NCBI GenBank assembly: GCA_013298075.1
Contig: JAAFJG010000024.1
Location: forward strand, 1 to 61,155
Length of the DNA: 61,155 nucleotides
Direction: 5' to 3'
Source of the DNA: Cytophagales bacterium
GTDB taxonomy: Bacteria > Bacteroidota > Bacteroidia > Cytophagales > Microscillaceae
The notes beneath the pieces are model-generated. The model was not told the DNA's origin. It saw only the letters and a list, made by a program, of their open reading frames with translations, and searched no databases. This document shows positions 1 to 61,155 of this stretch, piece after piece (within the stretch, counting starts at the first letter, position 1; each line of letters begins with the position of its first letter). The translations under genes were made by a program, and so were the position numbers.

Positions 1-88
1 CTTGGTTTAGAATAAGCTAAATCAAAGGCTTTGTCTAAGCTTTTTTTAATTCACGACGAAAAGGAACTATACCACTGAATTTTGACAT
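1..88 (-). pseudogene. 5' end of an unidentified gene, apparently frameshifted, running off the left edge
   Basis: Reading leftwards from an ATG at 88, the frame gives a plausible N-terminus (MSKFSGIVPFRRELKK) and then hits TAG at 35-37, just after a run of seven A (minus strand). One extra A in that run would open the frame to the window edge as SLDKAFDLAYSKP, which reads like ordinary protein. A full consensus promoter lies at 119-150, the right distance upstream. I do not recognise the family. A sequencing error, a real frameshift or a short leader peptide are all possible. Confidence 0.35.
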
Positions 89-118
89 ATTTTTTTAAGT
101 TAAATATTATACGTACCA

Positions 119-150
119 CAAAATTATAAAAACATAATACAAAAAACAAA
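119..150 (-). promoter_or_regulatory. Bacteroidota-type promoter for the left-edge gene
   Basis: On the minus strand TTTG (147-150), a 20-base spacer and TAATTTTG (119-126) match the sigma-ABfr consensus TTTG-N19/20-TAnnTTTG. The ATG at 88 follows by about 30 bases. Confidence 0.55.
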
Positions 151-220
151 TTTATTTCAAAAAACAAAAAAACTTTTTTTAAATAATAGCAAAACAACTA
201 AATAACCCCTACAAGATAAG

Positions 221-286
221 CCCCAGCTGTGAGGGAACTAAAAATAAGTTTTTTTGAGTGGGTAGTTTATTTTTTATATGCTCCCT
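221..286 (+). repeat. Solo arm of the long inverted-repeat element (family A)
   Basis: This 66-base stretch matches the right arm of the element at 60622-60937 (compare 60872-60931) over nearly its whole length. It starts at the CCCCAGC..GTGAGGGAACT core and runs through the GGGTAGTTTATTTTTTA segment. There is no partner arm nearby, so it looks like a solo relic. Confidence 0.7.
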
Positions 287-471
287 AATGTAAACACTAA
301 AAAAAGTAAATATAAAATTAAAATTATTCTATTTTTTAGTTATTTAGTTTGTTTGTCACTAAGCCATTTTTGCAGTGATAACATTTTTTATATCTCAAAA
401 ATAAATAAAATAAAAAGTTTACATTATTATTTTCTCGATTCTTAGGAAGTTTGTGCGGAAAATAAAAAAAA

Positions 472-550
472 ATTGAAATACGTTTTTTGAATTACCTCCA
501 GATTTATCTGGAGGATAATAAAAAAATTCAATACTTGGCTTTAGCCAAAA
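472..550 (-). repeat. REP-like palindromic element, copy 1
   Basis: It contains two hairpins, CCTCCAGAT/ATCTGGAGG (494-513) and GGCT/AGCC within TTGGCTTTAGCCAA (536-549). In reverse complement it aligns with copies at 31789-31872 and 44521-44602, including the flanking CAATTCAAAAAA-type segment. It is a dispersed, non-coding, REP/BIME-like repeat. Confidence 0.75.
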
Positions 551-741
551 TCTCTGCACTTTTCAAATTGATATTTTTTAAATAAATGCCATTTCTATTC
601 ATACAAAAGAAAATTATATCCGCAATAAGTTCCCATTAACCATTATTTTTATTCTAATTAATTTTATCTTCTGCGAAATTTATTAGATCTCAGTACATTA
701 CTAAGAAGTTATTGAAATTCATCAAATTTTTCAAAAATCGT

Positions 742-766
742 GCTGTCCCAAATCGATTGCAAAATT
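742..766 (+). repeat. Half copy of the CTGTCCCAAAT terminal-repeat element
   Basis: GCTGTCCCAAATCGATTGCAA matches one end of the element at 31609-31702. It sits 34 bases beyond the stop codon of the restriction-modification gene. Confidence 0.6.
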
Positions 767-799
767 TATACTTAAACCAACTGAAATTACTACTTTTCT

Positions 800-3262
800 T
801 TATTCCAACAAAAAACCGTGTTCATATACTTTTGGTTCTATTTTTTTTGCCAAAACTTTTAATTTTTCACGCAATGCATCAATATATTTCATATATGTAG
901 TATCTTTGCTTTTGTGGTTCATTTTTCCTGATTCATTTCTGCCCTGAAAATGCTCACGAATATCGTACAAACTTGCATTGGCATTATAGGCACCCAAAGC
1001 AATTGTTATATTTTCATACGCAGGAAATGTTTGGCTGTGGTAATATTTCCAGAGTTCGAGTCCTGCCTCAAAAACTTCTTTTGCTTCTTTTGAAAATACC
1101 AAAGGTGTGTCTCGAATTACTTTTTTTGTTTTGGTAAGTAATTTATTTTCATTATCATTTTTTAGTTTTCCTGCGATAAATTTCGCCATAAATCGACTTT
1201 CAAAACTTTCTTTTGCATTGACTTCTTTTTCAGTGAATGGAATCCAATGATTTATACCATCTTTACTTGTTATTCTATTTTGTCCATGAAAAAGTGTGAA
1301 GGCTATACAATCATTTTGAAATATTATATCTGTTTCCCAAGTATCTTTTGGGGCTAAAAACTGGTCTCGGTCATTCAACCAAGTGGCTTCAAAAACCTGT
1401 CTAACTGTAAAATAAATACAGCCTTGAAAAATATTATTATTTGTAAAGGCATAATAATTTACGTGTCGTGTTCCATGCAAAACAGTTATATTTAAAAAAT
1501 TATTATTTTGAAAATCTGGTGATGGATTTTCCATAAATGCAAAATTATCAGATTTCTTATCATCAAATAATTTTATCCATTTATTAATACTTTGTGGCAA
1601 ATCACCATAGAATTTTTTTACACCAATATTTTTTTTATTTCTATTAAATATATCACAATGAATATTGGAAATTTTATCTTTTTTAGCTAAATCCCAAACG
1701 GTAAAACCTATAGGAAAAGCACCTTTTACGTTATCAAAAGTGTCAGCAGGCACAACAAAACCAGTTAAATATTTTGCTAAAAAATATTGTTTGAATTTTA
1801 CAAAGTTTGACCCTTGCACAAATTTTAATGTGGAAAATTGTGCTAATTTTGCGTCAGGAATTTTATCATAAATAACGCACATAAAAAGAGCAAAAAGTTC
1901 ATTAGACCCACCATTAATTTTACTTCTATATATTTCACGTGCTTTATTATTTTTGGCAACTCCTGATTTATTTTCTCCTGTTTTAGTTACAGTTCGGGTA
2001 TTGGTTGCCTCCGCATAAGGCGGATTGATATAAATTACTAATTTTTTCCTTTTTTCAGGATCATTGATAATGCTTTGTAAATTTTTTGGGAGTTTTTTAA
2101 AATCATCATTCAAAAAATCAAATTGAAAAACATTATTTTCTACTAAATTCGCTCCATTTTTTATACGGTCTTTTATGACATCAATATCTTGTCTATCCAA
2201 CGTAGAAGCATAAATATTGAATGTGTTGGTTAGACCTGTCAATAAATTTCCTGTGCCACAAGCGCAGTCCCAAATATAATATTCATCTTGCCAATTTTCG
2301 CCCAAAACATCAGTAAGGTATTTTTGAGAAAGTTCTACCCAAATTTGTGGCGTAAAAAAACTACCTTTTCGCTCTCTCACATCTTGCGGCACGAGCAAAT
2401 CTCTCCGACCTATAATATAATCCCAATATTCTTCTTTGGGAGGACGTTCATATTTATTCCAAAACTGCGTATGTGCGACTTGTTTATCAGAAAAATGCGA
2501 AGAAGATACATCAAACATACCCATATCATTTACTTTGCGAGCAGATTCGTAATGATTGTTTTTGAGTAACACATACAAACTATCTTTCAAAGATTGATTA
2601 TTATCTGAGAGTAAATCAGCCAAATAAAAATCTCCATCGATGATATTATTTTTTTTAGCCACATCCCAATTTACGCCAATGGTTGGTTTTACGGTTTGTA
2701 GCCATTTGTTATAAATCGTAATAAAATTATTTTTGTCAATTTTAGTTTTAATAAACCCAAAATTTCCTATTTTGAAATTATCTTTGATAAAATTATTGAG
2801 TTCTTTATCGTCTTTTTCATAGTAAAAAAGCAATGATTTTTCATCAATATTACTTTTTACTTTTTCATGAATCAACTTAAATTCTCTACTATTATGGTTA
2901 GAGGGCGTAACATTCCAATTAAAATCATTGATATAAAAAATTTCTTGTATTTCGTTATAAGGGACGAAAGCGATTTTTTCACCATCAAAAGCACCGAGCA
3001 TATTTGGTGGCAAAAATTTATCAAAAGTTCTTGCTTTTCCTATGGTCAAAATAAGTTGTGTAATAGATTTGGACAAATCTGAATTACCAGTTTTTGCCTC
3101 TGCCCATAAAAGCGATTCTCGTTCCGAAATGTCTTGAGATTCTTGAAACATTGCCACACAAAAATCTATGTTTCCTATCATTTTGGTACAATCGTATATC
3201 CAAAAATAATCTATGGCTATTTTATTTTTAATTTCTTGTTCTTGTATATTTTGATATTTCAT
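800..3262 (-). CDS. Type IIG-like restriction-modification enzyme (N6-adenine DNA methyltransferase with nuclease-like N-terminus)
   Basis: An 820-residue cytoplasmic protein. An SAM-binding motif I (DCACGTGNLL, about residues 330-339) and a catalytic NPPY motif (about 413-416, NPPYAE) mark a gamma-type N6-adenine DNA methyltransferase of the Eco57I-like class. The first 300 residues precede the methylase and contain an acidic E55-A-K57 (WAEAKTG) that could be the ExK half of a PD-(D/E)xK nuclease. The C-terminal 350 residues probably include target recognition. Known single-chain type IIG enzymes have this nuclease-methylase-specificity order. No separate restriction or specificity gene is adjacent, so it would act alone. 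A consensus promoter lies at 3286-3317. It could instead be a solitary methylase if the N-terminal site is inactive. Confidence 0.82.
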   Translation of the reverse strand: MKYQNIQEQEIKNKIAIDYFWIYDCTKMIGNIDFCVAMFQESQDISERESLLWAEAKTGNSDLSKSITQLILTIGKARTFDKFLPPNMLGAFDGEKIAFVPYNEIQEIFYINDFNWNVTPSNHNSREFKLIHEKVKSNIDEKSLLFYYEKDDKELNNFIKDNFKIGNFGFIKTKIDKNNFITIYNKWLQTVKPTIGVNWDVAKKNNIIDGDFYLADLLSDNNQSLKDSLYVLLKNNHYESARKVNDMGMFDVSSSHFSDKQVAHTQFWNKYERPPKEEYWDYIIGRRDLLVPQDVRERKGSFFTPQIWVELSQKYLTDVLGENWQDEYYIWDCACGTGNLLTGLTNTFNIYASTLDRQDIDVIKDRIKNGANLVENNVFQFDFLNDDFKKLPKNLQSIINDPEKRKKLVIYINPPYAEATNTRTVTKTGENKSGVAKNNKAREIYRSKINGGSNELFALFMCVIYDKIPDAKLAQFSTLKFVQGSNFVKFKQYFLAKYLTGFVVPADTFDNVKGAFPIGFTVWDLAKKDKISNIHCDIFNRNKKNIGVKKFYGDLPQSINKWIKLFDDKKSDNFAFMENPSPDFQNNNFLNITVLHGTRHVNYYAFTNNNIFQGCIYFTVRQVFEATWLNDRDQFLAPKDTWETDIIFQNDCIAFTLFHGQNRITSKDGINHWIPFTEKEVNAKESFESRFMAKFIAGKLKNDNENKLLTKTKKVIRDTPLVFSKEAKEVFEAGLELWKYYHSQTFPAYENITIALGAYNANASLYDIREHFQGRNESGKMNHKSKDTTYMKYIDALREKLKVLAKKIEPKVYEHGFLLE

Positions 3263-3285
3263 TTTGTTTTTTTATAATTTTCCAA

Positions 3286-3317
3286 CAAAATTACTTTTTT
3301 TGTTTAAAAAAAACAAA
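3286..3317 (-). promoter_or_regulatory. Promoter of the type IIG-like gene
   Basis: Minus strand TTTG (3314-3317), 20-base spacer, TAATTTTG (3286-3293), ending 24 bases before the ATG at 3262. Confidence 0.65.
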
Positions 3318-3370
3318 TAATTATAAAAAAAATCGTAAAAAAAGTAAAAATCTATGGTGTGAAGATAAAA

Positions 3371-3398
3371 TAAGGGGACATTTAAAAATAAATTACCC
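3371..3398 (+). repeat. End fragment of the family A element
   Basis: AAGGGGACATTTAAAAATAA followed by ATTACCCTC matches the outer end of the left arm at 60622 (AAGGGAACATCTAAAAAATAA). It overlaps the 3' end of the small pseudogene at 3393-3575 and supplies that gene's stop codon. Confidence 0.55.
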
Positions 3399-3575
3399 TC
3401 TTTTTCTAGCGCCATTACTCCAAGAATAATTACGACTTCTATTGATATCATCATCATCTACTTGTCCTTCGATTTTCTTAGGTGCTTTTACATCATTGTT
3501 ATTTTGTTATGCTTGAATTGTGTGGTTTAAAATTGCTAATAATAAAATAAGCAAAGAGATTATTAAACTTTTCAT
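3393..3575 (-). pseudogene. Small secreted protein gene interrupted by a premature TAA
   Basis: From the ATG at 3575 the frame encodes a clean signal peptide, MKSLIISLLILLLAILNHTIQA, then TAA at 3507-3509. The same frame continues open for 37 codons (QNNNDVKAPKKIEGQVDDDD and then a basic tail ending GARKRG) to TAA at 3393. A single C-to-T change (CAA to TAA) just after the predicted signal-peptidase site explains the break. The family is unknown. The last codons overlap a family A repeat fragment. The alternative minus-strand frame at 3272-3457 looks spurious. Confidence 0.6.
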
Positions 3576-3630
3576 TGTTTATGTTTTTTTTAATATAATT
3601 TTTATTTCTATTAGTAAGACACTTTATCTA

Positions 3631-3672
3631 AAAATTCATTACATAAAATTCATTACATAAAATTCATTACAT
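3631..3672. repeat. Three perfect tandem copies of a 14-base unit
   Basis: AAAATTCATTACAT is repeated at 3631, 3645 and 3659. It lies upstream of the small secreted-protein pseudogene. Function unknown. Confidence 0.9.
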
Positions 3673-3727
3673 TTATCCAATAAAAAAAGAAAAATATATC
3701 AAGATTTATATGATTTTAATAATTTTT

Positions 3728-3780
3728 AAGATTTATTAACTTGATAATCAACGATTTACATATTTAAAAAATATAAAACC
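3728..3780. repeat. Dispersed 53-base repeat, copy 1
   Basis: This stretch aligns without gaps to 49258-49310, with 43 of 53 positions equal by hand. It shares its ATTACTTGAT/ATTTACAT-type words with the 31-base tandem array in front of lysA, so it is a lone, diverged copy of that unit. Confidence 0.55.
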
Positions 3781-3810
3781 GACTACTTTTGACTACAATC
3801 GAAAACAAAA

Positions 3811-3846
3811 AAAAGAAGTTATCAATTTTGATAACTTCTTTTTTTT
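3811..3846 (-). terminator. Terminator of gldJ copy 1
   Basis: A perfect 10-base stem GAAGTTATCA (3815-3824) pairs with 3829-3838 around a 4-base loop, flanked by A and T runs. It lies 27 bases past the stop codon at 3873 and could work in either direction. Confidence 0.85.
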
Positions 3847-3872
3847 GTATATATTAAAGTGCAGTGATAAAA

Positions 3873-5264
3873 TTATCTACCTTGTTTACGTCTTTTCTCA
3901 CCACTTCTTTCACCTGCTAAAATCATAGCACAACGGAAACCCAAATATGATTTTTGATCACTTTTGTCTAAAAATCTTCTTGTACCTGGTGAACACCAAT
4001 AAGCAACATCTTTCCAAGAGCCACCTTTATATACTCTTGAATTATCATCAATCAAAGAATTAGGTTTATCAAATTGGGGATTGTATGGACTTTTTTGATT
4101 TTTTGCTGCTGGAGCTCCTGGATCTTGATAAACAGTTTTAGATGTATCACTTCTTAATTTTGTACTATCTAAGCGTTGGCGACGATAAGGATTTAAGTCA
4201 TCAACATCTCTGAAAGCCAAAGGACGATACACGTCATCAACCCATTCACTCACGTTTCCACCCATATTATACAAACCATTATCATTTGGAGGATAAGAGA
4301 ATATATATTCTGTAATCAACGCACCATCATTCAATTTACCTGCAATACCTGCATAATCACCACGTCCACGTTTGAAATTGGCTAACATGTGTCCCATTTC
4401 ATATTTTTTCGTATCGTAAGGATTACGAACTGCGTGTCCGTCCCAAGGATAAATACGTCCGTTGGTTTGATTTTCATCGTTATATTGTGTACCAATCAAT
4501 GCTTTTGCTGCATATTCCCATTCTGCTTCAGTTGGAAGGCGATAATCAGGTACTACAAAACCAGATTCCAAAGGCACTTTTTCACCTGCTGCAAAGTTAG
4601 GCAAAGATTCAATTTTACCATCTTTTTGAGCTGCTTTCGCAAGGTTTTCATTCACAATCATTGTACGCCATTTGCAAAATTCTTTTGCTTGCGTCCAAGA
4701 AATACCTACTACAGGGAAGAAACGGAAGCCCGGATAACGCAAATAGTTCGCTACATAAGAGTCATTAAACGCTAATTCAGATGCCCATACAGTTGTATCA
4801 GGCAACAAAACTTGTTTACGATAATCTTCTAAGTTTACACCACTTGGCAAACGGTCAGCATTTTCTTGTTTTTCGTAGAAGTTCATATATTCCAACCAGT
4901 GGATATTAGCTACTTCGGTTTGATCCATGAAGAAAGACTGAATACTGGCAGCACGTTCTACATTATCTCTTGTAAAAAGAATATCTTCTTCACTTGACCC
5001 CATTACAAATCTACCTCCTTCGATAAATACTAAATTAGGCGCATCAGGTTGTCCTTCGTATTCTTTTACGGTGAAGCTATTTTGAGGATCTTCCTCACTA
5101 TTATATAACACTCCCGTAACCATACTACGTTGTCCCTTTTTGTGAACATTTGTACTATTTTGAAATTCATCTTTTCTCTTGAATAAAAAACAAGAAGTTA
5201 AAAGGGTAGAACACAAAATAAATACACCAGCTTGTTTTAAAACATACAAAATTGGCTTATTCAT
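3873..5264 (-). CDS. gldJ: GldJ-like gliding motility lipoprotein, copy 1
   Basis: A 463-residue lipoprotein with a signal peptide ending in the lipobox LTSC (Cys25), so it should be anchored in a membrane facing the periplasm. From about residue 73 to 452 it has the formylglycine-generating-enzyme (SUMF1/PF03781) fold: EGGRFVMGS, MDQTEVANIHWLEYM, PVVGISWTQAKEFCKWR, YRLPTEAEWEYAAKA, NMGGNVSEWV, VYKGGSWKD and GFRCAM are all present. The segment TGVLYN..FTVKEYEGQ before the domain is GldJ-like. In gliding Bacteroidota GldJ stabilises the GldK/T9SS motor ring and is not catalytic. A paralogue lies at 43088-44467. GldK is the alternative name, but gldLMN are not adjacent. It has its own promoter and terminator. 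Confidence 0.85.
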   Translation of the reverse strand: MNKPILYVLKQAGVFILCSTLLTSCFLFKRKDEFQNSTNVHKKGQRSMVTGVLYNSEEDPQNSFTVKEYEGQPDAPNLVFIEGGRFVMGSSEEDILFTRDNVERAASIQSFFMDQTEVANIHWLEYMNFYEKQENADRLPSGVNLEDYRKQVLLPDTTVWASELAFNDSYVANYLRYPGFRFFPVVGISWTQAKEFCKWRTMIVNENLAKAAQKDGKIESLPNFAAGEKVPLESGFVVPDYRLPTEAEWEYAAKALIGTQYNDENQTNGRIYPWDGHAVRNPYDTKKYEMGHMLANFKRGRGDYAGIAGKLNDGALITEYIFSYPPNDNGLYNMGGNVSEWVDDVYRPLAFRDVDDLNPYRRQRLDSTKLRSDTSKTVYQDPGAPAAKNQKSPYNPQFDKPNSLIDDNSRVYKGGSWKDVAYWCSPGTRRFLDKSDQKSYLGFRCAMILAGERSGEKRRKQGR

Positions 5265-5389
5265 ACTTGTTAAACAATTATTATTTATTTATTATTTTAT
5301 TTTATTACTTATGTTGTATTTAAAAACACTAATTATGCCAAATCATAACATATAATTATAACTTTTAGTATCAATTAGTATTTGGTTTG

Positions 5390-5420
5390 CAAAAATATTG
5401 ATATTTTTTGAATAATCAAA
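5390..5420 (-). promoter_or_regulatory. Promoter of gldJ copy 1
   Basis: Minus strand TTTG (5417-5420), 19-base spacer, TATTTTTG (5390-5397). This predicts a leader of about 115 bases before the ATG at 5264. Confidence 0.65.
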
Positions 5421-5522
5421 ATTTTAAATTGAATATTTCTATTCTTTTCTTTTTTACGCAAAAAAATCAAAAAAGTTTCAATTAAAAGATATTTTTATAG
5501 AAAGAAAAAAAATTAAATCTAT

Positions 5523-6497
5523 TTATGATTCTTTTTGACTTTGTTTTTCGTCTTCTTTGCCATACGCTTCTAATATTTTTCTCACTAATTTATGCCTTAC
5601 CACGTCTTTTCCATCTAAAAACACAAAACTAATGCCCGGAATACCTTTTAAAATTTGCATTGTTTCGACTAAACCTGATTTTTGTTTGCGAGGTAAATCA
5701 ATTTGCGTCTGATCACCTGTAATAATCATTTTAGAATTAGGTCCCAAACGTGTTAAAAACATTTTCATTTGCATAGGAGTTGTATTTTGTGCTTCATCAA
5801 GCAAAACAAAAGCATTATTCAAAGTACGCCCACGCATATATGCCAAAGGAGCAATTTCAATAATTCGTGTATCGATATAATTTTTAAGCTTTTCAGCAGG
5901 AATCATATCGTCCAAAGCATCATAAATTGGTCTTAAATAAGGGTCAATTTTTTCCTTTAAATCACCGGGCAGAAAACCTAAATTTTCGCCTGCTTCTACT
6001 GCAGGTCTTGTGATAATAATTTTTTTAACAATTTTATCTTTCAAGGCTTTCACCGCCAAAGCAACAGCAATAAATGTTTTTCCTGTTCCTGCGGGTCCAA
6101 TAGCAAACACTAAATCATCTTTTTGAGAAGCTTTTACCATCTCAATTTGATTGGTAGTTTTAGGTTTTACGACCAGCGAGCCGGGTCCGTGAACCAATAT
6201 ATCGCTTTCATTGATTTTTTCTTCTTCTTTTAAAGCGCTTTCAGTACCATCATTAATATAAGCATCTACATTTTCAGGCGTAATTTTCCCAAATTTACCA
6301 TAATGTAAAATTAATGAATTAAGAATTTCATTGATACGTAAAATTTCAGTAGTTGAACCCTGAATACGTATTTCTTCCCCGCGTGCAATAATTTTGCTTT
6401 TGGGAAATGCGTTCATAATTTTTCGAAAATTGATGTTATCAACACCTAAAAACTCTACTAATGTAACGCCAGTGAGTTGAATAATTTTTTCTACCAA
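5523..6497 (-). CDS. phoH: PhoH-family ATPase (YbeZ type)
   Basis: A 324-residue cytoplasmic P-loop protein of normal length for the family. The N-terminal 100 residues form the KH-like region. The ATPase core has Walker A GPAGTGKT (134-141), the PhoH signature TRPAVEAGENLGFLPGD (163-179), Walker B VLLDEAQN (231-238) and the ITGDQTQIDLP sensor region. YbeZ-type PhoH proteins bind RNA and act with the endoribonuclease YbeY in ribosome and RNA quality control, but ybeY is not adjacent here. The gene stands alone on the minus strand between gldJ and a small conserved gene. Confidence 0.95.
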   Translation of the reverse strand: MVEKIIQLTGVTLVEFLGVDNINFRKIMNAFPKSKIIARGEEIRIQGSTTEILRINEILNSLILHYGKFGKITPENVDAYINDGTESALKEEEKINESDILVHGPGSLVVKPKTTNQIEMVKASQKDDLVFAIGPAGTGKTFIAVALAVKALKDKIVKKIIITRPAVEAGENLGFLPGDLKEKIDPYLRPIYDALDDMIPAEKLKNYIDTRIIEIAPLAYMRGRTLNNAFVLLDEAQNTTPMQMKMFLTRLGPNSKMIITGDQTQIDLPRKQKSGLVETMQILKGIPGISFVFLDGKDVVRHKLVRKILEAYGKEDEKQSQKES

Positions 6498-6583
6498 GTA
6501 GTTTTTATAGATTAAAAATGAATACTATAACTTATAATAATACGTTTTTTGTGTTAAAAAAGTTTACATAATGCTATATATTT

Positions 6584-6826
6584 TTATTTTTCTTCCAAAA
6601 TATATTCCAAACTTGCCCACATATCCAAAAAACGTTTTTCAATTTGGCGAAGAAATAATTCATCTGTGGCTATTTTTTCGACTTCTGCTTGGTCTGCTAC
6701 TTCAAATTCGGGAATTTTATAGGTTTGTTCTAATAAACCTTGTTCATATTTTAAAATATATTTATGATTCCAACTATATAATTGAATAGATAAATTATCA
6801 TTTGGAATGATTTTAATTAAACGCAT
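6584..6826 (-). CDS. Small conserved hypothetical protein
   Basis: An 80-residue acidic cytoplasmic protein with no signal peptide or membrane segment. It begins MRLIKIIPNDNLSIQLYSWN and has a helical, charged C-terminal half (DELFLRQIEKRFLDMWASLE). The pattern of a beta-rich start with SWN and a helical tail looks like a small uncharacterised Bacteroidota family, but I cannot name it. It lies 86 bases upstream of phoH on the same strand. Confidence 0.7.
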   Translation of the reverse strand: MRLIKIIPNDNLSIQLYSWNHKYILKYEQGLLEQTYKIPEFEVADQAEVEKIATDELFLRQIEKRFLDMWASLEYILEEK

Positions 6827-6916
6827 ATTGTTTTTTTTTTGTTAGAAATTACGAAATTTTTCGCCGTAAATTTTTTATTTATATTGCTTAAAATGTATTG
6901 AAAAAAATAAAATAAA

Positions 6917-7420
6917 TTACTCTTTTCGAGGTCTATTGTCAGGCATTGGATAATCAAAAGGCTCCATATCTGCTTCCACTTCGTGTCCCAAAATAGTTCC
7001 CAAACACAACGCCAGCCAAATTTGAGTGCCTTTATAGTCTTGTCCACCATTATGACGCACATAAAGATAAGAAACATCAATGACTTCATCATAAGGAATA
7101 GTAGTTGGGCTATAATTTTTAGGCATCATATTTTCAATTTCAAATACTCCAATCACTAAACCTTTTAATGTAACTTCGTATTTATCAGGAAAATCTTCCG
7201 ATTTTTGATACGAAATTCTTTCTATTTCAATCAAACGTGGAATATCTTTGACCAAAGGATTGGACAAGCAATAAACAATCACATCACTTTCGTAATCTAA
7301 ATAAGTTTTAATCATTTTTGCTTCTTGCTCTGTGAAATATCTTTTTTGGGTTTGAGCCGACACAAAATTATTTATCAAAAATAAAAATGTGTATAAGAGT
7401 AAAATATTTTTTAATTTCAT
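6917..7420 (-). CDS. Secreted hypothetical protein
   Basis: A 167-residue protein starting at MKLKNILLLYTFLFLINNFV, a good signal peptide with probable cleavage at VSA-QT, so it is exported to the periplasm or beyond. I chose the ATG at 7420 rather than the upstream one at 7465 because only the shorter form puts the signal peptide at the N-terminus. The mature part is mixed alpha/beta with no motif I recognise. It ends in a short Pro/Arg tail (MPDNRPRKE). Confidence 0.8.
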   Translation of the reverse strand: MKLKNILLLYTFLFLINNFVSAQTQKRYFTEQEAKMIKTYLDYESDVIVYCLSNPLVKDIPRLIEIERISYQKSEDFPDKYEVTLKGLVIGVFEIENMMPKNYSPTTIPYDEVIDVSYLYVRHNGGQDYKGTQIWLALCLGTILGHEVEADMEPFDYPMPDNRPRKE

Positions 7421-7589
7421 AACGGTTGATAATGTAATACCTTGATATATACTTGTTTTAAGCAAAAAGTATTCATTTTTATATTTTTTTTGAAATTATG
7501 TAAATAATTTTTTTTGTATATATAATAACAAAATATATTTTAAATTATTATACATGCATGTTAAAATATTTAACATAAATAAATAAAAA

Positions 7590-9059
7590 TCACTCAATTA
7601 CTTCATAAATAGTGGCGTTATAACCTTCGTTCTCATTTTGGGATAAAGGTAAATTTTCTATTATTTTTTTTCTCAAATTATCAATCGGAATATATAAAAT
7701 TGCTTTTATTTTTAGTTTTTTATTTTTTGAAAAGTAATAATTGATAATATTACTATGTTTTTTTTTGCTTTGATTGGTAATAATTAAATATTGATATTTA
7801 AAAATTTCACGTTGTTTTTTTTCTCTTTTTTCTAATTCATCATATACTTCAAATAATTGATATTGACTTCCTGCGTGTGTAACTGCGTACATATACAACG
7901 CTTCGCCTATGACTTTACTATTTTTTGGAATATTTTTTTCGATAAATTCACGAGCAGTTGTCATATTTCTTTGTGGATAAGTTAAAAAAACTTGTATATT
8001 TTTTAGAGAAAAATAGACGAAATTAAAACTTAACAATACGCCTAAAACAACGAAATAAACCGCTTTTTTGTTGATAATTTCTAAAAAATATATCAATAAT
8101 AAATAATAAAAACAAAGAATAAAAATAGAATATTGTCCATAATCTTTCACCAAAATATGAAACGAAATAATCAATACAAAAAAAACAAAAATTTCAATTT
8201 TTTTAGTGCTTTTTTTGATTTTTTGAATATGAAATAAAGCCAGAATAATCACCAAAAATAACATTAAAAGTAATAAATATTGATGTTTTGGAATGTATAA
8301 AGTGCCACCAACAAACCAACCAAATAACGAACTTTCTTTATTGATAATCGCTCCTACGCCAATAAAATTTTGTAAAAAATTGGTAAAACTTCCAAAAGCA
8401 ACAAAAATCCAAATGGAATAAAAACCAATCACAATCAAGAGTGATAAAATGCTTTTTTGAAATGTGATGAGGATTGATTTTTGGGTAGAATATACAGATA
8501 AAATCAATAAAAAACCTAATCCTACGCCTGCAAAAGCACTTCTTGGAGTGATTAACAAAGCCAAAACGCCTAAAAAACTTCCTACAAAAATATGAAAATA
8601 AGTTGGTTTTGAAAGCCTATCAAAAGCCAATAAAATCAAAAAAGTAGCCGTTAAATCCATTCTTCCCTCGTGCAAACAAAGGTTAAAAAATGGGTCAAAA
8701 AGAAAAATAAATAACCAAATTTTTTGATATGGATTATCTGTATTTTTTTTCCAAAACCAAAAAACAACGCATAAACCTGCTAAAAAATTACATAATCTAA
8801 AACCAAAAATAGAATCTCCTACAATGAATTGAAAAAAAATAACTAAATAAAAATAAATAAAACCATAGATTTTAATTTCATCTTCAAAAACAATAATTGG
8901 AATTTGAAAACTATTATTTTGCCATAAATTATCAGCCAAAGATTTAAAAAAAACTTCATCAAACCAAGGCAAAGGCACTTTATCGAGAGTGAAAATTTGT
9001 AAAAGAAACCAAATACAGAGTAAAAATAAAAATATTTTTGATTGATTTTTAGGCTGCAT
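7590..9059 (-). CDS. Polytopic membrane glycosyltransferase, GT39/ArnT-like
   Basis: A 489-residue inner-membrane protein with roughly ten hydrophobic segments and a soluble C-terminal domain of about 120 residues. The short N-terminal helix is followed by PWFDEVFF (31-38), whose Asp-Glu in the first periplasmic loop is the hallmark of GT-C enzymes of the PMT/ArnT type. These move a sugar from a polyprenyl-phosphate donor to protein or lipid. The acceptor cannot be told from sequence. It is the last gene of a probable three-gene operon (10082 to 7590) with small gaps. Confidence 0.75.
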   Translation of the reverse strand: MQPKNQSKIFLFLLCIWFLLQIFTLDKVPLPWFDEVFFKSLADNLWQNNSFQIPIIVFEDEIKIYGFIYFYLVIFFQFIVGDSIFGFRLCNFLAGLCVVFWFWKKNTDNPYQKIWLFIFLFDPFFNLCLHEGRMDLTATFLILLAFDRLSKPTYFHIFVGSFLGVLALLITPRSAFAGVGLGFLLILSVYSTQKSILITFQKSILSLLIVIGFYSIWIFVAFGSFTNFLQNFIGVGAIINKESSLFGWFVGGTLYIPKHQYLLLLMLFLVIILALFHIQKIKKSTKKIEIFVFFVLIISFHILVKDYGQYSIFILCFYYLLLIYFLEIINKKAVYFVVLGVLLSFNFVYFSLKNIQVFLTYPQRNMTTAREFIEKNIPKNSKVIGEALYMYAVTHAGSQYQLFEVYDELEKREKKQREIFKYQYLIITNQSKKKHSNIINYYFSKNKKLKIKAILYIPIDNLRKKIIENLPLSQNENEGYNATIYEVIE

Positions 9060-9122
9060 TTTGATGTTTTTGAAAGAAAAAATTTATGTAAATTTTGTAT
9101 ATTTTGATGGAATAAATACGAA

Positions 9123-9632
9123 TTATTTTTTTGTATAATTATATTCGTGTCTTTTTATCCATTCTTTTGTTCCTTCAAATAAAATTTCTTTTCGTTTACT
9201 GAAAATATTTTTGCCAACAATATAAGTATGACGAATAATGGCAGGTTTATTATCATTGCCATCTTTTTCTGTTTTTTCTGTGATGATTTCGAGGTTGCCA
9301 TCATCTAATTTTCGCCTTGATTTCACGCTTTCTTTGTCTATCAATTTTCCATCTTGACTAATCACCATTGTATAACTCGAATTGGCTTTAGGTTCGTCAG
9401 GATAAATATTATCAATCACAAAACTTTTATCTTTTTTATTTTTTTTGACTTCAATATCAGCAGGCATCGTATAAGGTTTGCCCGAAGAATAATCGAGATA
9501 AGTAAGCGTACCTTTCCAACTTCCTACTAATACATCAAAATCTTTCGCAGATATTTTATTTTTTTGAGCAAAAATTGGAAAAATAGTGATAAAAAAAGGA
9601 ACTATTATCGTAAAAATAATTTTGATTTTCAT
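9123..9632 (-). CDS. Secreted lipocalin-like hypothetical protein
   Basis: A 169-residue protein with an N-terminal signal peptide (MKIKIIFTIIVPFFITIFPI, cleavage near FAQ). The mature part starts with a DFDVLVGSWKGTLTYLDY segment, typical of secreted proteins that open with LxGxWxG and form small beta-barrels, followed by repeated beta strands and Lys-rich turns. No ligand or catalytic residues can be named. Middle gene of the 7590-10082 operon. Confidence 0.75.
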   Translation of the reverse strand: MKIKIIFTIIVPFFITIFPIFAQKNKISAKDFDVLVGSWKGTLTYLDYSSGKPYTMPADIEVKKNKKDKSFVIDNIYPDEPKANSSYTMVISQDGKLIDKESVKSRRKLDDGNLEIITEKTEKDGNDNKPAIIRHTYIVGKNIFSKRKEILFEGTKEWIKRHEYNYTKK

Positions 9633-9665
9633 TGTGTTTTATGTGAATATGTATGGGAGAAAAAT

Positions 9666-10082
9666 TTATTTTTTATGTTGTAAAATATGAGAAAATAGTG
9701 GTGCTAAACTTCCTAAAAGCAACAAAATAGCTGCAAAAGGCAGAAATAAATATAAACCTGAACCCAATTTTGTAGATTCTAAAGGCATATAACGCAACAA
9801 ACCTAAGCCAATAAATTGCTCCAACATATAAGGAAAAAAAATAATCGCAGGCAAAATAATATATACAGAATTTAACAACAAAAGCAATAGATAAACGCCC
9901 AAAATACCCAAACCAATGATGCCAATTCCTTGTAATCCTGTATTAGTTATGGTAGAAGTATCGCTTATTTTGATAGTTGTCCAAGTCAAAAAATGTGAAA
10001 AAACACCCAAAATAGCACCCAAAAATCCAATAGCACGCAATAAAAATATGCCAATATGTGCGTTTCCTTGTAATAAATTCAT
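9666..10082 (-). CDS. Small integral membrane protein
   Basis: A 138-residue protein with about four hydrophobic helices, rich in Gly, Leu and Ile, and a short basic C-terminus (HILQHKK). No family is recognised. It is the first gene after a consensus promoter at 10139-10170, and the next two genes follow with gaps of 33 and 63 bases. It is probably co-transcribed with the lipocalin-like protein and the GT-C enzyme. Confidence 0.75.
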   Translation of the reverse strand: MNLLQGNAHIGIFLLRAIGFLGAILGVFSHFLTWTTIKISDTSTITNTGLQGIGIIGLGILGVYLLLLLLNSVYIILPAIIFFPYMLEQFIGLGLLRYMPLESTKLGSGLYLFLPFAAILLLLGSLAPLFSHILQHKK

Positions 10083-10138
10083 ACTATTTTTTATTGAAAA
10101 TGATTATATATTTTTTTTAAAACTTCTTTTTATTCACA

Positions 10139-10170
10139 CAAAAATAATACAAATTCACCAAAAAAACAAA
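10139..10170 (-). promoter_or_regulatory. Promoter of the 7590-10082 operon
   Basis: Minus strand TTTG (10167-10170), 20-base spacer, TATTTTTG (10139-10146), 56 bases before the ATG. Confidence 0.65.
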
Positions 10171-10234
10171 TGAAATTTCAATTAAATTCAAAAAAATATG
10201 CTTTTTAAGAATGTTTATTTTGATGAATTATTAG

Positions 10235-11254
10235 TTAATATTCATTTCGTACTTTGGCGTATTCAATGGCTTTGTGTAATTTCTCTTTCAGCAATTCCAT
10301 TGGTGGTAAAATAGTAAGATATTCTGCCACACGAATATTACTTTTTTCTAAATCTAAGAGCTCAATATGCTCCTCATTTTTTCCACTGCAAAGAATCAAA
10401 CCAATCGGTGAATTTTCGCCATCTACTTTTTCATATTTTTCCAGATAACGCAAATAAAGTTCCATTTGTCCTTTATAACCTGCTTCAAAATCGCCCAATT
10501 TGAGGTCAAGAGCTACCAAACATTTGAGTCTTCGATGATAAAAAAGCAAGTCAATATAATAATCGGTGTGGTCTATCGTAATACGTTTTTGACGTGACAG
10601 AAAAGCAAAATCACTCCCTAATTCAATCAAGAAACGTTGCAATTCGGCAAGTATAGCATTTTCCAAATCTTTTTCAGAATAAGTATCTTTTAAACCTAAA
10701 AAATCTAAGAAATAAGGGTCTTTAAAAATAAGGTCAGGGCTGATTTTTTGGGCATTTTTCAAATTTTTTAATTCGTTTTTAATTGTTTCATCAGGTTTTT
10801 TAGAAATAGCCGTTCTTTCGTATAACATAGATTTGATGCGATCTTGCAAAGTACGTGTACTCCAACGTTCTGATTTGCACATTTCCAAATAAAATTCTCG
10901 TTTGAGTGGCTCGCTTATATAGGCAATTTGTCTAAAATGTGTCCAACTTAATTTTCCACTCAATGCGTGGAAAATGTTTTCATCTTCAAACACCTCAAAT
11001 ACTTTCATTGCATTGAATAAATTACTTTTATTGTAACCCTTGCCATATTTTGTGATTAGAGTTTTACTTACTATTTCGATAAATTTTTGTCCATAATCAG
11101 CTTTTTGATTTTGCAAAAGTACTCCTTTTATCTCTTTTCCTATATGCCAATATAGGTTACTCATAATTGTATTCACGCTCAAAGCTACCTGATAGGTACT
11201 TTGAACAATAAGTGCTTCTATTTTTTCAAGACTTTGTTTTTCTATATTTTCCAT
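10235..11254 (-). CDS. DUF1016 (YhcG-type) PDDEXK nuclease family protein
   Basis: A 339-residue cytoplasmic protein with the two-part YhcG layout. The N-terminal DUF1016-N half (SVNTIMSNLYWHIGKEI) is followed by a C-terminal PD-(D/E)xK domain with YYIDLLFYHRRLKCL and ALDLKLGDF, where IDLLF and the D-x-K supply the predicted metal-binding residues. Members occur near restriction and mobile loci and are thought to bind or cut DNA, but their in vivo role is unsettled. It is a single gene here, with a 49-base gap to asnB upstream on the same strand. Confidence 0.9.
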   Translation of the reverse strand: MENIEKQSLEKIEALIVQSTYQVALSVNTIMSNLYWHIGKEIKGVLLQNQKADYGQKFIEIVSKTLITKYGKGYNKSNLFNAMKVFEVFEDENIFHALSGKLSWTHFRQIAYISEPLKREFYLEMCKSERWSTRTLQDRIKSMLYERTAISKKPDETIKNELKNLKNAQKISPDLIFKDPYFLDFLGLKDTYSEKDLENAILAELQRFLIELGSDFAFLSRQKRITIDHTDYYIDLLFYHRRLKCLVALDLKLGDFEAGYKGQMELYLRYLEKYEKVDGENSPIGLILCSGKNEEHIELLDLEKSNIRVAEYLTILPPMELLKEKLHKAIEYAKVRNEY

Positions 11255-11303
11255 TGCTTATTTTATTTATTTGAGTAATAAATTTATTTTACTTGTCTAA
11301 AAA

Positions 11304-13079
11304 CTATTCAAAATTTTGGTTAATCCATTCTGCTAAAAACCAAATTCCAAAAATTTCGTTGCTAAAATCCATTTTTTTAGTTTGATGTTTTTGCCAAATA
11401 TCATTAAAAATAGTGTATGGTAAATACTCAAAAATAATATGATTTTTAGTTAATGTATTGATAATCATTTCTTTATATTTTTTTTGTCTTATCCATTCTC
11501 CAAAAGCCATTCCAAAACCTTCTTTCTGACGATTGGCAAATTCTTGTCCGCCTTTTTGAATCAATAATTGTTTGAGCAACCATTTTTTGCCATTTTTTAG
11601 TAAAAATTTTCCTTCTATATTATCAACAAAATTAATAATTTCATTGTCCAAAAAAGGAACTCTTATTTCAATTCCTGCTAACATTCCCGCCAAATCATTT
11701 ATTTTTAGAATATCTTCACTCAAAAAATGCGTTTTTTCGTATGTTAAAGCCCATTTTAAATCATCTTTTGAGTCGATATTATTTTCTTTTTCGATAATAT
11801 TTTTTATATTCCAATGCGTTTGTGTAAAATTAATGAAAGTATTTTGCGTATTTGTATCTATTTTTTCGACTAATTTTTTCCATTTTCTTGATAAAAATTG
11901 GGTTGGAATATTTTTAAATAAATAAATCCAAGACGTACCAAATATTTTTTTTAATCGTAAATAAGTAGAAAATGCTTGATGGCGATGATACCCTGCAAAC
12001 ATTTCGTCTGCTCCTGCACCTGTCAAAACGACCTTATGCGTGTGTGAAGCCTTTTTTGATAAATGATAAGTCAATAAAAAAGCCGCATCTGCGATTGGAT
12101 TATCAATTTTTGAAACAAACGTTTGAAAATCATCTAAAATATCACTCGTAATCAAAACAGGTTCCCAATTTGCCCCGAATTTTTTGGCTGCTTTTTCTGC
12201 AAAATAAGTATCTTGCGAAACAAATTGCATCTCTTTTTTTTCGTGAATAATCGTAAAAGCCGTTGGATTTGGATAATTATTTTCTTGTAAATATGCCAAT
12301 AACAACGTAGAATCAACTCCTCCACTCAAAAAAACTCCCACAGGCACATCAGCCAAACATTGAGATAAAATAGATTTTTGTAAGATAGTATCGAGGCGTT
12401 TTATAGGATTTTTTGCCCCGCCCCAGCCCTCCCCAGAGGTGAGGGAGTTTTTTGCCTTTGTTCCCTCCCCTACGGGGAGGGTTAGGGTGGGGCAGATATT
12501 CTCAAAAAAAGTTTGATTTTTTTCTACAAATCGATTGTATAAATAAGGTAATATTTGCGAAGTATTTAATTTTTTTTCTACTAAATTAGTGGCTAAAATT
12601 CCTTTTATTTCAGAAGAAATCAATAAATAATCGTCATTTTCAAAAATATATAAAGGTTTTATGCCTAATTTATCTCTGTTAAATGTAATTTTATTCGTCA
12701 ATAAATCTATAAAAATATATGCATAAATACCGTTTAATTCGCTTTCATTTTTATTTTCTATTAAAAAATACAACAAAACTTCTGTATCAGAATGAGTTTT
12801 GAAAGTATATTTTTTGGATAATTCATCTTTTAAGACTTGATGATTATAAATTTCACCATTAAAAATCAATACAAATCTTTTATCCTCCGAAAAAAAAGGT
12901 TGATTGGCTTGTTCAGATAAATCTAAAATTTTAAGGCGATTATGACCAATATATAAATTTTGATGACAAAAAAAAGTGCTATTTTCTTTTCCTCGATGCA
13001 AAATTGCTTCGTTCATCAACAGAATAATTTTGTCATCATATTGATTTTTTTTGTCTAAAAAAAGATTGATGCCACACAT
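11304..13079 (-). CDS. asnB: Asparagine synthetase (glutamine-hydrolysing) carrying an in-frame palindromic repeat
   Basis: A 591-residue AsnB. Cys2 after the initiator Met is the class II amidotransferase nucleophile, and NGEIYNH and DTEVLLY belong to the glutaminase domain. FLSGGVDS (about 247-254) is the pyrophosphate loop of the synthetase domain. It converts aspartate, glutamine and ATP to asparagine. Between the two domains, at about residues 195-223, the usual linker containing LPPGHYL..YW is absent. In its place is a Pro/Gly/Glu-rich peptide (PTLTLPVGEGTKAKN..) encoded by a GC-rich palindrome at 12415-12495. The reading frame is intact. The change may alter the inter-domain linker or the enzyme may be impaired. 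It lies 27 bases after the BatA-domain gene, likely in one transcript. Confidence 0.9.
   Translation of the reverse strand: MCGINLFLDKKNQYDDKIILLMNEAILHRGKENSTFFCHQNLYIGHNRLKILDLSEQANQPFFSEDKRFVLIFNGEIYNHQVLKDELSKKYTFKTHSDTEVLLYFLIENKNESELNGIYAYIFIDLLTNKITFNRDKLGIKPLYIFENDDYLLISSEIKGILATNLVEKKLNTSQILPYLYNRFVEKNQTFFENICPTLTLPVGEGTKAKNSLTSGEGWGGAKNPIKRLDTILQKSILSQCLADVPVGVFLSGGVDSTLLLAYLQENNYPNPTAFTIIHEKKEMQFVSQDTYFAEKAAKKFGANWEPVLITSDILDDFQTFVSKIDNPIADAAFLLTYHLSKKASHTHKVVLTGAGADEMFAGYHRHQAFSTYLRLKKIFGTSWIYLFKNIPTQFLSRKWKKLVEKIDTNTQNTFINFTQTHWNIKNIIEKENNIDSKDDLKWALTYEKTHFLSEDILKINDLAGMLAGIEIRVPFLDNEIINFVDNIEGKFLLKNGKKWLLKQLLIQKGGQEFANRQKEGFGMAFGEWIRQKKYKEMIINTLTKNHIIFEYLPYTIFNDIWQKHQTKKMDFSNEIFGIWFLAEWINQNFE
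12415..12495. repeat. Coding palindromic repeat inside asnB (family B)
   Basis: An imperfect inverted repeat of 81 bases, strikingly GC-rich against its surroundings. The left arm GCCCCGCCCCAGCCCTCCCC pairs with the right arm GGGGAGGGTTAGGGTGGGGC. Its length is a multiple of three and it has no stop in the asnB frame. Relatives lie outside genes at 42108-42186 and as the inner ends of the arms of 60622-60937. Confidence 0.9.
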
Positions 13080-13106
13080 TTCTGGTTATATTTTGGCTTA
13101 TTTATT

Positions 13107-15152
13107 CTATTTCAATAATCTTATCAAAGCAATTTCGGTGGCTAAAAATACCAAAACAATTATCAACATATATTTCCAAAGATTGTATTGAATATTTTTA
13201 TCTTTGAATGTTTGCACAAAATTTTTCGCTTTTTGAATGTCATAAATTTGCACATTTTTTTGATTGCTAAATCTACTTTGTAATTCTTGTGGCGTATAAA
13301 AATTTATATTTGATTCTATTTTATCATAATTCAAAGCAATTATATTTTCAACTTTATTATTCAATCTTAATTCATAAAAACCTGCTTCTGTGATTTGTTC
13401 AGGCAATTCCAAAGTCAATTCATCATCACGCATTACTTGTGCAGGAACGTATTTTTGTTTATCCTTGACGAGTTCATATTGTAGATTTTTTTGCGTTTTA
13501 TTGACTTTTATTTTAATCGTTTTTTCTGAAAAATGATAGGATAATCTTTCCGAATTTGATTTGCTCAAAGCGGCAATTTTATACATCAAAGGCACAAAAA
13601 GTGCGTGTTTTCCCAAATTTGAATAACTAATTTGCAAAGGCGAATTAGACAAATACACTATCCCATTGCCCACCAAAAAACGACTCATCGAAGGTTGTCT
13701 TGTTTTTGATTTAAGTAAATTTTCGCCTGCATCTGCCCATCTAATGACCGCATTGGCATAAGGCATAGTCAAATTTTGAGGTATTTTTTCGAATATTCCC
13801 CTAAAAAAAGGCTGTTGAATATCAGGTGGCAAAAGTTCCGCACTCGTACCCGTACGCAAAGAATCATTTTCAACAATTTTTAAATTCCCAATATTTAATT
13901 TTTTCAAAAAATCTAAAAAAGCATTTGTTGGTTTTTCGTTTGGATATATCAATAAACTTCCACCATTTTGCACAAATTTTTGTAATTGATTAGCAATTTC
14001 GCCTTCTATATTACTTACTTCATCTAAAATTAAAAGTTCTGCTTTTTGCAATTTATCATTATCTAAATTATTGATATTCAATTTTTTATGTTCAAAAACA
14101 CTTTCATTTTGATAAACACTTTCTATAAAATTAGTCGTATTTTTTTCAAATAATTGAATAATTTGAATAGTAGGCGAAGCATTCAACGTAAAGAAAAATT
14201 CATTGTCAAAAGTAATCGGATAATCTTCAAAAACGATTTTTCCTTTCTTTTTTCCGCCTTCTGTAATCGTAAAATTGAACGTCGTTTGAGCCGTACTATT
14301 GGCAGGAATATTCAAAGAAGCCGTCGAAACTTGTTGGTCATTCAAATATAATTTCAAAGATAAATTATTGACTTGTTCAGTTTTATAATTTTTTATTCTG
14401 ATATTTATTTGATTGGTTTCTGAGGCTTTTATAAATGGATTTTCAAGCCACAACGAGTCTACGGCAATATTTGGCGTTTTTTCAGCACGCAAAGGCACTA
14501 AATAATATTGTTGTGTGCTATCCAATTTGAGCAAAGACAAATCGCCTACGGTTGATTTTTGAAAATCAGAAAACCAAAAAATTTGATTTTTTCGATTGGG
14601 CGAATATCTATTGACCAAATTATTTTGCCTTTGATTGACAATATTTAAGTTTCTATAATTTCCTGTCAATCTCAACTTTGTCAATCTATCTGCAATTTTT
14701 TCGGAAGTAGAAGGATATTGTTCAATATTTTCAAAATTATTCGTTAATAATTGAAATTGCATCGATTTTGGATATACTTTTATCAAATCTTGTGCATATC
14801 TAATACCCAAATCTAAGGCTTTTTCGTTCCCGATTTCATTTTGCATACTGAAAGAATTATCTAAATAAATGCTCGCTAAATTTCCTGAATTTTGAATATT
14901 TTTTCGATGAATACTTGGAATAAAAGGTTGTGCAAATGCCAATACTAAAAAAATAATCGCACCAATTCGAGTCAATAAAATCAGCCATTCGCGTATGCGT
15001 TTGTAGGTTTGTGTTTCTGCTTTTACTTCTTTTAATAATCTTACTTGGCTAAAATATATAGTTTTTACACGTCTAAAATTCAATAAATGAATTAAAATTG
15101 GTATCAAAACGGCTAATAAAGCCCATAAAAATTGAGGATATACAAATTGCAT
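13107..15152 (-). CDS. BatA-domain (aerotolerance regulator N-terminal) membrane protein with VWA-like region
   Basis: A 681-residue protein. Residues 1-80 are the BatA N-terminal domain: two membrane helices, with PQFLWALLAVLIPILIHLLN first and the second after RIREWLILLTR. Next comes a von Willebrand A-like region whose YLDNSFSM supplies a DxSxS metal site, then Ig-like strands and a GATase-like segment (LILDEVSN..QNGGSLLIYP). A final C-terminal helix returns to the membrane. Such proteins occur across Bacteroidota, often near bat operons, and are thought to act in envelope stress, but the role is unproven. A possible -7 box (TAAATTTG) is at 15191-15198. Confidence 0.85.
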   Translation of the reverse strand: MQFVYPQFLWALLAVLIPILIHLLNFRRVKTIYFSQVRLLKEVKAETQTYKRIREWLILLTRIGAIIFLVLAFAQPFIPSIHRKNIQNSGNLASIYLDNSFSMQNEIGNEKALDLGIRYAQDLIKVYPKSMQFQLLTNNFENIEQYPSTSEKIADRLTKLRLTGNYRNLNIVNQRQNNLVNRYSPNRKNQIFWFSDFQKSTVGDLSLLKLDSTQQYYLVPLRAEKTPNIAVDSLWLENPFIKASETNQINIRIKNYKTEQVNNLSLKLYLNDQQVSTASLNIPANSTAQTTFNFTITEGGKKKGKIVFEDYPITFDNEFFFTLNASPTIQIIQLFEKNTTNFIESVYQNESVFEHKKLNINNLDNDKLQKAELLILDEVSNIEGEIANQLQKFVQNGGSLLIYPNEKPTNAFLDFLKKLNIGNLKIVENDSLRTGTSAELLPPDIQQPFFRGIFEKIPQNLTMPYANAVIRWADAGENLLKSKTRQPSMSRFLVGNGIVYLSNSPLQISYSNLGKHALFVPLMYKIAALSKSNSERLSYHFSEKTIKIKVNKTQKNLQYELVKDKQKYVPAQVMRDDELTLELPEQITEAGFYELRLNNKVENIIALNYDKIESNINFYTPQELQSRFSNQKNVQIYDIQKAKNFVQTFKDKNIQYNLWKYMLIIVLVFLATEIALIRLLK

Positions 15153-15277
15153 AAATGATTTGTCGATGTATCGAAAATAATTAGTAAATGCAAATTTATA
15201 CTATTTATATGAAAAAAAATATTTTTTTTTGATTTTTTAACAAAAGTAAGTTTTTTGCGTCAATATTTTTAGTTTTT

Positions 15278-15949
15278 TTAAATACAACATTGACAGGCTT
15301 TATTCACATTTTTTTTTGCTTTTTCATTGCCTATTTTTTTGGCTTTAATCCAATCTTGGCAAGCTTGTCTAATTTGTTTTTGTTGATATTTTATAATTCC
15401 TCTATTCGTGAGTGCTTTGGCGTGTTCGGGGTCATTTTGTAATACTTGCGTATAGTCTTGCAATGCTTCTTTTGGTTTTAATGATTTTTGATAAGCCAAA
15501 CCACGATTAAAATACAAACTATTCAAATAAGGAGCGTTGGGCAAATGTAAAATGGCTAAATCGTAATCTTTGATGGCTAAATTATAATTTCTCGTTTTCA
15601 AATATGCTTGCGCCCTGCCTGCATAAGCCTGTTTTGCATTAGGATTGATACGCAAAGCAATTGTATAGTCTTCGATAGCCGATTCATAATTTCCTGCATA
15701 TCTACGACTTCTGGCTCTTTTTAAATAAGCCTCTCCCCAATCATTTTTTTCTTTGATTGCCATATCAAAATCATTTGCAGAGCCAATAAAATTGCCATTT
15801 TTGAATTTTACAATGCCATCATCAAAATATTCTTGAGGTGTTTTTTTTGGTTTTTCTTCTGTTTCCTCTTTTTTTTGCTCTGGATTAGTTTGAGCAACTA
15901 TATTGAAAGATAAAGTCATTAAAAACAAAATAAATACATATATTTTCAT
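15278..15949 (-). CDS. Secreted tetratricopeptide-repeat protein
   Basis: A 223-residue protein with a signal peptide ending at VAQ. A short acidic Lys/Glu linker (EQKKEETEEKPKK) follows, then about five TPR units spanning residues 40-215 (for example YFDDGIVKFKNGNFIGSAND and AYLKRARSRRYAGNYESAIE). It ends in a Cys-rich CQCCI. TPR arrays bind other proteins; the partner is unknown. It follows the upstream gene by 6 bases, so the two are probably an operon from the promoter at 16689-16720. Confidence 0.88.
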   Translation of the reverse strand: MKIYVFILFLMTLSFNIVAQTNPEQKKEETEEKPKKTPQEYFDDGIVKFKNGNFIGSANDFDMAIKEKNDWGEAYLKRARSRRYAGNYESAIEDYTIALRINPNAKQAYAGRAQAYLKTRNYNLAIKDYDLAILHLPNAPYLNSLYFNRGLAYQKSLKPKEALQDYTQVLQNDPEHAKALTNRGIIKYQQKQIRQACQDWIKAKKIGNEKAKKNVNKACQCCI

Positions 15950-15955
15950 AAAAAA

Positions 15956-16654
15956 TTATTTGTTTGATGTGTTTGATTTATTATATTTTTTAGTAATACT
16001 TTTATAAATATTTGGTAAATAAAAAACAAGCCCATAACTATAATATGCTCCATCAAAATCTTGTGCTAGACTTGCTTCTTGCACATTAGAAACTACTTGA
16101 CGAATACCTACTGCAGCTTTTGCACCTACCCAATTAGTTGCTCGCCAATGAAAAGAAATTCCTAATTGAACAGGAACAAAACTTGTTTTCAAATCTTTTA
16201 GAACTCTTCCATCAGGCAAAGTTACTTTGTCTGTCATTTGTGCAAAACCTATTTCGGTTGGTATGCCCATTTCTATATACCTTGTGTTGAGAAAAATATA
16301 ATTGAAGCAAAAACTAAAATAGTTAATTTTAGCATTTTCATCGAGAGTAACAATGGCTAATCTATTTCTATTTTTAACTTTAATAGCGGATTGAGAATTT
16401 TGTGTTAGCCAATAATATCCAAGCGTCATTTGATATTTTCCATGACTTCTTGCCCCAATTTGAAATCCTTGAATAGTAATTGGTGCGTCTTTTAAAAAGG
16501 ATTGTCTTACGTCCATGTTCGCAACGGGTATCCATTTTGCTTGCTTATGAGCGTAATACTGCCAATCATTTTTGAAAGTTTTAGTAATCGTATCTTGTCC
16601 AAAAACTACCTGCCAACTTATCAATACAATACTAAAAAATATTATTTTTTTCAT
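15956..16654 (-). CDS. Secreted hypothetical protein, possibly an outer-membrane beta-barrel
   Basis: A 232-residue protein with a signal peptide (MKKIIFFSIVLISWQVVFGQ). The mature part has alternating hydrophobic strands (KYQMTLGYYWLTQ, YFSFCFNYIFLNTRYIEMG, FVPVQLGISFHWRA and YYSYGLVFYLP), consistent with a small eight- to ten-stranded outer-membrane barrel. Such a barrel would normally end in an aromatic residue, but this one ends in a short polar Ser/Asn/Lys tail. No family is recognised. First gene of a two-gene operon with the TPR protein. Confidence 0.75.
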   Translation of the reverse strand: MKKIIFFSIVLISWQVVFGQDTITKTFKNDWQYYAHKQAKWIPVANMDVRQSFLKDAPITIQGFQIGARSHGKYQMTLGYYWLTQNSQSAIKVKNRNRLAIVTLDENAKINYFSFCFNYIFLNTRYIEMGIPTEIGFAQMTDKVTLPDGRVLKDLKTSFVPVQLGISFHWRATNWVGAKAAVGIRQVVSNVQEASLAQDFDGAYYSYGLVFYLPNIYKSITKKYNKSNTSNK

Positions 16655-16688
16655 TTGTTTTTATAGGTTTAAAATCTTTGACTGTTTG

Positions 16689-16720
16689 CAAAAGTAATCA
16701 TTATTTGATAAAATCACAAA
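16689..16720 (-). promoter_or_regulatory. Promoter of the 15278-16654 operon
   Basis: Minus strand TTTG (16717-16720), 20-base spacer, TACTTTTG (16689-16696), 34 bases before the ATG at 16654. Confidence 0.7.
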
Positions 16721-16780
16721 AAATCATAAAAGATAGACTACATAAGTAATAAAAAGTTTAATATTTCATCAATAAAAAAG

Positions 16781-18088
16781 TTATCCAATATATTTTTTAT
16801 ACGTTTCTAAACATCTATTGCGTGCAAAAGTATGCTCAACTATTGGTTTTGGATAGTTAAAACTACTCAATTCAGGAATCCATTTTTTAATATAAATAAG
16901 TTGTTTATCAAATTTTTCAGCTTGCGCAGTAGGATTAAAAATTCTAAAATAAGGAACAGCATCACAACCCGAACTTGCTGCCCATTGCCAACCACCATTA
17001 TTAGCAGATTTATCAAAATCTAATAATTTTTCTGCAAAATAAGCCTCGCCCCAACGCCAATCAATCAATAAATGTTTTGTCAAAAAACTTGCCACTATCA
17101 TACGCACACGATTGTGCATATAGCCTGTGGCGTTCAATTCACGCATTCCAGCGTCCACAATAGGATAACCTGTTTGTCCTTGACACCATTTTTCAAATTC
17201 TATTTTATCATTTCTCCATTCTATTTTATCATAATTAGGTTTGAAAGAATTATTGGCAACGTGTGGAAAATTAGACAAAACCATCATATAAAAATCTCTC
17301 CAAATCAATTCATTTAAAAAACCTGCATTGTGTTTTTGGGCAATTTTTGCTAATTTTCGAATACTAATCGTACCAAAACGCAAATGAATACCTAAATAAG
17401 TTGTGCCTTTGATGGCGGGAAAATTACGTTGTTCTTCGTATTTTTCTATGATATTCAAATCAAATTTATCCAACGGAAAGTCGACTGAAATAGGTTTGAA
17501 ATTCATTTGTTCCAAGGAAATAAGTTCCTTATTTAGAAATTTTTGTTTATCTAAAAAATGTTCAAAATATTTTTCTGTCGGATAAGATTTTAAATAATAA
17601 TCATTTAATTTTGCTTTCCATTTTCTCGAATAAGGCGTATAAACGCTATAAGGTTTTTTAGCATCAGTTAAAATTTCTTGTTTTTCGAAAATAACATGGT
17701 CTTTGAATGTCAATAATTCAATATTTTTGGTGGCTAAAAAACGTTGTATCGAAGCATCTCTTTCTATGCCATAAGATTCGTAATCATGATTGGTAAAAAC
17801 TTTCTCGAGGTGATAATTTTGTGTTAATTGCTCAAAAATTTCTATTGGCTTTCCATAATAAACCGCTATATCGCTCTTCAATTCATTGAGTTTTTTTTTG
17901 AGATGTTGAATAGTTTGATAAATAAAATTAACTCTTTTGTCTTGTCTATCATTCAAAATGTCAATAATATCAGCATCAAAAATAAAAATAGGTACTACAT
18001 TTTTGCTATTTTTTAAGGCGTGATATAAGCCTGCATTGTCTTCTAATCGTAAATCTCTACGAAACCAAAAAATATTTGTTGTATTCAT
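16781..18088 (-). CDS. phrB: Deoxyribodipyrimidine photolyase
   Basis: A 435-residue cytoplasmic flavoprotein of the class I CPD photolyase/cryptochrome family, which splits UV-induced pyrimidine dimers using blue light. The N-terminal antenna-binding domain begins IFWFRRDLRLEDNAGL. The C-terminal FAD domain has the hallmark segments ELIWRDFYMMVL, TGYMHNRVRMIVASFLTK and DWRWGEAYFA. NNGGWQWAASSGCDAVPYFR holds the tryptophans used in electron transfer. Length is slightly short of the E. coli enzyme but all key regions are present. It diverges from the SpoU-type gene across a 101-base region. Confidence 0.95.
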   Translation of the reverse strand: MNTTNIFWFRRDLRLEDNAGLYHALKNSKNVVPIFIFDADIIDILNDRQDKRVNFIYQTIQHLKKKLNELKSDIAVYYGKPIEIFEQLTQNYHLEKVFTNHDYESYGIERDASIQRFLATKNIELLTFKDHVIFEKQEILTDAKKPYSVYTPYSRKWKAKLNDYYLKSYPTEKYFEHFLDKQKFLNKELISLEQMNFKPISVDFPLDKFDLNIIEKYEEQRNFPAIKGTTYLGIHLRFGTISIRKLAKIAQKHNAGFLNELIWRDFYMMVLSNFPHVANNSFKPNYDKIEWRNDKIEFEKWCQGQTGYPIVDAGMRELNATGYMHNRVRMIVASFLTKHLLIDWRWGEAYFAEKLLDFDKSANNGGWQWAASSGCDAVPYFRIFNPTAQAEKFDKQLIYIKKWIPELSSFNYPKPIVEHTFARNRCLETYKKYIG

Positions 18089-18157
18089 ATTCTAAAAATC
18101 AAAAAAACAAGGAAAATGTTTTGATTAACAAATATTTTTTTTCTAATAAATTTCGTT

Positions 18158-18165
18158 TACATTTG
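18158..18165 (+). promoter_or_regulatory. -7 box of the SpoU-type gene
   Basis: TACATTTG 24 bases before the ATG at 18190. TTTT replaces the usual TTTG 19 bases upstream, so only the -7 half is strong. Confidence 0.4.
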
Positions 18166-18189
18166 TAATCAAAATAAAAAATTGAAAAA

Positions 18190-18714
18190 ATGCGTAAACT
18201 AAAATTAGATGAATTAGGGCGATTGAGTGTGGAAGAATTTAAAAATATTGATAAAAATAATTTTATAGTTATTTTGGATAATATCAGAAGTATGATGAAT
18301 GTAGGCTCAGCCTTTCGTATTTGTGATGCGTTTAATGCCGAAAAAATATACCTCGTAGGCATCACAGGTACTCCTCCACATCGAGAAATTCAGAAAACTG
18401 CTTTGGGTGCAACCGAAACTGTGGCTTGGGAATATGTAGAAAATATATTGGTTTTGATAGAAAAATTAAAACAACAAAATTATGAAATTTTGGCAGTAGA
18501 ACAAACTGATAATAGTGTGTTTTTACCTCAATTCAAACCAACATCTGACCAAAAATATGCTTTTATTTTTGGCAATGAAGTAGAAGGAGTGTCAACAGAA
18601 GCCATCAAAGAAGTATCAAATTGCCTCGAAATTCCACAATTTGGCACTAAACATTCGCTCAATGTTTCGGTCAGTATTGGCATTGTGATTTGGGATTATT
18701 TAACTAAAATATAA
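18190..18714 (+). CDS. SpoU/TrmH-family RNA 2'-O-methyltransferase
   Basis: A 174-residue cytoplasmic SPOUT enzyme, short because it has no N-terminal RNA-binding extension. The three family motifs are visible: motif 1 SMMNVGSAFRICDA (Asn and Arg), motif 2 FIFGNEVEGVS, and motif 3 PQFGTKHSLNVSVSIGIVIW, the knotted SAM site. It methylates a ribose 2'-hydroxyl in tRNA or rRNA. The target (for example tRNA G18) cannot be assigned from sequence. It is followed by a hairpin at 18723-18748. Confidence 0.92.
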   Translation: MRKLKLDELGRLSVEEFKNIDKNNFIVILDNIRSMMNVGSAFRICDAFNAEKIYLVGITGTPPHREIQKTALGATETVAWEYVENILVLIEKLKQQNYEILAVEQTDNSVFLPQFKPTSDQKYAFIFGNEVEGVSTEAIKEVSNCLEIPQFGTKHSLNVSVSIGIVIWDYLTKI

Positions 18715-18722
18715 AAAAAATA

Positions 18723-18748
18723 AATGGTTTTCTCGAAAGAAAGCCATT
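18723..18748 (+). terminator. Hairpin after the SpoU-type gene
   Basis: AATGGTTTTC (18723-18732) pairs with GAAAGCCATT (18739-18748), with one G-T pair. The following T run is weak. Confidence 0.5.
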
Positions 18749-18749
18749 G

Positions 18750-19072
18750 ATAAAATTTTATTCAAAATCTAAAATAAAACGTCAAAAAAATATAATATTT
18801 CAAATTTATATCAGGTAATATATCTTTTAATTGCCCTTTGTTCCTGCTAAGTGTAAAAAAGATAATGACAGAGAAAGAGGTAAAAAATTAACAAAAAGAA
18901 TGAAACAAAAAGTACTCAAAAAGTTAAAAAAGATAGAGAAAAATCAAAAAAATGAATAACAACTAGAAAAATATTTGTACAAAATAAAAAATGACTACCT
19001 CTAACGAAAGTCAAAACTAAAGTCTTGTCCAAAGTCTAAATAATGTTTCAATCTTTGAATAATGAAAAAAAA
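18750..19072. other. Gene-free interval between convergent genes
   Basis: There is no convincing gene. A Lys-rich open frame without ATG (18831-18959, plus) and a short minus-strand frame (about 19001-19060, ending GQDFSFDFR) could be remnants but are too short to assign. Confidence 0.5.
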
Positions 19073-19107
19073 CAAAAAAATGGCTTTTCGTAAAAAAAGC
19101 CATTTTT
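19073..19107 (-). terminator. Terminator of the Asn-rich DUF4476 gene
   Basis: AAATGGCTTTT pairs with AAAAGCCATTT around a short loop, with a T run on the minus-strand side. It starts 26 bases past the stop at 19133. Confidence 0.8.
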
Positions 19108-19132
19108 AAATAGGATGTTAAAAACTTAAAAT

Positions 19133-20155
19133 TTATTTTCCTTCTACATATTCAGTCAATTCTTTTACACTCAAATCAAAAGAAAAAGATTCGTTTAATT
19201 CATAATAATTATTTTTATTTTGACAATAATTATGAGCAAATTTAGCATAGTCTAATTTTGTTTTTTCAAAACTTAATTCTTTCATAACTGTTTTTATTTG
19301 ATCCACAGAAAGACAATTTACTTTTGTGAATTGTTTTGCCACGCTCATTTTAGTGTCTTCAAAAGATTGACTTTTTAAAGATTTTAATGCCTTTGAAAAA
19401 TCAGCATTATTCATTGGAGATTGACAATTATTTGTGTTAGTGTTTTGGTTATTATTATTTTGATTGTTTTGGTTATTGTTGTTTTGATTGTTTTGGTTAT
19501 TATTCCAAGTACCATTTTCAAATGGGTCACTATTAGGCACAACAATTTTTGTATTTATGCCACCGGGCAAATTCATTTCAACGCCATTTTCACCTGTTTT
19601 TACTTCGGTTTTTATACCATTTATATCAATAGAAAATTTTTCGTCTTCGTTGATTTTTGTATTTTGATTGTTATTATTTTGATTGTTATTATTGTTTTGG
19701 TTATTTTGATTGTTGTTATTTTGGTTATTATTGTTTACTTGTGAATTATTTGATACTTTATTATCAACAGGTTGATTACTCACATTTTCATCATTTTCTA
19801 AGGCTAAACCTGCATCTTGCGGAGCAGAAAACAATCTTACTACATAATTTCCACGTCTGTTTTTACGCACACGATACACGACTTCACCTTTGCTGGAAGT
19901 ATAGACAGATTTTGTAATTTCGGGTAATTGTTGATTTTCGAAAATAATTTTTGTTTTCCAATAACTATTTGTATTTGTTGGAATTTTAACATTAGAAGCT
20001 GATTTTGTATTTTTTCTTTCTCCATTCACAGAAACCCAAAACCTTACACCATCATCTGCAAAAATGGTGAGTGTTCCCTCATTATTTTGATTATTATTTT
20101 GTGCAAAAATGTTTGCCTGTAAGCAAAAAAATAAAATAAATATTAACTTTTTCAT
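19133..20155 (-). CDS. Secreted Asn/Gln-rich protein with C-terminal DUF4476 domain
   Basis: A 340-residue exported protein with signal peptide MKKLIFILFFCLQANIFAQ. Residues 25-110 form a domain (LTIFADDGVRFWVSVNGER) shared with the gene just upstream at 20188-20589. Two low-complexity tracts of Asn and Gln (encoded at about 19665-19740 and 19430-19500) flank a short conserved stretch. The last 95 residues are a DUF4476 domain (DADF-like start ADFSKALKSLKSQSFEDTKM, LSVDQIKTVMKELSFEKTKL, two Cys). Function unknown; DUF4476 proteins are Bacteroidota secreted proteins. The Asn tracts are probably a flexible spacer. Confidence 0.85.
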   Translation of the reverse strand: MKKLIFILFFCLQANIFAQNNNQNNEGTLTIFADDGVRFWVSVNGERKNTKSASNVKIPTNTNSYWKTKIIFENQQLPEITKSVYTSSKGEVVYRVRKNRRGNYVVRLFSAPQDAGLALENDENVSNQPVDNKVSNNSQVNNNNQNNNNQNNQNNNNNQNNNNQNTKINEDEKFSIDINGIKTEVKTGENGVEMNLPGGINTKIVVPNSDPFENGTWNNNQNNQNNNNQNNQNNNNQNTNTNNCQSPMNNADFSKALKSLKSQSFEDTKMSVAKQFTKVNCLSVDQIKTVMKELSFEKTKLDYAKFAHNYCQNKNNYYELNESFSFDLSVKELTEYVEGK

Positions 20156-20187
20156 ATTTTTTTTTGTTTTTAAATTTTAAAATATTT

Positions 20188-20589
20188 TTACCGATTCGTA
20201 GGCAATCTCAACCGATTATTTTTAAGTATCTCTGAAAATAACCTTTGTGGTACGCCATAAGCCCTTATTTTATATTCTCCTCGTTTTTTTTTGATAATAT
20301 AGGTTTGCTCTTTATCACTTCCAATTCTATATCCCTCGTGAATTATATCAGGAATAGATTGATTTTCAAAAGTCGCAGTGATATTCCAGGCTTCTCCTGT
20401 AATATTTTGGGCTACCACGCGTGCTGCTGCTTGTTCATTTATTTTTTGTCCATTGATAATCAACCAAAAACGTTCTCCTTTATGACTAAAAATGACTAAA
20501 TTAGTCCTTACTTGGCTTTGTGTGATTTGAATTGAAAAATAAAATAAACAAACGATACACAGAAAAAATTTTGAGTTATTCGATAACAT
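20188..20589 (-). CDS. Secreted paralogue of the DUF4476 protein's N-terminal domain
   Basis: A 133-residue protein starting MLSNNSKFFLCIVCLFYFSI, a signal peptide cleaved near TQSQ. An ATG 12 codons upstream (20625) is also possible but would bury the signal sequence. The mature part aligns with residues 25-110 of the next gene (LVIFSHKGERFWLIINGQKI, FENQSIPDI, YIIKKKRGEYKIRAYGVPQ), so one domain has been duplicated and the second copy fused to an Asn-rich linker and DUF4476. It lies between mutB (54 bases upstream) and the DUF4476 gene (32 bases downstream), perhaps in one operon. Confidence 0.75.
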   Translation of the reverse strand: MLSNNSKFFLCIVCLFYFSIQITQSQVRTNLVIFSHKGERFWLIINGQKINEQAAARVVAQNITGEAWNITATFENQSIPDIIHEGYRIGSDKEQTYIIKKKRGEYKIRAYGVPQRLFSEILKNNRLRLPTNR

Positions 20590-20643
20590 ATTCAACCGAT
20601 TTTTATTATTTACTTGTTTTATCATAAATTGTTACAAGTTTTT

Positions 20644-22767
20644 TTATATTTTTAATAATTTTTCTAAAATATTTTGAGCAGCAATAGAAATCACGGTTCC
20701 AGGTCCGAAAACGCCTACTGCTCCTGCCTCATATAAAAATTGATAATCTTGTGGCGGAATTACACCTCCCACTATTACCAAAATATCTTCACGCCCTAAT
20801 TTTTTTAATTCTTTGATAAGTTCAGGCACCAAAGTTTTGTGTCCTGCAGCCAAAGAAGATGCCCCAATAATATGCACATCATTTTCAGTTGCTTGCAAAG
20901 CCACTTCTTCGGGAGTTTGGAAAAGCGGTCCTATATCTACATCAAAACCCAAATCAGCAAAACTTGTAGCAATGATTTTCGCACCTCTATCGTGTCCATC
21001 TTGCCCCATTTTTGCAACCAAAATTCGAGGTCTTCTTCCTTCTAATTGCGTAAATTCGTCTGCTTTTTTTCTTGCTAATGCAAAATTTTCATCATCAGAA
21101 ACCTCTGCAGAATAGACACCAGAAATGGCTCTAATGGTTGCTTTGTATCGTCCAAAAGATTTTTCCATTGCATCAGAAATCTCGCCCAAAGTCGCTCTTT
21201 CTTTTGCTGCTTCGATGGCTAAAGCTAATAAATTCCCTGTTTTATTTTCGGCTGCTTGCGTAATATTTTCTAAACAAATTTTTACTTTTTCGTTGTTTCG
21301 CGTGCTTTTGATATGCTTTAATCGTTCAATTTGTGCATTTCTAACGGCTGTATTATCAATTTCTAACAATTCAATTTCTTGTTCTGAATCTGGTTTGAAA
21401 CGATTGACTCCCACTACAACATCTTTTCCTGCATCAATTCGCGCTTGTTTTTTGGCGGCTGCTTCTTCTATTTTCATTTTTGGTAGACCTGTTTCGATGG
21501 CTTTTGCCATTCCTCCCAATTCTTCCACTTCTTCTATCAACTTCCACGCTTTTTTGACCAAATCATTCGTTAGTTTTTCTACAAAATAAGAACCTCCCCA
21601 AGGATCAACTACTTTTGTGATATACGTTTCTTCTTGTAAATATAATTGTGTATTTCGAGCAATTCGAGCCGAAAAATCAGTAGGCAAAGCCATTGCTTCG
21701 TCCAGTGAATTAGTATGTAAAGATTGTGTATGTCCCAACACTGCAGAAATTGCCTCAATGCAAGTTCGCCCTACATTATTAAACACATCTTGAGCGGTCA
21801 ACGAATAACCAGACGTTTGGCAATGTGTACGCAAAGCCATCGAAATTTCTTTTTTAGGATTAAATTGTTTGACTAATTTTGCCCAAAGCAACCTTCCTGC
21901 ACGCATTTTGGCAATTTCCATAAATGGATTCATACCAATTGCCCAAAAAAATGATAAACGCGGTGCAAAATCATCAATATCTAAACCTACTTTCAAACCT
22001 CTTCGAATATATTCGAGTCCATCTGCCAATGTATAAGCTAATTCTAAATCTGCAGTCGCACCTGCCTCGTGCATGTGATAACCCGAAATAGAAATAGAAT
22101 TGAATTTAGGCATATTTTTAGAGGTATATTCGAAAATATCACCAATAATTCTCATACTTGATTCAGGTGGATAAATATAGGTATTTCTCACCATAAATTC
22201 TTTTAAAATATCATTTTGAATCGTGCCACTTAGTTTTTCAGGCGTAACACCTTGCTCCAAACCTGCCACAATATAAAACGCCATAATCGGAATAACTGCT
22301 CCATTCATCGTCATCGAAACAGACATTTCATCAAGTGGAATTTTATCAAATAAAATTTTCATATCTTCCACAGAATCAATCGCCACTCCTGCTTTGCCTA
22401 CATCACCCATCACACGCACATTATCCGAGTCATATCCGCGATGTGTAGCCAAATCAAAAGCCACAGAAAGTCCTTTTTGTCCACCTGCTAAATTTCGTCT
22501 ATAAAAAGCATTGGAAGCTTCTGCAGTCGAAAAACCTGCATATTGTCGGACAGTCCAAGGTCTTTGTACGTACATTGTAGCGTAAGGTCCTCTCAAAAAA
22601 GGTGGTTTTCCTGCAATAAAATTAAGATGTTCGACTTCTTTCAAATCTTCTTTGGTGTAAAAAGATTTGATAGCAATACCTTCTGCTGTTTGTGATGTTT
22701 TCAAATCAGGCATCACAACGTTTTGAGATATATTTTCGAAAGAGATATTTGAAAAATCAGGCTTCAT
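20644..22767 (-). CDS. scpA: Methylmalonyl-CoA mutase, large (cobalamin-binding) subunit
   Basis: A 707-residue cytoplasmic enzyme, the usual length for the catalytic subunit (also called mutB). It interconverts methylmalonyl-CoA and succinyl-CoA in propionate metabolism. The N-terminal TIM barrel holds [20 protein letters not shown] and the CoA/radical region [19 protein letters not shown]. The C-terminal B12 domain has the cobalamin-ligating DGHDRG (about residue 590) plus GGVIPPQDY. The small subunit mutA is not in the window. A -7 box (TACTTTTG) lies at 22812-22819, about 45 bases upstream. Confidence 0.96.
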
Positions 22768-22811
22768 TTTATTTGTTTATTTTTGAATAGATTTTTGTTT
22801 GTTTTGATTTG

Positions 22812-22819
22812 CAAAAGTA
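22812..22819 (-). promoter_or_regulatory. -7 box of the methylmalonyl-CoA mutase gene
   Basis: TACTTTTG on the minus strand, 44 bases before the ATG. No clear TTTG at the right spacing. Confidence 0.4.
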
Positions 22820-23034
22820 ATAAGAATTTTTTATTTACTTGCTAAAACTTGTTTTTAAATTTATAAAAATAGAAATCTCAATGATTTGTTTTTGTGGTGT
22901 GTTGTGGTTTTTTTTTATTTTGATAGATTTTTTTTTGGTAGAATGAATAGGTTTATTTTTGAAATCAACTAAAAAAACATTTATTATTTTAGGGCTAAAA
23001 AAAATTATTTTTCCAGAAATATATTTTTATTATT

Positions 23035-23042
23035 TATCTTTG
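23035..23042 (+). promoter_or_regulatory. -7 box of the VapB-like gene
   Basis: TATCTTTG, 41 bases before the ATG at 23084. TTTC at about 21 bases upstream is a weak -33. Confidence 0.4.
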
Positions 23043-23083
23043 CGTTGTGGTAGAAATTAGTATTAAAAACAAAGAAAAATATT

Positions 23084-23236
23084 ATGAAAGATACTTATAA
23101 AACAATTACAATTCTTAATAATGAGGGAGAACCTATCGAGGTAGATGTTCCTATCAAAAAAGTAAAAGGAAATCCTATTGATAAAATTAGAAAAATTATT
23201 CAAAAGTCGGGAGTAAAATTCAAACCTTATGGCTAA
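23084..23236 (+). CDS. Small antitoxin-like protein (VapB position)
   Basis: A 50-residue protein, MKDTYKTITILNNEGEPIEV then DVPIKKVKGNPIDKIRKIIQ and a short tail ending KPYG. Its beta-rich first half and basic, helical second half suit a small antitoxin or its C-terminal part. The next ATG (23229) overlaps its last codons, the typical antitoxin-toxin arrangement, and the downstream frame carries a VapC-like end. It has its own -7 box. No annotation-quality family match can be claimed by eye. Confidence 0.55.
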   Translation: MKDTYKTITILNNEGEPIEVDVPIKKVKGNPIDKIRKIIQKSGVKFKPYG

Positions 23237-23379
23237 ACAAAGACTAAATATTATTTGTGATATTACTTACATCTGCTACTGCCTTGAATAAAAAATTAAG
23301 AGTATTTACTGCTAACATAAAACACTTCAAAGAAATAAAAGGATTGAAATTATATTATCCACCAAATTTTAGTTACTAA
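23229..23379 (+). pseudogene. Internally deleted VapC-like PIN-domain toxin gene
   Basis: The ATG overlaps the antitoxin stop region and begins MAKQRLNIICDI, as PIN toxins do (the next expected word is DTNIW). The frame then stops at 23289. In the +1 frame, from about 23254 to TAA at 23377-23379, the sequence reads LLTSATALNKKLRVFTANIK then HFKEIKGLKLYYPP. This is the usual C-terminal end of a PIN toxin (TAL..L.VFT.N.KHF..I.GL). The central part of the domain, with most acidic catalytic residues, is missing, so a deletion with frame change has left only the two ends. Confidence 0.6.
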
Positions 23380-23514
23380 ATAGAAAATTAAACGACTTTA
23401 AGTATTGTTAAAAAAATAAAAAATTAGTAAATAAAAAACCATTTTGATTTTTTTTTACTAATTTTGCATATCCATCAAAATCGAAAAATAAACGCTTATT
23501 CTTCCTAAAAATTT

Positions 23515-26500
23515 ATGTATTTAATATTTGACACTGAAACCACAGGTTTGCCTAAAAATTATGATGCACCACTTTCTGACGCAGATAATTGGCCTCGTTT
23601 GGTTCAAATTGCTTGGCAATTACACGATAATACAGGTAAACTTATCAACGCAAAAAATTTAATTGTCAAACCAAATGGCTTTGTAATTCCATTTAATACG
23701 GTGATGATTCACGGCGTTACGACCGAAATTGCTTTGGCAGAAGGAAAAGATTTAGCAGAAGTATTAGCAGAATTTACGGCAGATTTAGAAAAAAATCTGT
23801 TGGCAGTGGCGCATAATGCCCCTTTTGATTTGAGTGTAATTGGAGCAGAATATTTGAGATTAGGACAAGAAAATCATTTAGAAAAAGTAAAAATTTATGA
23901 TACACAAAAAGAAACGACCGATTTTGTAGCGATTCCAAGCGGAAAAACAGGAACAAGATTTAAGTTTCCAAAACTTTCAGAACTTTATTTTAAACTTTTT
24001 AATGAAAATTTTGAAGATGCCCATGATGCGGCTTATGACGTAAAAGCAACTGCAAGAGCGTTTTTTGGATTGATTACACAAAAAATAATTTCTCCTTCTG
24101 ATGATACAGCCGTTGAAAATATTATTTATGAACCACCGATTTTAGATGAATCTAATTTTGCCAAAAGAAAATTAATCAATAAAAAAGAAAGAAAAGTAAG
24201 AACAAAAAAAATAGAAGGCGAAACGTTGCCTTTTGTGCATTTGCACGTTCATTCTGAATTTTCTATTTTACAAAGTACCGCAAAAATCAAAGGTATTCTC
24301 AAAAAAGCACAAGAAAAAAATATGTCTGCGGTTGCTTTTACTGATTTAGGCAATTTGCATGGCGCTTTTAATGCTACTAATTATGCCCCAGAATTTGGCG
24401 TAAAAGCAATTATTGGGGCTGAATTATATGTAGCCAAAGAAAGAAAACGATTGCAATTTACAAAAAATGAAAAAGATGAACGTTTTCAAGTTGTTTTATT
24501 AGCAAAAAATAAAGCAGGGTATCAAAATTTATCAAAAATAGTTTCTTTGGGTTATGTAGAAGGTTTATATTCGGGTTTTCCACGCGTAGACAAAGAACTT
24601 ATCAAACAATATAAAGAAAATTTAATTTGTATTTCGGGAAGTTTATCAGGAGAAATTTCGAGATTGATATTGAATGAAGGCGAAGAAAAAGCAGAAAAAG
24701 CGTTGCAATGGTGGTTAGATACATTCGAAGACGATTTTTATTTAGAATTGATTAGGCACGGATTAGAAGCAGAAGATTATGTGAATAATGTTTTGTTAGA
24801 TTTTGCAGATAAATATAACATCAAAGTAATTGCTACCAATGATATTTATTTTTTAGAGAAAAAAGAAAAAGAAGCACACGATATTTTATTAGCGGTCAAA
24901 GATGGCGAAAAAATGTCTACACCTGTGGGTTATGGGCGTGGAAAACGTTATTCTTTGCCTAATGACCAATATTATTTTAAATCAATAGACGAAATGAATG
25001 TCTTATTTGAGGATATTCCAGAGGCTTTGACGAATACAATAGAAATTGCAGATAAGTGTGAAAGTTATAATTTAAAAGAAAAAACAAATATGCCACGTTT
25101 CGAAATGCCCAAAGAATTCGAAACGCAAGATGATTATTTAAGACATTTGACATACGAAGGTGCAAAAACGAGATACGGAAATCCTGTGCCTGATGATGTC
25201 GCACAACGCCTTGATTTTGAATTGAATACGATTAAAAATATGGGTTTTCCCGGTTATTTTTTGATTGTGCAAGATTTTATCAATGAAGGTAAAAAAATGG
25301 GCGTAGTAGTCGGACCTGGGCGTGGTTCTGCGGCTGGCTCTGCGGTGGCGTATTGTGTGGGCATTACTAACATTGACCCGATTTTATATAATCTACTTTT
25401 TGAACGTTTTTTGAATCCAGAGAGGGTTTCTATGCCCGATATTGATATTGATTTTGATGACGAAAGGCGTGGAGATGTGATTAATTATGTTATCAAAAAA
25501 TACGGAAGAAATCAAGTCGCACAAATCATTACGTATGGCACAATGGCTGCGAAAATGGTAATCAAAGATGTAGCACGTGTGATGGAATTAGATTTGTCTA
25601 TTTCGAATCAATTAGCCAAACTTGTTCCCGAAAAAGCAGGTACAAAACTCAAAGATGCCGTTTTAGAAGTTCAAGATTTAAAAGATATTTTGAATGGAGC
25701 AGATTCTTTGAGTAAAAAAGTATTAGTCAATGCGTTGATTTTGGAAGGTTCTGTCCGTAACACAGGTATTCACGCAGCAGGCGTAATCATTGCTCCTGAT
25801 GATATTTTGACTTGTGTGCCTGTTTGCACTGCCAAAGATGCCGATTTGTTTGTAACGCAATTTGATGGAAAAGTAATTGAAGAAGCGGGAATGTTAAAAA
25901 TGGACTTTTTAGGTCTGAAAACATTGACTGTGATTCGAGATTGTTTGAAATTGATTGAATTAAGGACAAAAGAAGTGATTGATATTGATAAAATTTCTTT
26001 TCAAGACGAAAAAACGTATCAATTATATCAAAATGGAGACACAAACGGTACTTTTCAATTTGAGTCCGAAGGTATGCAAATGTATTTAAGGCAATTAAAA
26101 CCGACCAATATTGAAGATTTGATAGCGATGAACTCCTTATATCGCCCAGGTCCGATAGCCTTTATTCCTTTGTATATTGAAAGAAAACACGGGCGAGAAG
26201 CGGTAGAATATGCGCATCCGTTGCTCGAAAAAATCTTAAAAGATACTTTTGGAATTATGGTATATCAAGAGCAAATTATGCAAACCGCTCAACTTTTGGC
26301 AGGTTATTCTTTGGGTGGTGCAGATTTATTGAGACGTGCGATGGGGAAAAAGAAAAAAGAAGAAATGGACAAACAAAGAGATATTTTTGTGAAAGGCTCC
26401 AAAGAAAAAAATGATATTCCTGCTGAAAAAGCCAATGAAATTTTTGATATTATGCAAAAATTTGCAGAATACGGTTTTAATCGTTCTCACTCTGCGGCGT

Positions 26501-27696
26501 ATTCGGTGGTGGCGTATCAAACGGCATATTTGAAAGCAAATTATCCAGCGGAATATATGGCGGCTGTTCTCACGCATAACATGACGATTGAAAAAGTTAC
26601 TTTCTTTTTAGATGAATGTAATAAAATGGGAATTTCGGTTTTAGGACCCGATGCCAACGAAAGTAATGCAGAATTTACGGTCAATCAAGAAGGAAAAATA
26701 CGATTTGGATTGGCGGCAATCAAAGGAACAGGCGATGCGGCGATTGAAAGTATTATGGAGGAAAGAAAACAAGGTAAATTTAAAGATGTTTTTGATTTTG
26801 CAGCTCGAAATAATTCTCGAACTGTCAATAAAAAATCTTTCGAAAGTATGGCTCAGGCAGGTGCTTTTGATAGTTTTGGGATTGATAGAGCGGCTTATTT
26901 TGCAGAAGGAAACGACAAATCTCCTTTTATTGAAAAACTGATTAAGTATGGCAATGCACTTATCAAAGACAAAGAAAATTCTAAAAGTTCGCTTTTTGGT
27001 GGCAAAGCAGAAATGAAAGTTTCTACGCCGCCCATTCCTACGGATTTTCAAAATTGGACTAAAATAGAAAAATTAAACAAAGAAAAAGAAGTCGTTGGTT
27101 TTTTTATTTCGGGACATCCGCTTGATGAATATAAAGCCGTTATGAATCGATACAAAGCCATTGCGACCACACAATTAGAAAATTATGATAAACAAGAAGT
27201 ATATATTTGTGGAACGATTGGTAATAAAAATATCAAAGTAACACAAAAAGGAACTTCATTTACTACTTTTTTTATTGAAGATTATCAAGGAAATTTAGAA
27301 ATGGCACTCTTTGGACAAGACCACGATAAATTTTCAGACCAAATAGAAGTCGGAGAAACGGTGATGTTGAAAGGAAAAGTACAAAAAGGTTATCGAGGTG
27401 ATAAATTTGAATTGAAATTGATAGAAATAAAAAATCTATCACAATTAAAATTACAAAGTGCTTCGGGAGTTAAAATTAGTGTGCCTTTGCAAGAAGTTAC
27501 GCCTATTTTTATGAAAGAATTAACTAATTTATTGACTGCTTTTGCAGGTGATATGTTCGTAAAAATGGAATTTTATGACCTCAATAATCCACAAATCAGA
27601 ACAATCGCTACTTCAAATAAATATAAAGTAAATGCCAATGATTATAATTTGATTGCTAAATTAGAATATTTGAAAGTGGATTGTGAAGTGGTTTAA
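23515..27696 (+). CDS. dnaE: DNA polymerase III alpha subunit with N-terminal DnaQ-type exonuclease domain
   Basis: A 1393-residue replicative polymerase. Residues 1-200 are a DEDDh proofreading exonuclease: FDTETTG (D6, E8), HNAPFD and HDAAYDV. Residues from about 238 are the PHP domain (FVHLHVHSEFS). The polymerase core follows, with GPGRGSAAGSAVAYCVG and the catalytic PDIDIDFDDERR (about residue 640), then the fingers, a helix-hairpin-helix region and an OB domain near residue 1225 (VYICGTIGNKNIKVTQKGT). Known Bacteroidota DnaE proteins share this exonuclease fusion, so proofreading is built into the catalytic chain. A -7 box (TAATTTTG) is at 23459-23466. It is a single gene followed by a hairpin. 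Confidence 0.96.
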   Translation: MYLIFDTETTGLPKNYDAPLSDADNWPRLVQIAWQLHDNTGKLINAKNLIVKPNGFVIPFNTVMIHGVTTEIALAEGKDLAEVLAEFTADLEKNLLAVAHNAPFDLSVIGAEYLRLGQENHLEKVKIYDTQKETTDFVAIPSGKTGTRFKFPKLSELYFKLFNENFEDAHDAAYDVKATARAFFGLITQKIISPSDDTAVENIIYEPPILDESNFAKRKLINKKERKVRTKKIEGETLPFVHLHVHSEFSILQSTAKIKGILKKAQEKNMSAVAFTDLGNLHGAFNATNYAPEFGVKAIIGAELYVAKERKRLQFTKNEKDERFQVVLLAKNKAGYQNLSKIVSLGYVEGLYSGFPRVDKELIKQYKENLICISGSLSGEISRLILNEGEEKAEKALQWWLDTFEDDFYLELIRHGLEAEDYVNNVLLDFADKYNIKVIATNDIYFLEKKEKEAHDILLAVKDGEKMSTPVGYGRGKRYSLPNDQYYFKSIDEMNVLFEDIPEALTNTIEIADKCESYNLKEKTNMPRFEMPKEFETQDDYLRHLTYEGAKTRYGNPVPDDVAQRLDFELNTIKNMGFPGYFLIVQDFINEGKKMGVVVGPGRGSAAGSAVAYCVGITNIDPILYNLLFERFLNPERVSMPDIDIDFDDERRGDVINYVIKKYGRNQVAQIITYGTMAAKMVIKDVARVMELDLSISNQLAKLVPEKAGTKLKDAVLEVQDLKDILNGADSLSKKVLVNALILEGSVRNTGIHAAGVIIAPDDILTCVPVCTAKDADLFVTQFDGKVIEEAGMLKMDFLGLKTLTVIRDCLKLIELRTKEVIDIDKISFQDEKTYQLYQNGDTNGTFQFESEGMQMYLRQLKPTNIEDLIAMNSLYRPGPIAFIPLYIERKHGREAVEYAHPLLEKILKDTFGIMVYQEQIMQTAQLLAGYSLGGADLLRRAMGKKKKEEMDKQRDIFVKGSKEKNDIPAEKANEIFDIMQKFAEYGFNRSHSAAYSVVAYQTAYLKANYPAEYMAAVLTHNMTIEKVTFFLDECNKMGISVLGPDANESNAEFTVNQEGKIRFGLAAIKGTGDAAIESIMEERKQGKFKDVFDFAARNNSRTVNKKSFESMAQAGAFDSFGIDRAAYFAEGNDKSPFIEKLIKYGNALIKDKENSKSSLFGGKAEMKVSTPPIPTDFQNWTKIEKLNKEKEVVGFFISGHPLDEYKAVMNRYKAIATTQLENYDKQEVYICGTIGNKNIKVTQKGTSFTTFFIEDYQGNLEMALFGQDHDKFSDQIEVGETVMLKGKVQKGYRGDKFELKLIEIKNLSQLKLQSASGVKISVPLQEVTPIFMKELTNLLTAFAGDMFVKMEFYDLNNPQIRTIATSNKYKVNANDYNLIAKLEYLKVDCEVV

Positions 27697-27707
27697 GGCA
27701 TAAAATT

Positions 27708-27744
27708 AAAACAACCTTTTTTGGTTTTTGGGGAAAGGTTGTTT
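27708..27744 (+). terminator. Hairpin after dnaE
   Basis: AAACAACCTTT (27708-27718) pairs with AAAGGTTGTTT (27734-27744), 12 bases after the stop codon. The loop is T/G-rich and the T run is short. Confidence 0.6.
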
Positions 27745-27843
27745 GATAAATATTATTTTTTAAACCATTCAAAATCATAATTAAAATCGTTTCATATAAA
27801 TTAGAAATATCATTAAGTTTTATTCATTCTAAAATCATAATTT

Positions 27844-27963
27844 CTATTTGAATCTTGAAAAATAAGCATCAATTTCAATTTGCATTTCTAAGCCTGCTAA
27901 TTCAAAACAATCTAATAAATCTTCAAAAGCATTATCATTCCCTAAATAGTTCCAAAATTCTTG
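27844..27963 (-). pseudogene. C-terminal remnant, possibly of a restriction endonuclease
   Basis: An open frame of 39 codons without a start, preceded by a stop at 27964, reads QEFWNYLGNDNAFEDLLDCF then ELAGLEMQIEIDAYFSRFK. It is well-formed acidic, helical protein sequence like the end of a cytoplasmic enzyme, and in my judgement resembles the tail of several type II restriction enzymes. It lies just downstream of, and in the same direction as, the m5C restriction-modification pair, but is separate from it. Confidence 0.4.
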
Positions 27964-27985
27964 TTACTATAACTAAAGGTTGGTT

Positions 27986-29206
27986 TTAAAATAAACTTAT
28001 TTTTGCTTGTTGTTTTTGTATTATTTTATTTTTAAAACTAGGTATAAATTCAAAATCTGAACACCCTAAATATCGAGAATAATGGATTTGATTAGTTTTT
28101 TCTTGTTTCAAATCATAATTCCCCTCGTGAAAATCTATTAGTGTTTTTCCTGCGACATAACCTAAACCAATAGGAACAGCATTACCAATTTGTTTATAAA
28201 TATCGGTTAGTTTTCCTTCAAATTTCCACTCATCAGGAAATTGTTGAATACGAGCATACTCTTGCACAGATAAAGCACGCATTTCGGTAGGATGTGCGAG
28301 TAAAGTTGCGTTCATTATTGGACTTGTAAGTAAAGTAGGTGCAGGTTCAGAAAAAGATAATCTTCTAAAAAATCCTGTTTTACCACCAACTAACTCAAAA
28401 GAATTTCCCATTGCTTCTTTTTGAATATCCAAAGGCAAATCTCTCCAATTTTCACCTTCTTTTAAATACATTAAATATTTCTTTATTCTTTGTGGAATTT
28501 CTAGGTAATTGTGTTCTATATTTTTAATATCTTGAATAGCATTTTTTAAAGGTGTCCACTTACTGCCTGTTTCTTTTCCTGTTTGGCTATGAGTAGGACT
28601 TGGCAAAGGTATTCTCCCTCTTTTACTTCCAAAAATAATTACCCTTTCTCTTGCTTGTGGCACACCATAATTAGCACTATTAAAGAGTGTAAAACTTAAC
28701 GAATATCCTAATTTATTAAATTCATTCCAAAGAAAATATATCATACTACCCTGCATATCTACAATATGACTATATTCTTTTTCATACTCAAAAGGCACAA
28801 TATTTAAAGGTGTTGATAAAATACCTCTTACATTTTCCAGAATAAAATATTCAGGGCTAATTTCTTCTATAATTTGGAGGTATCTAATAATAGCATTTCC
28901 CCGAAAATCTTGTAAAGATAGTCTTTTACCAGCAGTACTAAATGCTTGGCAAGGCGGTCCACCAACTATTGCAAAAATATCTTCACTTGTTAGTTTGGCA
29001 CTATTTAGTATTTGTTTTTTTGTAACATTGTTAATATCACCTTCAATAACAGGGATTTGAGAATTTGTTCTAATAGTTTGGCAAGCCAATTTATCCATTT
29101 CGACACAAACTGCAACATTTAAGCCAGCTTTTTCAAGTCCCAAATCCAGCCCCATTGCACCAGAAAATATTGATATAATATTATATTTATGCTTATCATT
29201 TACCAT
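27986..29206 (-). CDS. DNA (cytosine-5)-methyltransferase of a type II restriction-modification system
   Basis: A 406-residue enzyme with the ordered m5C motifs: I (SIFSGAMGLDLGLEKAG), IV with the catalytic Cys (GGPPCQAFS), VI (ENVRG), VIII (QARERVIIFG) and X (QIGNAVP). The variable target-recognition region lies between VIII and X, at roughly residues 215-310. It protects host DNA by methylating cytosine in the site cut by the neighbouring endonuclease. Its start overlaps the end of the endonuclease gene by 7 bases, indicating translational coupling. The recognition sequence cannot be read from the protein. Confidence 0.93.
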   Translation of the reverse strand: MVNDKHKYNIISIFSGAMGLDLGLEKAGLNVAVCVEMDKLACQTIRTNSQIPVIEGDINNVTKKQILNSAKLTSEDIFAIVGGPPCQAFSTAGKRLSLQDFRGNAIIRYLQIIEEISPEYFILENVRGILSTPLNIVPFEYEKEYSHIVDMQGSMIYFLWNEFNKLGYSLSFTLFNSANYGVPQARERVIIFGSKRGRIPLPSPTHSQTGKETGSKWTPLKNAIQDIKNIEHNYLEIPQRIKKYLMYLKEGENWRDLPLDIQKEAMGNSFELVGGKTGFFRRLSFSEPAPTLLTSPIMNATLLAHPTEMRALSVQEYARIQQFPDEWKFEGKLTDIYKQIGNAVPIGLGYVAGKTLIDFHEGNYDLKQEKTNQIHYSRYLGCSDFEFIPSFKNKIIQKQQAKISLF

Positions 29207-30162
29207 AATGATTTTAGAAATTCGTTGTAAGAGTTATACTTTAAGCGAAAACTTGAAAGAATAGGAATAATTCTATTTTCAATTTTATCAATAATTGTCT
29301 GATTTATCAAAATCTTTTTTGAAGCATCTAACAACATTTTAACTAACTTTTGATGATAATTTTCATCGTTAGTTATGAATATCCACAATTCTTTACCAAT
29401 TAAAGTGCGATCTTCCCAATCAGGTAAATATTGTTTCATTAGTCCATGTGTAACGGTTCTATCAGTTCTTTTTCCATATGTTTCACCAATAAAAGCCTTA
29501 AAACCTTGACTCTCGACTAATTCTATTTCGTTTTTATAATGATGCATTTGGGCTTTATTAACATCGTTCGTTCCACTTTTTATTTCTAAATATGCTTTTA
29601 TCTCATCAATTTTATCTACTACTATATCCCATTTGGTTTGTTCACCAAGTTCATCATCTTTACCTTCATGTATGTATTCACTCGCGTATAAAATCAGATT
29701 TTGTACCAAAAAACCAGTAGATGTTACAATACTTCGAGAAATTGCTTGATACACATAATAACGAATTAAATCTTTTTCATTATTTAAGTTTAAAGCACCC
29801 GCTAAAATTGGATTTATATTTAAAGTTTCTAAGTCCAAACTTTCTATCATCTGTAATTGACGATTAACAAATTCACCTACTAAAATTTTTACAAAATTTT
29901 CTTGTATGCTTAAGCTGCTATCAAGTAAACCACTATCTTGGAAGCTTCTAATTTTTTCAAAATCTGTTTCAGTCAGTCTTATAGGGTTTTCACCACCTAT
30001 GAAACTAATATTTTCAAATTGTTCCTTGGTTGCACATAAAAAACTATCAATGCTACCAAAGTGATATACAATAATTTCTATTTTCTTTTTAAAAGTAGGG
30101 CTTAAGGTTCTCAAATGAATTGAAATTCCCTTTTTTATTAGTTCTTGTATTGTCGCAGCCAT
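29200..30162 (-). CDS. Type II restriction endonuclease, partner of the m5C methylase
   Basis: A 320-residue cytoplasmic protein. WDIVVDK..AYLEIKSGTND (about residues 185-210) gives a PD-(D/E)xK-like active site, with Asp followed by E-x-K. The first 100 residues are helical, with a region resembling helix-hairpin-helix spacing (FLCATKEQFENISFIGG). The endonuclease identity rests on this motif and on the 7-base overlap with a clear m5C methylase gene. I cannot name the family. Gene order is endonuclease first, methylase second. Expression is probably driven from the promoter region at 30301-30396. Confidence 0.78.
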   Translation of the reverse strand: MAATIQELIKKGISIHLRTLSPTFKKKIEIIVYHFGSIDSFLCATKEQFENISFIGGENPIRLTETDFEKIRSFQDSGLLDSSLSIQENFVKILVGEFVNRQLQMIESLDLETLNINPILAGALNLNNEKDLIRYYVYQAISRSIVTSTGFLVQNLILYASEYIHEGKDDELGEQTKWDIVVDKIDEIKAYLEIKSGTNDVNKAQMHHYKNEIELVESQGFKAFIGETYGKRTDRTVTHGLMKQYLPDWEDRTLIGKELWIFITNDENYHQKLVKMLLDASKKILINQTIIDKIENRIIPILSSFRLKYNSYNEFLKSLW

Positions 30163-30169
30163 AGTTTAG

Positions 30170-30268
30170 TTAATGTGGTGTAAAAATGAGGTTAATACAA
30201 TTATCAGGAAGATGTTTTAAAACTTCTTTGCAATCGCCCAAGAAAATATCCGTTTTTATTTCTATCAT
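30170..30268 (-). pseudogene. N-terminal remnant of an N4/N6-type DNA methyltransferase
   Basis: From the ATG at 30268 a 32-codon frame reads MIEIKTDIFLGDCKEVLKHL and then PDNCINLIFTPH before TAA. GDC..VL..LPDN.I.LI.T is the standard opening of beta-class N4-cytosine/N6-adenine methyltransferases, normally followed by SPPY. The sequence breaks exactly there, at the catalytic motif. The stop is 8 bases before the start of the intact endonuclease gene. A -7 box (TACATTTG, 30301-30308) and a full promoter (30365-30396) lie upstream. Confidence 0.65.
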
Positions 30269-30364
30269 ATCTTTTTGTCCAAGTTAGTTGTCTTGAATTG
30301 CAAATGTAGTTATTTTTTTTAGTTTTTTTGCTATATTTGAATACAATTCACGTATCTCAAGTTA

Positions 30365-30396
30365 CAAAACTAAGCAAAATAATTCAAAACACCAAA
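30365..30396 (-). promoter_or_regulatory. Promoter upstream of the restriction-modification locus
   Basis: Minus strand TTTG (30393-30396), 20-base spacer, TAGTTTTG (30365-30372). A second -7 box, TACATTTG, is at 30301-30308. The promoter lies within a 42-base block repeated at 31563-31604. Confidence 0.6.
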
Positions 30397-30422
30397 TATT
30401 ATTTTAAATTATTTAAAAAAAT
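30381..30422. repeat. Direct repeat flanking the Rpn gene, copy 1
   Basis: This 42-base block matches 31563-31604 with two differences (AATTCAAAACACCAAATATT.. against AATTCAAAACCCCAAATATT..). Both copies contain the -33 half of a promoter and are in the same orientation. Confidence 0.85.
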
Positions 30423-30497
30423 CTCAAAATTAGTATTTTAAAGAGTATAACAAAAAATATTCTAATTGTTGTAAGAATTAGAAAGAAGTGTTTTTTA

Positions 30498-31364
30498 TTA
30501 CTTTTCGTTTCGCAAAAGTTCTATTTCTTCGATTGTCAGTCCTGTATCTTCTGAAATCTCCTCGTTTGTTAAATTACGTTTAATAAGTTTTTTAGCAATT
30601 TCAATAGCTTTTTGGTTGGCTACTTTCTCCTCTGCTTCCTTTTTCAATGAAAATGCTTCACTTGCTTTCACGCGCAAATAATCTAAATAACGATTATAAC
30701 CATATTCAGCCTCTTTATTCAAACGCATAATATCCAAAATTTCTTTTGCTTCAGCCAAACCTTTGGCTTTGAAACTATCTTTGACTTCACTATTTTTAAA
30801 AAAATAAATCCATTCATCAAGAGTATCTTTGGCTATATCATCAAATTGATTGACTTTGATGATGTAATATTCAGGAAAAATATCAGAAACGTTTTGCTTA
30901 GTAAAAGCTTGTTTTTGCTTATTTGAAAGTTGTAAAACATCTCTTTCATGCAAACCTTGAAAATTAGTTGTGCCTTTATACACGTAATCTTGCCCTTGTC
31001 CCAAATCAAAATAAACAACATTGACAGAAATTATTTTTTTTATTTCTTCATATTCTTGTCCCAAATGTATATTTTCGGTTAAGGCTTTTGATACGCCATA
31101 AGCCATTCTATGAAAATAATCTATCTCATAAGTATTTTGAATTTCAACAATAACTAACTCGTTTTTTGAGTTTTGTGTCAAAATATCTACTCGATTATAT
31201 TTATCTTCTTGATTTTCTTGGTTTCCTTCGCTTTCTAATATTTTTTGAATTTTGATGTTATCGAACAATAATTCAGACAAAAATCCTTCTAAAACTACGA
31301 AATTAGCCTTATTACGAAGTAATTTTTTTACTGCCCAATCAAAACGAATTAGTTTTTTATTCAT
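30498..31364 (-). CDS. Rpn-family recombination-promoting nuclease / PD-(D/E)XK nuclease family putative transposase
   Basis: A 288-residue protein of the Rpn/PDDEXK_2 family. The N-terminal half starts RFDWAVKKLLRNKANFVVLE and carries the nuclease core, with Asp in YNRVDILTQ and E-x-Q in VIVEIQNTYE, followed by FHRMAYGVSKAL. The C-terminal third is charged and helical (EAEEKVANQKAIEIAKKLIK) and ends in a small helix-turn-helix-like tail (LTNEEISEDTGLTIEEIELL). Relatives in E. coli are DNA endonucleases that raise RecA-independent recombination; they are not true transposases. Family members are often multicopy, and a 34-base fragment of another copy lies at 31706-31739. Confidence 0.9.
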   Translation of the reverse strand: MNKKLIRFDWAVKKLLRNKANFVVLEGFLSELLFDNIKIQKILESEGNQENQEDKYNRVDILTQNSKNELVIVEIQNTYEIDYFHRMAYGVSKALTENIHLGQEYEEIKKIISVNVVYFDLGQGQDYVYKGTTNFQGLHERDVLQLSNKQKQAFTKQNVSDIFPEYYIIKVNQFDDIAKDTLDEWIYFFKNSEVKDSFKAKGLAEAKEILDIMRLNKEAEYGYNRYLDYLRVKASEAFSLKKEAEEKVANQKAIEIAKKLIKRNLTNEEISEDTGLTIEEIELLRNEK

Positions 31365-31416
31365 ACATTTTTTATTTTTTTATAATATTAACCATATCTT
31401 TTATTCTTCTACTTTT

Positions 31417-31539
31417 TTATTTTGTCAATGAATTTTCTGTTACGATTTCTTCATTAGGTAATTCATAGAAACATTTTCTTTTCACCACAAAATCAAAATC
31501 ATTAACCCGCAATTTATAAATATGCTCAATTCGTATACC
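31417..31539 (-). pseudogene. Orphan reading-frame remnant behind a consensus promoter
   Basis: An open frame without ATG reads GIRIEHIYKLRVNDFDFVVK, then RKCFYELPNEEIVTENSLTK, then TAA. Composition is protein-like, and a full promoter (31547-31578) fires directly into it. A TTG at 31512 could start a 31-residue form. I cannot name a family. It may be the tail of a deleted gene, or a small upstream partner of the Rpn gene. Confidence 0.35.
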
Positions 31540-31546
31540 TTTAATA

Positions 31547-31578
31547 CAAAAGTAATCAAAACAATTCAAAACCCCAAA
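31547..31578 (-). promoter_or_regulatory. Promoter upstream of the Rpn gene
   Basis: Minus strand TTTG (31575-31578), 20-base spacer, TACTTTTG (31547-31554). It is a near copy of the promoter at 30365-30396. Confidence 0.6.
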
Positions 31579-31604
31579 TATTCTTTTAAATTATTTAAAA
31601 AAAT
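31563..31604. repeat. Direct repeat flanking the Rpn gene, copy 2
   Basis: Partner of 30381-30422, two differences in 42 bases. With the downstream TTTTGNTTANTTTTGTA words the similarity extends to about 60 bases. Confidence 0.85.
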
Positions 31605-31608
31605 AGAT

Positions 31609-31702
31609 GCTGTCCCAATTTCGTTGCAAATTTATTTTTATGTTTAAAAAAAGTATCTACAATGATTTTGTTTTAAATCTCTTGCAACGGATTTGGGACA
31701 GT
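31609..31702. mobile_element. MITE-like element with CTGTCCCAAAT terminal inverted repeats
   Basis: A 94-base non-coding element. The left end GCTGTCCCAATTTCGTTGCAA and the right end TTGCAACGGATTTGGGACAG are inverted copies. Half copies lie at 742-766 and 40207-40240. It looks like a miniature derivative of an insertion sequence, but no transposase of matching ends is in the window. It sits directly beside the Rpn gene fragment. Confidence 0.75.
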
Positions 31703-31705
31703 ACC

Positions 31706-31739
31706 ATATTTTTTGAATTTTGATATTATCGAACAATAT
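31706..31739 (-). pseudogene. Fragment of a second Rpn-family gene
   Basis: About 33 bases match 31238-31270 inside the intact Rpn gene with a single difference and, on the minus strand, encode LFDNIKIQKI. The fragment is cut off by the adjacent MITE-like element on one side. Confidence 0.6.
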
Positions 31740-31788
31740 ACCACTTATTTAAAAATTATAGAAAAATATCAATTTGAGAAATATAAAA

Positions 31789-31872
31789 ATTTTGGCTAGA
31801 GCTAATGATTGAATTTTATGTTATCCTCCAGATAAATCTGGAGACAATTCAAAAAAAATACATTTCAAAAAA
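31789..31872 (+). repeat. REP-like palindromic element, copy 2
   Basis: This copy has TTTTGGCTAGAGCTAA, then the hairpin TCCTCCAGATAAATCTGGAG, then ACAATTCAAAAAA. It matches 44521-44602 over about 80 bases and the reverse complement of 472-550. Confidence 0.8.
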
Positions 31873-31918
31873 TAGATTTTTATTTTCTATATAAATTTCG
31901 CATGAACCAAATATATTA

Positions 31919-32863
31919 TTAATTTTTATTTTCTGCATATTCAATTTTTGCCTCGCTCACGCCTGCATTCAACGCAAAACCCAATAATAAAACCCAAGCC
32001 AACATATATAACCAAACCAACATCGCAATAATAGTACCGATAGAACCATACAAACGATTATAAGTAGCAAAATTACTTAAATAATAAGAAAAACCATACG
32101 TGCTACTCAAAGCCAAAATCGTACTCAATGTAGAACCAAAAGAAAAGAAATTCCAACGATTTCTAACCGCAGGTGCAATGTAATAAATCAAAGAAATACC
32201 CACATAAAACACCAAAAAACCTGCCGTATATCTCAAAATCAATAGCCAAAAATATGTCCATTTATCTGTCAATAAATAATTGGATACCAAAATATGCAAG
32301 GTTAATTCTCCGCCCATAATCACCAAAACGCCTAAAATCATCAAAAAAGCCAATAAAAATGCTAAACCGATTGCCATCATTCGTCTATAAATCCAAGATT
32401 TTTTAGCAGAATAAACATAATTATCATTAAAAGTATTGATAAGTTCCATTACGCCACTCGAAGCCGCATAGATAGCAAACACAAAACTCAAAGATAACAT
32501 ATCAGTTCTTCGATTGTCAAAAACATCAACCAAAGTAGGGGCAATAAATTTAAAAATACCATCAGGAACGCCTTCTTGTATCAAATCTAATACTAATTCT
32601 GATAATTTAGGAATCCCAACCCAATGAGCAATAAAAGGAATCAAAGAAAATAAAAATAATAAAGTAGGAAATAAAGACAAAGAAAAAGCAAAAGCAATCG
32701 AACTTGCTTGTTGGTGCAAATTAGGAGCAGTTACTTTTTCATATAAAATTTTGACAAATAAAGACAAAGGAACTTTTTTACCTAAAATATATTTTCCACT
32801 TAAAAAATTCCAAAATTGTGTTTGTTTTTGTAAAAACCAATTTTGTAAATTTGATATTTTCAT
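31919..32863 (-). CDS. YihY/virulence factor BrkB family membrane protein
   Basis: A 314-residue inner-membrane protein with about six helices and the family's conserved core (HQQASSIAFAFSLSLFPTLL, SGVMELINTFNDNY, YIAPAVRNRWNFFSFGSTLS and YGSIGTIIAMLVWLYMLAWV). The older RNase BN label for this family is an error; the true function is not known. I start at MKISNLQNW (32863) because the longer frame to 32995 runs through the promoter at 32899-32929 and through the terminator of the neighbouring protease. Confidence 0.9.
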   Translation of the reverse strand: MKISNLQNWFLQKQTQFWNFLSGKYILGKKVPLSLFVKILYEKVTAPNLHQQASSIAFAFSLSLFPTLLFLFSLIPFIAHWVGIPKLSELVLDLIQEGVPDGIFKFIAPTLVDVFDNRRTDMLSLSFVFAIYAASSGVMELINTFNDNYVYSAKKSWIYRRMMAIGLAFLLAFLMILGVLVIMGGELTLHILVSNYLLTDKWTYFWLLILRYTAGFLVFYVGISLIYYIAPAVRNRWNFFSFGSTLSTILALSSTYGFSYYLSNFATYNRLYGSIGTIIAMLVWLYMLAWVLLLGFALNAGVSEAKIEYAENKN

Positions 32864-32898
32864 TTTTTTTGATGAATAATAAATAAACTTAATTTTTG

Positions 32899-32929
32899 CA
32901 AATGTAATAGATTTTATGAATTTATCAAA
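32899..32929 (-). promoter_or_regulatory. Promoter of the YihY gene
   Basis: Minus strand TTTG (32926-32929), 19-base spacer, TACATTTG (32899-32906), 35 bases before the ATG. A complete consensus match. Confidence 0.75.
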
Positions 32930-32971
32930 ATTATAATCAAAAAATAGGTGATTTTCAAACAACATCAACAT

Positions 32972-33010
32972 AAAAAAAAGGTTTGTATTATTCACACAAA
33001 CCTTTTTTTA
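32972..33010 (-). terminator. Terminator of the subtilisin-like protease gene
   Basis: AAAAAGGTTTGT pairs with ACAAACCTTTTT with long A/T tails, 23 bases past the stop at 33033. Confidence 0.85.
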
Positions 33011-33032
33011 TTTTTATTATTTTTACCAAATT

Positions 33033-34529
33033 TTATTTTGATACCATTTGCAATGCTTTTACAGGATAAATTAATTTACCTGTTTTCGCCGTATTTTTTG
33101 TATCTTGTCCTGATGCTTTCAAAATAGTATAGGCTTTTTCAGTAGTGATTTTCGGATTAACCGCTTTCATCATCGCTAACAAACCCGCTACATAAGGCGT
33201 TGCCATCGAAGTTCCACTATAAGAAGCATATTTCTGCTTAGGTAAAGTAGATAAAATATCTTGCCCAGGAGCTGCAATGCCCATTTTTACTTCATCAATC
33301 GTATTCGAAAAATCGGCTTTATCGTTTTGATAATTAGTGGCACTTACCACAATCACGCCATCACACGAAGCAGGAACAGATTTTTTGGCACTTTGATTTT
33401 CATTGCCCGCTGCCACTACCACAATCGCTCCTTTTTTCTGTGCATAACGAATTGCTTCAGCATACGCTTTTTGTCTAATATCATCAGAAGGTCCGCCCAA
33501 AGACATCGAAATTACGTCAGCCCCATTATTTGCCGCCTCAATAATTCCTTTGATAATTTTTTCTTGCGTTCCCCAACCTTGGTCAGACAAAACTTTTATA
33601 CTCGTAACTTGCACCCAAGAATTATCAGGAGAAAGAGAGGCGATTCCTATTTTATTATTAGAAACAGCGGCGGCAATTCCTGCACAATGTGTGCCGTGTG
33701 TTTGTTTATCTTTATCATAAGAAGATTTTGTAGACACATAATTGCCTTTCAAATCTTCGTGTGTAGCATCAACTCCTGTATCTAAAATCGCAATTTTTGC
33801 TCTTTTTTTAGGTTTGATATTATTTGCTTTCAAAAATTTAGATAATTCATTTAATTTTAATGCTTCAAAAGCCCATTGTTCTGAAATTTTTGGGTCATTG
33901 AAAGAAGTCGAAGAAAATGTTTTATTTTGATTGTTAGTTTGAGGTAAATTTAGTTGATACGTTTCGTTATATTCAACATTGACCACAAAACTATTTTTGC
34001 TCAAATGTGCCACTATTTCTTCTACATTCACATTTTCGGGTACATCAATCGTAAAATATTCATCTAAAGTGGTATTTTCTGAGTCAGTTGTATTATCAAA
34101 AGAAGATTTTAAAACGATGTTCCATTTCGATAAATCTTGTTGAACATCTTTTGCATTTTCTTTATTTTTAAGTTCTACTAATAATTCCGCTTGTGTATCC
34201 ACATTTTTTTTCGGAAATAATAAAGAAGGAAGATACGTATAACCATAAAAAACTCCCGCACCCAACGCACAAGCAGTCAAAAAGAAACTTTTATTGCTTC
34301 TCAAATTATTCGAAATCAATGCCACAATAACTACCGCAGCAATATCTCTCGGCAACATCAAAACATAACCATAAATTGAATTATGGGCTGTCATAAATAA
34401 AGTAAAAGTGTAAGCGAAACAAGAGCCAAAAAAGGCTAGCGTCGCAGGAAATTGTCTTTGATTGTTATGATTGCGATAAAACCACCAAACAACTGACAAC
34501 AAAAGAGTAATCAGAACAAATATATACAT
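33033..34529 (-). CDS. Membrane-anchored S8 (subtilisin-like) serine protease
   Basis: A 498-residue protein. The first 110 residues hold about four hydrophobic helices, an unusual anchor for a subtilase. A short inhibitor-like region (about 125-205: VNVEEIVAHLSKNSFVVNVE) precedes the catalytic domain. The triad is AILDTGVD (Asp), HGTHCAGIAAA (His) and GTSMATPYVAG (Ser), with the oxyanion Asn in VVVAAGNENQ. It probably degrades or processes proteins at the outer face of the inner membrane. Its own terminator is at 32972-33010. No C-terminal T9SS domain is visible, consistent with membrane anchoring rather than secretion. Confidence 0.93.
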   Translation of the reverse strand: MYIFVLITLLLSVVWWFYRNHNNQRQFPATLAFFGSCFAYTFTLFMTAHNSIYGYVLMLPRDIAAVVIVALISNNLRSNKSFFLTACALGAGVFYGYTYLPSLLFPKKNVDTQAELLVELKNKENAKDVQQDLSKWNIVLKSSFDNTTDSENTTLDEYFTIDVPENVNVEEIVAHLSKNSFVVNVEYNETYQLNLPQTNNQNKTFSSTSFNDPKISEQWAFEALKLNELSKFLKANNIKPKKRAKIAILDTGVDATHEDLKGNYVSTKSSYDKDKQTHGTHCAGIAAAVSNNKIGIASLSPDNSWVQVTSIKVLSDQGWGTQEKIIKGIIEAANNGADVISMSLGGPSDDIRQKAYAEAIRYAQKKGAIVVVAAGNENQSAKKSVPASCDGVIVVSATNYQNDKADFSNTIDEVKMGIAAPGQDILSTLPKQKYASYSGTSMATPYVAGLLAMMKAVNPKITTEKAYTILKASGQDTKNTAKTGKLIYPVKALQMVSK

Positions 34530-34576
34530 ATTTTTAAACTTTTAAATTATTTATTTTTTTTAATTTTATTCTTATC

Positions 34577-34717
34577 TCATAATAACGCTTCGTGTATGAT
34601 TTCTATTATTTTTTGTTCGGGAATATTTTCATTTTTTTTCAAAATAACTCCTAGCATTCTTTTGCGTCCTCTACTTTCTAACAAATTTTGTGTATTAGAA
34701 AGTTCCATTCTGTTCAT
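34577..34717 (-). CDS. Possible 46-residue small protein
   Basis: From the ATG at 34717 the frame reads MNRMELSNTQNLLESRGRKR then MLGVILKKNENIPEQKIIEI and IHEALL. It is polar, helical and protein-like, with no signal peptide. It sits between the hemD terminator and the protease gene, on the same strand. I do not recognise a family, and it could be a remnant. Confidence 0.5.
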   Translation of the reverse strand: MNRMELSNTQNLLESRGRKRMLGVILKKNENIPEQKIIEIIHEALL

Positions 34718-34763
34718 AAATAAAGGGTTATAAAAAAATATTGCCTATGATAATCTATAAAAA

Positions 34764-34794
34764 TGGTTGTGAAAAAGGTTATTTTTCACAACCA
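34764..34794 (-). terminator. Terminator of hemD
   Basis: GGTTGTGAAAAA (34765-34776) pairs with TTTTTCACAACC (34782-34793) around a 5-base loop, just past the stop at 34807. Confidence 0.85.
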
Positions 34795-34806
34795 AATAAA
34801 TTTTTT

Positions 34807-35592
34807 TTACACTAAATTATTTGCTCTTTTAATGTAACTTTCTATTGCTCCTGTCATCGAAGGTGCATTAGGCATTGGTGCTTCCACGTCCAGAATCAAT
34901 CCTGCACCTCTCACAGCCGCTGCCGTTGTAGGTCCAAAAGCAGCTATTCTTGTATTATTTTGTTTGAAATCAGGAAAGTTTTCGAACAGCGAAGTAATTC
35001 CTGATGGACTAAAAAACGCCAACATATCATAATTTACGTCAGATAAATCAGATAAATCACTCGAAACTGTTTTATACAAAACCATTTCGGTCATATTATA
35101 GCCATTTTTTTGCATAAATTCAGGAATATCTTCTTTTCTTACATTGGAGCAGGGAAACAAATATTTTTCTGTTTTATGTTTTTTTAAAAGTGGAAATAAA
35201 TCGGAAGCTGTTTTATCACCCGAAAATATTTTTCTTTTTCTTACTAAAATATATTTTTGCAAATAATTAGCGGTTTGGTCAGAGATGCAAAAATATTTCA
35301 TTTCAGGTGAAACATCTACTCTTGCTTCTTTACAAACATCAAAAAAATGTGTAACCGCATTTCTGCTCGTAAAAATAACCGCCGTATGCTCTGCAATATT
35401 TATTTTTTGTTTGCGAAAATCTTTTGCTGAGATAGGTTGTACTTCAATAAAAGACCTAAAATCGATTTTTATATCGTATTTTTTGGCAAGATCTGTATAA
35501 GGTGAGGGAGCGGTTGGCGTTGGCTGCGATACCAAAATACTCTTGACAGGTTTGAGACGTTGTTCTATGTCTGGGTGTAATAATTCACTCAT
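34807..35592 (-). CDS. hemD: Uroporphyrinogen-III synthase
   Basis: A 261-residue cytoplasmic enzyme of the usual size that cyclises hydroxymethylbilane to uroporphyrinogen III in haem and B12 synthesis. The family is poorly conserved, but the two-lobed pattern is clear: VKSILVSQPTPT.., TAVIFTSRNAVTHFF, CISDQTANYLQKY, YLFPCSNVRKEDIPEF, DMLAFFSPSGITSLF and IAAFGPTTAAAVRGAGL. In many Bacteroidota hemD lies beside a DUF4271 gene, as here (43-base gap upstream), which supports the call. Confidence 0.92.
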   Translation of the reverse strand: MSELLHPDIEQRLKPVKSILVSQPTPTAPSPYTDLAKKYDIKIDFRSFIEVQPISAKDFRKQKINIAEHTAVIFTSRNAVTHFFDVCKEARVDVSPEMKYFCISDQTANYLQKYILVRKRKIFSGDKTASDLFPLLKKHKTEKYLFPCSNVRKEDIPEFMQKNGYNMTEMVLYKTVSSDLSDLSDVNYDMLAFFSPSGITSLFENFPDFKQNNTRIAAFGPTTAAAVRGAGLILDVEAPMPNAPSMTGAIESYIKRANNLV

Positions 35593-35635
35593 TTTTCAAA
35601 AATTTTTCTAAGAATTACTCAAAAATACTTAATTT

Positions 35636-36784
35636 TTAATTCACTAAAAATAATAATTTTACCCCAATCAAAAGAGGTACTATTTCTGTGGTGCAAAGAT
35701 AGTAAAATAAATACAAATTCTTATACTCAACTAACCGAAAAATATAAGAACTTACAATAATTCCCTGAAATATATGAAAAATTAACACAAAATAGGAAAA
35801 AAACTGCATAAATGGCTCTAATAAATGAGATTGAGCCAACCAAATATAAATCGGAATAAAACTGATTAAAGTATAAAATAACATCGACCAACGACAATAT
35901 TCAAAAAAGTGTGTGTTGATAACTAATTTTTCTGTATTTAACAAAACTCCCGAAAAATTAATCGTTACATATTTAATAATAATCAGAAAAATAATAAGTC
36001 CCAAAGTTTGAAAATAAATCGCAAGCATTTGAAAAAAATTATCACCCGTTTGTAATTTTAATTTATACATCGCATAAATATAAGCCAACAATAAAGCGTG
36101 TGCTAAAATAAGTAATAAATTATTGCCATTCAACGATTTATTAATTAAATTCATATCTTTTTTTGCCAAAGAAGAAAGACTATTTCGAAAACTAAAATAA
36201 CTTTTCATACTTTTTGGATATAAATTCCAAAGAAAAGTATAAATAGCTAATAAAAATAACATCATAATCACAATAAAATTTTTGTATTCATAAGGGCGTG
36301 TAGGACGCTCTAATGAATTTCTTTTTAAATCAATTTTATTGCTGCTTATGTTGGTAGAAAAATTGATTACAATGGCACAGAAAGGCAAAGGAAGGCGTTT
36401 TTGTGGGTCATAAACAGAACAAAATATTTTTTTTTGATTGGTTTTTTGTGCCAAACTATCAATATTAAATCGTAACCAATCTTCTTTTTTGGTCTGAAAA
36501 CTTAATTTTTGATGAAAAAAAAATGAAACATTTTTCGGAACATACAATAAAATATCGTATCCTTGATACTTTTCGGTATCAATCCAAAAACTAATGATTT
36601 TTGGATTAGCGTGTCGATTGACTAAATAAGGAATATAAGAATCGTATTGTGCATCATAAATTTGCATTTCATCTTTCAAATCTGATATTAAAGCATAATT
36701 TTTGGGCATCAATTTTTCTTGTGCCAATAAATTAAGAGAAAATATATGAAATAAAATAAAAATTAATACAAAATACAATTTCAT
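35636..36784 (-). CDS. DUF4271 membrane protein
   Basis: A 382-residue protein with a signal peptide (MKLYFVLIFILFHIFSLNLL), a periplasmic region of about 140 residues and then six or so membrane helices making up the DUF4271 domain (FRNSLSSLAKKDMNLINKSL, FYLCTTEIVPLLIGVKL). Function unknown. The pairing with hemD is typical of the phylum and the two are probably co-transcribed. Confidence 0.88.
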   Translation of the reverse strand: MKLYFVLIFILFHIFSLNLLAQEKLMPKNYALISDLKDEMQIYDAQYDSYIPYLVNRHANPKIISFWIDTEKYQGYDILLYVPKNVSFFFHQKLSFQTKKEDWLRFNIDSLAQKTNQKKIFCSVYDPQKRLPLPFCAIVINFSTNISSNKIDLKRNSLERPTRPYEYKNFIVIMMLFLLAIYTFLWNLYPKSMKSYFSFRNSLSSLAKKDMNLINKSLNGNNLLLILAHALLLAYIYAMYKLKLQTGDNFFQMLAIYFQTLGLIIFLIIIKYVTINFSGVLLNTEKLVINTHFFEYCRWSMLFYTLISFIPIYIWLAQSHLLEPFMQFFSYFVLIFHIFQGIIVSSYIFRLVEYKNLYLFYYLCTTEIVPLLIGVKLLFLVN

Positions 36785-36819
36785 TTTTTTTGGTTTTTTT
36801 GATAGATATATTTATTTGT

Positions 36820-37035
36820 TTAATCAATTTCATTACCAACAATAACCGCAGAATAAGCCAAAACTGCATAAATTTGATTGATTTCTAAATTAGGATAACC
36901 TTTTAATAAATTTTCTATAGTTGCTCCTTCAGACATTTTTTTCAATATCAATTCAACGCTTATTCTTGTTCCTTTGATAATTGGTTTGCCTGCTAAAATA
37001 GTAGCATCACGCACAATCATATTTTGATATTCCAT
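36820..37035 (-). CDS. DUF433 family protein (antitoxin-like, no partner seen)
   Basis: A 71-residue protein with the DUF433 signature DATILAGKPIIKGTRISVEL..LLKGYPNLEINQIYAVLAY, a winged-helix-like fold often found as the antitoxin next to a DUF5615 PIN-like toxin. No such partner is encoded on either side. I start at ATG 37035 (MEYQNMIV); the upstream TTG at 37059 lies inside the -7 box of the promoter at 37057-37088 and cannot be the true start. It is 35 bases upstream of the DUF4271 gene, so its promoter may serve all three genes down to hemD. Confidence 0.88.
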   Translation of the reverse strand: MEYQNMIVRDATILAGKPIIKGTRISVELILKKMSEGATIENLLKGYPNLEINQIYAVLAYSAVIVGNEID

Positions 37036-37056
37036 CGTTTTACAAATTTTATTTCG

Positions 37057-37088
37057 CAAATTTATACTAAAATATTTAATTTATCAAA
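37057..37088 (-). promoter_or_regulatory. Promoter of the DUF433-DUF4271-hemD run
   Basis: Minus strand TTTG (37085-37088), 20-base spacer, TAAATTTG (37057-37064), 22 bases before ATG 37035. Confidence 0.7.
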
Positions 37089-37113
37089 TAAAAAACGAAC
37101 TAACACATCAATT

Positions 37114-38829
37114 TTATATTTTCCAACGCTCACTCGCAATATCAAATAACGAATATTGTTTATTTTGTTCCCAATATTGTAGCCATAAATTTTTCATTAT
37201 TTCTGAGAAAAATCCTATTTTTATACTGACATCATCTAATATCTTTTTTGCTTCTTCGAGTTTATTTTGGTTTAATTTTTCTTGAATGAGCAATAATTGT
37301 TTTTCTGTGGTGATGGTTTCAGTAGTTGGTAATTGCAAAAATTCAATATCATTTTTCTTTTCTTTTTCGAATTTTTCTATATTTTTGAGTTGAATATCTG
37401 CGTATTCTTTTTCTGTGTTTGATTTTTGATAAAATAGTTTTGCGTTTGATAAATCATTGATTTTCAAATAACTATCTGCCAATCTTACCAAAGCATCACC
37501 ATAATTTTCTTCTCTATTCATCATAATAAAAAATTGAAAATGGGTGATGGCTAATTCATATTTTTGAGACGATAAATACGCATTTGCCAAACCATAATGA
37601 CTTGGCAACAAAAAATTTTCATTATTTGACCGCCAATGCAAAATTTCTTTATAAAGTACAATTGCTTTTTGAATGTCAGTTTGTTGAAAATAACCTTCTG
37701 CTAACCAAAATTTAACGGCTAATTGTTCTTCTTCTTTCAAATTTTTGTCTTTCAAATACGTTTCTAACAAACTAATTGCTTCTGAAAAATTTTTATTTCT
37801 AAGTAATTTTTTTTCTGTGGCTAAAAAAGTTTTAGATGAATCAGAAACTACATTTTTTTTATTTTTTTCGAAGAAATTATCAATTTTTTCTACTAAATTT
37901 TCTGCATTTTTCTTTAATAATGTATCAAAATCAAAACGATTTGCCTGCCAAAAATAAAGATTTGCTTCTAAAAAATTACTTTCTATACTTTTTATTTTTC
38001 CGATATGATAAGCTGCTTGTTGTCCAATATTTGTTTTTTCTGTTACTAATTTATCTAAAAATTCTACAGATTTTGAATAATTTTTGGTATGATAAAAAGA
38101 CATACCCAACATATAATTTTGATAACTTGTTAATTTAATTCCTTTATTTTTGGCGTATTTATCAGAATAATCGATTACTTTTTTGTAATTTTTTTGTGTA
38201 AATGAAGTTTCGAAAGCAATTTTTAAAACGTCATTATCTATTTTTTTTGTCAATAAGATAGGCAATAATTTTTCTATTTCTGTATCATTTTTTTGAAAAT
38301 AATACATTTCTAACAATGCTTTTTGAGGCGTAGAAACATTATTTTTCCAAAAATAAGTTACTTTTTCGATATATTTTTCTTCATTTGTTTTTTTCCATAA
38401 TTGATAAGCAGATAATCCTGCATAAAAATCAGTAGAATCTGTTCTATTGACAATACTTTCTAAAGAAATAAGTGCTTTTTCGTATTCTTTTTGGCGAATA
38501 TATATTTGTCCTAGACGATATTTGGCGTGATTTGAAATAATTTTATCGTATTGATGCAATTCATTCCAATAAAAAATACTATTTTGGTCATCATTTCTAA
38601 AAAAAGAATGTTCTCCTGCGATTGTCAATATTTCTTTGGCAATGAGAGGAGAAGCATATTTTTGTAAAAAATTTTGTATGTTTTGTTTCCTATTTTCTGT
38701 ATTGAATCGAATATCATTGATAACTTCTTGATATTTTTGTTGATAAATTTGCCATTCATCAGTCAATAATTGTGCATTCATTATTTTTTGGCTCAAAAAT
38801 AATGATATCAATACCATAAATATTTTCAT
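37114..38829 (-). CDS. Secreted TPR-repeat protein
   Basis: A 571-residue protein with signal peptide MKIFMVLISLFLSQKIMNAQ followed by many helical TPR-like pairs over its whole length (for example YRLGQIYIRQKEYEKALISL, LADSYLKINDLSNAKLFYQK). It should act as a periplasmic or surface scaffold; the partner is unknown. Its ATG overlaps the stop of the SiaB-type gene by one base (TAATG), so the two are translationally coupled. Confidence 0.85.
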   Translation of the reverse strand: MKIFMVLISLFLSQKIMNAQLLTDEWQIYQQKYQEVINDIRFNTENRKQNIQNFLQKYASPLIAKEILTIAGEHSFFRNDDQNSIFYWNELHQYDKIISNHAKYRLGQIYIRQKEYEKALISLESIVNRTDSTDFYAGLSAYQLWKKTNEEKYIEKVTYFWKNNVSTPQKALLEMYYFQKNDTEIEKLLPILLTKKIDNDVLKIAFETSFTQKNYKKVIDYSDKYAKNKGIKLTSYQNYMLGMSFYHTKNYSKSVEFLDKLVTEKTNIGQQAAYHIGKIKSIESNFLEANLYFWQANRFDFDTLLKKNAENLVEKIDNFFEKNKKNVVSDSSKTFLATEKKLLRNKNFSEAISLLETYLKDKNLKEEEQLAVKFWLAEGYFQQTDIQKAIVLYKEILHWRSNNENFLLPSHYGLANAYLSSQKYELAITHFQFFIMMNREENYGDALVRLADSYLKINDLSNAKLFYQKSNTEKEYADIQLKNIEKFEKEKKNDIEFLQLPTTETITTEKQLLLIQEKLNQNKLEEAKKILDDVSIKIGFFSEIMKNLWLQYWEQNKQYSLFDIASERWKI

Positions 38830-39398
38830 TACTCGGCATTTTTTTCGTTTTCGCGTCTTGTTACATAGACAGAAAGAACAAAAAATGCAAAATTATTACC
38901 AACTTCTTGAATTTCTACGCCTAGTGGATTATCAGAAGTAAGCGCAGCTTGTACCAAACCGATTCCTGCTCCTTTGCTTTCTTCATTATCAGGATTATTT
39001 CTTAAATTTCGTTTGTATTCTCTTAATTCATCTCTATTCAATGAATTGACAATTTTGCATTTATCTTCTAACAAAGGTACATCTTTTTTGAATACCAAAT
39101 TGCCTGTAATCAATCTATAACTATCTTGCTCAGCAACGATTACCAAAGTACCTACTTTATCTTTTTTTTGTCCAAAATGATTTTCTTCCTTTGAGTAATA
39201 TAATACATTTTGAGCCAATTCCATAAAAACGGCAAAAACTTTTTTCCCAATTTTTGGGTCTTCTTCTTGCATTTTTTTACGAATATCTCTACTAAATTCG
39301 GATAAAAGCACGTCACTCAGAGGACCTTTGTATGATAAAATAATGTTATCATGACTGATTTGTGTGTGGTATTCAAAAAAATTAAACTCACTTACCAT
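38829..39398 (-). CDS. SiaB-family protein kinase (DUF6272)
   Basis: A 189-residue cytoplasmic protein of the SiaB family, a GHKL-type ATPase fold. FMELAQNVLYYSKEE contains the Asn of the ATP-binding N box, and ESKGAGIGLVQAALTSD is the glycine-rich lid. In Pseudomonas SiaB phosphorylates the partner SiaC to tune a di-guanylate cyclase. Neither SiaC nor a cyclase is visible here; instead it is coupled to a secreted TPR protein. A consensus promoter is at 39433-39463. Confidence 0.85.
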   Translation of the reverse strand: MVSEFNFFEYHTQISHDNIILSYKGPLSDVLLSEFSRDIRKKMQEEDPKIGKKVFAVFMELAQNVLYYSKEENHFGQKKDKVGTLVIVAEQDSYRLITGNLVFKKDVPLLEDKCKIVNSLNRDELREYKRNLRNNPDNEESKGAGIGLVQAALTSDNPLGVEIQEVGNNFAFFVLSVYVTRRENEKNAE

Positions 39399-39432
39399 AA
39401 AATAATATAAAGTTAATAATATTAGCGTGGTG

Positions 39433-39463
39433 CAAATATAAATATATTTTTCTTTTTTGCAAA
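39433..39463 (-). promoter_or_regulatory. Promoter of the SiaB kinase-TPR operon
   Basis: Minus strand TTTG (39460-39463), 19-base spacer, TATATTTG (39433-39440), 35 bases before the ATG at 39398. Confidence 0.72.
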
Positions 39464-39540
39464 ATAAAAAAGAAATTTTAATTTTTTTTTATCGATTTAT
39501 AAAAAAAATAGGCAATTTTGTATCAAAAAAATCAAAAAAT

Positions 39541-40140
39541 ATGGAATTTTTTACTCATTATATCGATACGAATATTTGTGTTGGAATTTTACCTATTCAA
39601 CATTATGAATATGAATTGCTTGAGAAAGATAAATTATACGTAGAAAATATAACCCATCAAGATAAAAAAAAGGAGTTTTTAGCGAGCCGTTTTTTAGCCA
39701 AACAAATGATTGAAAAACAAGGTTTTATGTACGAAGGTTTGGATAAAAATATATTCAATGCTCCTTCAATTTTGAATGAAAATATTCATATTTCTCTTTC
39801 TCATTCCAATCATTTTACTGCTTTTGTCATCAGCAAAAATAATCCGATTGGCATCGATATTGAAGCAAAAAGAAATACTTTATTAAAATTACAATATAAA
39901 TTTTTGAGCGAAAAAGAACGTTTTTTTGTGAACAATGACTTAGAATTATTGACTTATTTTTGGTGTGCCAAAGAAGCGTTATACAAAGTATATCAACAAA
40001 AAAAAATTACATTTGCAGAAGATATGCACATCGATTGGGAAAATAAAAAGGCAATTTTATTCGCAAATACAGATAAAAAACGAGTTTTTGATATATTTAA
40101 TTATATGTATCAAAATATTTTTTTAGTTTGTGTGTATTGA
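39541..40140 (+). CDS. 4'-phosphopantetheinyl transferase (Sfp-like)
   Basis: A 199-residue cytoplasmic enzyme that moves phosphopantetheine from CoA to a serine of an acyl or peptidyl carrier protein. The family core is clear: ISLSHSNHFTAFVIS, IGIDIEAKRN with the metal-binding acidic residues, KFLSEKERFF and WCAKEALYKVY with the catalytic Lys-Glu. I start at ATG 39541 (MEFFTHYID); the longer frame from 39457 adds a Lys-rich stretch that overlaps the neighbouring promoter. Divergent from the kinase gene. Confidence 0.9.
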   Translation: MEFFTHYIDTNICVGILPIQHYEYELLEKDKLYVENITHQDKKKEFLASRFLAKQMIEKQGFMYEGLDKNIFNAPSILNENIHISLSHSNHFTAFVISKNNPIGIDIEAKRNTLLKLQYKFLSEKERFFVNNDLELLTYFWCAKEALYKVYQQKKITFAEDMHIDWENKKAILFANTDKKRVFDIFNYMYQNIFLVCVY

Positions 40141-40206
40141 TATTTTATATTTCTTGAGTTTATATATTTCTTGCAAATACATACCTTTTATCAAAATAAA
40201 AGAATA

Positions 40207-40240
40207 TTTGCAACAAATTTGGGACAGCATCTATTTTTTT
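40207..40240 (-). repeat. Half copy of the CTGTCCCAAAT terminal-repeat element
   Basis: TTTGCAACAAATTTGGGACA followed by GCATCTATTTTTTT is the reverse complement of the left end, including flanking bases, of the element at 31609 (shared AAAAAAATAGATGCTGTCCC). The open frame at 40130-40378 runs through it and is not a gene. Confidence 0.65.
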
Positions 40241-40381
40241 GGCTTTTATAACAAAAACTTATTAATCCTGAAAATCCTACTAAAGATTTATGATAAATAT
40301 GAGAAAAAAAGAGTTTTATGTAACTTTTTAATTTATTTTACGTACTTAATTAAAGCTACATTAAAAAAATTAGAATAAAAA

Positions 40382-40756
40382 ATGAAAAAATACTTTTTGA
40401 TAGTTGTGTTAATAATTTTGACACAAATTGCCTTCGCACAAACTCCAAACATTTATAGAGGTACATTAGGAACACAAGAAATAGAAGTATCTTTGATTAT
40501 CAAAGGAAATACTGCTTTTGGTTCTTATAATTATACTGCAAATCCAGAACAAAATGGTGGTTATATGCAAATAAAAGGCTCTTGGAACAATGATAACGAA
40601 GATAATTTTGAATTTCAAGAAATAAATACAAGAACAAAACGAGTTACAGGAACTTGGCGAGGAGTGGCTTTGGAAGAAAATAGAATATTAAAAATAAATT
40701 GGATAAGTGCAGACCAAAAAACATCTATTGAATTTACGCTCGTACAAGAAAACTAA
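40382..40756 (+). CDS. Small secreted hypothetical protein
   Basis: A 124-residue protein with a signal peptide (MKKYFLIVVLIILTQIAFAQ). The mature part looks all-beta (YRGTLGTQEIEVSLIIKGNT, RVTGTWRGVALEENRILKIN), a fold seen in small secreted Bacteroidota proteins that describe the effect of one residue pattern GT..WRG. No family is assigned. It is followed by a terminator shared with the convergent DUF1501 gene. Confidence 0.8.
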   Translation: MKKYFLIVVLIILTQIAFAQTPNIYRGTLGTQEIEVSLIIKGNTAFGSYNYTANPEQNGGYMQIKGSWNNDNEDNFEFQEINTRTKRVTGTWRGVALEENRILKINWISADQKTSIEFTLVQEN

Positions 40757-40760
40757 TCAT

Positions 40761-40798
40761 AAAAAATGCTCAAATATTCTTTATTTGAGTATTTTTTA
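40761..40798. terminator. Bidirectional terminator between convergent genes
   Basis: TGCTCAAATA pairs with TATTTGAGTA (one G-T), with A and T runs on both sides. It serves both 40382-40756 and 40809-42017. Confidence 0.8.
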
Positions 40799-40808
40799 TT
40801 TTATCTTT

Positions 40809-42017
40809 TTATAAAATATCCAATAATTGAAATTTTTTATCTAATACCAAGGAAGATTTTGTTTGTAAATGTTTTTCTAAAATAGTCGCATAAATTTCTC
40901 TAAAATCTACTTTAAATTTCAAATCACCGTCATCCAAATCGGTTAAATTAGCTGTTTCATTCCAAACTCCTGCTTTCTTAAGATTTCCATTCAAAACAAA
41001 AACATTATTAGCCGTGCCGTGGTCAGTTCCTCCACTTGCATTTTCTGCTACACGCCTTCCAAATTCTGAAAAAGTTAAAACTACAACTTCTTTCCAAACT
41101 CCTGCTTCTTTCAAATCTTTGACAAATAAAGCCAAAGCCTCTGAATACATTTTTAAATTTCTTTCTTGAATAACTTTTTGATTTACATGTGTATCAAACC
41201 CGCCCAAACATGCATAATATACATTCGTACTCAATCCAGATCGAATAAATTGAGCAATCGTTTGTAATTGTCTTCCCAAATCGGTGGTAGGATAAGTGAC
41301 ACTATTTTTTGATTTTTTGATTTTTTGTTGAATATAATCCGCTGATGAAACCGTTTCGGATAAAGTTTTGTATAAATAAGCCACGTTTTCGTGGTCGTGT
41401 TTTTCTTTTTGAAACGCATTAATAGTCTGAATTTCGGTTGTTTTAGTTGCTTTTGCTAATTTATTTACATCTTTGACCGCCAGTCCTTTTATTTTTTCGC
41501 CTTTGAGTGCTAGCCCCAAGGAGTCATCAACTTCTATGGCTTCGTATGCAATTTGGCAATCTTTTCCGCTACATTGTGCGTCTAAGTATCGCCCAATCCA
41601 ACCTGTTTGCCAATATTGATTAGAGCCACTTCCTGTTTGCCAAATGTCCATTGACCTAAAATGAGAACGGTCAGGATTTGGATACCCAACTTGATTGATA
41701 ATACTCACAAATCCTTCATCATACAAAGATTTTAAACTTTTCATGGCTGGATTTAAACCTACTTCTTTATTAAGTGATAAAACTTGATTTTTTGGAATGG
41801 CTAATTGAGGTCTTTCTTTATAATATATATCGTTTTCAAAAGGAATAACCGTATTTAAGCCATCATTTCCACCTGAAAATTGAATGATGACTACAATTTT
41901 TTCACTTCCCAAAGGTTTGAACATATTTTCTTGCTCGAAAGCTTTGAGAAAATTAGGAATTAAAAAAGTTCCTACGCTGGTAAAAGCAGTTTGTTTTAGA
42001 AAATCACGACGATTCAT
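40809..42017 (-). CDS. DUF1501 protein with Tat signal
   Basis: A 402-residue exported protein. NRRDFLK at residues 2-8 is a twin-arginine motif, so it is probably folded before export. The DUF1501 core shows VIIQFSGGNDGLNTVIP, SHFRSMDIWQTG, YYACLGGFDTHVNQ, LTFSEFGRRVAENASGGTDH and GTANNVFVLNG, giving the His/Asp residues of an alkaline-phosphatase-like fold. It is usually paired with a DUF1800 gene, which is absent here. Enzymatic role unknown. Confidence 0.92.
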   Translation of the reverse strand: MNRRDFLKQTAFTSVGTFLIPNFLKAFEQENMFKPLGSEKIVVIIQFSGGNDGLNTVIPFENDIYYKERPQLAIPKNQVLSLNKEVGLNPAMKSLKSLYDEGFVSIINQVGYPNPDRSHFRSMDIWQTGSGSNQYWQTGWIGRYLDAQCSGKDCQIAYEAIEVDDSLGLALKGEKIKGLAVKDVNKLAKATKTTEIQTINAFQKEKHDHENVAYLYKTLSETVSSADYIQQKIKKSKNSVTYPTTDLGRQLQTIAQFIRSGLSTNVYYACLGGFDTHVNQKVIQERNLKMYSEALALFVKDLKEAGVWKEVVVLTFSEFGRRVAENASGGTDHGTANNVFVLNGNLKKAGVWNETANLTDLDDGDLKFKVDFREIYATILEKHLQTKSSLVLDKKFQLLDIL

Positions 42018-42107
42018 TTTATATGAAATTTAAAAATATAATCGTTTGACTTTATTTTTAGAAGAAGGTTTAAAATACTAAACAAAAAATAATATACTTA
42101 AAAAAAA

Positions 42108-42186
42108 CCTCACTTTGGGGAAAGATTGGGGTGGGCATAATTTTATTGAAAAGCCCACGTTAACCTTTCCCATTTAGTAAGGGAAT
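42108..42186. repeat. Family B palindromic repeat, intergenic copy
   Basis: An imperfect inverted repeat between two genes: CCTCACTTTGGGGAAAGATT..GTGGGC faces GCCCAC..AACCTTTCCC..AAGGGAATT. It aligns with the repeat in asnB (12415-12495), though it is much less GC-rich. Confidence 0.6.
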
Positions 42187-42205
42187 TAAAGTAATTTTAT
42201 TTTTA

Positions 42206-42769
42206 CTATTGTTTTACAGGTCCTTTGGCATTTGATACAGAATTTATCATTGCTTTAAATGTTAAGACTGTTTCTGCAGGAGTTGTATTTGATTTAATAG
42301 TAATATTTTTTGTTTTTTCTCCACCGCCTTGGCCTTGTGTTTTAAATTCTGCTACGATTTCACTTTCTCCTCCTGGTGGAATTGGTTCTTTTGGCCATTT
42401 GGGTACTGTACAACCACAACCTGGCTTTGCTTCTTCTATCACTAGGGGAGTTTTTCCTATATTTTTGAATTTAAAAGCGTGTTTTACGACATCACCTTCT
42501 TTTATTTCTCCAAAATTATGTGAGGTAGATACAAATTGGATAATTGGCTCTTCGCCTTTTTTTGCTTTGGGTACTTTTGAGGCATTAGGATTTTTTGTAG
42601 TCGTGTCTTGTGGAGTAGCATTTGCAGCGGTTTCTGTTGTTTTTGGCTTTTCCTCATTAGTATTAGCAGCAACTTCAGATTTTTCTGTTTCTGTTTTTTC
42701 TGCTTTTTGTTGGCAAGCATTTATGCTTAAAAATGCAAGCATAATTACTGAATAAAAAATTTTTTTCAT
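42206..42769 (-). CDS. DUF1573 lipoprotein
   Basis: A 187-residue lipoprotein with lipobox INAC (Cys19). A long low-complexity Glu/Thr/Ala/Lys linker (about residues 20-75) precedes the DUF1573 domain, an Ig-like fold (TSHNFGEIKEGDVVKHAFKF..GCGCTVPKWP..IPPGGESEIVAEF). DUF1573 proteins are abundant in Bacteroidota envelopes; function unknown. A -7 box, TAATTTTG, is at 42796-42803. Confidence 0.9.
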   Translation of the reverse strand: MKKIFYSVIMLAFLSINACQQKAEKTETEKSEVAANTNEEKPKTTETAANATPQDTTTKNPNASKVPKAKKGEEPIIQFVSTSHNFGEIKEGDVVKHAFKFKNIGKTPLVIEEAKPGCGCTVPKWPKEPIPPGGESEIVAEFKTQGQGGGEKTKNITIKSNTTPAETVLTFKAMINSVSNAKGPVKQ

Positions 42770-42795
42770 AGTAAATTATTTTATAAATAATAGTG

Positions 42796-42803
42796 CAAAA
42801 TTA
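42796..42803 (-). promoter_or_regulatory. -7 box of the DUF1573 gene
   Basis: TAATTTTG on the minus strand, 26 bases before the ATG. No clean -33 match. Confidence 0.45.
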
Positions 42804-43087
42804 CACTAAAAAATTATTTTATTAATGAATATTCGGTATTTTTTTAAAAAAATATCGTATTTAAGGATATAAAACCTACCTTTGTAATATTTTTGAAACT
42901 TTTAATCGATAAAAGCGTATCTTAATGTAATAGTTTCTCAAATATATGATTATTTATTGGCATAATTCGTGTATTTTTAAAGGTAAAATTTATTTAAAAA
43001 TAGGTGAATGAAATGTAATTAGATTTTTTTGAGAAAAGCAAAATAATAAAATAATAAAAAAAATAATAAAGTTAAGTGTAAAACGGT

Positions 43088-44467
43088 ATGGAAAAGCCGA
43101 TTATGTCCTTTTTAAAACAGGTCGGTGTATTTCTTTTGTGTTCATCAATACTCCAATCTTGCTTTCTATTTAAAAAGAAAGATGAATTTCAAAATAGTAC
43201 AAACGTCCACGAAAAAGGACAAAAAAGTAAAATAACTGGTATCAATTATAATGAAGAAGATAATAAAGATAGTTTTCAAGTAGAAGCCTACCAAGAGCAA
43301 CCCGAAGCACCCAATATGATTTATATTGAAGGGGGAAGATTTGTATTTGGCTCAACAGAAGAAGATTTGTTGTTTAAGCATGATGCATACGAGCAAACCG
43401 AATCCGTGCCTTCTTTTTTTATGGATAAAACTGAAATTGCAAATATTCATTGGCTTGAATATATGCGTTATTATGAACATCCTTCAAATATTGATAGTAT
43501 TCCAATTGGTATGAATTTGCAGGACTATATGACGCAAGTTTTGTTACCCGATACGACTGTATGGGCAAGCGAAATGGCTTTTAATGATGCGTATGTAGCT
43601 AATTATTTACGTTACCCTGGCTTTCGTATGTATCCTGTGGTGGGCGTATCGTGGGTACAAGCGAGCGAATTTTGTAAATGGAGAACTAAAATTGTCAGAG
43701 CAAATATGAATAAAACGCCCGGACAAAAAGGAAATTCGACAGGAACAGATTCATCAGGTATGAATAAAGTTGTCCAATCTAATGTCGTTGATGGCGTCAA
43801 TAATTTAATTCCTGAATATCGTTTGCCAACCGAACTTGAGTGGGAATATGCAGCCAAAGCCTTGATTGGTACGCAATATGCCGTAGATGAAAATTATCCT
43901 AAAAATAGAGTTTATCCATGGGATGGAACCGCCGTGCGTAATCCATACCAAAAAAAAGAATATCCAATGGGAAGTATTTTAGCCAATTTTAAAAGAGGAC
44001 GGGGCGATTATGCAGGTATTGCAGGAAGATTAAATGATGGAGCTTTTTTGACTAATCATATCTTAGCTTATCCACCTAATGATTTTGGTTTGTATAATAT
44101 GGCAGGGAATGTGAACGAATGGGTAGGAAAATTTCCCGAAATGATTATGGATACCACCTCCGAAAATCCTTTTAGAAAACTAACTGATACGACTAAAAAA
44201 GATACTTCGCGCAATAAAAAACCTCAAAATAACGTGGTTAAATATAATCCATTAGCCAAAAAAGATTCTTCTTTATTAGGATTGAATACGAAAGTTTATA
44301 AAGGCGGCTCGTGGAAAGATGTGGCATATTGGTGTTCGCCCGGCACCCGACGTTTTTTGGATAGAGAAGCAAAAACATCTGATATTGGCTTTAGATGTGC
44401 TATGGACGCATTGCAAAATGAAAAAAAGAAAACTACTGATAAGAAAAAAGGTAAGAAGAAAAAATAA
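43088..44467 (+). CDS. gldJ: GldJ-like gliding motility lipoprotein, copy 2
   Basis: A 459-residue lipoprotein with Cys25 in the lipobox LQSC, collinear with copy 1 at 3873-5264. Shared blocks include the FGE-like domain (IEGGRFVFGSTEEDLLF, TEIANIHWLEYMRYYE, PGFRMYPVVGVSWVQASEFC, GNVNEWVG, VYKGGSWKDVAYWCSPGTRR and GFRCAM). The variable stretch before GGSWKD differs, and this copy has a Lys-rich tail (KKTTDKKKGKKKK). Both copies are single genes away from gldKLMN. A possible -7 box (TACCTTTG) is at 42877-42884. Which copy supports gliding or secretion cannot be told. Confidence 0.85.
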   Translation: MEKPIMSFLKQVGVFLLCSSILQSCFLFKKKDEFQNSTNVHEKGQKSKITGINYNEEDNKDSFQVEAYQEQPEAPNMIYIEGGRFVFGSTEEDLLFKHDAYEQTESVPSFFMDKTEIANIHWLEYMRYYEHPSNIDSIPIGMNLQDYMTQVLLPDTTVWASEMAFNDAYVANYLRYPGFRMYPVVGVSWVQASEFCKWRTKIVRANMNKTPGQKGNSTGTDSSGMNKVVQSNVVDGVNNLIPEYRLPTELEWEYAAKALIGTQYAVDENYPKNRVYPWDGTAVRNPYQKKEYPMGSILANFKRGRGDYAGIAGRLNDGAFLTNHILAYPPNDFGLYNMAGNVNEWVGKFPEMIMDTTSENPFRKLTDTTKKDTSRNKKPQNNVVKYNPLAKKDSSLLGLNTKVYKGGSWKDVAYWCSPGTRRFLDREAKTSDIGFRCAMDALQNEKKKTTDKKKGKKKK

Positions 44468-44520
44468 TGATTGTTTATGAATAGAAATAATGTTTATATC
44501 ATAGCTACTCAAAAACAAAA

Positions 44521-44602
44521 ATTTTGGTTAAAGTTAATTATTATATTTTATAGTATCCTCCAAATAAATTTGGAGACAATTCAAAAAAACATTTCAAAAA
44601 AA
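44521..44602 (+). repeat. REP-like palindromic element, copy 3
   Basis: It matches 31789-31872, with the hairpin weakened to TCCTCCAAATAAATTTGGAG. Compensating changes on both sides of the stem (CCAGAT..ATCTGG to CCAAAT..ATTTGG) suggest selection for the fold. Confidence 0.75.
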
Positions 44603-44637
44603 TATTTTTATTCTTGCTCAAAAATTGAGTAAGAACT

Positions 44638-44672
44638 AAAAAAGCCTATAATTTTTTTAATTTATAGGCTTT
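44638..44672. terminator. Bidirectional terminator between gldJ copy 2 and etfA
   Basis: AAAGCCTATAA pairs with TTATAGGCTTT around a T-rich loop. It lies 22 bases past the etfA stop on the minus strand. Confidence 0.85.
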
Positions 44673-44694
44673 GAATAAAATAAAAATAAAAAAA

Positions 44695-45657
44695 TTAGCC
44701 TTTCAATGCTTTTATTAATTTTGGTAAAATATCAAACGCATCACCTACAATGCCATAATCTGCGGCTTTGAAAAATGGTGCCTCTGCGTCTTTATTGATA
44801 ACTACTATACATTTTGACGAACTCACACCCGCCAAATGTTGAATAGCCCCCGAAATTCCTACAGCGATATATAAATTTGGACTTACTTTTACTCCTGTTT
44901 GTCCTACGTGTTCATGGTGAGGTCTCCAATCTAAATCAGATACTGGTTTTGAACAACCTGTAGCTGCATTCAAAGCCTTTGCTAAGTCTAAAATTACGCC
45001 CCAATTTTCAGGTCCTTTTAAGCCGCGTCCACCTGATACGACTAAATCTGCCTCAGGTAATAATAATTCGCCTGTAACTTTGTCTGTTTTTGTGATTTTT
45101 ACCGCAAAATCGCTCTCTGCTAATTGTGGAGAAAAACTTTCTACATTCGCAGAATCTTGAGAAGGAGTCATAGCAAATGCTCCTTTTTTGACAGCCAAAA
45201 TTTTATTTTCGCTTGTCAAAGTAACATATTGAAACGCTTTTCCTGTAAAAACGGCTTTTTTCACTGCAAAACCATCGCTTAAATCTGGTAATTCGAGTAC
45301 ATTAGCAGCCAAAGATGCTTTTTTCTGTACCGCTACACGTGCAGCAATTGCATCACCCAAAGAAGATTTTGCATATACCAAAATAGTGGCATTTTCTTTG
45401 TCTAAGGCTTGTACGACAGCATGGCTATATGCTTGAATATTGCCTACATCTAAGCGGCTATCTTGTGCGTGCAATACTTTTGAGATACCATAATTACCGA
45501 TTTTTGCTATTTGTTCGGCAGAGGCTTCATTGCCCAAAACTAAGGCAACGGCAGTAGAATTAGTCATTTTTGCTAATTCAGCCCCATATCCAACAGCTTC
45601 GAAAGACGAGCCGCGAATTTCTTTATCTGCCACTTCAATAAAAACAACTATTGACAT
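44695..45657 (-). CDS. etfA: Electron transfer flavoprotein, alpha subunit
   Basis: A 320-residue subunit of the FAD-containing heterodimer that passes electrons from acyl-CoA dehydrogenases to the quinone pool. The C-terminal FAD domain has the family signature LVVSGGRGLKGPENWGVI, GQTGVKVSPNLYIAVGISGA, IQHLAGVSSSKCIVVINKD and a final AD-type loop (DYGIVGDAFDILP). Encoded 69 bases downstream of etfB. Confidence 0.96.
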   Translation of the reverse strand: MSIVVFIEVADKEIRGSSFEAVGYGAELAKMTNSTAVALVLGNEASAEQIAKIGNYGISKVLHAQDSRLDVGNIQAYSHAVVQALDKENATILVYAKSSLGDAIAARVAVQKKASLAANVLELPDLSDGFAVKKAVFTGKAFQYVTLTSENKILAVKKGAFAMTPSQDSANVESFSPQLAESDFAVKITKTDKVTGELLLPEADLVVSGGRGLKGPENWGVILDLAKALNAATGCSKPVSDLDWRPHHEHVGQTGVKVSPNLYIAVGISGAIQHLAGVSSSKCIVVINKDAEAPFFKAADYGIVGDAFDILPKLIKALKG

Positions 45658-45726
45658 AAAGTTTAATAATTAAGAATTAGAAATTAAGAATTAAAATTTT
45701 TTAACTAAAAATAATTTGAAACAAAA

Positions 45727-46467
45727 CTAAATTACTTTTGCTTCATTTCTCAATAAATCGATTAAAGTTTCGGCTTGGTCAGCAGCAATAAATTTACAAC
45801 CTGAACGAGCAGCAGGAAGTTCATATAATTCACTTTTTGTCAAAGTTTCTAAATTAGTTGGGCTGATAACCAACAAAGGTTTAGTTCGAGATGACATAAT
45901 GCCTTTCATATTTGGAATTTTCCACTCTGCGATTGGCTCTTGACAACCCAAAACTAAAGGCAAATTTGCTTCCATATATTCTTTTCCGCCTTCAATTTCA
46001 CGTGCCAAAGTAGCCACATTTCCAGAAATTTCTAACTTCATTACAGGCGAAAGCGAAGGAATATTGAGCATTTGCCCCACCATTCCATGCACTTGTCCAC
46101 CATTATAATCGGTTGATTCTCTGCCCATCAAAATCAAATCATAGCCATTTTGCTTCGCAATTTCAGCAATTTGATTAGCCACAAAATAAGAATCAGTAGG
46201 CTCTGCATCAATTCTGATAGCATCATCAGCCCCAATAGCCAATGCTTTTCGAATTACTTGGTCATTTACAGCCAAGCCAACATTTAAAGCGGTTACGGTT
46301 GTCCCTGGAATTTGTTCTTTGAGCTCAACAGCACGCGCCAAGGCGTAATCATCATAAGGTCCTATAATATATTGCAAACCTGCTTTATTCAGTTCTGCAT
46401 TATCATTAATAAAGGAAATTTTTGAGGTCGTATCGGGTACGCAAGTAATACAAACTAATATTTTCAT
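45727..46467 (-). CDS. etfB: Electron transfer flavoprotein, beta subunit
   Basis: A 246-residue subunit that binds AMP and the dehydrogenase partner. Family features are ISFINDNAELNKAGLQYIIG (start region), YDDYALARAVELKE, DLILMGRESTDYNGGQVHG and LPLVLGCQEPIAEWKIPNMK. First gene of the etfBA pair. No dehydrogenase or ETF-quinone oxidoreductase gene is in the window. Confidence 0.96.
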   Translation of the reverse strand: MKILVCITCVPDTTSKISFINDNAELNKAGLQYIIGPYDDYALARAVELKEQIPGTTVTALNVGLAVNDQVIRKALAIGADDAIRIDAEPTDSYFVANQIAEIAKQNGYDLILMGRESTDYNGGQVHGMVGQMLNIPSLSPVMKLEISGNVATLAREIEGGKEYMEANLPLVLGCQEPIAEWKIPNMKGIMSSRTKPLLVISPTNLETLTKSELYELPAARSGCKFIAADQAETLIDLLRNEAKVI

Positions 46468-46976
46468 TGTATAGAAAAAAATTAAAAAATTATGATTTTT
46501 TTTAAGTATTTGAATATGTTTTATGTATATAACAAAATTTCAGGTGTGAAGTTATAATTTTTTTTAAATATTTTTAAAAAAAATAGTATGCAAGCTGAGT
46601 ATTTTTTTTATTTAAAATTTTTTTTATCATTTTTTTAAGAATATATTGTATTTTTTTATGATTTTTGAGTATTGCAAACGATTTAGAAAAATTATTTATT
46701 ATTTATAAAAACAAAACTAAATTTTTTATAGTGGTATATATCTCATTTTTATTCAGTATATTTATCTTGAATTATAATTTAATAGTTGGCTTTATCTCGA
46801 AAAATATTTAATTTTATGTTTAAAAAAGCCATCAAATTTTAATGTTTTTAATTCTAAGTAATTTTTTTTTTGCTTTATATTCTACATATATTATTATTAC
46901 AATTAAAAGTTTAGAAAATTATTTTGCGTCAAAATAATCACAATTTTTTAACCAATAAATTATATATAAAATTGTT
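46468..46976. other. Gene-free AT-rich interval upstream of etfB
   Basis: This stretch must hold the etfB promoter, but no full consensus is seen (AAATTTTG at about 46540 on the minus strand is the closest -7). I see no open frame with protein-like composition. Confidence 0.5.
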
Positions 46977-46977
46977 T

Positions 46978-47102
46978 AGGGACTCAGTAGCAAATAATAT
47001 ACCCACCGAGTACGATTCTTTCAAGGTTTTAAAAACCTTGAAGGAATTTTTCCGATAAAAAACGCTTTTAAATGGGTATTATATTTTTTAGAAGATCCCT
47101 TA
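46978..47102. repeat. Composite inverted-repeat element related to family A
   Basis: The outer ends AGGGACTCAGTAGCAAATAA.. and ..TATATTTTTTAGAAGATCCCT and the inner ATATACCCA/TGGGTATTATAT are inverted. A perfect hairpin, CAAGGTTTT-A-AAAACCTTG (47022-47040), lies in the middle. The ends resemble the arms at 60622-60937, but the core is different. Confidence 0.65.
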
Positions 47103-47201
47103 CATATTTTATTGCAGTTTATTACACTTATTATTTATTTTACCACACAAAAAATTACAATAACAAATTTTATAAAATTTGAAGGCTTTTGTAATTATTT
47201 T

Positions 47202-47849
47202 TTAAGGAGCAATTCTTGAAATATTCCAATTATCATATTTTTTTTCGTACACAATTCTATCGTGCAATCTACTTCTTCGTCCTTGCCAAAATTCAAAATA
47301 AGTAGGAATTACTTTGTATCCACCCCAATTTGTTGGTTTTGGAATTTGTTTTTCCGCATATTCTTGTTGTAAAATTTCAAATTTTTGTTCTAAAAATGCA
47401 CGATTTTCTACTTTTTCGCTTTGTGGAGAAACAGCAGCCCCTAATTGACTTGCTTTTGGACGGGAAACAAAATATTCCAAAGAATTAAATTGAGGTATTT
47501 TTTCGATAATTCCTTCAATTCTTACTTGTCTTTCTAATTCTGCCCAAAAAAAATTAAGGGCTACATAAGGATTTTCAAACATTTGATTGCCTTTTTTACT
47601 TTGATAATTGGTAAAAAAAACAAATCCATTCGTCTGAACTTCTTTTAATAGTACAATTCGAGAAGTTGGGCGATTATCTTTGCTTATCGTTGCCAAATTC
47701 ATAGCAGTTGGCTCTAAAATTTGTGCTTGCACAGCAGCCTCCAACCAAATATTAAATTGAGTAAAAGGATTAATATTTACCTCTTTTTCGTCCAAAGTTT
47801 TTAAGCTATAATCTTTTCTGATTTGTGCTATTTCTTGTTGATTTAACAT
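47202..47849 (-). CDS. pdxH: Pyridoxamine 5'-phosphate oxidase
   Basis: A 215-residue FMN enzyme that makes pyridoxal 5'-phosphate from the pyridoxine or pyridoxamine phosphate. Family features are NPFTQFNIWLEAAVQAQI, EPTAMNLATISKDNRPTSRI, VLLKEVQTNGFVFFTNYQSK, KG..ALNFFWAELERQVRIEG and the C-terminal FWQGRRSRLHDRI. It lies 26 bases after lysA, so both PLP-related genes are probably co-transcribed: lysA is itself PLP-dependent. Confidence 0.96.
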   Translation of the reverse strand: MLNQQEIAQIRKDYSLKTLDEKEVNINPFTQFNIWLEAAVQAQILEPTAMNLATISKDNRPTSRIVLLKEVQTNGFVFFTNYQSKKGNQMFENPYVALNFFWAELERQVRIEGIIEKIPQFNSLEYFVSRPKASQLGAAVSPQSEKVENRAFLEQKFEILQQEYAEKQIPKPTNWGGYKVIPTYFEFWQGRRSRLHDRIVYEKKYDNWNISRIAP

Positions 47850-47874
47850 ATTTTTATTTTATTTTTTATAGAGA

Positions 47875-49107
47875 TTAAAAATTGACTAAAATTTGATTTT
47901 TTAATAAATCATCAAAATTTTCTCTTTTGCGAATAAGTTGCACTTTATTTTGATAAATCAATACTTCTGCAGGTCTAAAACGAGAATTATAATTAGAACT
48001 CATCATAAATCCATAAGCTCCCGCATTTTTGATTGCCAAAATATCACCTTCTTTTACCTCGTTCATTTTTCTATCTGCTCCCAATGTATCGGTTTCGCAA
48101 ATATAACCCACAATACTATACACTCTCGATATGCCTGTTGGATTCGAAACATTGATAATTTCGTGATATGCATCATATAAAGATGGACGAATGAGATGAT
48201 TCATACCCGAATCTACGCCCACAAACGCAGTCGCAGGAGTTTGTTTGACCACATTGACATTCACAAATAAAAAACCTGATTCGCTCACCAAAAACTTTCC
48301 TGGTTCAAACCAAATTTCTAATTCTCTGCCATATTCTTTACAAAAATCATTAAAAACAGTGCCTAATTTTTCGCCCAAATCTTCTAAATCAGTCGTAATA
48401 TCGCCTTCTTTATAAGCCACTTTAAAACCACTTCCAAAATCAATAAATTGTAAATCTGGAAAATCTTTAGCAATATCAAATAAAATTTCTGCGCCTCGCA
48501 AAAAAACTTCTGCTTCCAAAATATCCGAACCTGTGTGCATGTGCAAACCCGAAATTTTTAGGTGATAACTTTTCACAATACGCAAGATATGACGCACTTG
48601 TAAAATCGAAATTCCAAATTTAGAATCGATGTGTCCGACTTGAATTTTTGCATTTCCACCTGCCAAGATATGCGGATTTAATCGAATACAACAAGGAACG
48701 CTATTTCCATACGCGTTTCCAAATTGCTCTAACATCGATAAATTATCGATATTGATAACCAATCCTAATTCAACGGCTTGTTTTATTTCATCAAAAGAAA
48801 CGCAATTTGGCGTAAAAATAATTTGTTCAGGTTTAAAACCAACGTGCAAACCCAATTTCGCTTCTTGAATCGAAACTGTGTCCAAACCTATGCCTTGTTC
48901 TTTCAAAAGTTTTAAAATAGAAATATTTGTTAAAGCTTTTGCTGCATATTTAATTTGTAATTTTTGTCCTTTGAAAGCATTTTTGATGATATTTAATTTT
49001 TTTACGATAGTATTTCCATCATATACATACAAAGGCGTGTCAAATTTTTGGCAAATATCTAATACTTGATGCCCTTGAATTTGATAAGATTGATTGATAA
49101 TTTCCAT
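47875..49107 (-). CDS. lysA: Diaminopimelate decarboxylase
   Basis: A 410-residue PLP enzyme for the last step of lysine synthesis. Lys57 in IKYAAKALTN is the PLP-binding residue. GLHMHTGSD, FIDFGSGFKV and EPGKFLVSESG form the barrel active site, and CETDTLGADRKM carries the catalytic Cys. The PLP cofactor link to pdxH downstream is fitting. The leader contains an unusual 31-base tandem array (49150-49290). Confidence 0.94.
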   Translation of the reverse strand: MEIINQSYQIQGHQVLDICQKFDTPLYVYDGNTIVKKLNIIKNAFKGQKLQIKYAAKALTNISILKLLKEQGIGLDTVSIQEAKLGLHVGFKPEQIIFTPNCVSFDEIKQAVELGLVINIDNLSMLEQFGNAYGNSVPCCIRLNPHILAGGNAKIQVGHIDSKFGISILQVRHILRIVKSYHLKISGLHMHTGSDILEAEVFLRGAEILFDIAKDFPDLQFIDFGSGFKVAYKEGDITTDLEDLGEKLGTVFNDFCKEYGRELEIWFEPGKFLVSESGFLFVNVNVVKQTPATAFVGVDSGMNHLIRPSLYDAYHEIINVSNPTGISRVYSIVGYICETDTLGADRKMNEVKEGDILAIKNAGAYGFMMSSNYNSRFRPAEVLIYQNKVQLIRKRENFDDLLKNQILVNF

Positions 49108-49149
49108 TATGTTTTTATTCGTTTAATTTTTTAGCCAAGATTTACAAGA

Positions 49150-49290
49150 TTTTGATGATTTACAAGATTAATTAACTTTGTTTTGATGATTTACAAGATT
49201 AATTAACTTTGTTTTGATGATTTACAAGATTAATTAACTTGATTTTCAATGATTTATAAGATTAATTATCTTGATTTTCAATAATTTACA
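49150..49290. repeat. Tandem array of about 4.5 copies of a 31-32-base unit in the lysA leader
   Basis: The unit TTTTGATGATTTACAAGATT plus AATTAACTTTG starts at 49150, 49181 and 49212 (exact period 31), then diverges at 49242 and 49274 (period 32). There are no spacers, so it is not CRISPR. A -7 box (TACTTTTG, 49334-49341) lies just upstream on the minus strand, so the array would be transcribed in the lysA leader. A lone copy lies at 3728-3780. Confidence 0.9.
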
Positions 49291-49416
49291 TCTTAAAAAA
49301 TCATAAAACCATTTACTTTTTAGTTTAAGAGTGCAAAAGTACTCATTTTTTAAAATAAATAAAATGATTTTTCTAAAAAAAATATCTTTGATTTTCAAAA
49401 AATAAATAATCTTTGT

Positions 49417-49424
49417 TATATTTG
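49417..49424 (+). promoter_or_regulatory. -7 box of the trkH gene
   Basis: TATATTTG, about 80 bases before the ATG at 49506. TTTT is found 21 bases upstream. Confidence 0.45.
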
Positions 49425-49505
49425 CGTTTCAAAACACGATATAAAAAAATAGAATGGCTTAATTATTGAAAAATAAAAAAGAGTTATACATAGAAAAACA
49501 AAAAA

Positions 49506-51620
49506 ATGCCAACTTTCAAACAAAGCTTAGACAGAATTAACGAACTTTTATACAGCACACGCGAACAAATATTGCGTGGATTAAGTATTTTTACAAACAT
49601 CAGTTTTTTAACCTCGATGGGTATATTGATTTATGCTTTTGGGGCAGATTTGGAGGCAGACGAAGTATCGAGAGTTTTCCGTTGGTTAGAGGCAATGATT
49701 GGTATTTTTGTAGTCGATTTTTTAATCAGAATGTTGTATTCTTTAAATAGATTGACATTTATCAAAGAAAAGTTATTAGAAACTATTTTAGTAGGAGTGT
49801 TTTTGGGGGCAAATTTTTTGTATTTTTTGGGGATTGATATATTTTATATTTTATTTTTCTTTACCTCTTTGACAGATTTTCGTAATTTTTACGAATTTTT
49901 TATCATTATTTATTTGTCTATTTTATTCATTATCAGCACAGCCCAAGCAAGCCGTTTTTTGACACAAATACAAATACAACCTGCCACTACTTTTATTATT
50001 AGTTTTATTGTGTTGATTTTTGGAGGAGGATTATTTTTGATGCTTCCTGCTATGACTACTATTCAAGGAAGTATGCGTTTTATTGATGCGTTATTTACGT
50101 CTGCGAGTGCTGCGTGTGTAACGGGTTTGGCGGTACAAGACACAGCCACTTTTTTTACGGTCAAAGGACAGGTAGTGATTTTGATTTTGATACAATTAGG
50201 CGGAATTGGAATTGTTTCATTTGCGACTTTTTTTGCGACTTTTTTAAGTCAAGGCGTAGGTTTGAAACAACAAGCAATGATTCAAGATGTATTGAGTGTA
50301 GAAAATATTGGCGAAGCAAAAAATACTTTGAGACAAGTAATTATTCTTACTTTTTTGATAGAATTTTTGGGGGCAATATTTGTTTTTATGGCTTGGGATT
50401 TAAAAGTAGATTTTTATTCGCCCATTCCACAAAGAGAAATTGCTACTTATGCTGATAAAAATTCAAAAATTGTAGTATTATTAGACGAAAAAGAAAATAA
50501 AGCAAAAAAAGAAAAAGAAAAAGAAATCAAAAAAGATAGCGTAGAAGTAAAATTAGAAATTCCGACTGCAGGCGAAGAAGATACCACTTCCACAGCCAAC
50601 GTAATTCCTATCGCAGGCGAAGAAGATAACACAAAAAATGCCAAAACAGACAACAAAGAAAAGCCCAAAGAAGTAGCGCCACCGCCTATTTCTCCTTCCA
50701 AAGAATTGAATAATACTTTGTATAATAAAGTTTGGTACTCGATTTTTCATTCTATTTCTGCTTTTTGTAATGCAGGTTTTAGTTTATATTCGGGAGGTTT
50801 GAATGAAGATGTTATCAATCGTTGTTATTTTTTACATATTTGTATTGCTTTTATTATTATTTTTGGAAGTTTGGGTTATACCACCATTACAGACGTTTTT
50901 TCGCCAAGCAAAATGCGTGAAAGAATGAAAATGCCTTGGAAACAATGGACTTTAGGAAGTCAAATTGCGGTTAATATGACAATCGTTTTAGGAATTGGTG
51001 GTATGATTTTGTATTTTTTCTTAGAACAAAAACAATCTTTGGCTGAAAAAAATCTATTCGAACAATTAGTAATTTCTTTTTTTCAATCTATTACTACTCG
51101 AACTGCGGGCTTTAATACCGTAACTTTAAATTTATCTTCGATTACAACGGCTACTTATTTATTGATAATATTTTTGATGTTTATTGGGGCTGCGTCTGGT
51201 TCTACGGGTGGTGGTATCAAAACTTCGACTTTTTTGATGTTGGTATATGCGGCTTCTGCGAGTATTCGCGGCAAAAAAAATGTAGAAATGGGCAAACGAA
51301 CTATTTCTCCCGAAACTATCAATCAAGCGTTTTCGATTGTTGCTTTTGCAATTGCTTATAATGCGGTTTGTATTTTTGTGTTATGTATTTTGCAAGATAA
51401 TATGGATATTCGACAATTATTTTTTGAACAAATATCAGCCTTTGCTACGGTTGGTTTAAGTTTAGAAACGACTCCTTTTTTGAACGATTGGAGTAAATCT
51501 ATCATTATTCTTACCATGTATGTAGGGCGTGTAGGTACATTGACTTTGGCGTTGGCATTGACCAAAAAAGTGGCAAGCACTTCTTATAAATATCCTGATG
51601 CGCACGTGATGGTTGGGTAG
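49506..51620 (+). CDS. TrkH/KtrB-family potassium uptake protein with a long acidic/basic insert
   Basis: A 704-residue membrane channel-type transporter, far longer than the usual 450-500 residues. An extra N-terminal section of about 145 residues has several helices. Four pore loops with filter glycines are present: ASAACVTGLAVQDT, SAFCNAGFSLYS, ITTRTAGFNTV and AFATVGLSLETTP. Between the first and second pore, residues about 320-400 form a charged, low-complexity insert with a duplicated 15-residue unit (IPTAGEEDTTSTANV, IPIAGEEDNTKNA). The regulatory TrkA/KtrA gene is not adjacent. K+ or Na+-coupled uptake is expected. Confidence 0.9.
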   Translation: MPTFKQSLDRINELLYSTREQILRGLSIFTNISFLTSMGILIYAFGADLEADEVSRVFRWLEAMIGIFVVDFLIRMLYSLNRLTFIKEKLLETILVGVFLGANFLYFLGIDIFYILFFFTSLTDFRNFYEFFIIIYLSILFIISTAQASRFLTQIQIQPATTFIISFIVLIFGGGLFLMLPAMTTIQGSMRFIDALFTSASAACVTGLAVQDTATFFTVKGQVVILILIQLGGIGIVSFATFFATFLSQGVGLKQQAMIQDVLSVENIGEAKNTLRQVIILTFLIEFLGAIFVFMAWDLKVDFYSPIPQREIATYADKNSKIVVLLDEKENKAKKEKEKEIKKDSVEVKLEIPTAGEEDTTSTANVIPIAGEEDNTKNAKTDNKEKPKEVAPPPISPSKELNNTLYNKVWYSIFHSISAFCNAGFSLYSGGLNEDVINRCYFLHICIAFIIIFGSLGYTTITDVFSPSKMRERMKMPWKQWTLGSQIAVNMTIVLGIGGMILYFFLEQKQSLAEKNLFEQLVISFFQSITTRTAGFNTVTLNLSSITTATYLLIIFLMFIGAASGSTGGGIKTSTFLMLVYAASASIRGKKNVEMGKRTISPETINQAFSIVAFAIAYNAVCIFVLCILQDNMDIRQLFFEQISAFATVGLSLETTPFLNDWSKSIIILTMYVGRVGTLTLALALTKKVASTSYKYPDAHVMVG

Positions 51621-51645
51621 ATATTTTGATATAGTTAAGAAAAAT

Positions 51646-51694
51646 AGTTTTTTCAGTTTGTCAAGTCTTCGACATTAACAACTGAAAAAACTAA
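51646..51694. terminator. Hairpin between trkH and the convergent thioredoxin-fold gene
   Basis: TAGTTTTTTCAGTT pairs with AACTGAAAAAACTA across a 21-base loop. There is no long T run. Confidence 0.5.
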
Positions 51695-51730
51695 TGCTAA
51701 TAAAAAATATCTTTAATTTTTCTTGAAATC

Positions 51731-52309
51731 CTATTTTTTTATCATACAACCTGTAGGTTTTTGATTAGCAATATCAATATTTTTTTTATCTAATAATTGT
51801 TGAATTGCATTAGACAAATAAGGATTATTTACATCTTCTGCAGATTGTGCGTTATCATCAATCGCTCCAAAATACTTAATAAAGAAAAAAGCCGAAACCT
51901 GTTGCAAAACAAAAACTTCGGGAGTTTTTGAGGCAGAAAATTTATTGACTAATACTTGTCCTTTGTCAAAAATATAAGGAATTTTAGCATTTTTGGTATT
52001 TTTCTTTGCTTCTTCTTGTGTTTCTTGTTCGGTTTCGGGAACGATAAACACAAATTTTACAGGACTATTTACATATTTTTGGGCTAATTTTTCGATTCTT
52101 TCTTGATAAAATTTAGAATAAGGGCAATTAGCACTCGTAAAAATCAACACTAAAATTTGTTCTTTAGCATAATCATTCAAATTCATCATTTTATTATCCA
52201 CCAAATTCAAAGCCGTAAAGTTTTCAACTTTTTGGTTGATTTGTGTTTGAGCATTGGTTTGTATGGAGATAAAAAATATCATCGATACAAATAAAAATAT
52301 ATTTTTCAT
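51731..52309 (-). CDS. Secreted thioredoxin-fold (redoxin-like) protein
   Basis: A 192-residue exported protein starting MKNIFLFVSMIFFISIQTNA (I prefer the ATG at 52309 to the one five codons upstream). A peroxiredoxin/thioredoxin fold is suggested by FTALNLVDNKMMNLNDYA, ILVLIFTSANCPYSKFYQER and IPYIFDKGQVLVNKFSASKT-PEVF. The active-site position reads CPYS, with one Cys, so it cannot form a CxxC disulfide. It may be a one-Cys peroxidase-like or a non-redox protein. A second Cys is only at the C-terminal TGCMIKK. Confidence 0.82.
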   Translation of the reverse strand: MKNIFLFVSMIFFISIQTNAQTQINQKVENFTALNLVDNKMMNLNDYAKEQILVLIFTSANCPYSKFYQERIEKLAQKYVNSPVKFVFIVPETEQETQEEAKKNTKNAKIPYIFDKGQVLVNKFSASKTPEVFVLQQVSAFFFIKYFGAIDDNAQSAEDVNNPYLSNAIQQLLDKKNIDIANQKPTGCMIKK

Positions 52310-52415
52310 TGTGTGTAGTTTCAAATCTTTTATTAATATATACGTAAAAAATAAAAAATTGTTTTAACAGATTTAAAAAAAAATTATTGTAATACTATTT
52401 TATTGTCCAAAAAAA

Positions 52416-53744
52416 TCAACGCATTTGATTAGAATTAAATAAATAATAACCAACGACAGATTCAGTTCTTGCGCCAAAAGGCTTATAATACACAAAAATT
52501 TCATAATTATTTTCGGTATCTTGATGATTTCCTTCAGATTCTGATAAGTCAATTTTTTTATTTATAGGATTTAACACTCCATACATATAATTATATTCGC
52601 CTTGTTTTAATAAAATATGCGCATAATATTGTTTTTTTTCGTTATCATATATCATTTTATTTTCATTATTACAAGCAAATCCATTAAATCCACCTATTAC
52701 ATAGACTTCATTATCCATTTTTTGAGATGATTTAAGATTAAATTTCACTTTTACATAATCAGATTCTACTTTTCCACGACTGGTTTCGAAATGAAATATC
52801 ACAAAACCGCCATTTAAGTCTGGATTACGAAAATAAGTTTCCGTTCCTCTTTCGTTTTCTATGGGCAAAACTGCCGTACTTAATGTATCACCAATATCAA
52901 TATGAGCCACATTAAATCCTAAAAAACGCGTACTTTTGATGTCAAATCTTCTAAATTCGTTCCCACCTAAAATTGTATTTTCACCTGTAAAATAATTATA
53001 TTCTAATATTTTATCAAAATCTCGTACCATCAAAGGTTTTAAATCTACAATAGCATTGTCATTTCTATAATTTTGGCGAATAATTACTTTTAATTCTTCT
53101 CTGGGATTGATTACGTTTGGCAAGCCACTATAATTAATTTTAAAGTCAATTTGTTGGGCGGTATTTTGTTGAGAAGGCACAGAAGATTGTCTTAATTTAG
53201 GCTCAATCACTACTTTTGGCTCATATACAATAAATCTTTTAGTAAATAATAAATCTTTTTCATCGCCTTCTCGATGGATATAAATAATATAATTGCCCGC
53301 AATTTTTACTTTGGGCATTCGAAACGTGTAATGTGCGTAAGATACTTTTGTATTGAATGATAACTCAAAATTTCGCACTAAAAAATCATTGACATCGTTC
53401 AAATATTCAATTTCATTCAAATTAGAAGGAGTCCAATCATAATTACAATGCACGATTTTTGCGCGATGAATTTTTGGGTCTTGCGTCAATTCATCAAACT
53501 CTAAGATTAAATTGGGAGTTTGTGCCAATGAAGTTACTCCTGCACGATAACGCATATTGGGGTCATCTACCACAGGTTCGGGAAATATTTGTATCGTTTT
53601 GATAGATTTTTCGTAAATAAAATCGTATGTAAATAATACTTTTTCGTTTGTTTTTGTATCATTTGAAGTGTCAGGCGTGCTGCGTGGAATAGGCAAACAA
53701 CCACACATCAAACCAATAATAATTATCAATATAAAATATTTCAT
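52416..53744 (-). CDS. T9SS plug-domain lipoprotein (DUF5103)
   Basis: A 442-residue protein with lipobox LMCGC (Cys16). Its length and blocks (YRAGVTSLAQTPNLILEFDE, KIHRAKIVHCNYDWTPSNLN, EIEYLNDVNDFLV and ILEYNYFTGENTILGGNEFR) fit the type IX secretion system plug family (DUF5103). In Flavobacterium the Plug protein closes the Sov/SprA outer-membrane channel when PorV is not bound. Here a PorV-type gene lies about 4 kb away. It follows the Wzc-type gene by 27 bases and may be in its operon. Confidence 0.85.
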   Translation of the reverse strand: MKYFILIIIIGLMCGCLPIPRSTPDTSNDTKTNEKVLFTYDFIYEKSIKTIQIFPEPVVDDPNMRYRAGVTSLAQTPNLILEFDELTQDPKIHRAKIVHCNYDWTPSNLNEIEYLNDVNDFLVRNFELSFNTKVSYAHYTFRMPKVKIAGNYIIYIHREGDEKDLLFTKRFIVYEPKVVIEPKLRQSSVPSQQNTAQQIDFKINYSGLPNVINPREELKVIIRQNYRNDNAIVDLKPLMVRDFDKILEYNYFTGENTILGGNEFRRFDIKSTRFLGFNVAHIDIGDTLSTAVLPIENERGTETYFRNPDLNGGFVIFHFETSRGKVESDYVKVKFNLKSSQKMDNEVYVIGGFNGFACNNENKMIYDNEKKQYYAHILLKQGEYNYMYGVLNPINKKIDLSESEGNHQDTENNYEIFVYYKPFGARTESVVGYYLFNSNQMR

Positions 53745-53771
53745 TTTGGATAAAAAAAATAAATGATGAAT

Positions 53772-56339
53772 TTACTCTGTTTTTTCGTTTTTATTTTTAC
53801 TTTTACTTTTTTTCTTCTTTTTACTTTGTTTTTTTGAAAATGAAAAAATACTTTTTATTTTATCTAATAAAGTACTTTTTTTCTTGAGGTCTTTATCATC
53901 TTCTTCATAATAACCATAACCGCCATAACTGCCGTAGCCACCGTAGCCACCATAATTACCGCCATAATTACCATAGCCACCATAACCACCTGTGGAACGT
54001 CGAACAGCATTCATAATAACGGACATATTTTTGAAATTATTGATTTGTGCTACTTTGTTGATACCTTTGGCAAAAAATCTTTTAGAATAGTTAGCACGCA
54101 CCACATACATAGGCAAATCTACTTTTTTCATAATCAAAATACCATCTGTAACCAAGCCGACAGGAGGTGTATCGATCATAATCACATCAAATTTTTGTTT
54201 TAATTGATTTAAGAGAATGTCCAAGGACTCTCTTAAGATTAATTCTGATGGATTAGGTGGTGAATAACCTGCTGTAATAATTTTCAAACTATCAATGGCT
54301 GTGTCCCTTACGCAATTTTCCCATTCTGCTTTTCCTGATAAAATATCACTTACTCCTGTTTCATTTTCTAAACCAAAAGCTTGATTTAATTTTGGTTTAC
54401 GCATATCAAAATCCAAAATAATGACTTTTCTATCTGCTTGTGCAATCAATCCGCTTAAATTGGCTGCCACAAATGTTTTTCCTTCTCCACTAATGGTAGA
54501 CGTTACGGATAAGAGAGTAGAATTATTATCATCAAATAAACCTTTACCTGCGGGAAGCATATAATCTAAATTAGTACGAATATCTCTAATTGCTTCATTT
54601 AAAGACGACCTTGAAGATTCTTGAATAACCAAACGACTTACCTCCATTTTCTCTTTGTTATATTCAGGAATACCACCTAAAATAGGACAATCTATTAATT
54701 TTTCGAGTTCTCCTTGATTCATCAAAGTATCGTGCATCAAATATCTAACCACGACTATACCCACACTTAAAACCACTCCTAATACTAATGCTACTAAATA
54801 ATATTGCAATTTGATAGGAAAAATAGGCTCAAGTGGTTTGCTTGCAGGACTTAAAATAATGATTTCAGGGACAACACCCGCCGCTGTCAAACGAATAGAA
54901 AATAATTGATTAATAATATTATTACAAAAACCATCATATCGAGCATAATTTTTACTAATTTGTCCGTATTCACGCCCTTTGGGAGGAAGCCCAATCAAAA
55001 TAGATTCGATTTCTATTTTCTTTTCATTGATTCCTCTTAATGTTTTATAAATTAGTTTTTGTGAGCCTGTATTAAATTCATTTAATTGTTTACGTTTATT
55101 ATTCAAATCTTGTTGGTAAGATTTAATAGTTAATGTATTGCTTTTTTCTCTAAGGTATATTTTTTGCATATCACTCATAATTTGTTGATATTCTAAGACC
55201 AGCCTCGAGATAGCCTCATTTTTTAATAAAGGCAAAGAACTTACAAATTCTTTCAAAGAATCACCTGTGGCTACCAGCATTTCTAATTCTTTATATACCA
55301 CTAATTCTGCGGCAATTTTTTGTTGTTCTTTGGTTATTCTTTCTAATTCTTCTATGGCTTTTTGTAATTTATCATCAGTATTTTTAGTTTTATTTTCGAG
55401 AAAAAAACCTTGCATCAAAGCGTCATATTTAAGCAAAGAATCGCCAAATTGTTTTCCTTGTAACGTTAAATATTGAATCATTTGAATATTTGATTTATTT
55501 TTTTCTTCCACACTTTTCACCGCATACGCAGAATCGTATGCCATCACGATGGCTTGTGCTTTGACTGGATTTTCTTCTTTAAAACCAATACTAATAATTT
55601 TTGCCTCTTTATTTGCCTCTCCCACTTCTAAATATTTATTACTCAATACATAATTAATCAAACTTCTTTCGCTATTGATTTTGAAGTAATAACTATAATT
55701 TCTACTTAGTGCTTGTTTTGGATTGCCCAATTTAATGGTCATATTCAATCCATTCCAATTAATTTGTTCTCCAAAAATAAATTTTTGGCTAATTGTTTTT
55801 TCATTTTTAATTGTAATTTTATATTCTTGTAAACTTAATATATTGATGGATATAGGTTGGTCAACAAACGTTGTTTTTTCATAATTACTGACTACAAAGG
55901 GAGCAAAAGGATACAGTTCACTATCCATAATCGTTCCTTTCATAAAATAACTGACGTGCAAACCCAATATTTTAATTACTTCTTTGGCTACAATTTCTGA
56001 TTGAATAAATGCAATTTCACCAATAATGCTGGTGGGATCAGCTGCACCTACGCCACCTACGCCACCTATGCCTATAATTCCTTGCAAAGTAGAAGCTGCT
56101 TTTTCATTTTTAATAGTTAATTTGATGGCAGAAGTAGAGCGATAAATGGGAGCGGTATATCTCAAAATAAAAAAAACAACCGCAAATATGATAATATTGA
56201 TAAGAACAATCCAGATAATACTTTTTTTGATAATAGATAATATTTTAGGAATATCTATATCGCTTAGTGCTTCTCTTGATGTTTCAGGTTTAAAAAAAGT
56301 ATTTTTGTTTAAATCTTGGTTGGGAATATGATTTGACAC
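53772..56339 (-). CDS. Wzc-type polysaccharide co-polymerase / bacterial tyrosine kinase
   Basis: An 855-residue inner-membrane protein. The Wzz/chain-length domain follows an N-terminal helix (about residues 35-60), then come a coiled-coil region (about 270-410), a second helix near 510, and a cytoplasmic BY-kinase domain. That domain has Walker A TISGEGKTFVAANLSG (about 613), Walker A' VIILDFDMRKPKL and Walker B FDVIMIDTPPVG. After it comes a Gly/Tyr cluster of about 25 residues (GGYGGYGNYGGNYGGYGG.., encoded at about 53905-53995), then a Lys-rich tail. Wzc proteins regulate capsule or exopolysaccharide export by autophosphorylating C-terminal tyrosines. A -7 box (TACCTTTG) is at 56392-56399. 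No other polysaccharide genes are adjacent. Confidence 0.93.
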   Translation of the reverse strand: MSNHIPNQDLNKNTFFKPETSREALSDIDIPKILSIIKKSIIWIVLINIIIFAVVFFILRYTAPIYRSTSAIKLTIKNEKAASTLQGIIGIGGVGGVGAADPTSIIGEIAFIQSEIVAKEVIKILGLHVSYFMKGTIMDSELYPFAPFVVSNYEKTTFVDQPISINILSLQEYKITIKNEKTISQKFIFGEQINWNGLNMTIKLGNPKQALSRNYSYYFKINSERSLINYVLSNKYLEVGEANKEAKIISIGFKEENPVKAQAIVMAYDSAYAVKSVEEKNKSNIQMIQYLTLQGKQFGDSLLKYDALMQGFFLENKTKNTDDKLQKAIEELERITKEQQKIAAELVVYKELEMLVATGDSLKEFVSSLPLLKNEAISRLVLEYQQIMSDMQKIYLREKSNTLTIKSYQQDLNNKRKQLNEFNTGSQKLIYKTLRGINEKKIEIESILIGLPPKGREYGQISKNYARYDGFCNNIINQLFSIRLTAAGVVPEIIILSPASKPLEPIFPIKLQYYLVALVLGVVLSVGIVVVRYLMHDTLMNQGELEKLIDCPILGGIPEYNKEKMEVSRLVIQESSRSSLNEAIRDIRTNLDYMLPAGKGLFDDNNSTLLSVTSTISGEGKTFVAANLSGLIAQADRKVIILDFDMRKPKLNQAFGLENETGVSDILSGKAEWENCVRDTAIDSLKIITAGYSPPNPSELILRESLDILLNQLKQKFDVIMIDTPPVGLVTDGILIMKKVDLPMYVVRANYSKRFFAKGINKVAQINNFKNMSVIMNAVRRSTGGYGGYGNYGGNYGGYGGYGSYGGYGYYEEDDKDLKKKSTLLDKIKSIFSFSKKQSKKKKKSKSKNKNEKTE

Positions 56340-56391
56340 AATATAATAATATAGTATGATTTTTTATGTAGTAAACTAATTACATTTTTTG

Positions 56392-56399
56392 CAAAGGTA
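56392..56399 (-). promoter_or_regulatory. -7 box of the Wzc-type gene
   Basis: TACCTTTG on the minus strand, 52 bases before the ATG at 56339. Confidence 0.4.
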
Positions 56400-56538
56400 G
56401 TATATTTTTTTTTATTTTCATAAAAAAATATAAATGAAAAAAAAATATAAAATAATTTAATGAAAATTTTGTTTTTTTATGATAAATTTATTATAATTGC
56501 ACGAAAAGAATTGTTGTTATATTAATTAATTATCTTCA

Positions 56539-57594
56539 ATGCTAAAATATATTTTAAATAGACTATTTTATGGTTTTCTTGTCATTTTTGGCGTGATAAC
56601 GGTAGTCTTTTTTTTATTTTTTGCATTGCCAGGTGATCCTGCCGAAACTTTATTAGGCAATAAAGGAAATGCAGAACAACGCAAACAAATCACACAAGAA
56701 TTAGGATTAGATAAACCTTTAATTTTACAATATATTTATTATTTGAATGATTTGTCTTTTGTAAGTATTCATAAAGATACCCAAAAAGCACGAAAAGATT
56801 ATCAATATTTAGCTATATTAAAAATGGGCGAAAACGTTCTGGTCGCTAAAATGCCTTATTTACGTCGTTCTTATTTATCTAAAAAAAGAGTGTCCGAAAT
56901 TTTATACGAAGATATAGGCGGAACATTGGTTTTAGCCATGACTGCGATGCTGTTGGCTTCCATAATGGGCGTTACTTTGGGCGTTATTTCAGCCTTAAAC
57001 GCAAGAACTTGGATAGATTATACATTGATTACAATCACAGTGGCAGGTATTTCGACACCTTCTTTTGTGATGGCTATTTTGATGGCGAATATTTTTGCTT
57101 TTTATTTATCAGAATATACAGGTTTGAGATTAACAGGAAGTTTATGGGAATTAGATGCGCAATATGGTTATCGAATTGCTTTATCAAACTTAATTTTGCC
57201 TGCATTTACATTGGCTTTGCGTCCTTTGGCGGTCATTACACAACTCACAAGAAGTTCGATGTTAGATGTATTAACACAAGATTATATCAGAACCGCCAGA
57301 GCAAAAGGGATTCCTAAATATGTAATTATTGTTAAACACGCCTTAAAAAACGCTTTAAATCCAGTTATTACGGCAGTTTCGGGTTGGTTAGCTACTTTAA
57401 TGGCGGGTGCATTTTTTATAGAATATATTTTTAATTGGAAAGGTTTAGGAAAAACTACTATTCAAGCCGTACAAGAATCAGATTTGCCTATTGTGATGGG
57501 TGCAGTAATAATAGTAGCGTGTATTTTTGTGTTTGTTAATATTATTGTTGATGTGTTATATGCACTTCTAGACCCGCGCGTAAGAATAAATTAA
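56539..57594 (+). CDS. OppB/DppB-type ABC transporter permease, unlinked
   Basis: A 351-residue inner-membrane protein. The N-terminal helix and ALPGDPAETLLG segment, the periplasmic loop and the EAA loop (DYIRTARAKGIPKYVIIVKH) that binds the ATPase are typical of peptide/nickel-type permeases. About six helices are visible. Such permeases work with an OppC partner, ATPases and a binding protein, none of which is in the window, so it is a lone permease. Confidence 0.92.
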   Translation: MLKYILNRLFYGFLVIFGVITVVFFLFFALPGDPAETLLGNKGNAEQRKQITQELGLDKPLILQYIYYLNDLSFVSIHKDTQKARKDYQYLAILKMGENVLVAKMPYLRRSYLSKKRVSEILYEDIGGTLVLAMTAMLLASIMGVTLGVISALNARTWIDYTLITITVAGISTPSFVMAILMANIFAFYLSEYTGLRLTGSLWELDAQYGYRIALSNLILPAFTLALRPLAVITQLTRSSMLDVLTQDYIRTARAKGIPKYVIIVKHALKNALNPVITAVSGWLATLMAGAFFIEYIFNWKGLGKTTIQAVQESDLPIVMGAVIIVACIFVFVNIIVDVLYALLDPRVRIN

Positions 57595-57834
57595 AATAAA
57601 TTTATAAAAAAAATAATATAAAATTTTATATTCTAAAAAAAAATACGTTACTTTGCAGACTATAATTTTAAAAAAAATATTTTTGTACTTTAATATTCAT
57701 ATTTCGCCGAATTTTATCACTTTTAATATTCTTTCATGAAACACACTTACCACTTTTAATTGTTTTTATTTAAAAAACTCACAATAATTTTTATAAAAAA
57801 GTAGGTTTTTCATACGCATATCAATTTTTATTCT

Positions 57835-59058
57835 ATGTTTAATATCAAAATATCATTTTTTTTAGTAGCCAGCTTTTTGGTATGCAGTGCTACAAAATTA
57901 GTAGGACAAACAACTCCTACTGCTGTTTTTGGTTCTAACGGAACAAGCCCAATCACCACCGCTGTTCCTTTTTTAAGTATTACTCCTGATTCTCGTTCGG
58001 GTGCTATGGGCGATGCGGGAGTTGCTATTTCTGCTGATGCTAATTCTATTTATTGGAATGCAGCAAAATTAGCGTTTGCTAAACCTCGTTATGGGGTTGC
58101 TTTGTCTTTTAATCCTTGGTTGAGAAATTTGGTAGGGGATATGTCATTGTCTTATTTGTCTGGTTATTATAGATTAGATGATAAACAAGCAATCGGTTTA
58201 GAAATGCGTTATTTTGATATGGGTATTATTCAATTTACTGACCAAAATGGTGGTATTATTATGAATTTTAGAGCAAGCGAATTTGCTTTTGGGGGAGCTT
58301 ACTCTCGTAAATTATCTGAAAATATGGGCGTTTCGGTAACAGGTAGATTTGTTTATTCTAATTTATCAGGTGATTTTTCAAATGCACAACAACCAGCAAA
58401 ACCGGGTACAACGGGTGCAGCTGATATTGCTTGGTATTATAAAAATGATAAATGGTTTAAAATCAACGGACAACCTGCAATGCTTTCATTTGGCGCAAAT
58501 ATTTCTAATATTGGCGCAAAAATTTCTTATGTCAATGCTGGAACTGCTGATTTTATTCCGACTAATATGCGTATAGGAACAGCCTTAGAAATGAATTTAG
58601 ACCCTGAAGGAAAAAATAAATTGACTGCTGCTTTAGATTTTAATAAATTATTAGTCCCTACTCCACAAAGACGTGATGCCAGTGGTAATCTTGTAGGCGT
58701 AGATCCTCGTACAAGAACTGTTTTATCAGGTATGTTTGGTTCATTTGGAGATGCACCGGGCGGATTTGGTGAAGAGTTAAAAGAAATTATGACTTCTATT
58801 GGAGCAGAATATAGTTATAATAATACATTTTTTGCAAGAGCAGGTTATTTTGGTGAAAATGTTACCAAAGGCAATAGAAAATATTTTACGGTCGGTGCAG
58901 GTTTTAAATACAATGATTTAGGAATTGATGTTTCTTATTTGGCAGCAGCAGGTGCAACTAGTCCTTTGGGCAATACACTCAGATTTACACTTTCATTAGC
59001 CATCAATAAAACAGCCAAAGAAAAAATAACAAAACCAGAAGAGACTGAAGCTCAATAG
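57835..59058 (+). CDS. porV: PorV-family T9SS outer-membrane protein
   Basis: A 407-residue protein with signal peptide MFNIKISFFLVASFLVCSA.. and cleavage near VGQ. The start VPFLSITPDSRSGAMGDAGV then AISADANSIYWNAAKLAFAK is the PorV/LptO signature, and the rest is a 14-strand-like outer-membrane barrel of the FadL type. PorV carries T9SS cargo from the Sov/SprA channel to the attachment complex. The last residues are polar (TKPEETEAQ) rather than the aromatic ending of many barrels. Followed by a strong terminator. Confidence 0.92.
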   Translation: MFNIKISFFLVASFLVCSATKLVGQTTPTAVFGSNGTSPITTAVPFLSITPDSRSGAMGDAGVAISADANSIYWNAAKLAFAKPRYGVALSFNPWLRNLVGDMSLSYLSGYYRLDDKQAIGLEMRYFDMGIIQFTDQNGGIIMNFRASEFAFGGAYSRKLSENMGVSVTGRFVYSNLSGDFSNAQQPAKPGTTGAADIAWYYKNDKWFKINGQPAMLSFGANISNIGAKISYVNAGTADFIPTNMRIGTALEMNLDPEGKNKLTAALDFNKLLVPTPQRRDASGNLVGVDPRTRTVLSGMFGSFGDAPGGFGEELKEIMTSIGAEYSYNNTFFARAGYFGENVTKGNRKYFTVGAGFKYNDLGIDVSYLAAAGATSPLGNTLRFTLSLAINKTAKEKITKPEETEAQ

Positions 59059-59093
59059 TTTTCTATCGTTTTTTCTGTTTATTTAATATATTT

Positions 59094-59139
59094 GCCCAAT
59101 ACAATCATTCAAAAATGTTATTTGTGTTGGGCTTTTTTT
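59094..59139 (+). terminator. Terminator of porV
   Basis: GCCCAATACA (59094-59103) pairs with TGTGTTGGGC (59123-59132) followed by seven T. The upstream part of the open frame at 59115 lies inside it. Confidence 0.88.
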
Positions 59140-59183
59140 CATATAATTATTTACAAAATAAATACAATACAATTTCAAAAAAC

Positions 59184-60623
59184 ATGAAACTACAAAAAAT
59201 ATTCGCACTTATTTTATTTTCTTATACTTATTTTTCGGTGGCTTTGGCACAATTTACAGACGCACAAAAAAACACTGTGGTCAGTTATCTTAACTATCCA
59301 AAAACAGAATATGATATAAAAATCAATTTTTATGCGTCTGCTTATACTGATTATCCCAAAGATTCTTTAGAAAATTTATCAGAAGAAATGTTATTAAAAA
59401 AAATAACAAACACCCCAAAAGATGCGTCTATTTATGCAAAATTAACTATAGAAAGGTATAAAAAACAAATTTTTGACAATAAAATAGACGAATATTACGA
59501 TAAAACCGTTCAAAATTATCAGCAGCAAATCAATGAAAATCCAACAAATATAAAAATTGTATCAGAATTTTTAGATTTTGCGGTCAATATAAAAAACGGA
59601 GAACTTATCAAAAAAATTATTGATTATGGATTACAAAACGAACCTAATAACGTTGAAATATTATTGGGGGCTACTAATTTTTATTTGAATTATGAACAAA
59701 ATTTAGATAAAGCAGATGAATATATTAGTAAAGCACTAAAATTAGATAGATATAATGCGTCTATGATTGTATTAAAATTGGGAGTCGATCAACTTAAAAC
59801 CATACAATCTATGCAAAAAAATCAAAAAGCTACGCTTGATATTTCGATAGCAGAAAATATATTCAAAGAAAAACCAAACGAAATTAAATACGAACATCTG
59901 TATCATTATGCGCGTTGTTCTCAAATTTATATTTCAATAATGTTTGATATAAGTATGGACTCCACGTTCAAATCTACAGATAATCCTTTTGATAAAGTTG
60001 TTTTAAATGAAAATGAAACAAAAGCTATCAAAGAAGCAGAATTATTTTTTCTAAAAAATATCAAAAAATCAAGTAAATATAAAGCAATAATGTTAGAAAA
60101 TTTAGGATTTTTGTCATCTATGCAAAAAAAATATAAACAATCTATCAAATTTTATGAACAATATTTTAACGAATCAAAAAATATGTCAGGTTTAGAATCT
60201 TGTATTTTGTTGTATTATGTACAAAAAAATTATAAAAAAGCTGTTGAATACACAGAAAAAAGACTTAATCAATTTGATGACCTCAAAACAAATTGTCTTT
60301 TAGTGAGATTATATCACGAAACAAAAGATAAACAAAAAAGCCAAAAGATAATTGATAAAATAAAAAATATGAAAGAGGATGCTAAAAAATCAAAAGCAGA
60401 AACATTAGCCATTTTTTATTTGATGCAAAAAAACATAAAAAATGCGAATATATATTTGAAAGATTTTGAAAATTCGAATGAAATTCAAATTTTATTGCTG
60501 CAATTAACCAAAAATGTATTAGAAAATAATAAAATCGAAGCGAAGAAAAATCTTGATATGATATTGGAACAAGACAAAAAAAATGAAAATGCATTCAAAA
60601 TAAAAAAAGTATTGCAATTTTAA
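59184..60623 (+). CDS. Secreted TPR-like protein
   Basis: A 479-residue protein with signal peptide MKLQKIFALILFSYTYFSVA and cleavage near LAQ. I reject the ATG at 59115 because it lies in the porV terminator and would hide the signal peptide. TPR-like helical pairs follow (for example LGATNFYLNYEQNLDKADEY, LENLGFLSSMQKKYKQSIKF). The stop codon lies exactly at the start of the family A element. Partner unknown. Confidence 0.85.
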   Translation: MKLQKIFALILFSYTYFSVALAQFTDAQKNTVVSYLNYPKTEYDIKINFYASAYTDYPKDSLENLSEEMLLKKITNTPKDASIYAKLTIERYKKQIFDNKIDEYYDKTVQNYQQQINENPTNIKIVSEFLDFAVNIKNGELIKKIIDYGLQNEPNNVEILLGATNFYLNYEQNLDKADEYISKALKLDRYNASMIVLKLGVDQLKTIQSMQKNQKATLDISIAENIFKEKPNEIKYEHLYHYARCSQIYISIMFDISMDSTFKSTDNPFDKVVLNENETKAIKEAELFFLKNIKKSSKYKAIMLENLGFLSSMQKKYKQSIKFYEQYFNESKNMSGLESCILLYYVQKNYKKAVEYTEKRLNQFDDLKTNCLLVRLYHETKDKQKSQKIIDKIKNMKEDAKKSKAETLAIFYLMQKNIKNANIYLKDFENSNEIQILLLQLTKNVLENNKIEAKKNLDMILEQDKKNENAFKIKKVLQF

Positions 60624-60937
60624 GGGAACATCTAAAAAATAAATTACCCACTCAAAAAAACTTATTTTTAGTTCCCTCACCGCTGGGGAGGGTTAGGGTC
60701 AGTGTTGTTAAATTCTTTTTTTTTAACAAATAAAATAGAAATTAACTTGTATAATATTCTGTAAAAAATCCATAATTTTTTGAAAATCTTATAGATTTGG
60801 CAAATTATATTTTGATTTGTAAAATAATTTACCTGACAAATATTAGAACTTAACAACACTGCCCTAACCCTCCCCAGCGGTGAGGGAACTAAAAATAGGT
60901 TTTTTTGATTGGGTAGTTTATTTTTTAGATCCGACCT
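60622..60937. repeat. Long inverted-repeat element (family A), complete copy
   Basis: About 314 bases. The arms (about 60629-60716 and 60848-60930) are near-perfect inverted copies of about 85 bases. They run from the ATCTAAAAAATAAATTACCC end through TATTTTTAGTTCCCTCACC and GCTGGGGAGGGTTAGGG to AGTGTTGTTAA. The 130-base centre has no convincing gene. The inner GGGGAGGGTTAGGG words link it to family B in asnB. Solo relics are at 221-286 and 3371-3398. Confidence 0.85.
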
Positions 60938-60940
60938 TCC

Positions 60941-61155
60941 GCACCCTATTTTTAAAAATGAGTATTATCGTTAAAATTCGAGAATTTATTGGCAAAATCA
61001 TCTAATAATTTTTATTTTAACAATAAACCAATATGAATGACATTTTGAATTTACGATAAATGTGTTATTTAATAGTACATAGATATTTTTTTATTTTTCA
61101 AAGGTATATTATTGAGGTAAAATATTAAAAAATAGTTACGGAAGTTTGTCGTATG
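60941..61155. other. Right-edge interval, no gene seen
   Basis: Only short open frames (for example 15 codons from the ATG at 60959). A possible minus-strand -7 box, TACCTTTG, is at 61099-61106. Confidence 0.5.

Follow-up and report, generated by a model that had tools for sequence, protein, structure and literature searches.

An 81-nt palindrome lies in frame at the domain junction of an asparagine synthetase (AsnB) gene of a Cytophagales bacterium, and in the LeuRS of the same genome matching arms, in the same order, enclose an in-frame DUF559 nuclease domain. Comparable cassettes recur across Bacteroidota. We propose, with a probability of roughly 0.6, that the AsnB palindrome represents a non-splicing in-frame homing cassette of this phylum in a short form lacking the nuclease.

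An in-frame palindrome at the AsnB domain junction

The window (the whole stretch of 61,155 nt that was analysed) comes from a draft genome of 4.71 Mb in 153 contigs. Its asnB-type gene (11304..13079, minus strand) encodes 591 amino acids of the glutamine-hydrolysing asparagine synthase family in an intact frame (TIGR01536, 339.7 bits, cut-off 267.1). The glutamine amidotransferase domain covers residues 46-162 (12594..12944, minus strand; Pfam PF13537) and the asparagine synthase domain residues 229-585 (11325..12395, minus strand; Pfam PF00733). A sequence-only reading of this DNA had described a GC-rich inverted repeat of 81 bases translated at the junction of the two domains, and closer analysis bore this out. 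The element (12415..12495, minus strand) codes for residues 196-222, CPTLTLPVGEGTKAKNSLTSGEGWGGA, and forms one long GC-rich hairpin. Folding of positions 12405-12505 gave a z of -5.1 as DNA (plus strand) and -5.7 as RNA (minus strand), and none of 200 shuffles folded equally well. The asnB frame is open across the palindrome, as are three of the six frames of the element itself, and the linker has a GC content of 57% against 29% for the whole gene. Read on the minus strand, the element consists of a head arm (12462..12494) that reads CPTLTLPVGEG, a 15-nt unpaired hairpin loop (12447..12461) and a tail arm (12415..12451) that reads NSLTSGEGWGGA, the first 5 nt of which overlap the loop. At its gathering threshold Rfam matched nothing in the window, and a plasmid collection held no match to the 81-nt palindrome. 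A gene for a YhcG/DUF1016 PD-(D/E)XK nuclease (10235-11254, minus strand) lies 49 nt downstream of asnB.

The sequence-only reading had also asked where the peptide sits in a predicted structure. An AlphaFold model built on 20 sequences had a mean pLDDT of 76.1 (33.5 when two sequences were used), and its closest fold match was E. coli AsnB (1ct9). Residues 201-221 scored below 50 and are flanked by two better-predicted domains; a second stretch of low pLDDT comprises residues 382-437. The palindrome-coded peptide is thus predicted to be a disordered loop linking two folded domains.

A hypervariable linker in a gene with an intact frame

The congeners G001 and G002 retain the AsnB orthologue (about 75% identity) with different linkers that contain no palindrome. 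The nearest named relative found is a Cytophagia bacterium MAG (RDZP01000100.1), whose AsnB is 73% identical. The palindrome-coded residues occur in none of the AsnB linkers of 18 aligned relatives, and none of these linkers contains DUF559. When linker folding was compared across 19 AsnB genes, the window's scored a z of -8.2 and the next -4.3, with the start rule giving too long a stretch in two of them (L072 and L081). From FFENI to the following LD the linker measures 32 aa in the window, 28 in G002 and 62 in G001, and those of G001 and G013 consist partly of tandem amino-acid repeats. The AsnB linker of relatives is therefore hypervariable, being conserved neither in length nor in sequence. 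That of G009, from another genus, has two translated tandem 33-nt units with a different small palindrome (L085), and no such unit was seen at the other G009 loci looked at.

As the sequence-only reading had noticed, the LPPGHYL..YW motif is missing from this linker. Its absence had been taken as an effect of the insertion, but LPPGHYL is also absent from G001 and G002, both without the palindrome. Insertion was therefore not the cause, and the loss either predates the palindrome or is independent of it. With a linker so variable, the further claim that the palindrome replaced a normal one is not established.

This variability also bears on the idea that the palindrome is kept for a function, either through an mRNA hairpin that adjusts how the two AsnB domains are translated or fold, or through some role of the peptide. 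A very stable hairpin placed precisely at the domain junction would suit such an idea. Relatives, however, conserve neither the length nor the sequence of the linker, and the peptide is predicted to be disordered, which makes a retained function improbable.

A decaying pseudogene might tolerate inserts too, and in favour of this the genome contains AsnB-like paralogues and the congeners lack the insert. Yet 591 codons are open in an AT-rich genome, and the protein has kept every column that is invariant across 19 aligned rows, Cys2 and the SGGVDS motif among them. By codon position, identity to asnB of G002 is 79/87/65%, with third positions the most diverged. A second copy of the AsnB orthologue was not found in the genome, where the other matches are paralogues at 26-36% identity. 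Decay is accordingly a very improbable account of the insert. The sequence-only reading had itself named two grounds for doubt, namely relatives sharing the residues without palindromy and a second intact asnB that would expose this copy as a pseudogene; neither applies.

A dispersed repeat family with few coding copies

A search with the pattern CCCTCCCC...GGGGAGGG returned no copy beyond that of AsnB; a looser pattern then recovered the family. Allowing up to 3 mismatches, GGGGAGGGYTRGGGTGGGGC matched the genome 55 times per strand, and a reversed control did not match at all. We read 62 distinct clusters, drawn from 100 of the 110 places matched; clusters close to a contig end had shorter flanks to judge by. 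In 35 of the 62 there are two arms, with GCCCC on the inside ('+-'). The rest comprise one '+--', 23 single arms, two '+++' and one '-+'. This last, with GCCCC outermost, is AsnB alone. The LeuRS arms, which are more than 400 nt apart, were scored as two clusters, '-' and '+++'.

The sequence-only reading had stated that the family otherwise lies between genes. This is right for most of the 62 clusters, which are outside long frames. It fails for four clusters in three genes (asnB, leuS twice and a glycosyltransferase), which lie within open frames of at least 200 aa and have at least 40 aa on each side; three further clusters are near the end of an open frame of at least 200 aa. The search for other in-frame copies that it had suggested thus found a pair enclosing a nuclease domain in LeuRS and a half-copy in a glycosyltransferase-like protein, whose congeneric counterparts lack the insert. 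The head arm is read in the same frame in AsnB, LeuRS and the glycosyltransferase (CPTLTLPVGEG, CPTPALPEGEG and CPTPALPKGEG, respectively). The repeat is both dispersed in the genome and in frame in unrelated open genes, the two properties that define protein-coding palindromic repeats in the broad, RPE-like sense. The comparison with the palindromic elements of Rickettsia, which had been drawn from the AsnB copy, is in this respect supported. Searching 291 genomes of the order with a 34-aa peptide of the AsnB-like short form located two places in this genome and a doubtful one, with a stop, in G509.

Could the palindrome be an ordinary insertion of the REP or MITE kind, mobilized by a different enzyme such as a REP-associated Y1 transposase, with DUF559 genes merely using or adjoining such repeats? 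Several features of the family point this way. Dozens of copies lie outside long frames, against one DUF559 match in the genome, and the half-copy in the glycosyltransferase is also in frame. Moreover, the typical copy outside genes is longer (about 180-190 nt, judged by eye), its outer parts are AT-rich and its inverted ends imperfect; one such copy, when translated, had stops in five of six frames. On the other hand, the arm order in AsnB is opposite to that of the common copies and equal to that of the LeuRS cassette, and DUF559 cassettes with matched palindromic ends occur in many genera, as described below. We consider this explanation unlikely, while giving it real weight.

That a repeat was placed inside asnB by an assembly error is suggested by the draft state of a repeat-rich genome. 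However, the element keeps the frame exactly, is identical to no other copy listed (the best being 95% over 42 nt) and does not share its arm order with any of the other 61 clusters read. Such an error is highly improbable.

Elsewhere in the window, the family is represented by a partial copy (221..286, plus strand) and by an unstranded intergenic copy (60621..60937) whose arms are separated by another repeat. A second MITE-like element, about 165 nt by eye and with ends CAGTGTTGTTAA / TTAACAACACTG (window 60697-60862), has apparently entered arms of the palindromic repeat, as seen in five copies (the window, L017, L022, L024 and L036). Another palindromic family, of CTCCAGATTTATCTGGAG type and with similar flanks, is found at 483-525, 31814-31856 and 44546-44588. 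At a locus outside the window (L014, C107), half an element with the TKAK-coding loop of AsnB apparently supplies the N-terminus of a 326-aa frame, the protein of which has a signal-peptide-like start.

The same arms enclose a nuclease domain in LeuRS

The LeuRS of this genome has outward arms as in AsnB, with an in-frame DUF559 domain between them (PF04480, 110 bits) that is the only DUF559 match in the genome. The AsnB head and tail arms agree with those of this cassette at 29/33 and 35/37 nt, in identical frame and identical outward order, and the hairpin loop of AsnB stands at the place of the nuclease frame. The AsnB element therefore appears to be close to what loss of the nuclease from the LeuRS cassette would leave.

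This LeuRS has an uninterrupted frame of 1106 aa that contains synthetase, editing and anticodon domains, and it is the sole long LeuRS match listed for the genome. A Pfam scan (E 1e-5) of the LeuRS with the insert detected tRNA-synthetase and nuclease domains only, and no intein (Hint) domain. At the protein level the cassette is about 54% identical to those of the congeners, against 84-86% for the host. Because it is so much less similar than its host, it probably represents a separate copy or has replaced an earlier one.

DUF559 cassettes with matched ends across Bacteroidota

The 158-aa LeuRS insert had matches in 169 of 395 Bacteroidota genomes, and about 45 of the DUF559 matches listed, counted by eye, fall in frames of at least 350 aa. 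Hosts, identified by eye, by similarity or, for examples, with NCBIfam/Pfam, include LeuRS (at two sites), RecG, MetH, an IcmF-like mutase, RecB/AddA-like helicases, HsdR, HsdM and other restriction-modification proteins. DUF559 is also fused to the ends of an FGAM-synthase-type amidotransferase domain, an N-formylglutamate amidohydrolase and HisF. One free-standing DUF559 gene (L158) has a 91-nt palindrome of AsnB-like anatomy on both sides. In the HsdR of G313 (L177), a GIY-YIG and a DUF559 domain both lie between HsdR domains, at residues 251-316 and 443-547. A phage collection yielded three records weakly matching the DUF559 insert, none of which covered 80% of it.

We asked how well the head and tail of each cassette match. 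Of the 61 rows of the DUF559 tree, 47 entered this test; the others were 5 free-standing genes, 4 end fusions (L137, L155, L185 and L186), the near-duplicates L135 and L188, the degenerate L210, and L179 and L224. The match between a cassette's own head and tail beat all 200 shuffles in 29 of the 47, and when tails were reassigned 2000 times, the observed mean was never attained. Against the tails of other sites, the own tail ranked in the top 5% for 24 of 47. The 18 cassettes that did not beat all shuffles include all five RecG cassettes tested. On a set of 30 loci, 18 beat all shuffles, one of them (L152) through AT-rich letters. Matched palindromic cassette ends thus recur in many genera. 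We rejected the idea that these ends always equal the dispersed repeat of the genome: the end type of the G001/G002 cassette was found in LeuRS only, and DUF559 is therefore not always accompanied by a dispersed repeat.

Inserts with and without the nuclease can occupy corresponding places. The LeuRS of G006 has a nuclease cassette at site 1 and a short palindrome-coded insert at site 2 (fold z -8.3), where other genomes carry a nuclease cassette. The site-2 insert of G018 can be aligned to DUF559, where its branch is very long, and has EIKG where others have E-x-DG, so that it has probably degenerated. In G009, a protein that by eye resembles an ABC-transporter ATPase has short in-frame inserts as well. 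A 1595-aa restriction-type protein of G007 (L223) combines a DUF559 cassette with many separate short palindrome-like peptides of the PLSRGAGGVS type. This series of short and full forms is compatible with loss of the nuclease without proving the direction; a nuclease may instead have joined a palindrome.

Site association and lateral transfer

Mapped onto the DUF559 tree (61 rows), 12 site labels needed 19 changes, compared with 43 when shuffled. RecG (98/95) and HsdR (99/93) form single clades, whereas 2 changes are required for MetH and 4 for LeuRS site 1. In G156, G317 and G311, two sites of the same genome carry cassettes of different DUF559 groups. The tree is based on few columns and leaves many forks open, and site and taxon are partly confounded, all RecG rows coming from one family and LeuRS site 1 from two family groups. 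Within these bounds, DUF559 lineages tend to be tied to their insertion site across species.

Empty and filled alleles coexist at the RecG site. Among 61 genomes of one genus, 3 are filled, 55 match in two pieces as if empty and 3 were not scorable; direct reading of 10 of these 55 gave KLWKKN-x-x-PPH as the empty site. A MITE of a DDE transposon would have terminal inverted repeats and a target-site duplication. The elements have inverted arms; no target-site duplication is evident by eye at the RecG site, and AsnB is without an alignable empty site.

Two cassettes have spread laterally in recent time. The LeuRS cassettes of G001 and G002 differ at 6 positions in 516 nt, against at least 30 mismatches (median 48) in each of 174 other 516-nt windows of the same LeuRS pair, and none of the 38 fourfold sites compared within the cassette differs. 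(The LeuRS table and host tree exclude L190 and L179, in which the site motif was unmatched.) In RecG, the cassettes of G339 and G137 are identical at 443/447 nt, and the host parts at 1176/1266 and 790/849. In these two species pairs a near-identical insert in more diverged hosts shows lateral transfer, as homing predicts.

Not every comparison conforms. In 18 same-site pairs with host identity above 72%, DUF559 was more alike than the host in 2, not significantly different in 9 and less alike in 7. In family f13, two G043 inserts at different sites cluster with a free copy of G026. This grouping, the seven less-alike pairs and the overlap of site with taxon argue against a strict fidelity to site, and they slightly lower our confidence in the homing reading and slightly raise it in the transposase-driven alternative.

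Discussion

In the homing cassette that we propose as the source of the AsnB palindrome, the full form would consist of two GC-rich inverted arms, each palindromic in itself, around a DUF559 (Vsr-like, PD-(D/E)XK) frame. The arms would code for Pro/Gly/Glu-rich linkers, making host and nuclease one polypeptide; because the arms can be translated as linkers, splicing would be unnecessary. From the nuclease family and the genomic pattern we infer that DUF559 cleaves alleles lacking the insert, at a fixed site in the host, and that the insert is retained in the protein; repair of the cut allele would then copy the cassette in, that is, homing. A short form could arise by loss of the nuclease, or as an arms-only element (a satellite) moved in trans, and may persist in hosts that can accommodate a loop, such as AsnB with its hypervariable linker. 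The AsnB copy would descend from such a cassette.

At a little under even odds, we extend this proposal to a class of non-splicing homing elements of Bacteroidota, in which DUF559 lies between read-through palindromic arms, in frame in LeuRS, RecG, MetH, IcmF-like and restriction proteins, and is kept in the mature protein. Loss of the nuclease would give arms-only inserts such as that of AsnB, and coding palindromes of the Rickettsia type could then be explained as remnants or satellites of nuclease-driven elements.

Homing endonucleases of the EDxHD/Vsr type were reportedly founded as a group by Dassa 2009, a paper on split genes and inteins. Another account shows a Vsr-related nuclease fold used in homing, and the enzymes described in it sit in introns (PMC12350094), whereas no splicing element was found here. 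VsrA of Caulobacter is a DUF559 protein, described as a Vsr-like PD-(D/E)XK nuclease and linked to DNA damage; it differs in having its own gene and a proposed role in mismatch repair, and is not an in-frame insert (PMC12907096).

The nearest described non-splicing homing inserts that we found are the ShiLan and WHO elements. ShiLan is an in-frame readable insertion in a phage methylase with a hidden HNH endonuclease; like the cassettes here it is a homing-type insertion in a coding frame, has no splicing domain and is thought to be retained in the host protein (PMC11855218, in its available portion). Its nuclease is out of the host frame, whereas DUF559 shares the frame of the host and is inserted in housekeeping genes of bacteria; the words 'palindrom' and 'inverted repeat' were not found in the ShiLan text (PMC11855218). 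The yeast WHO elements share intein-like homing into a housekeeping gene (FBA1) and the lack of protein splicing, but they are intein-zinc finger fusions that replace the 3' end of the gene, and the available excerpt does not mention palindromic arms (PMC7282813).

According to the accessible parts of two reviews, Rickettsia palindromic elements are dispersed palindromes of 105-146 bp, found in intergenic DNA and also, in frame, within conserved genes unrelated to one another, their peptide being fused into the protein (PMC10969869, PMC2229807). The present family is alike in being a dispersed palindrome, in frame in unrelated conserved genes as well as intergenic. It differs in phylum, in length (about 80 nt here) and in having arms that also enclose a nuclease domain, of which those parts make no mention for RPEs (PMC10969869, PMC2229807). 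As an in-frame palindrome, the AsnB element belongs broadly with RPE-like elements. In the literature searched, no paper joined DUF559 with palindromes or in-frame insertion in its title or the start of its abstract; subscription papers were largely outside this scope, so this is no proof of absence.

How coding palindromes enter conserved genes has been an open question since they were described in Rickettsia, reportedly in 2000; they are also said to occur in Wolbachia and Methanocaldococcus. Their entry now becomes testable, because the same arms are found with and without a nuclease, insertion sites recur and sister species carry empty alleles. If the proposal is true, these elements would be selfish DNA that needs no splicing, their ends being harmless linkers, and they would account for the long, DUF559-bearing housekeeping enzymes in Bacteroidota genomes.
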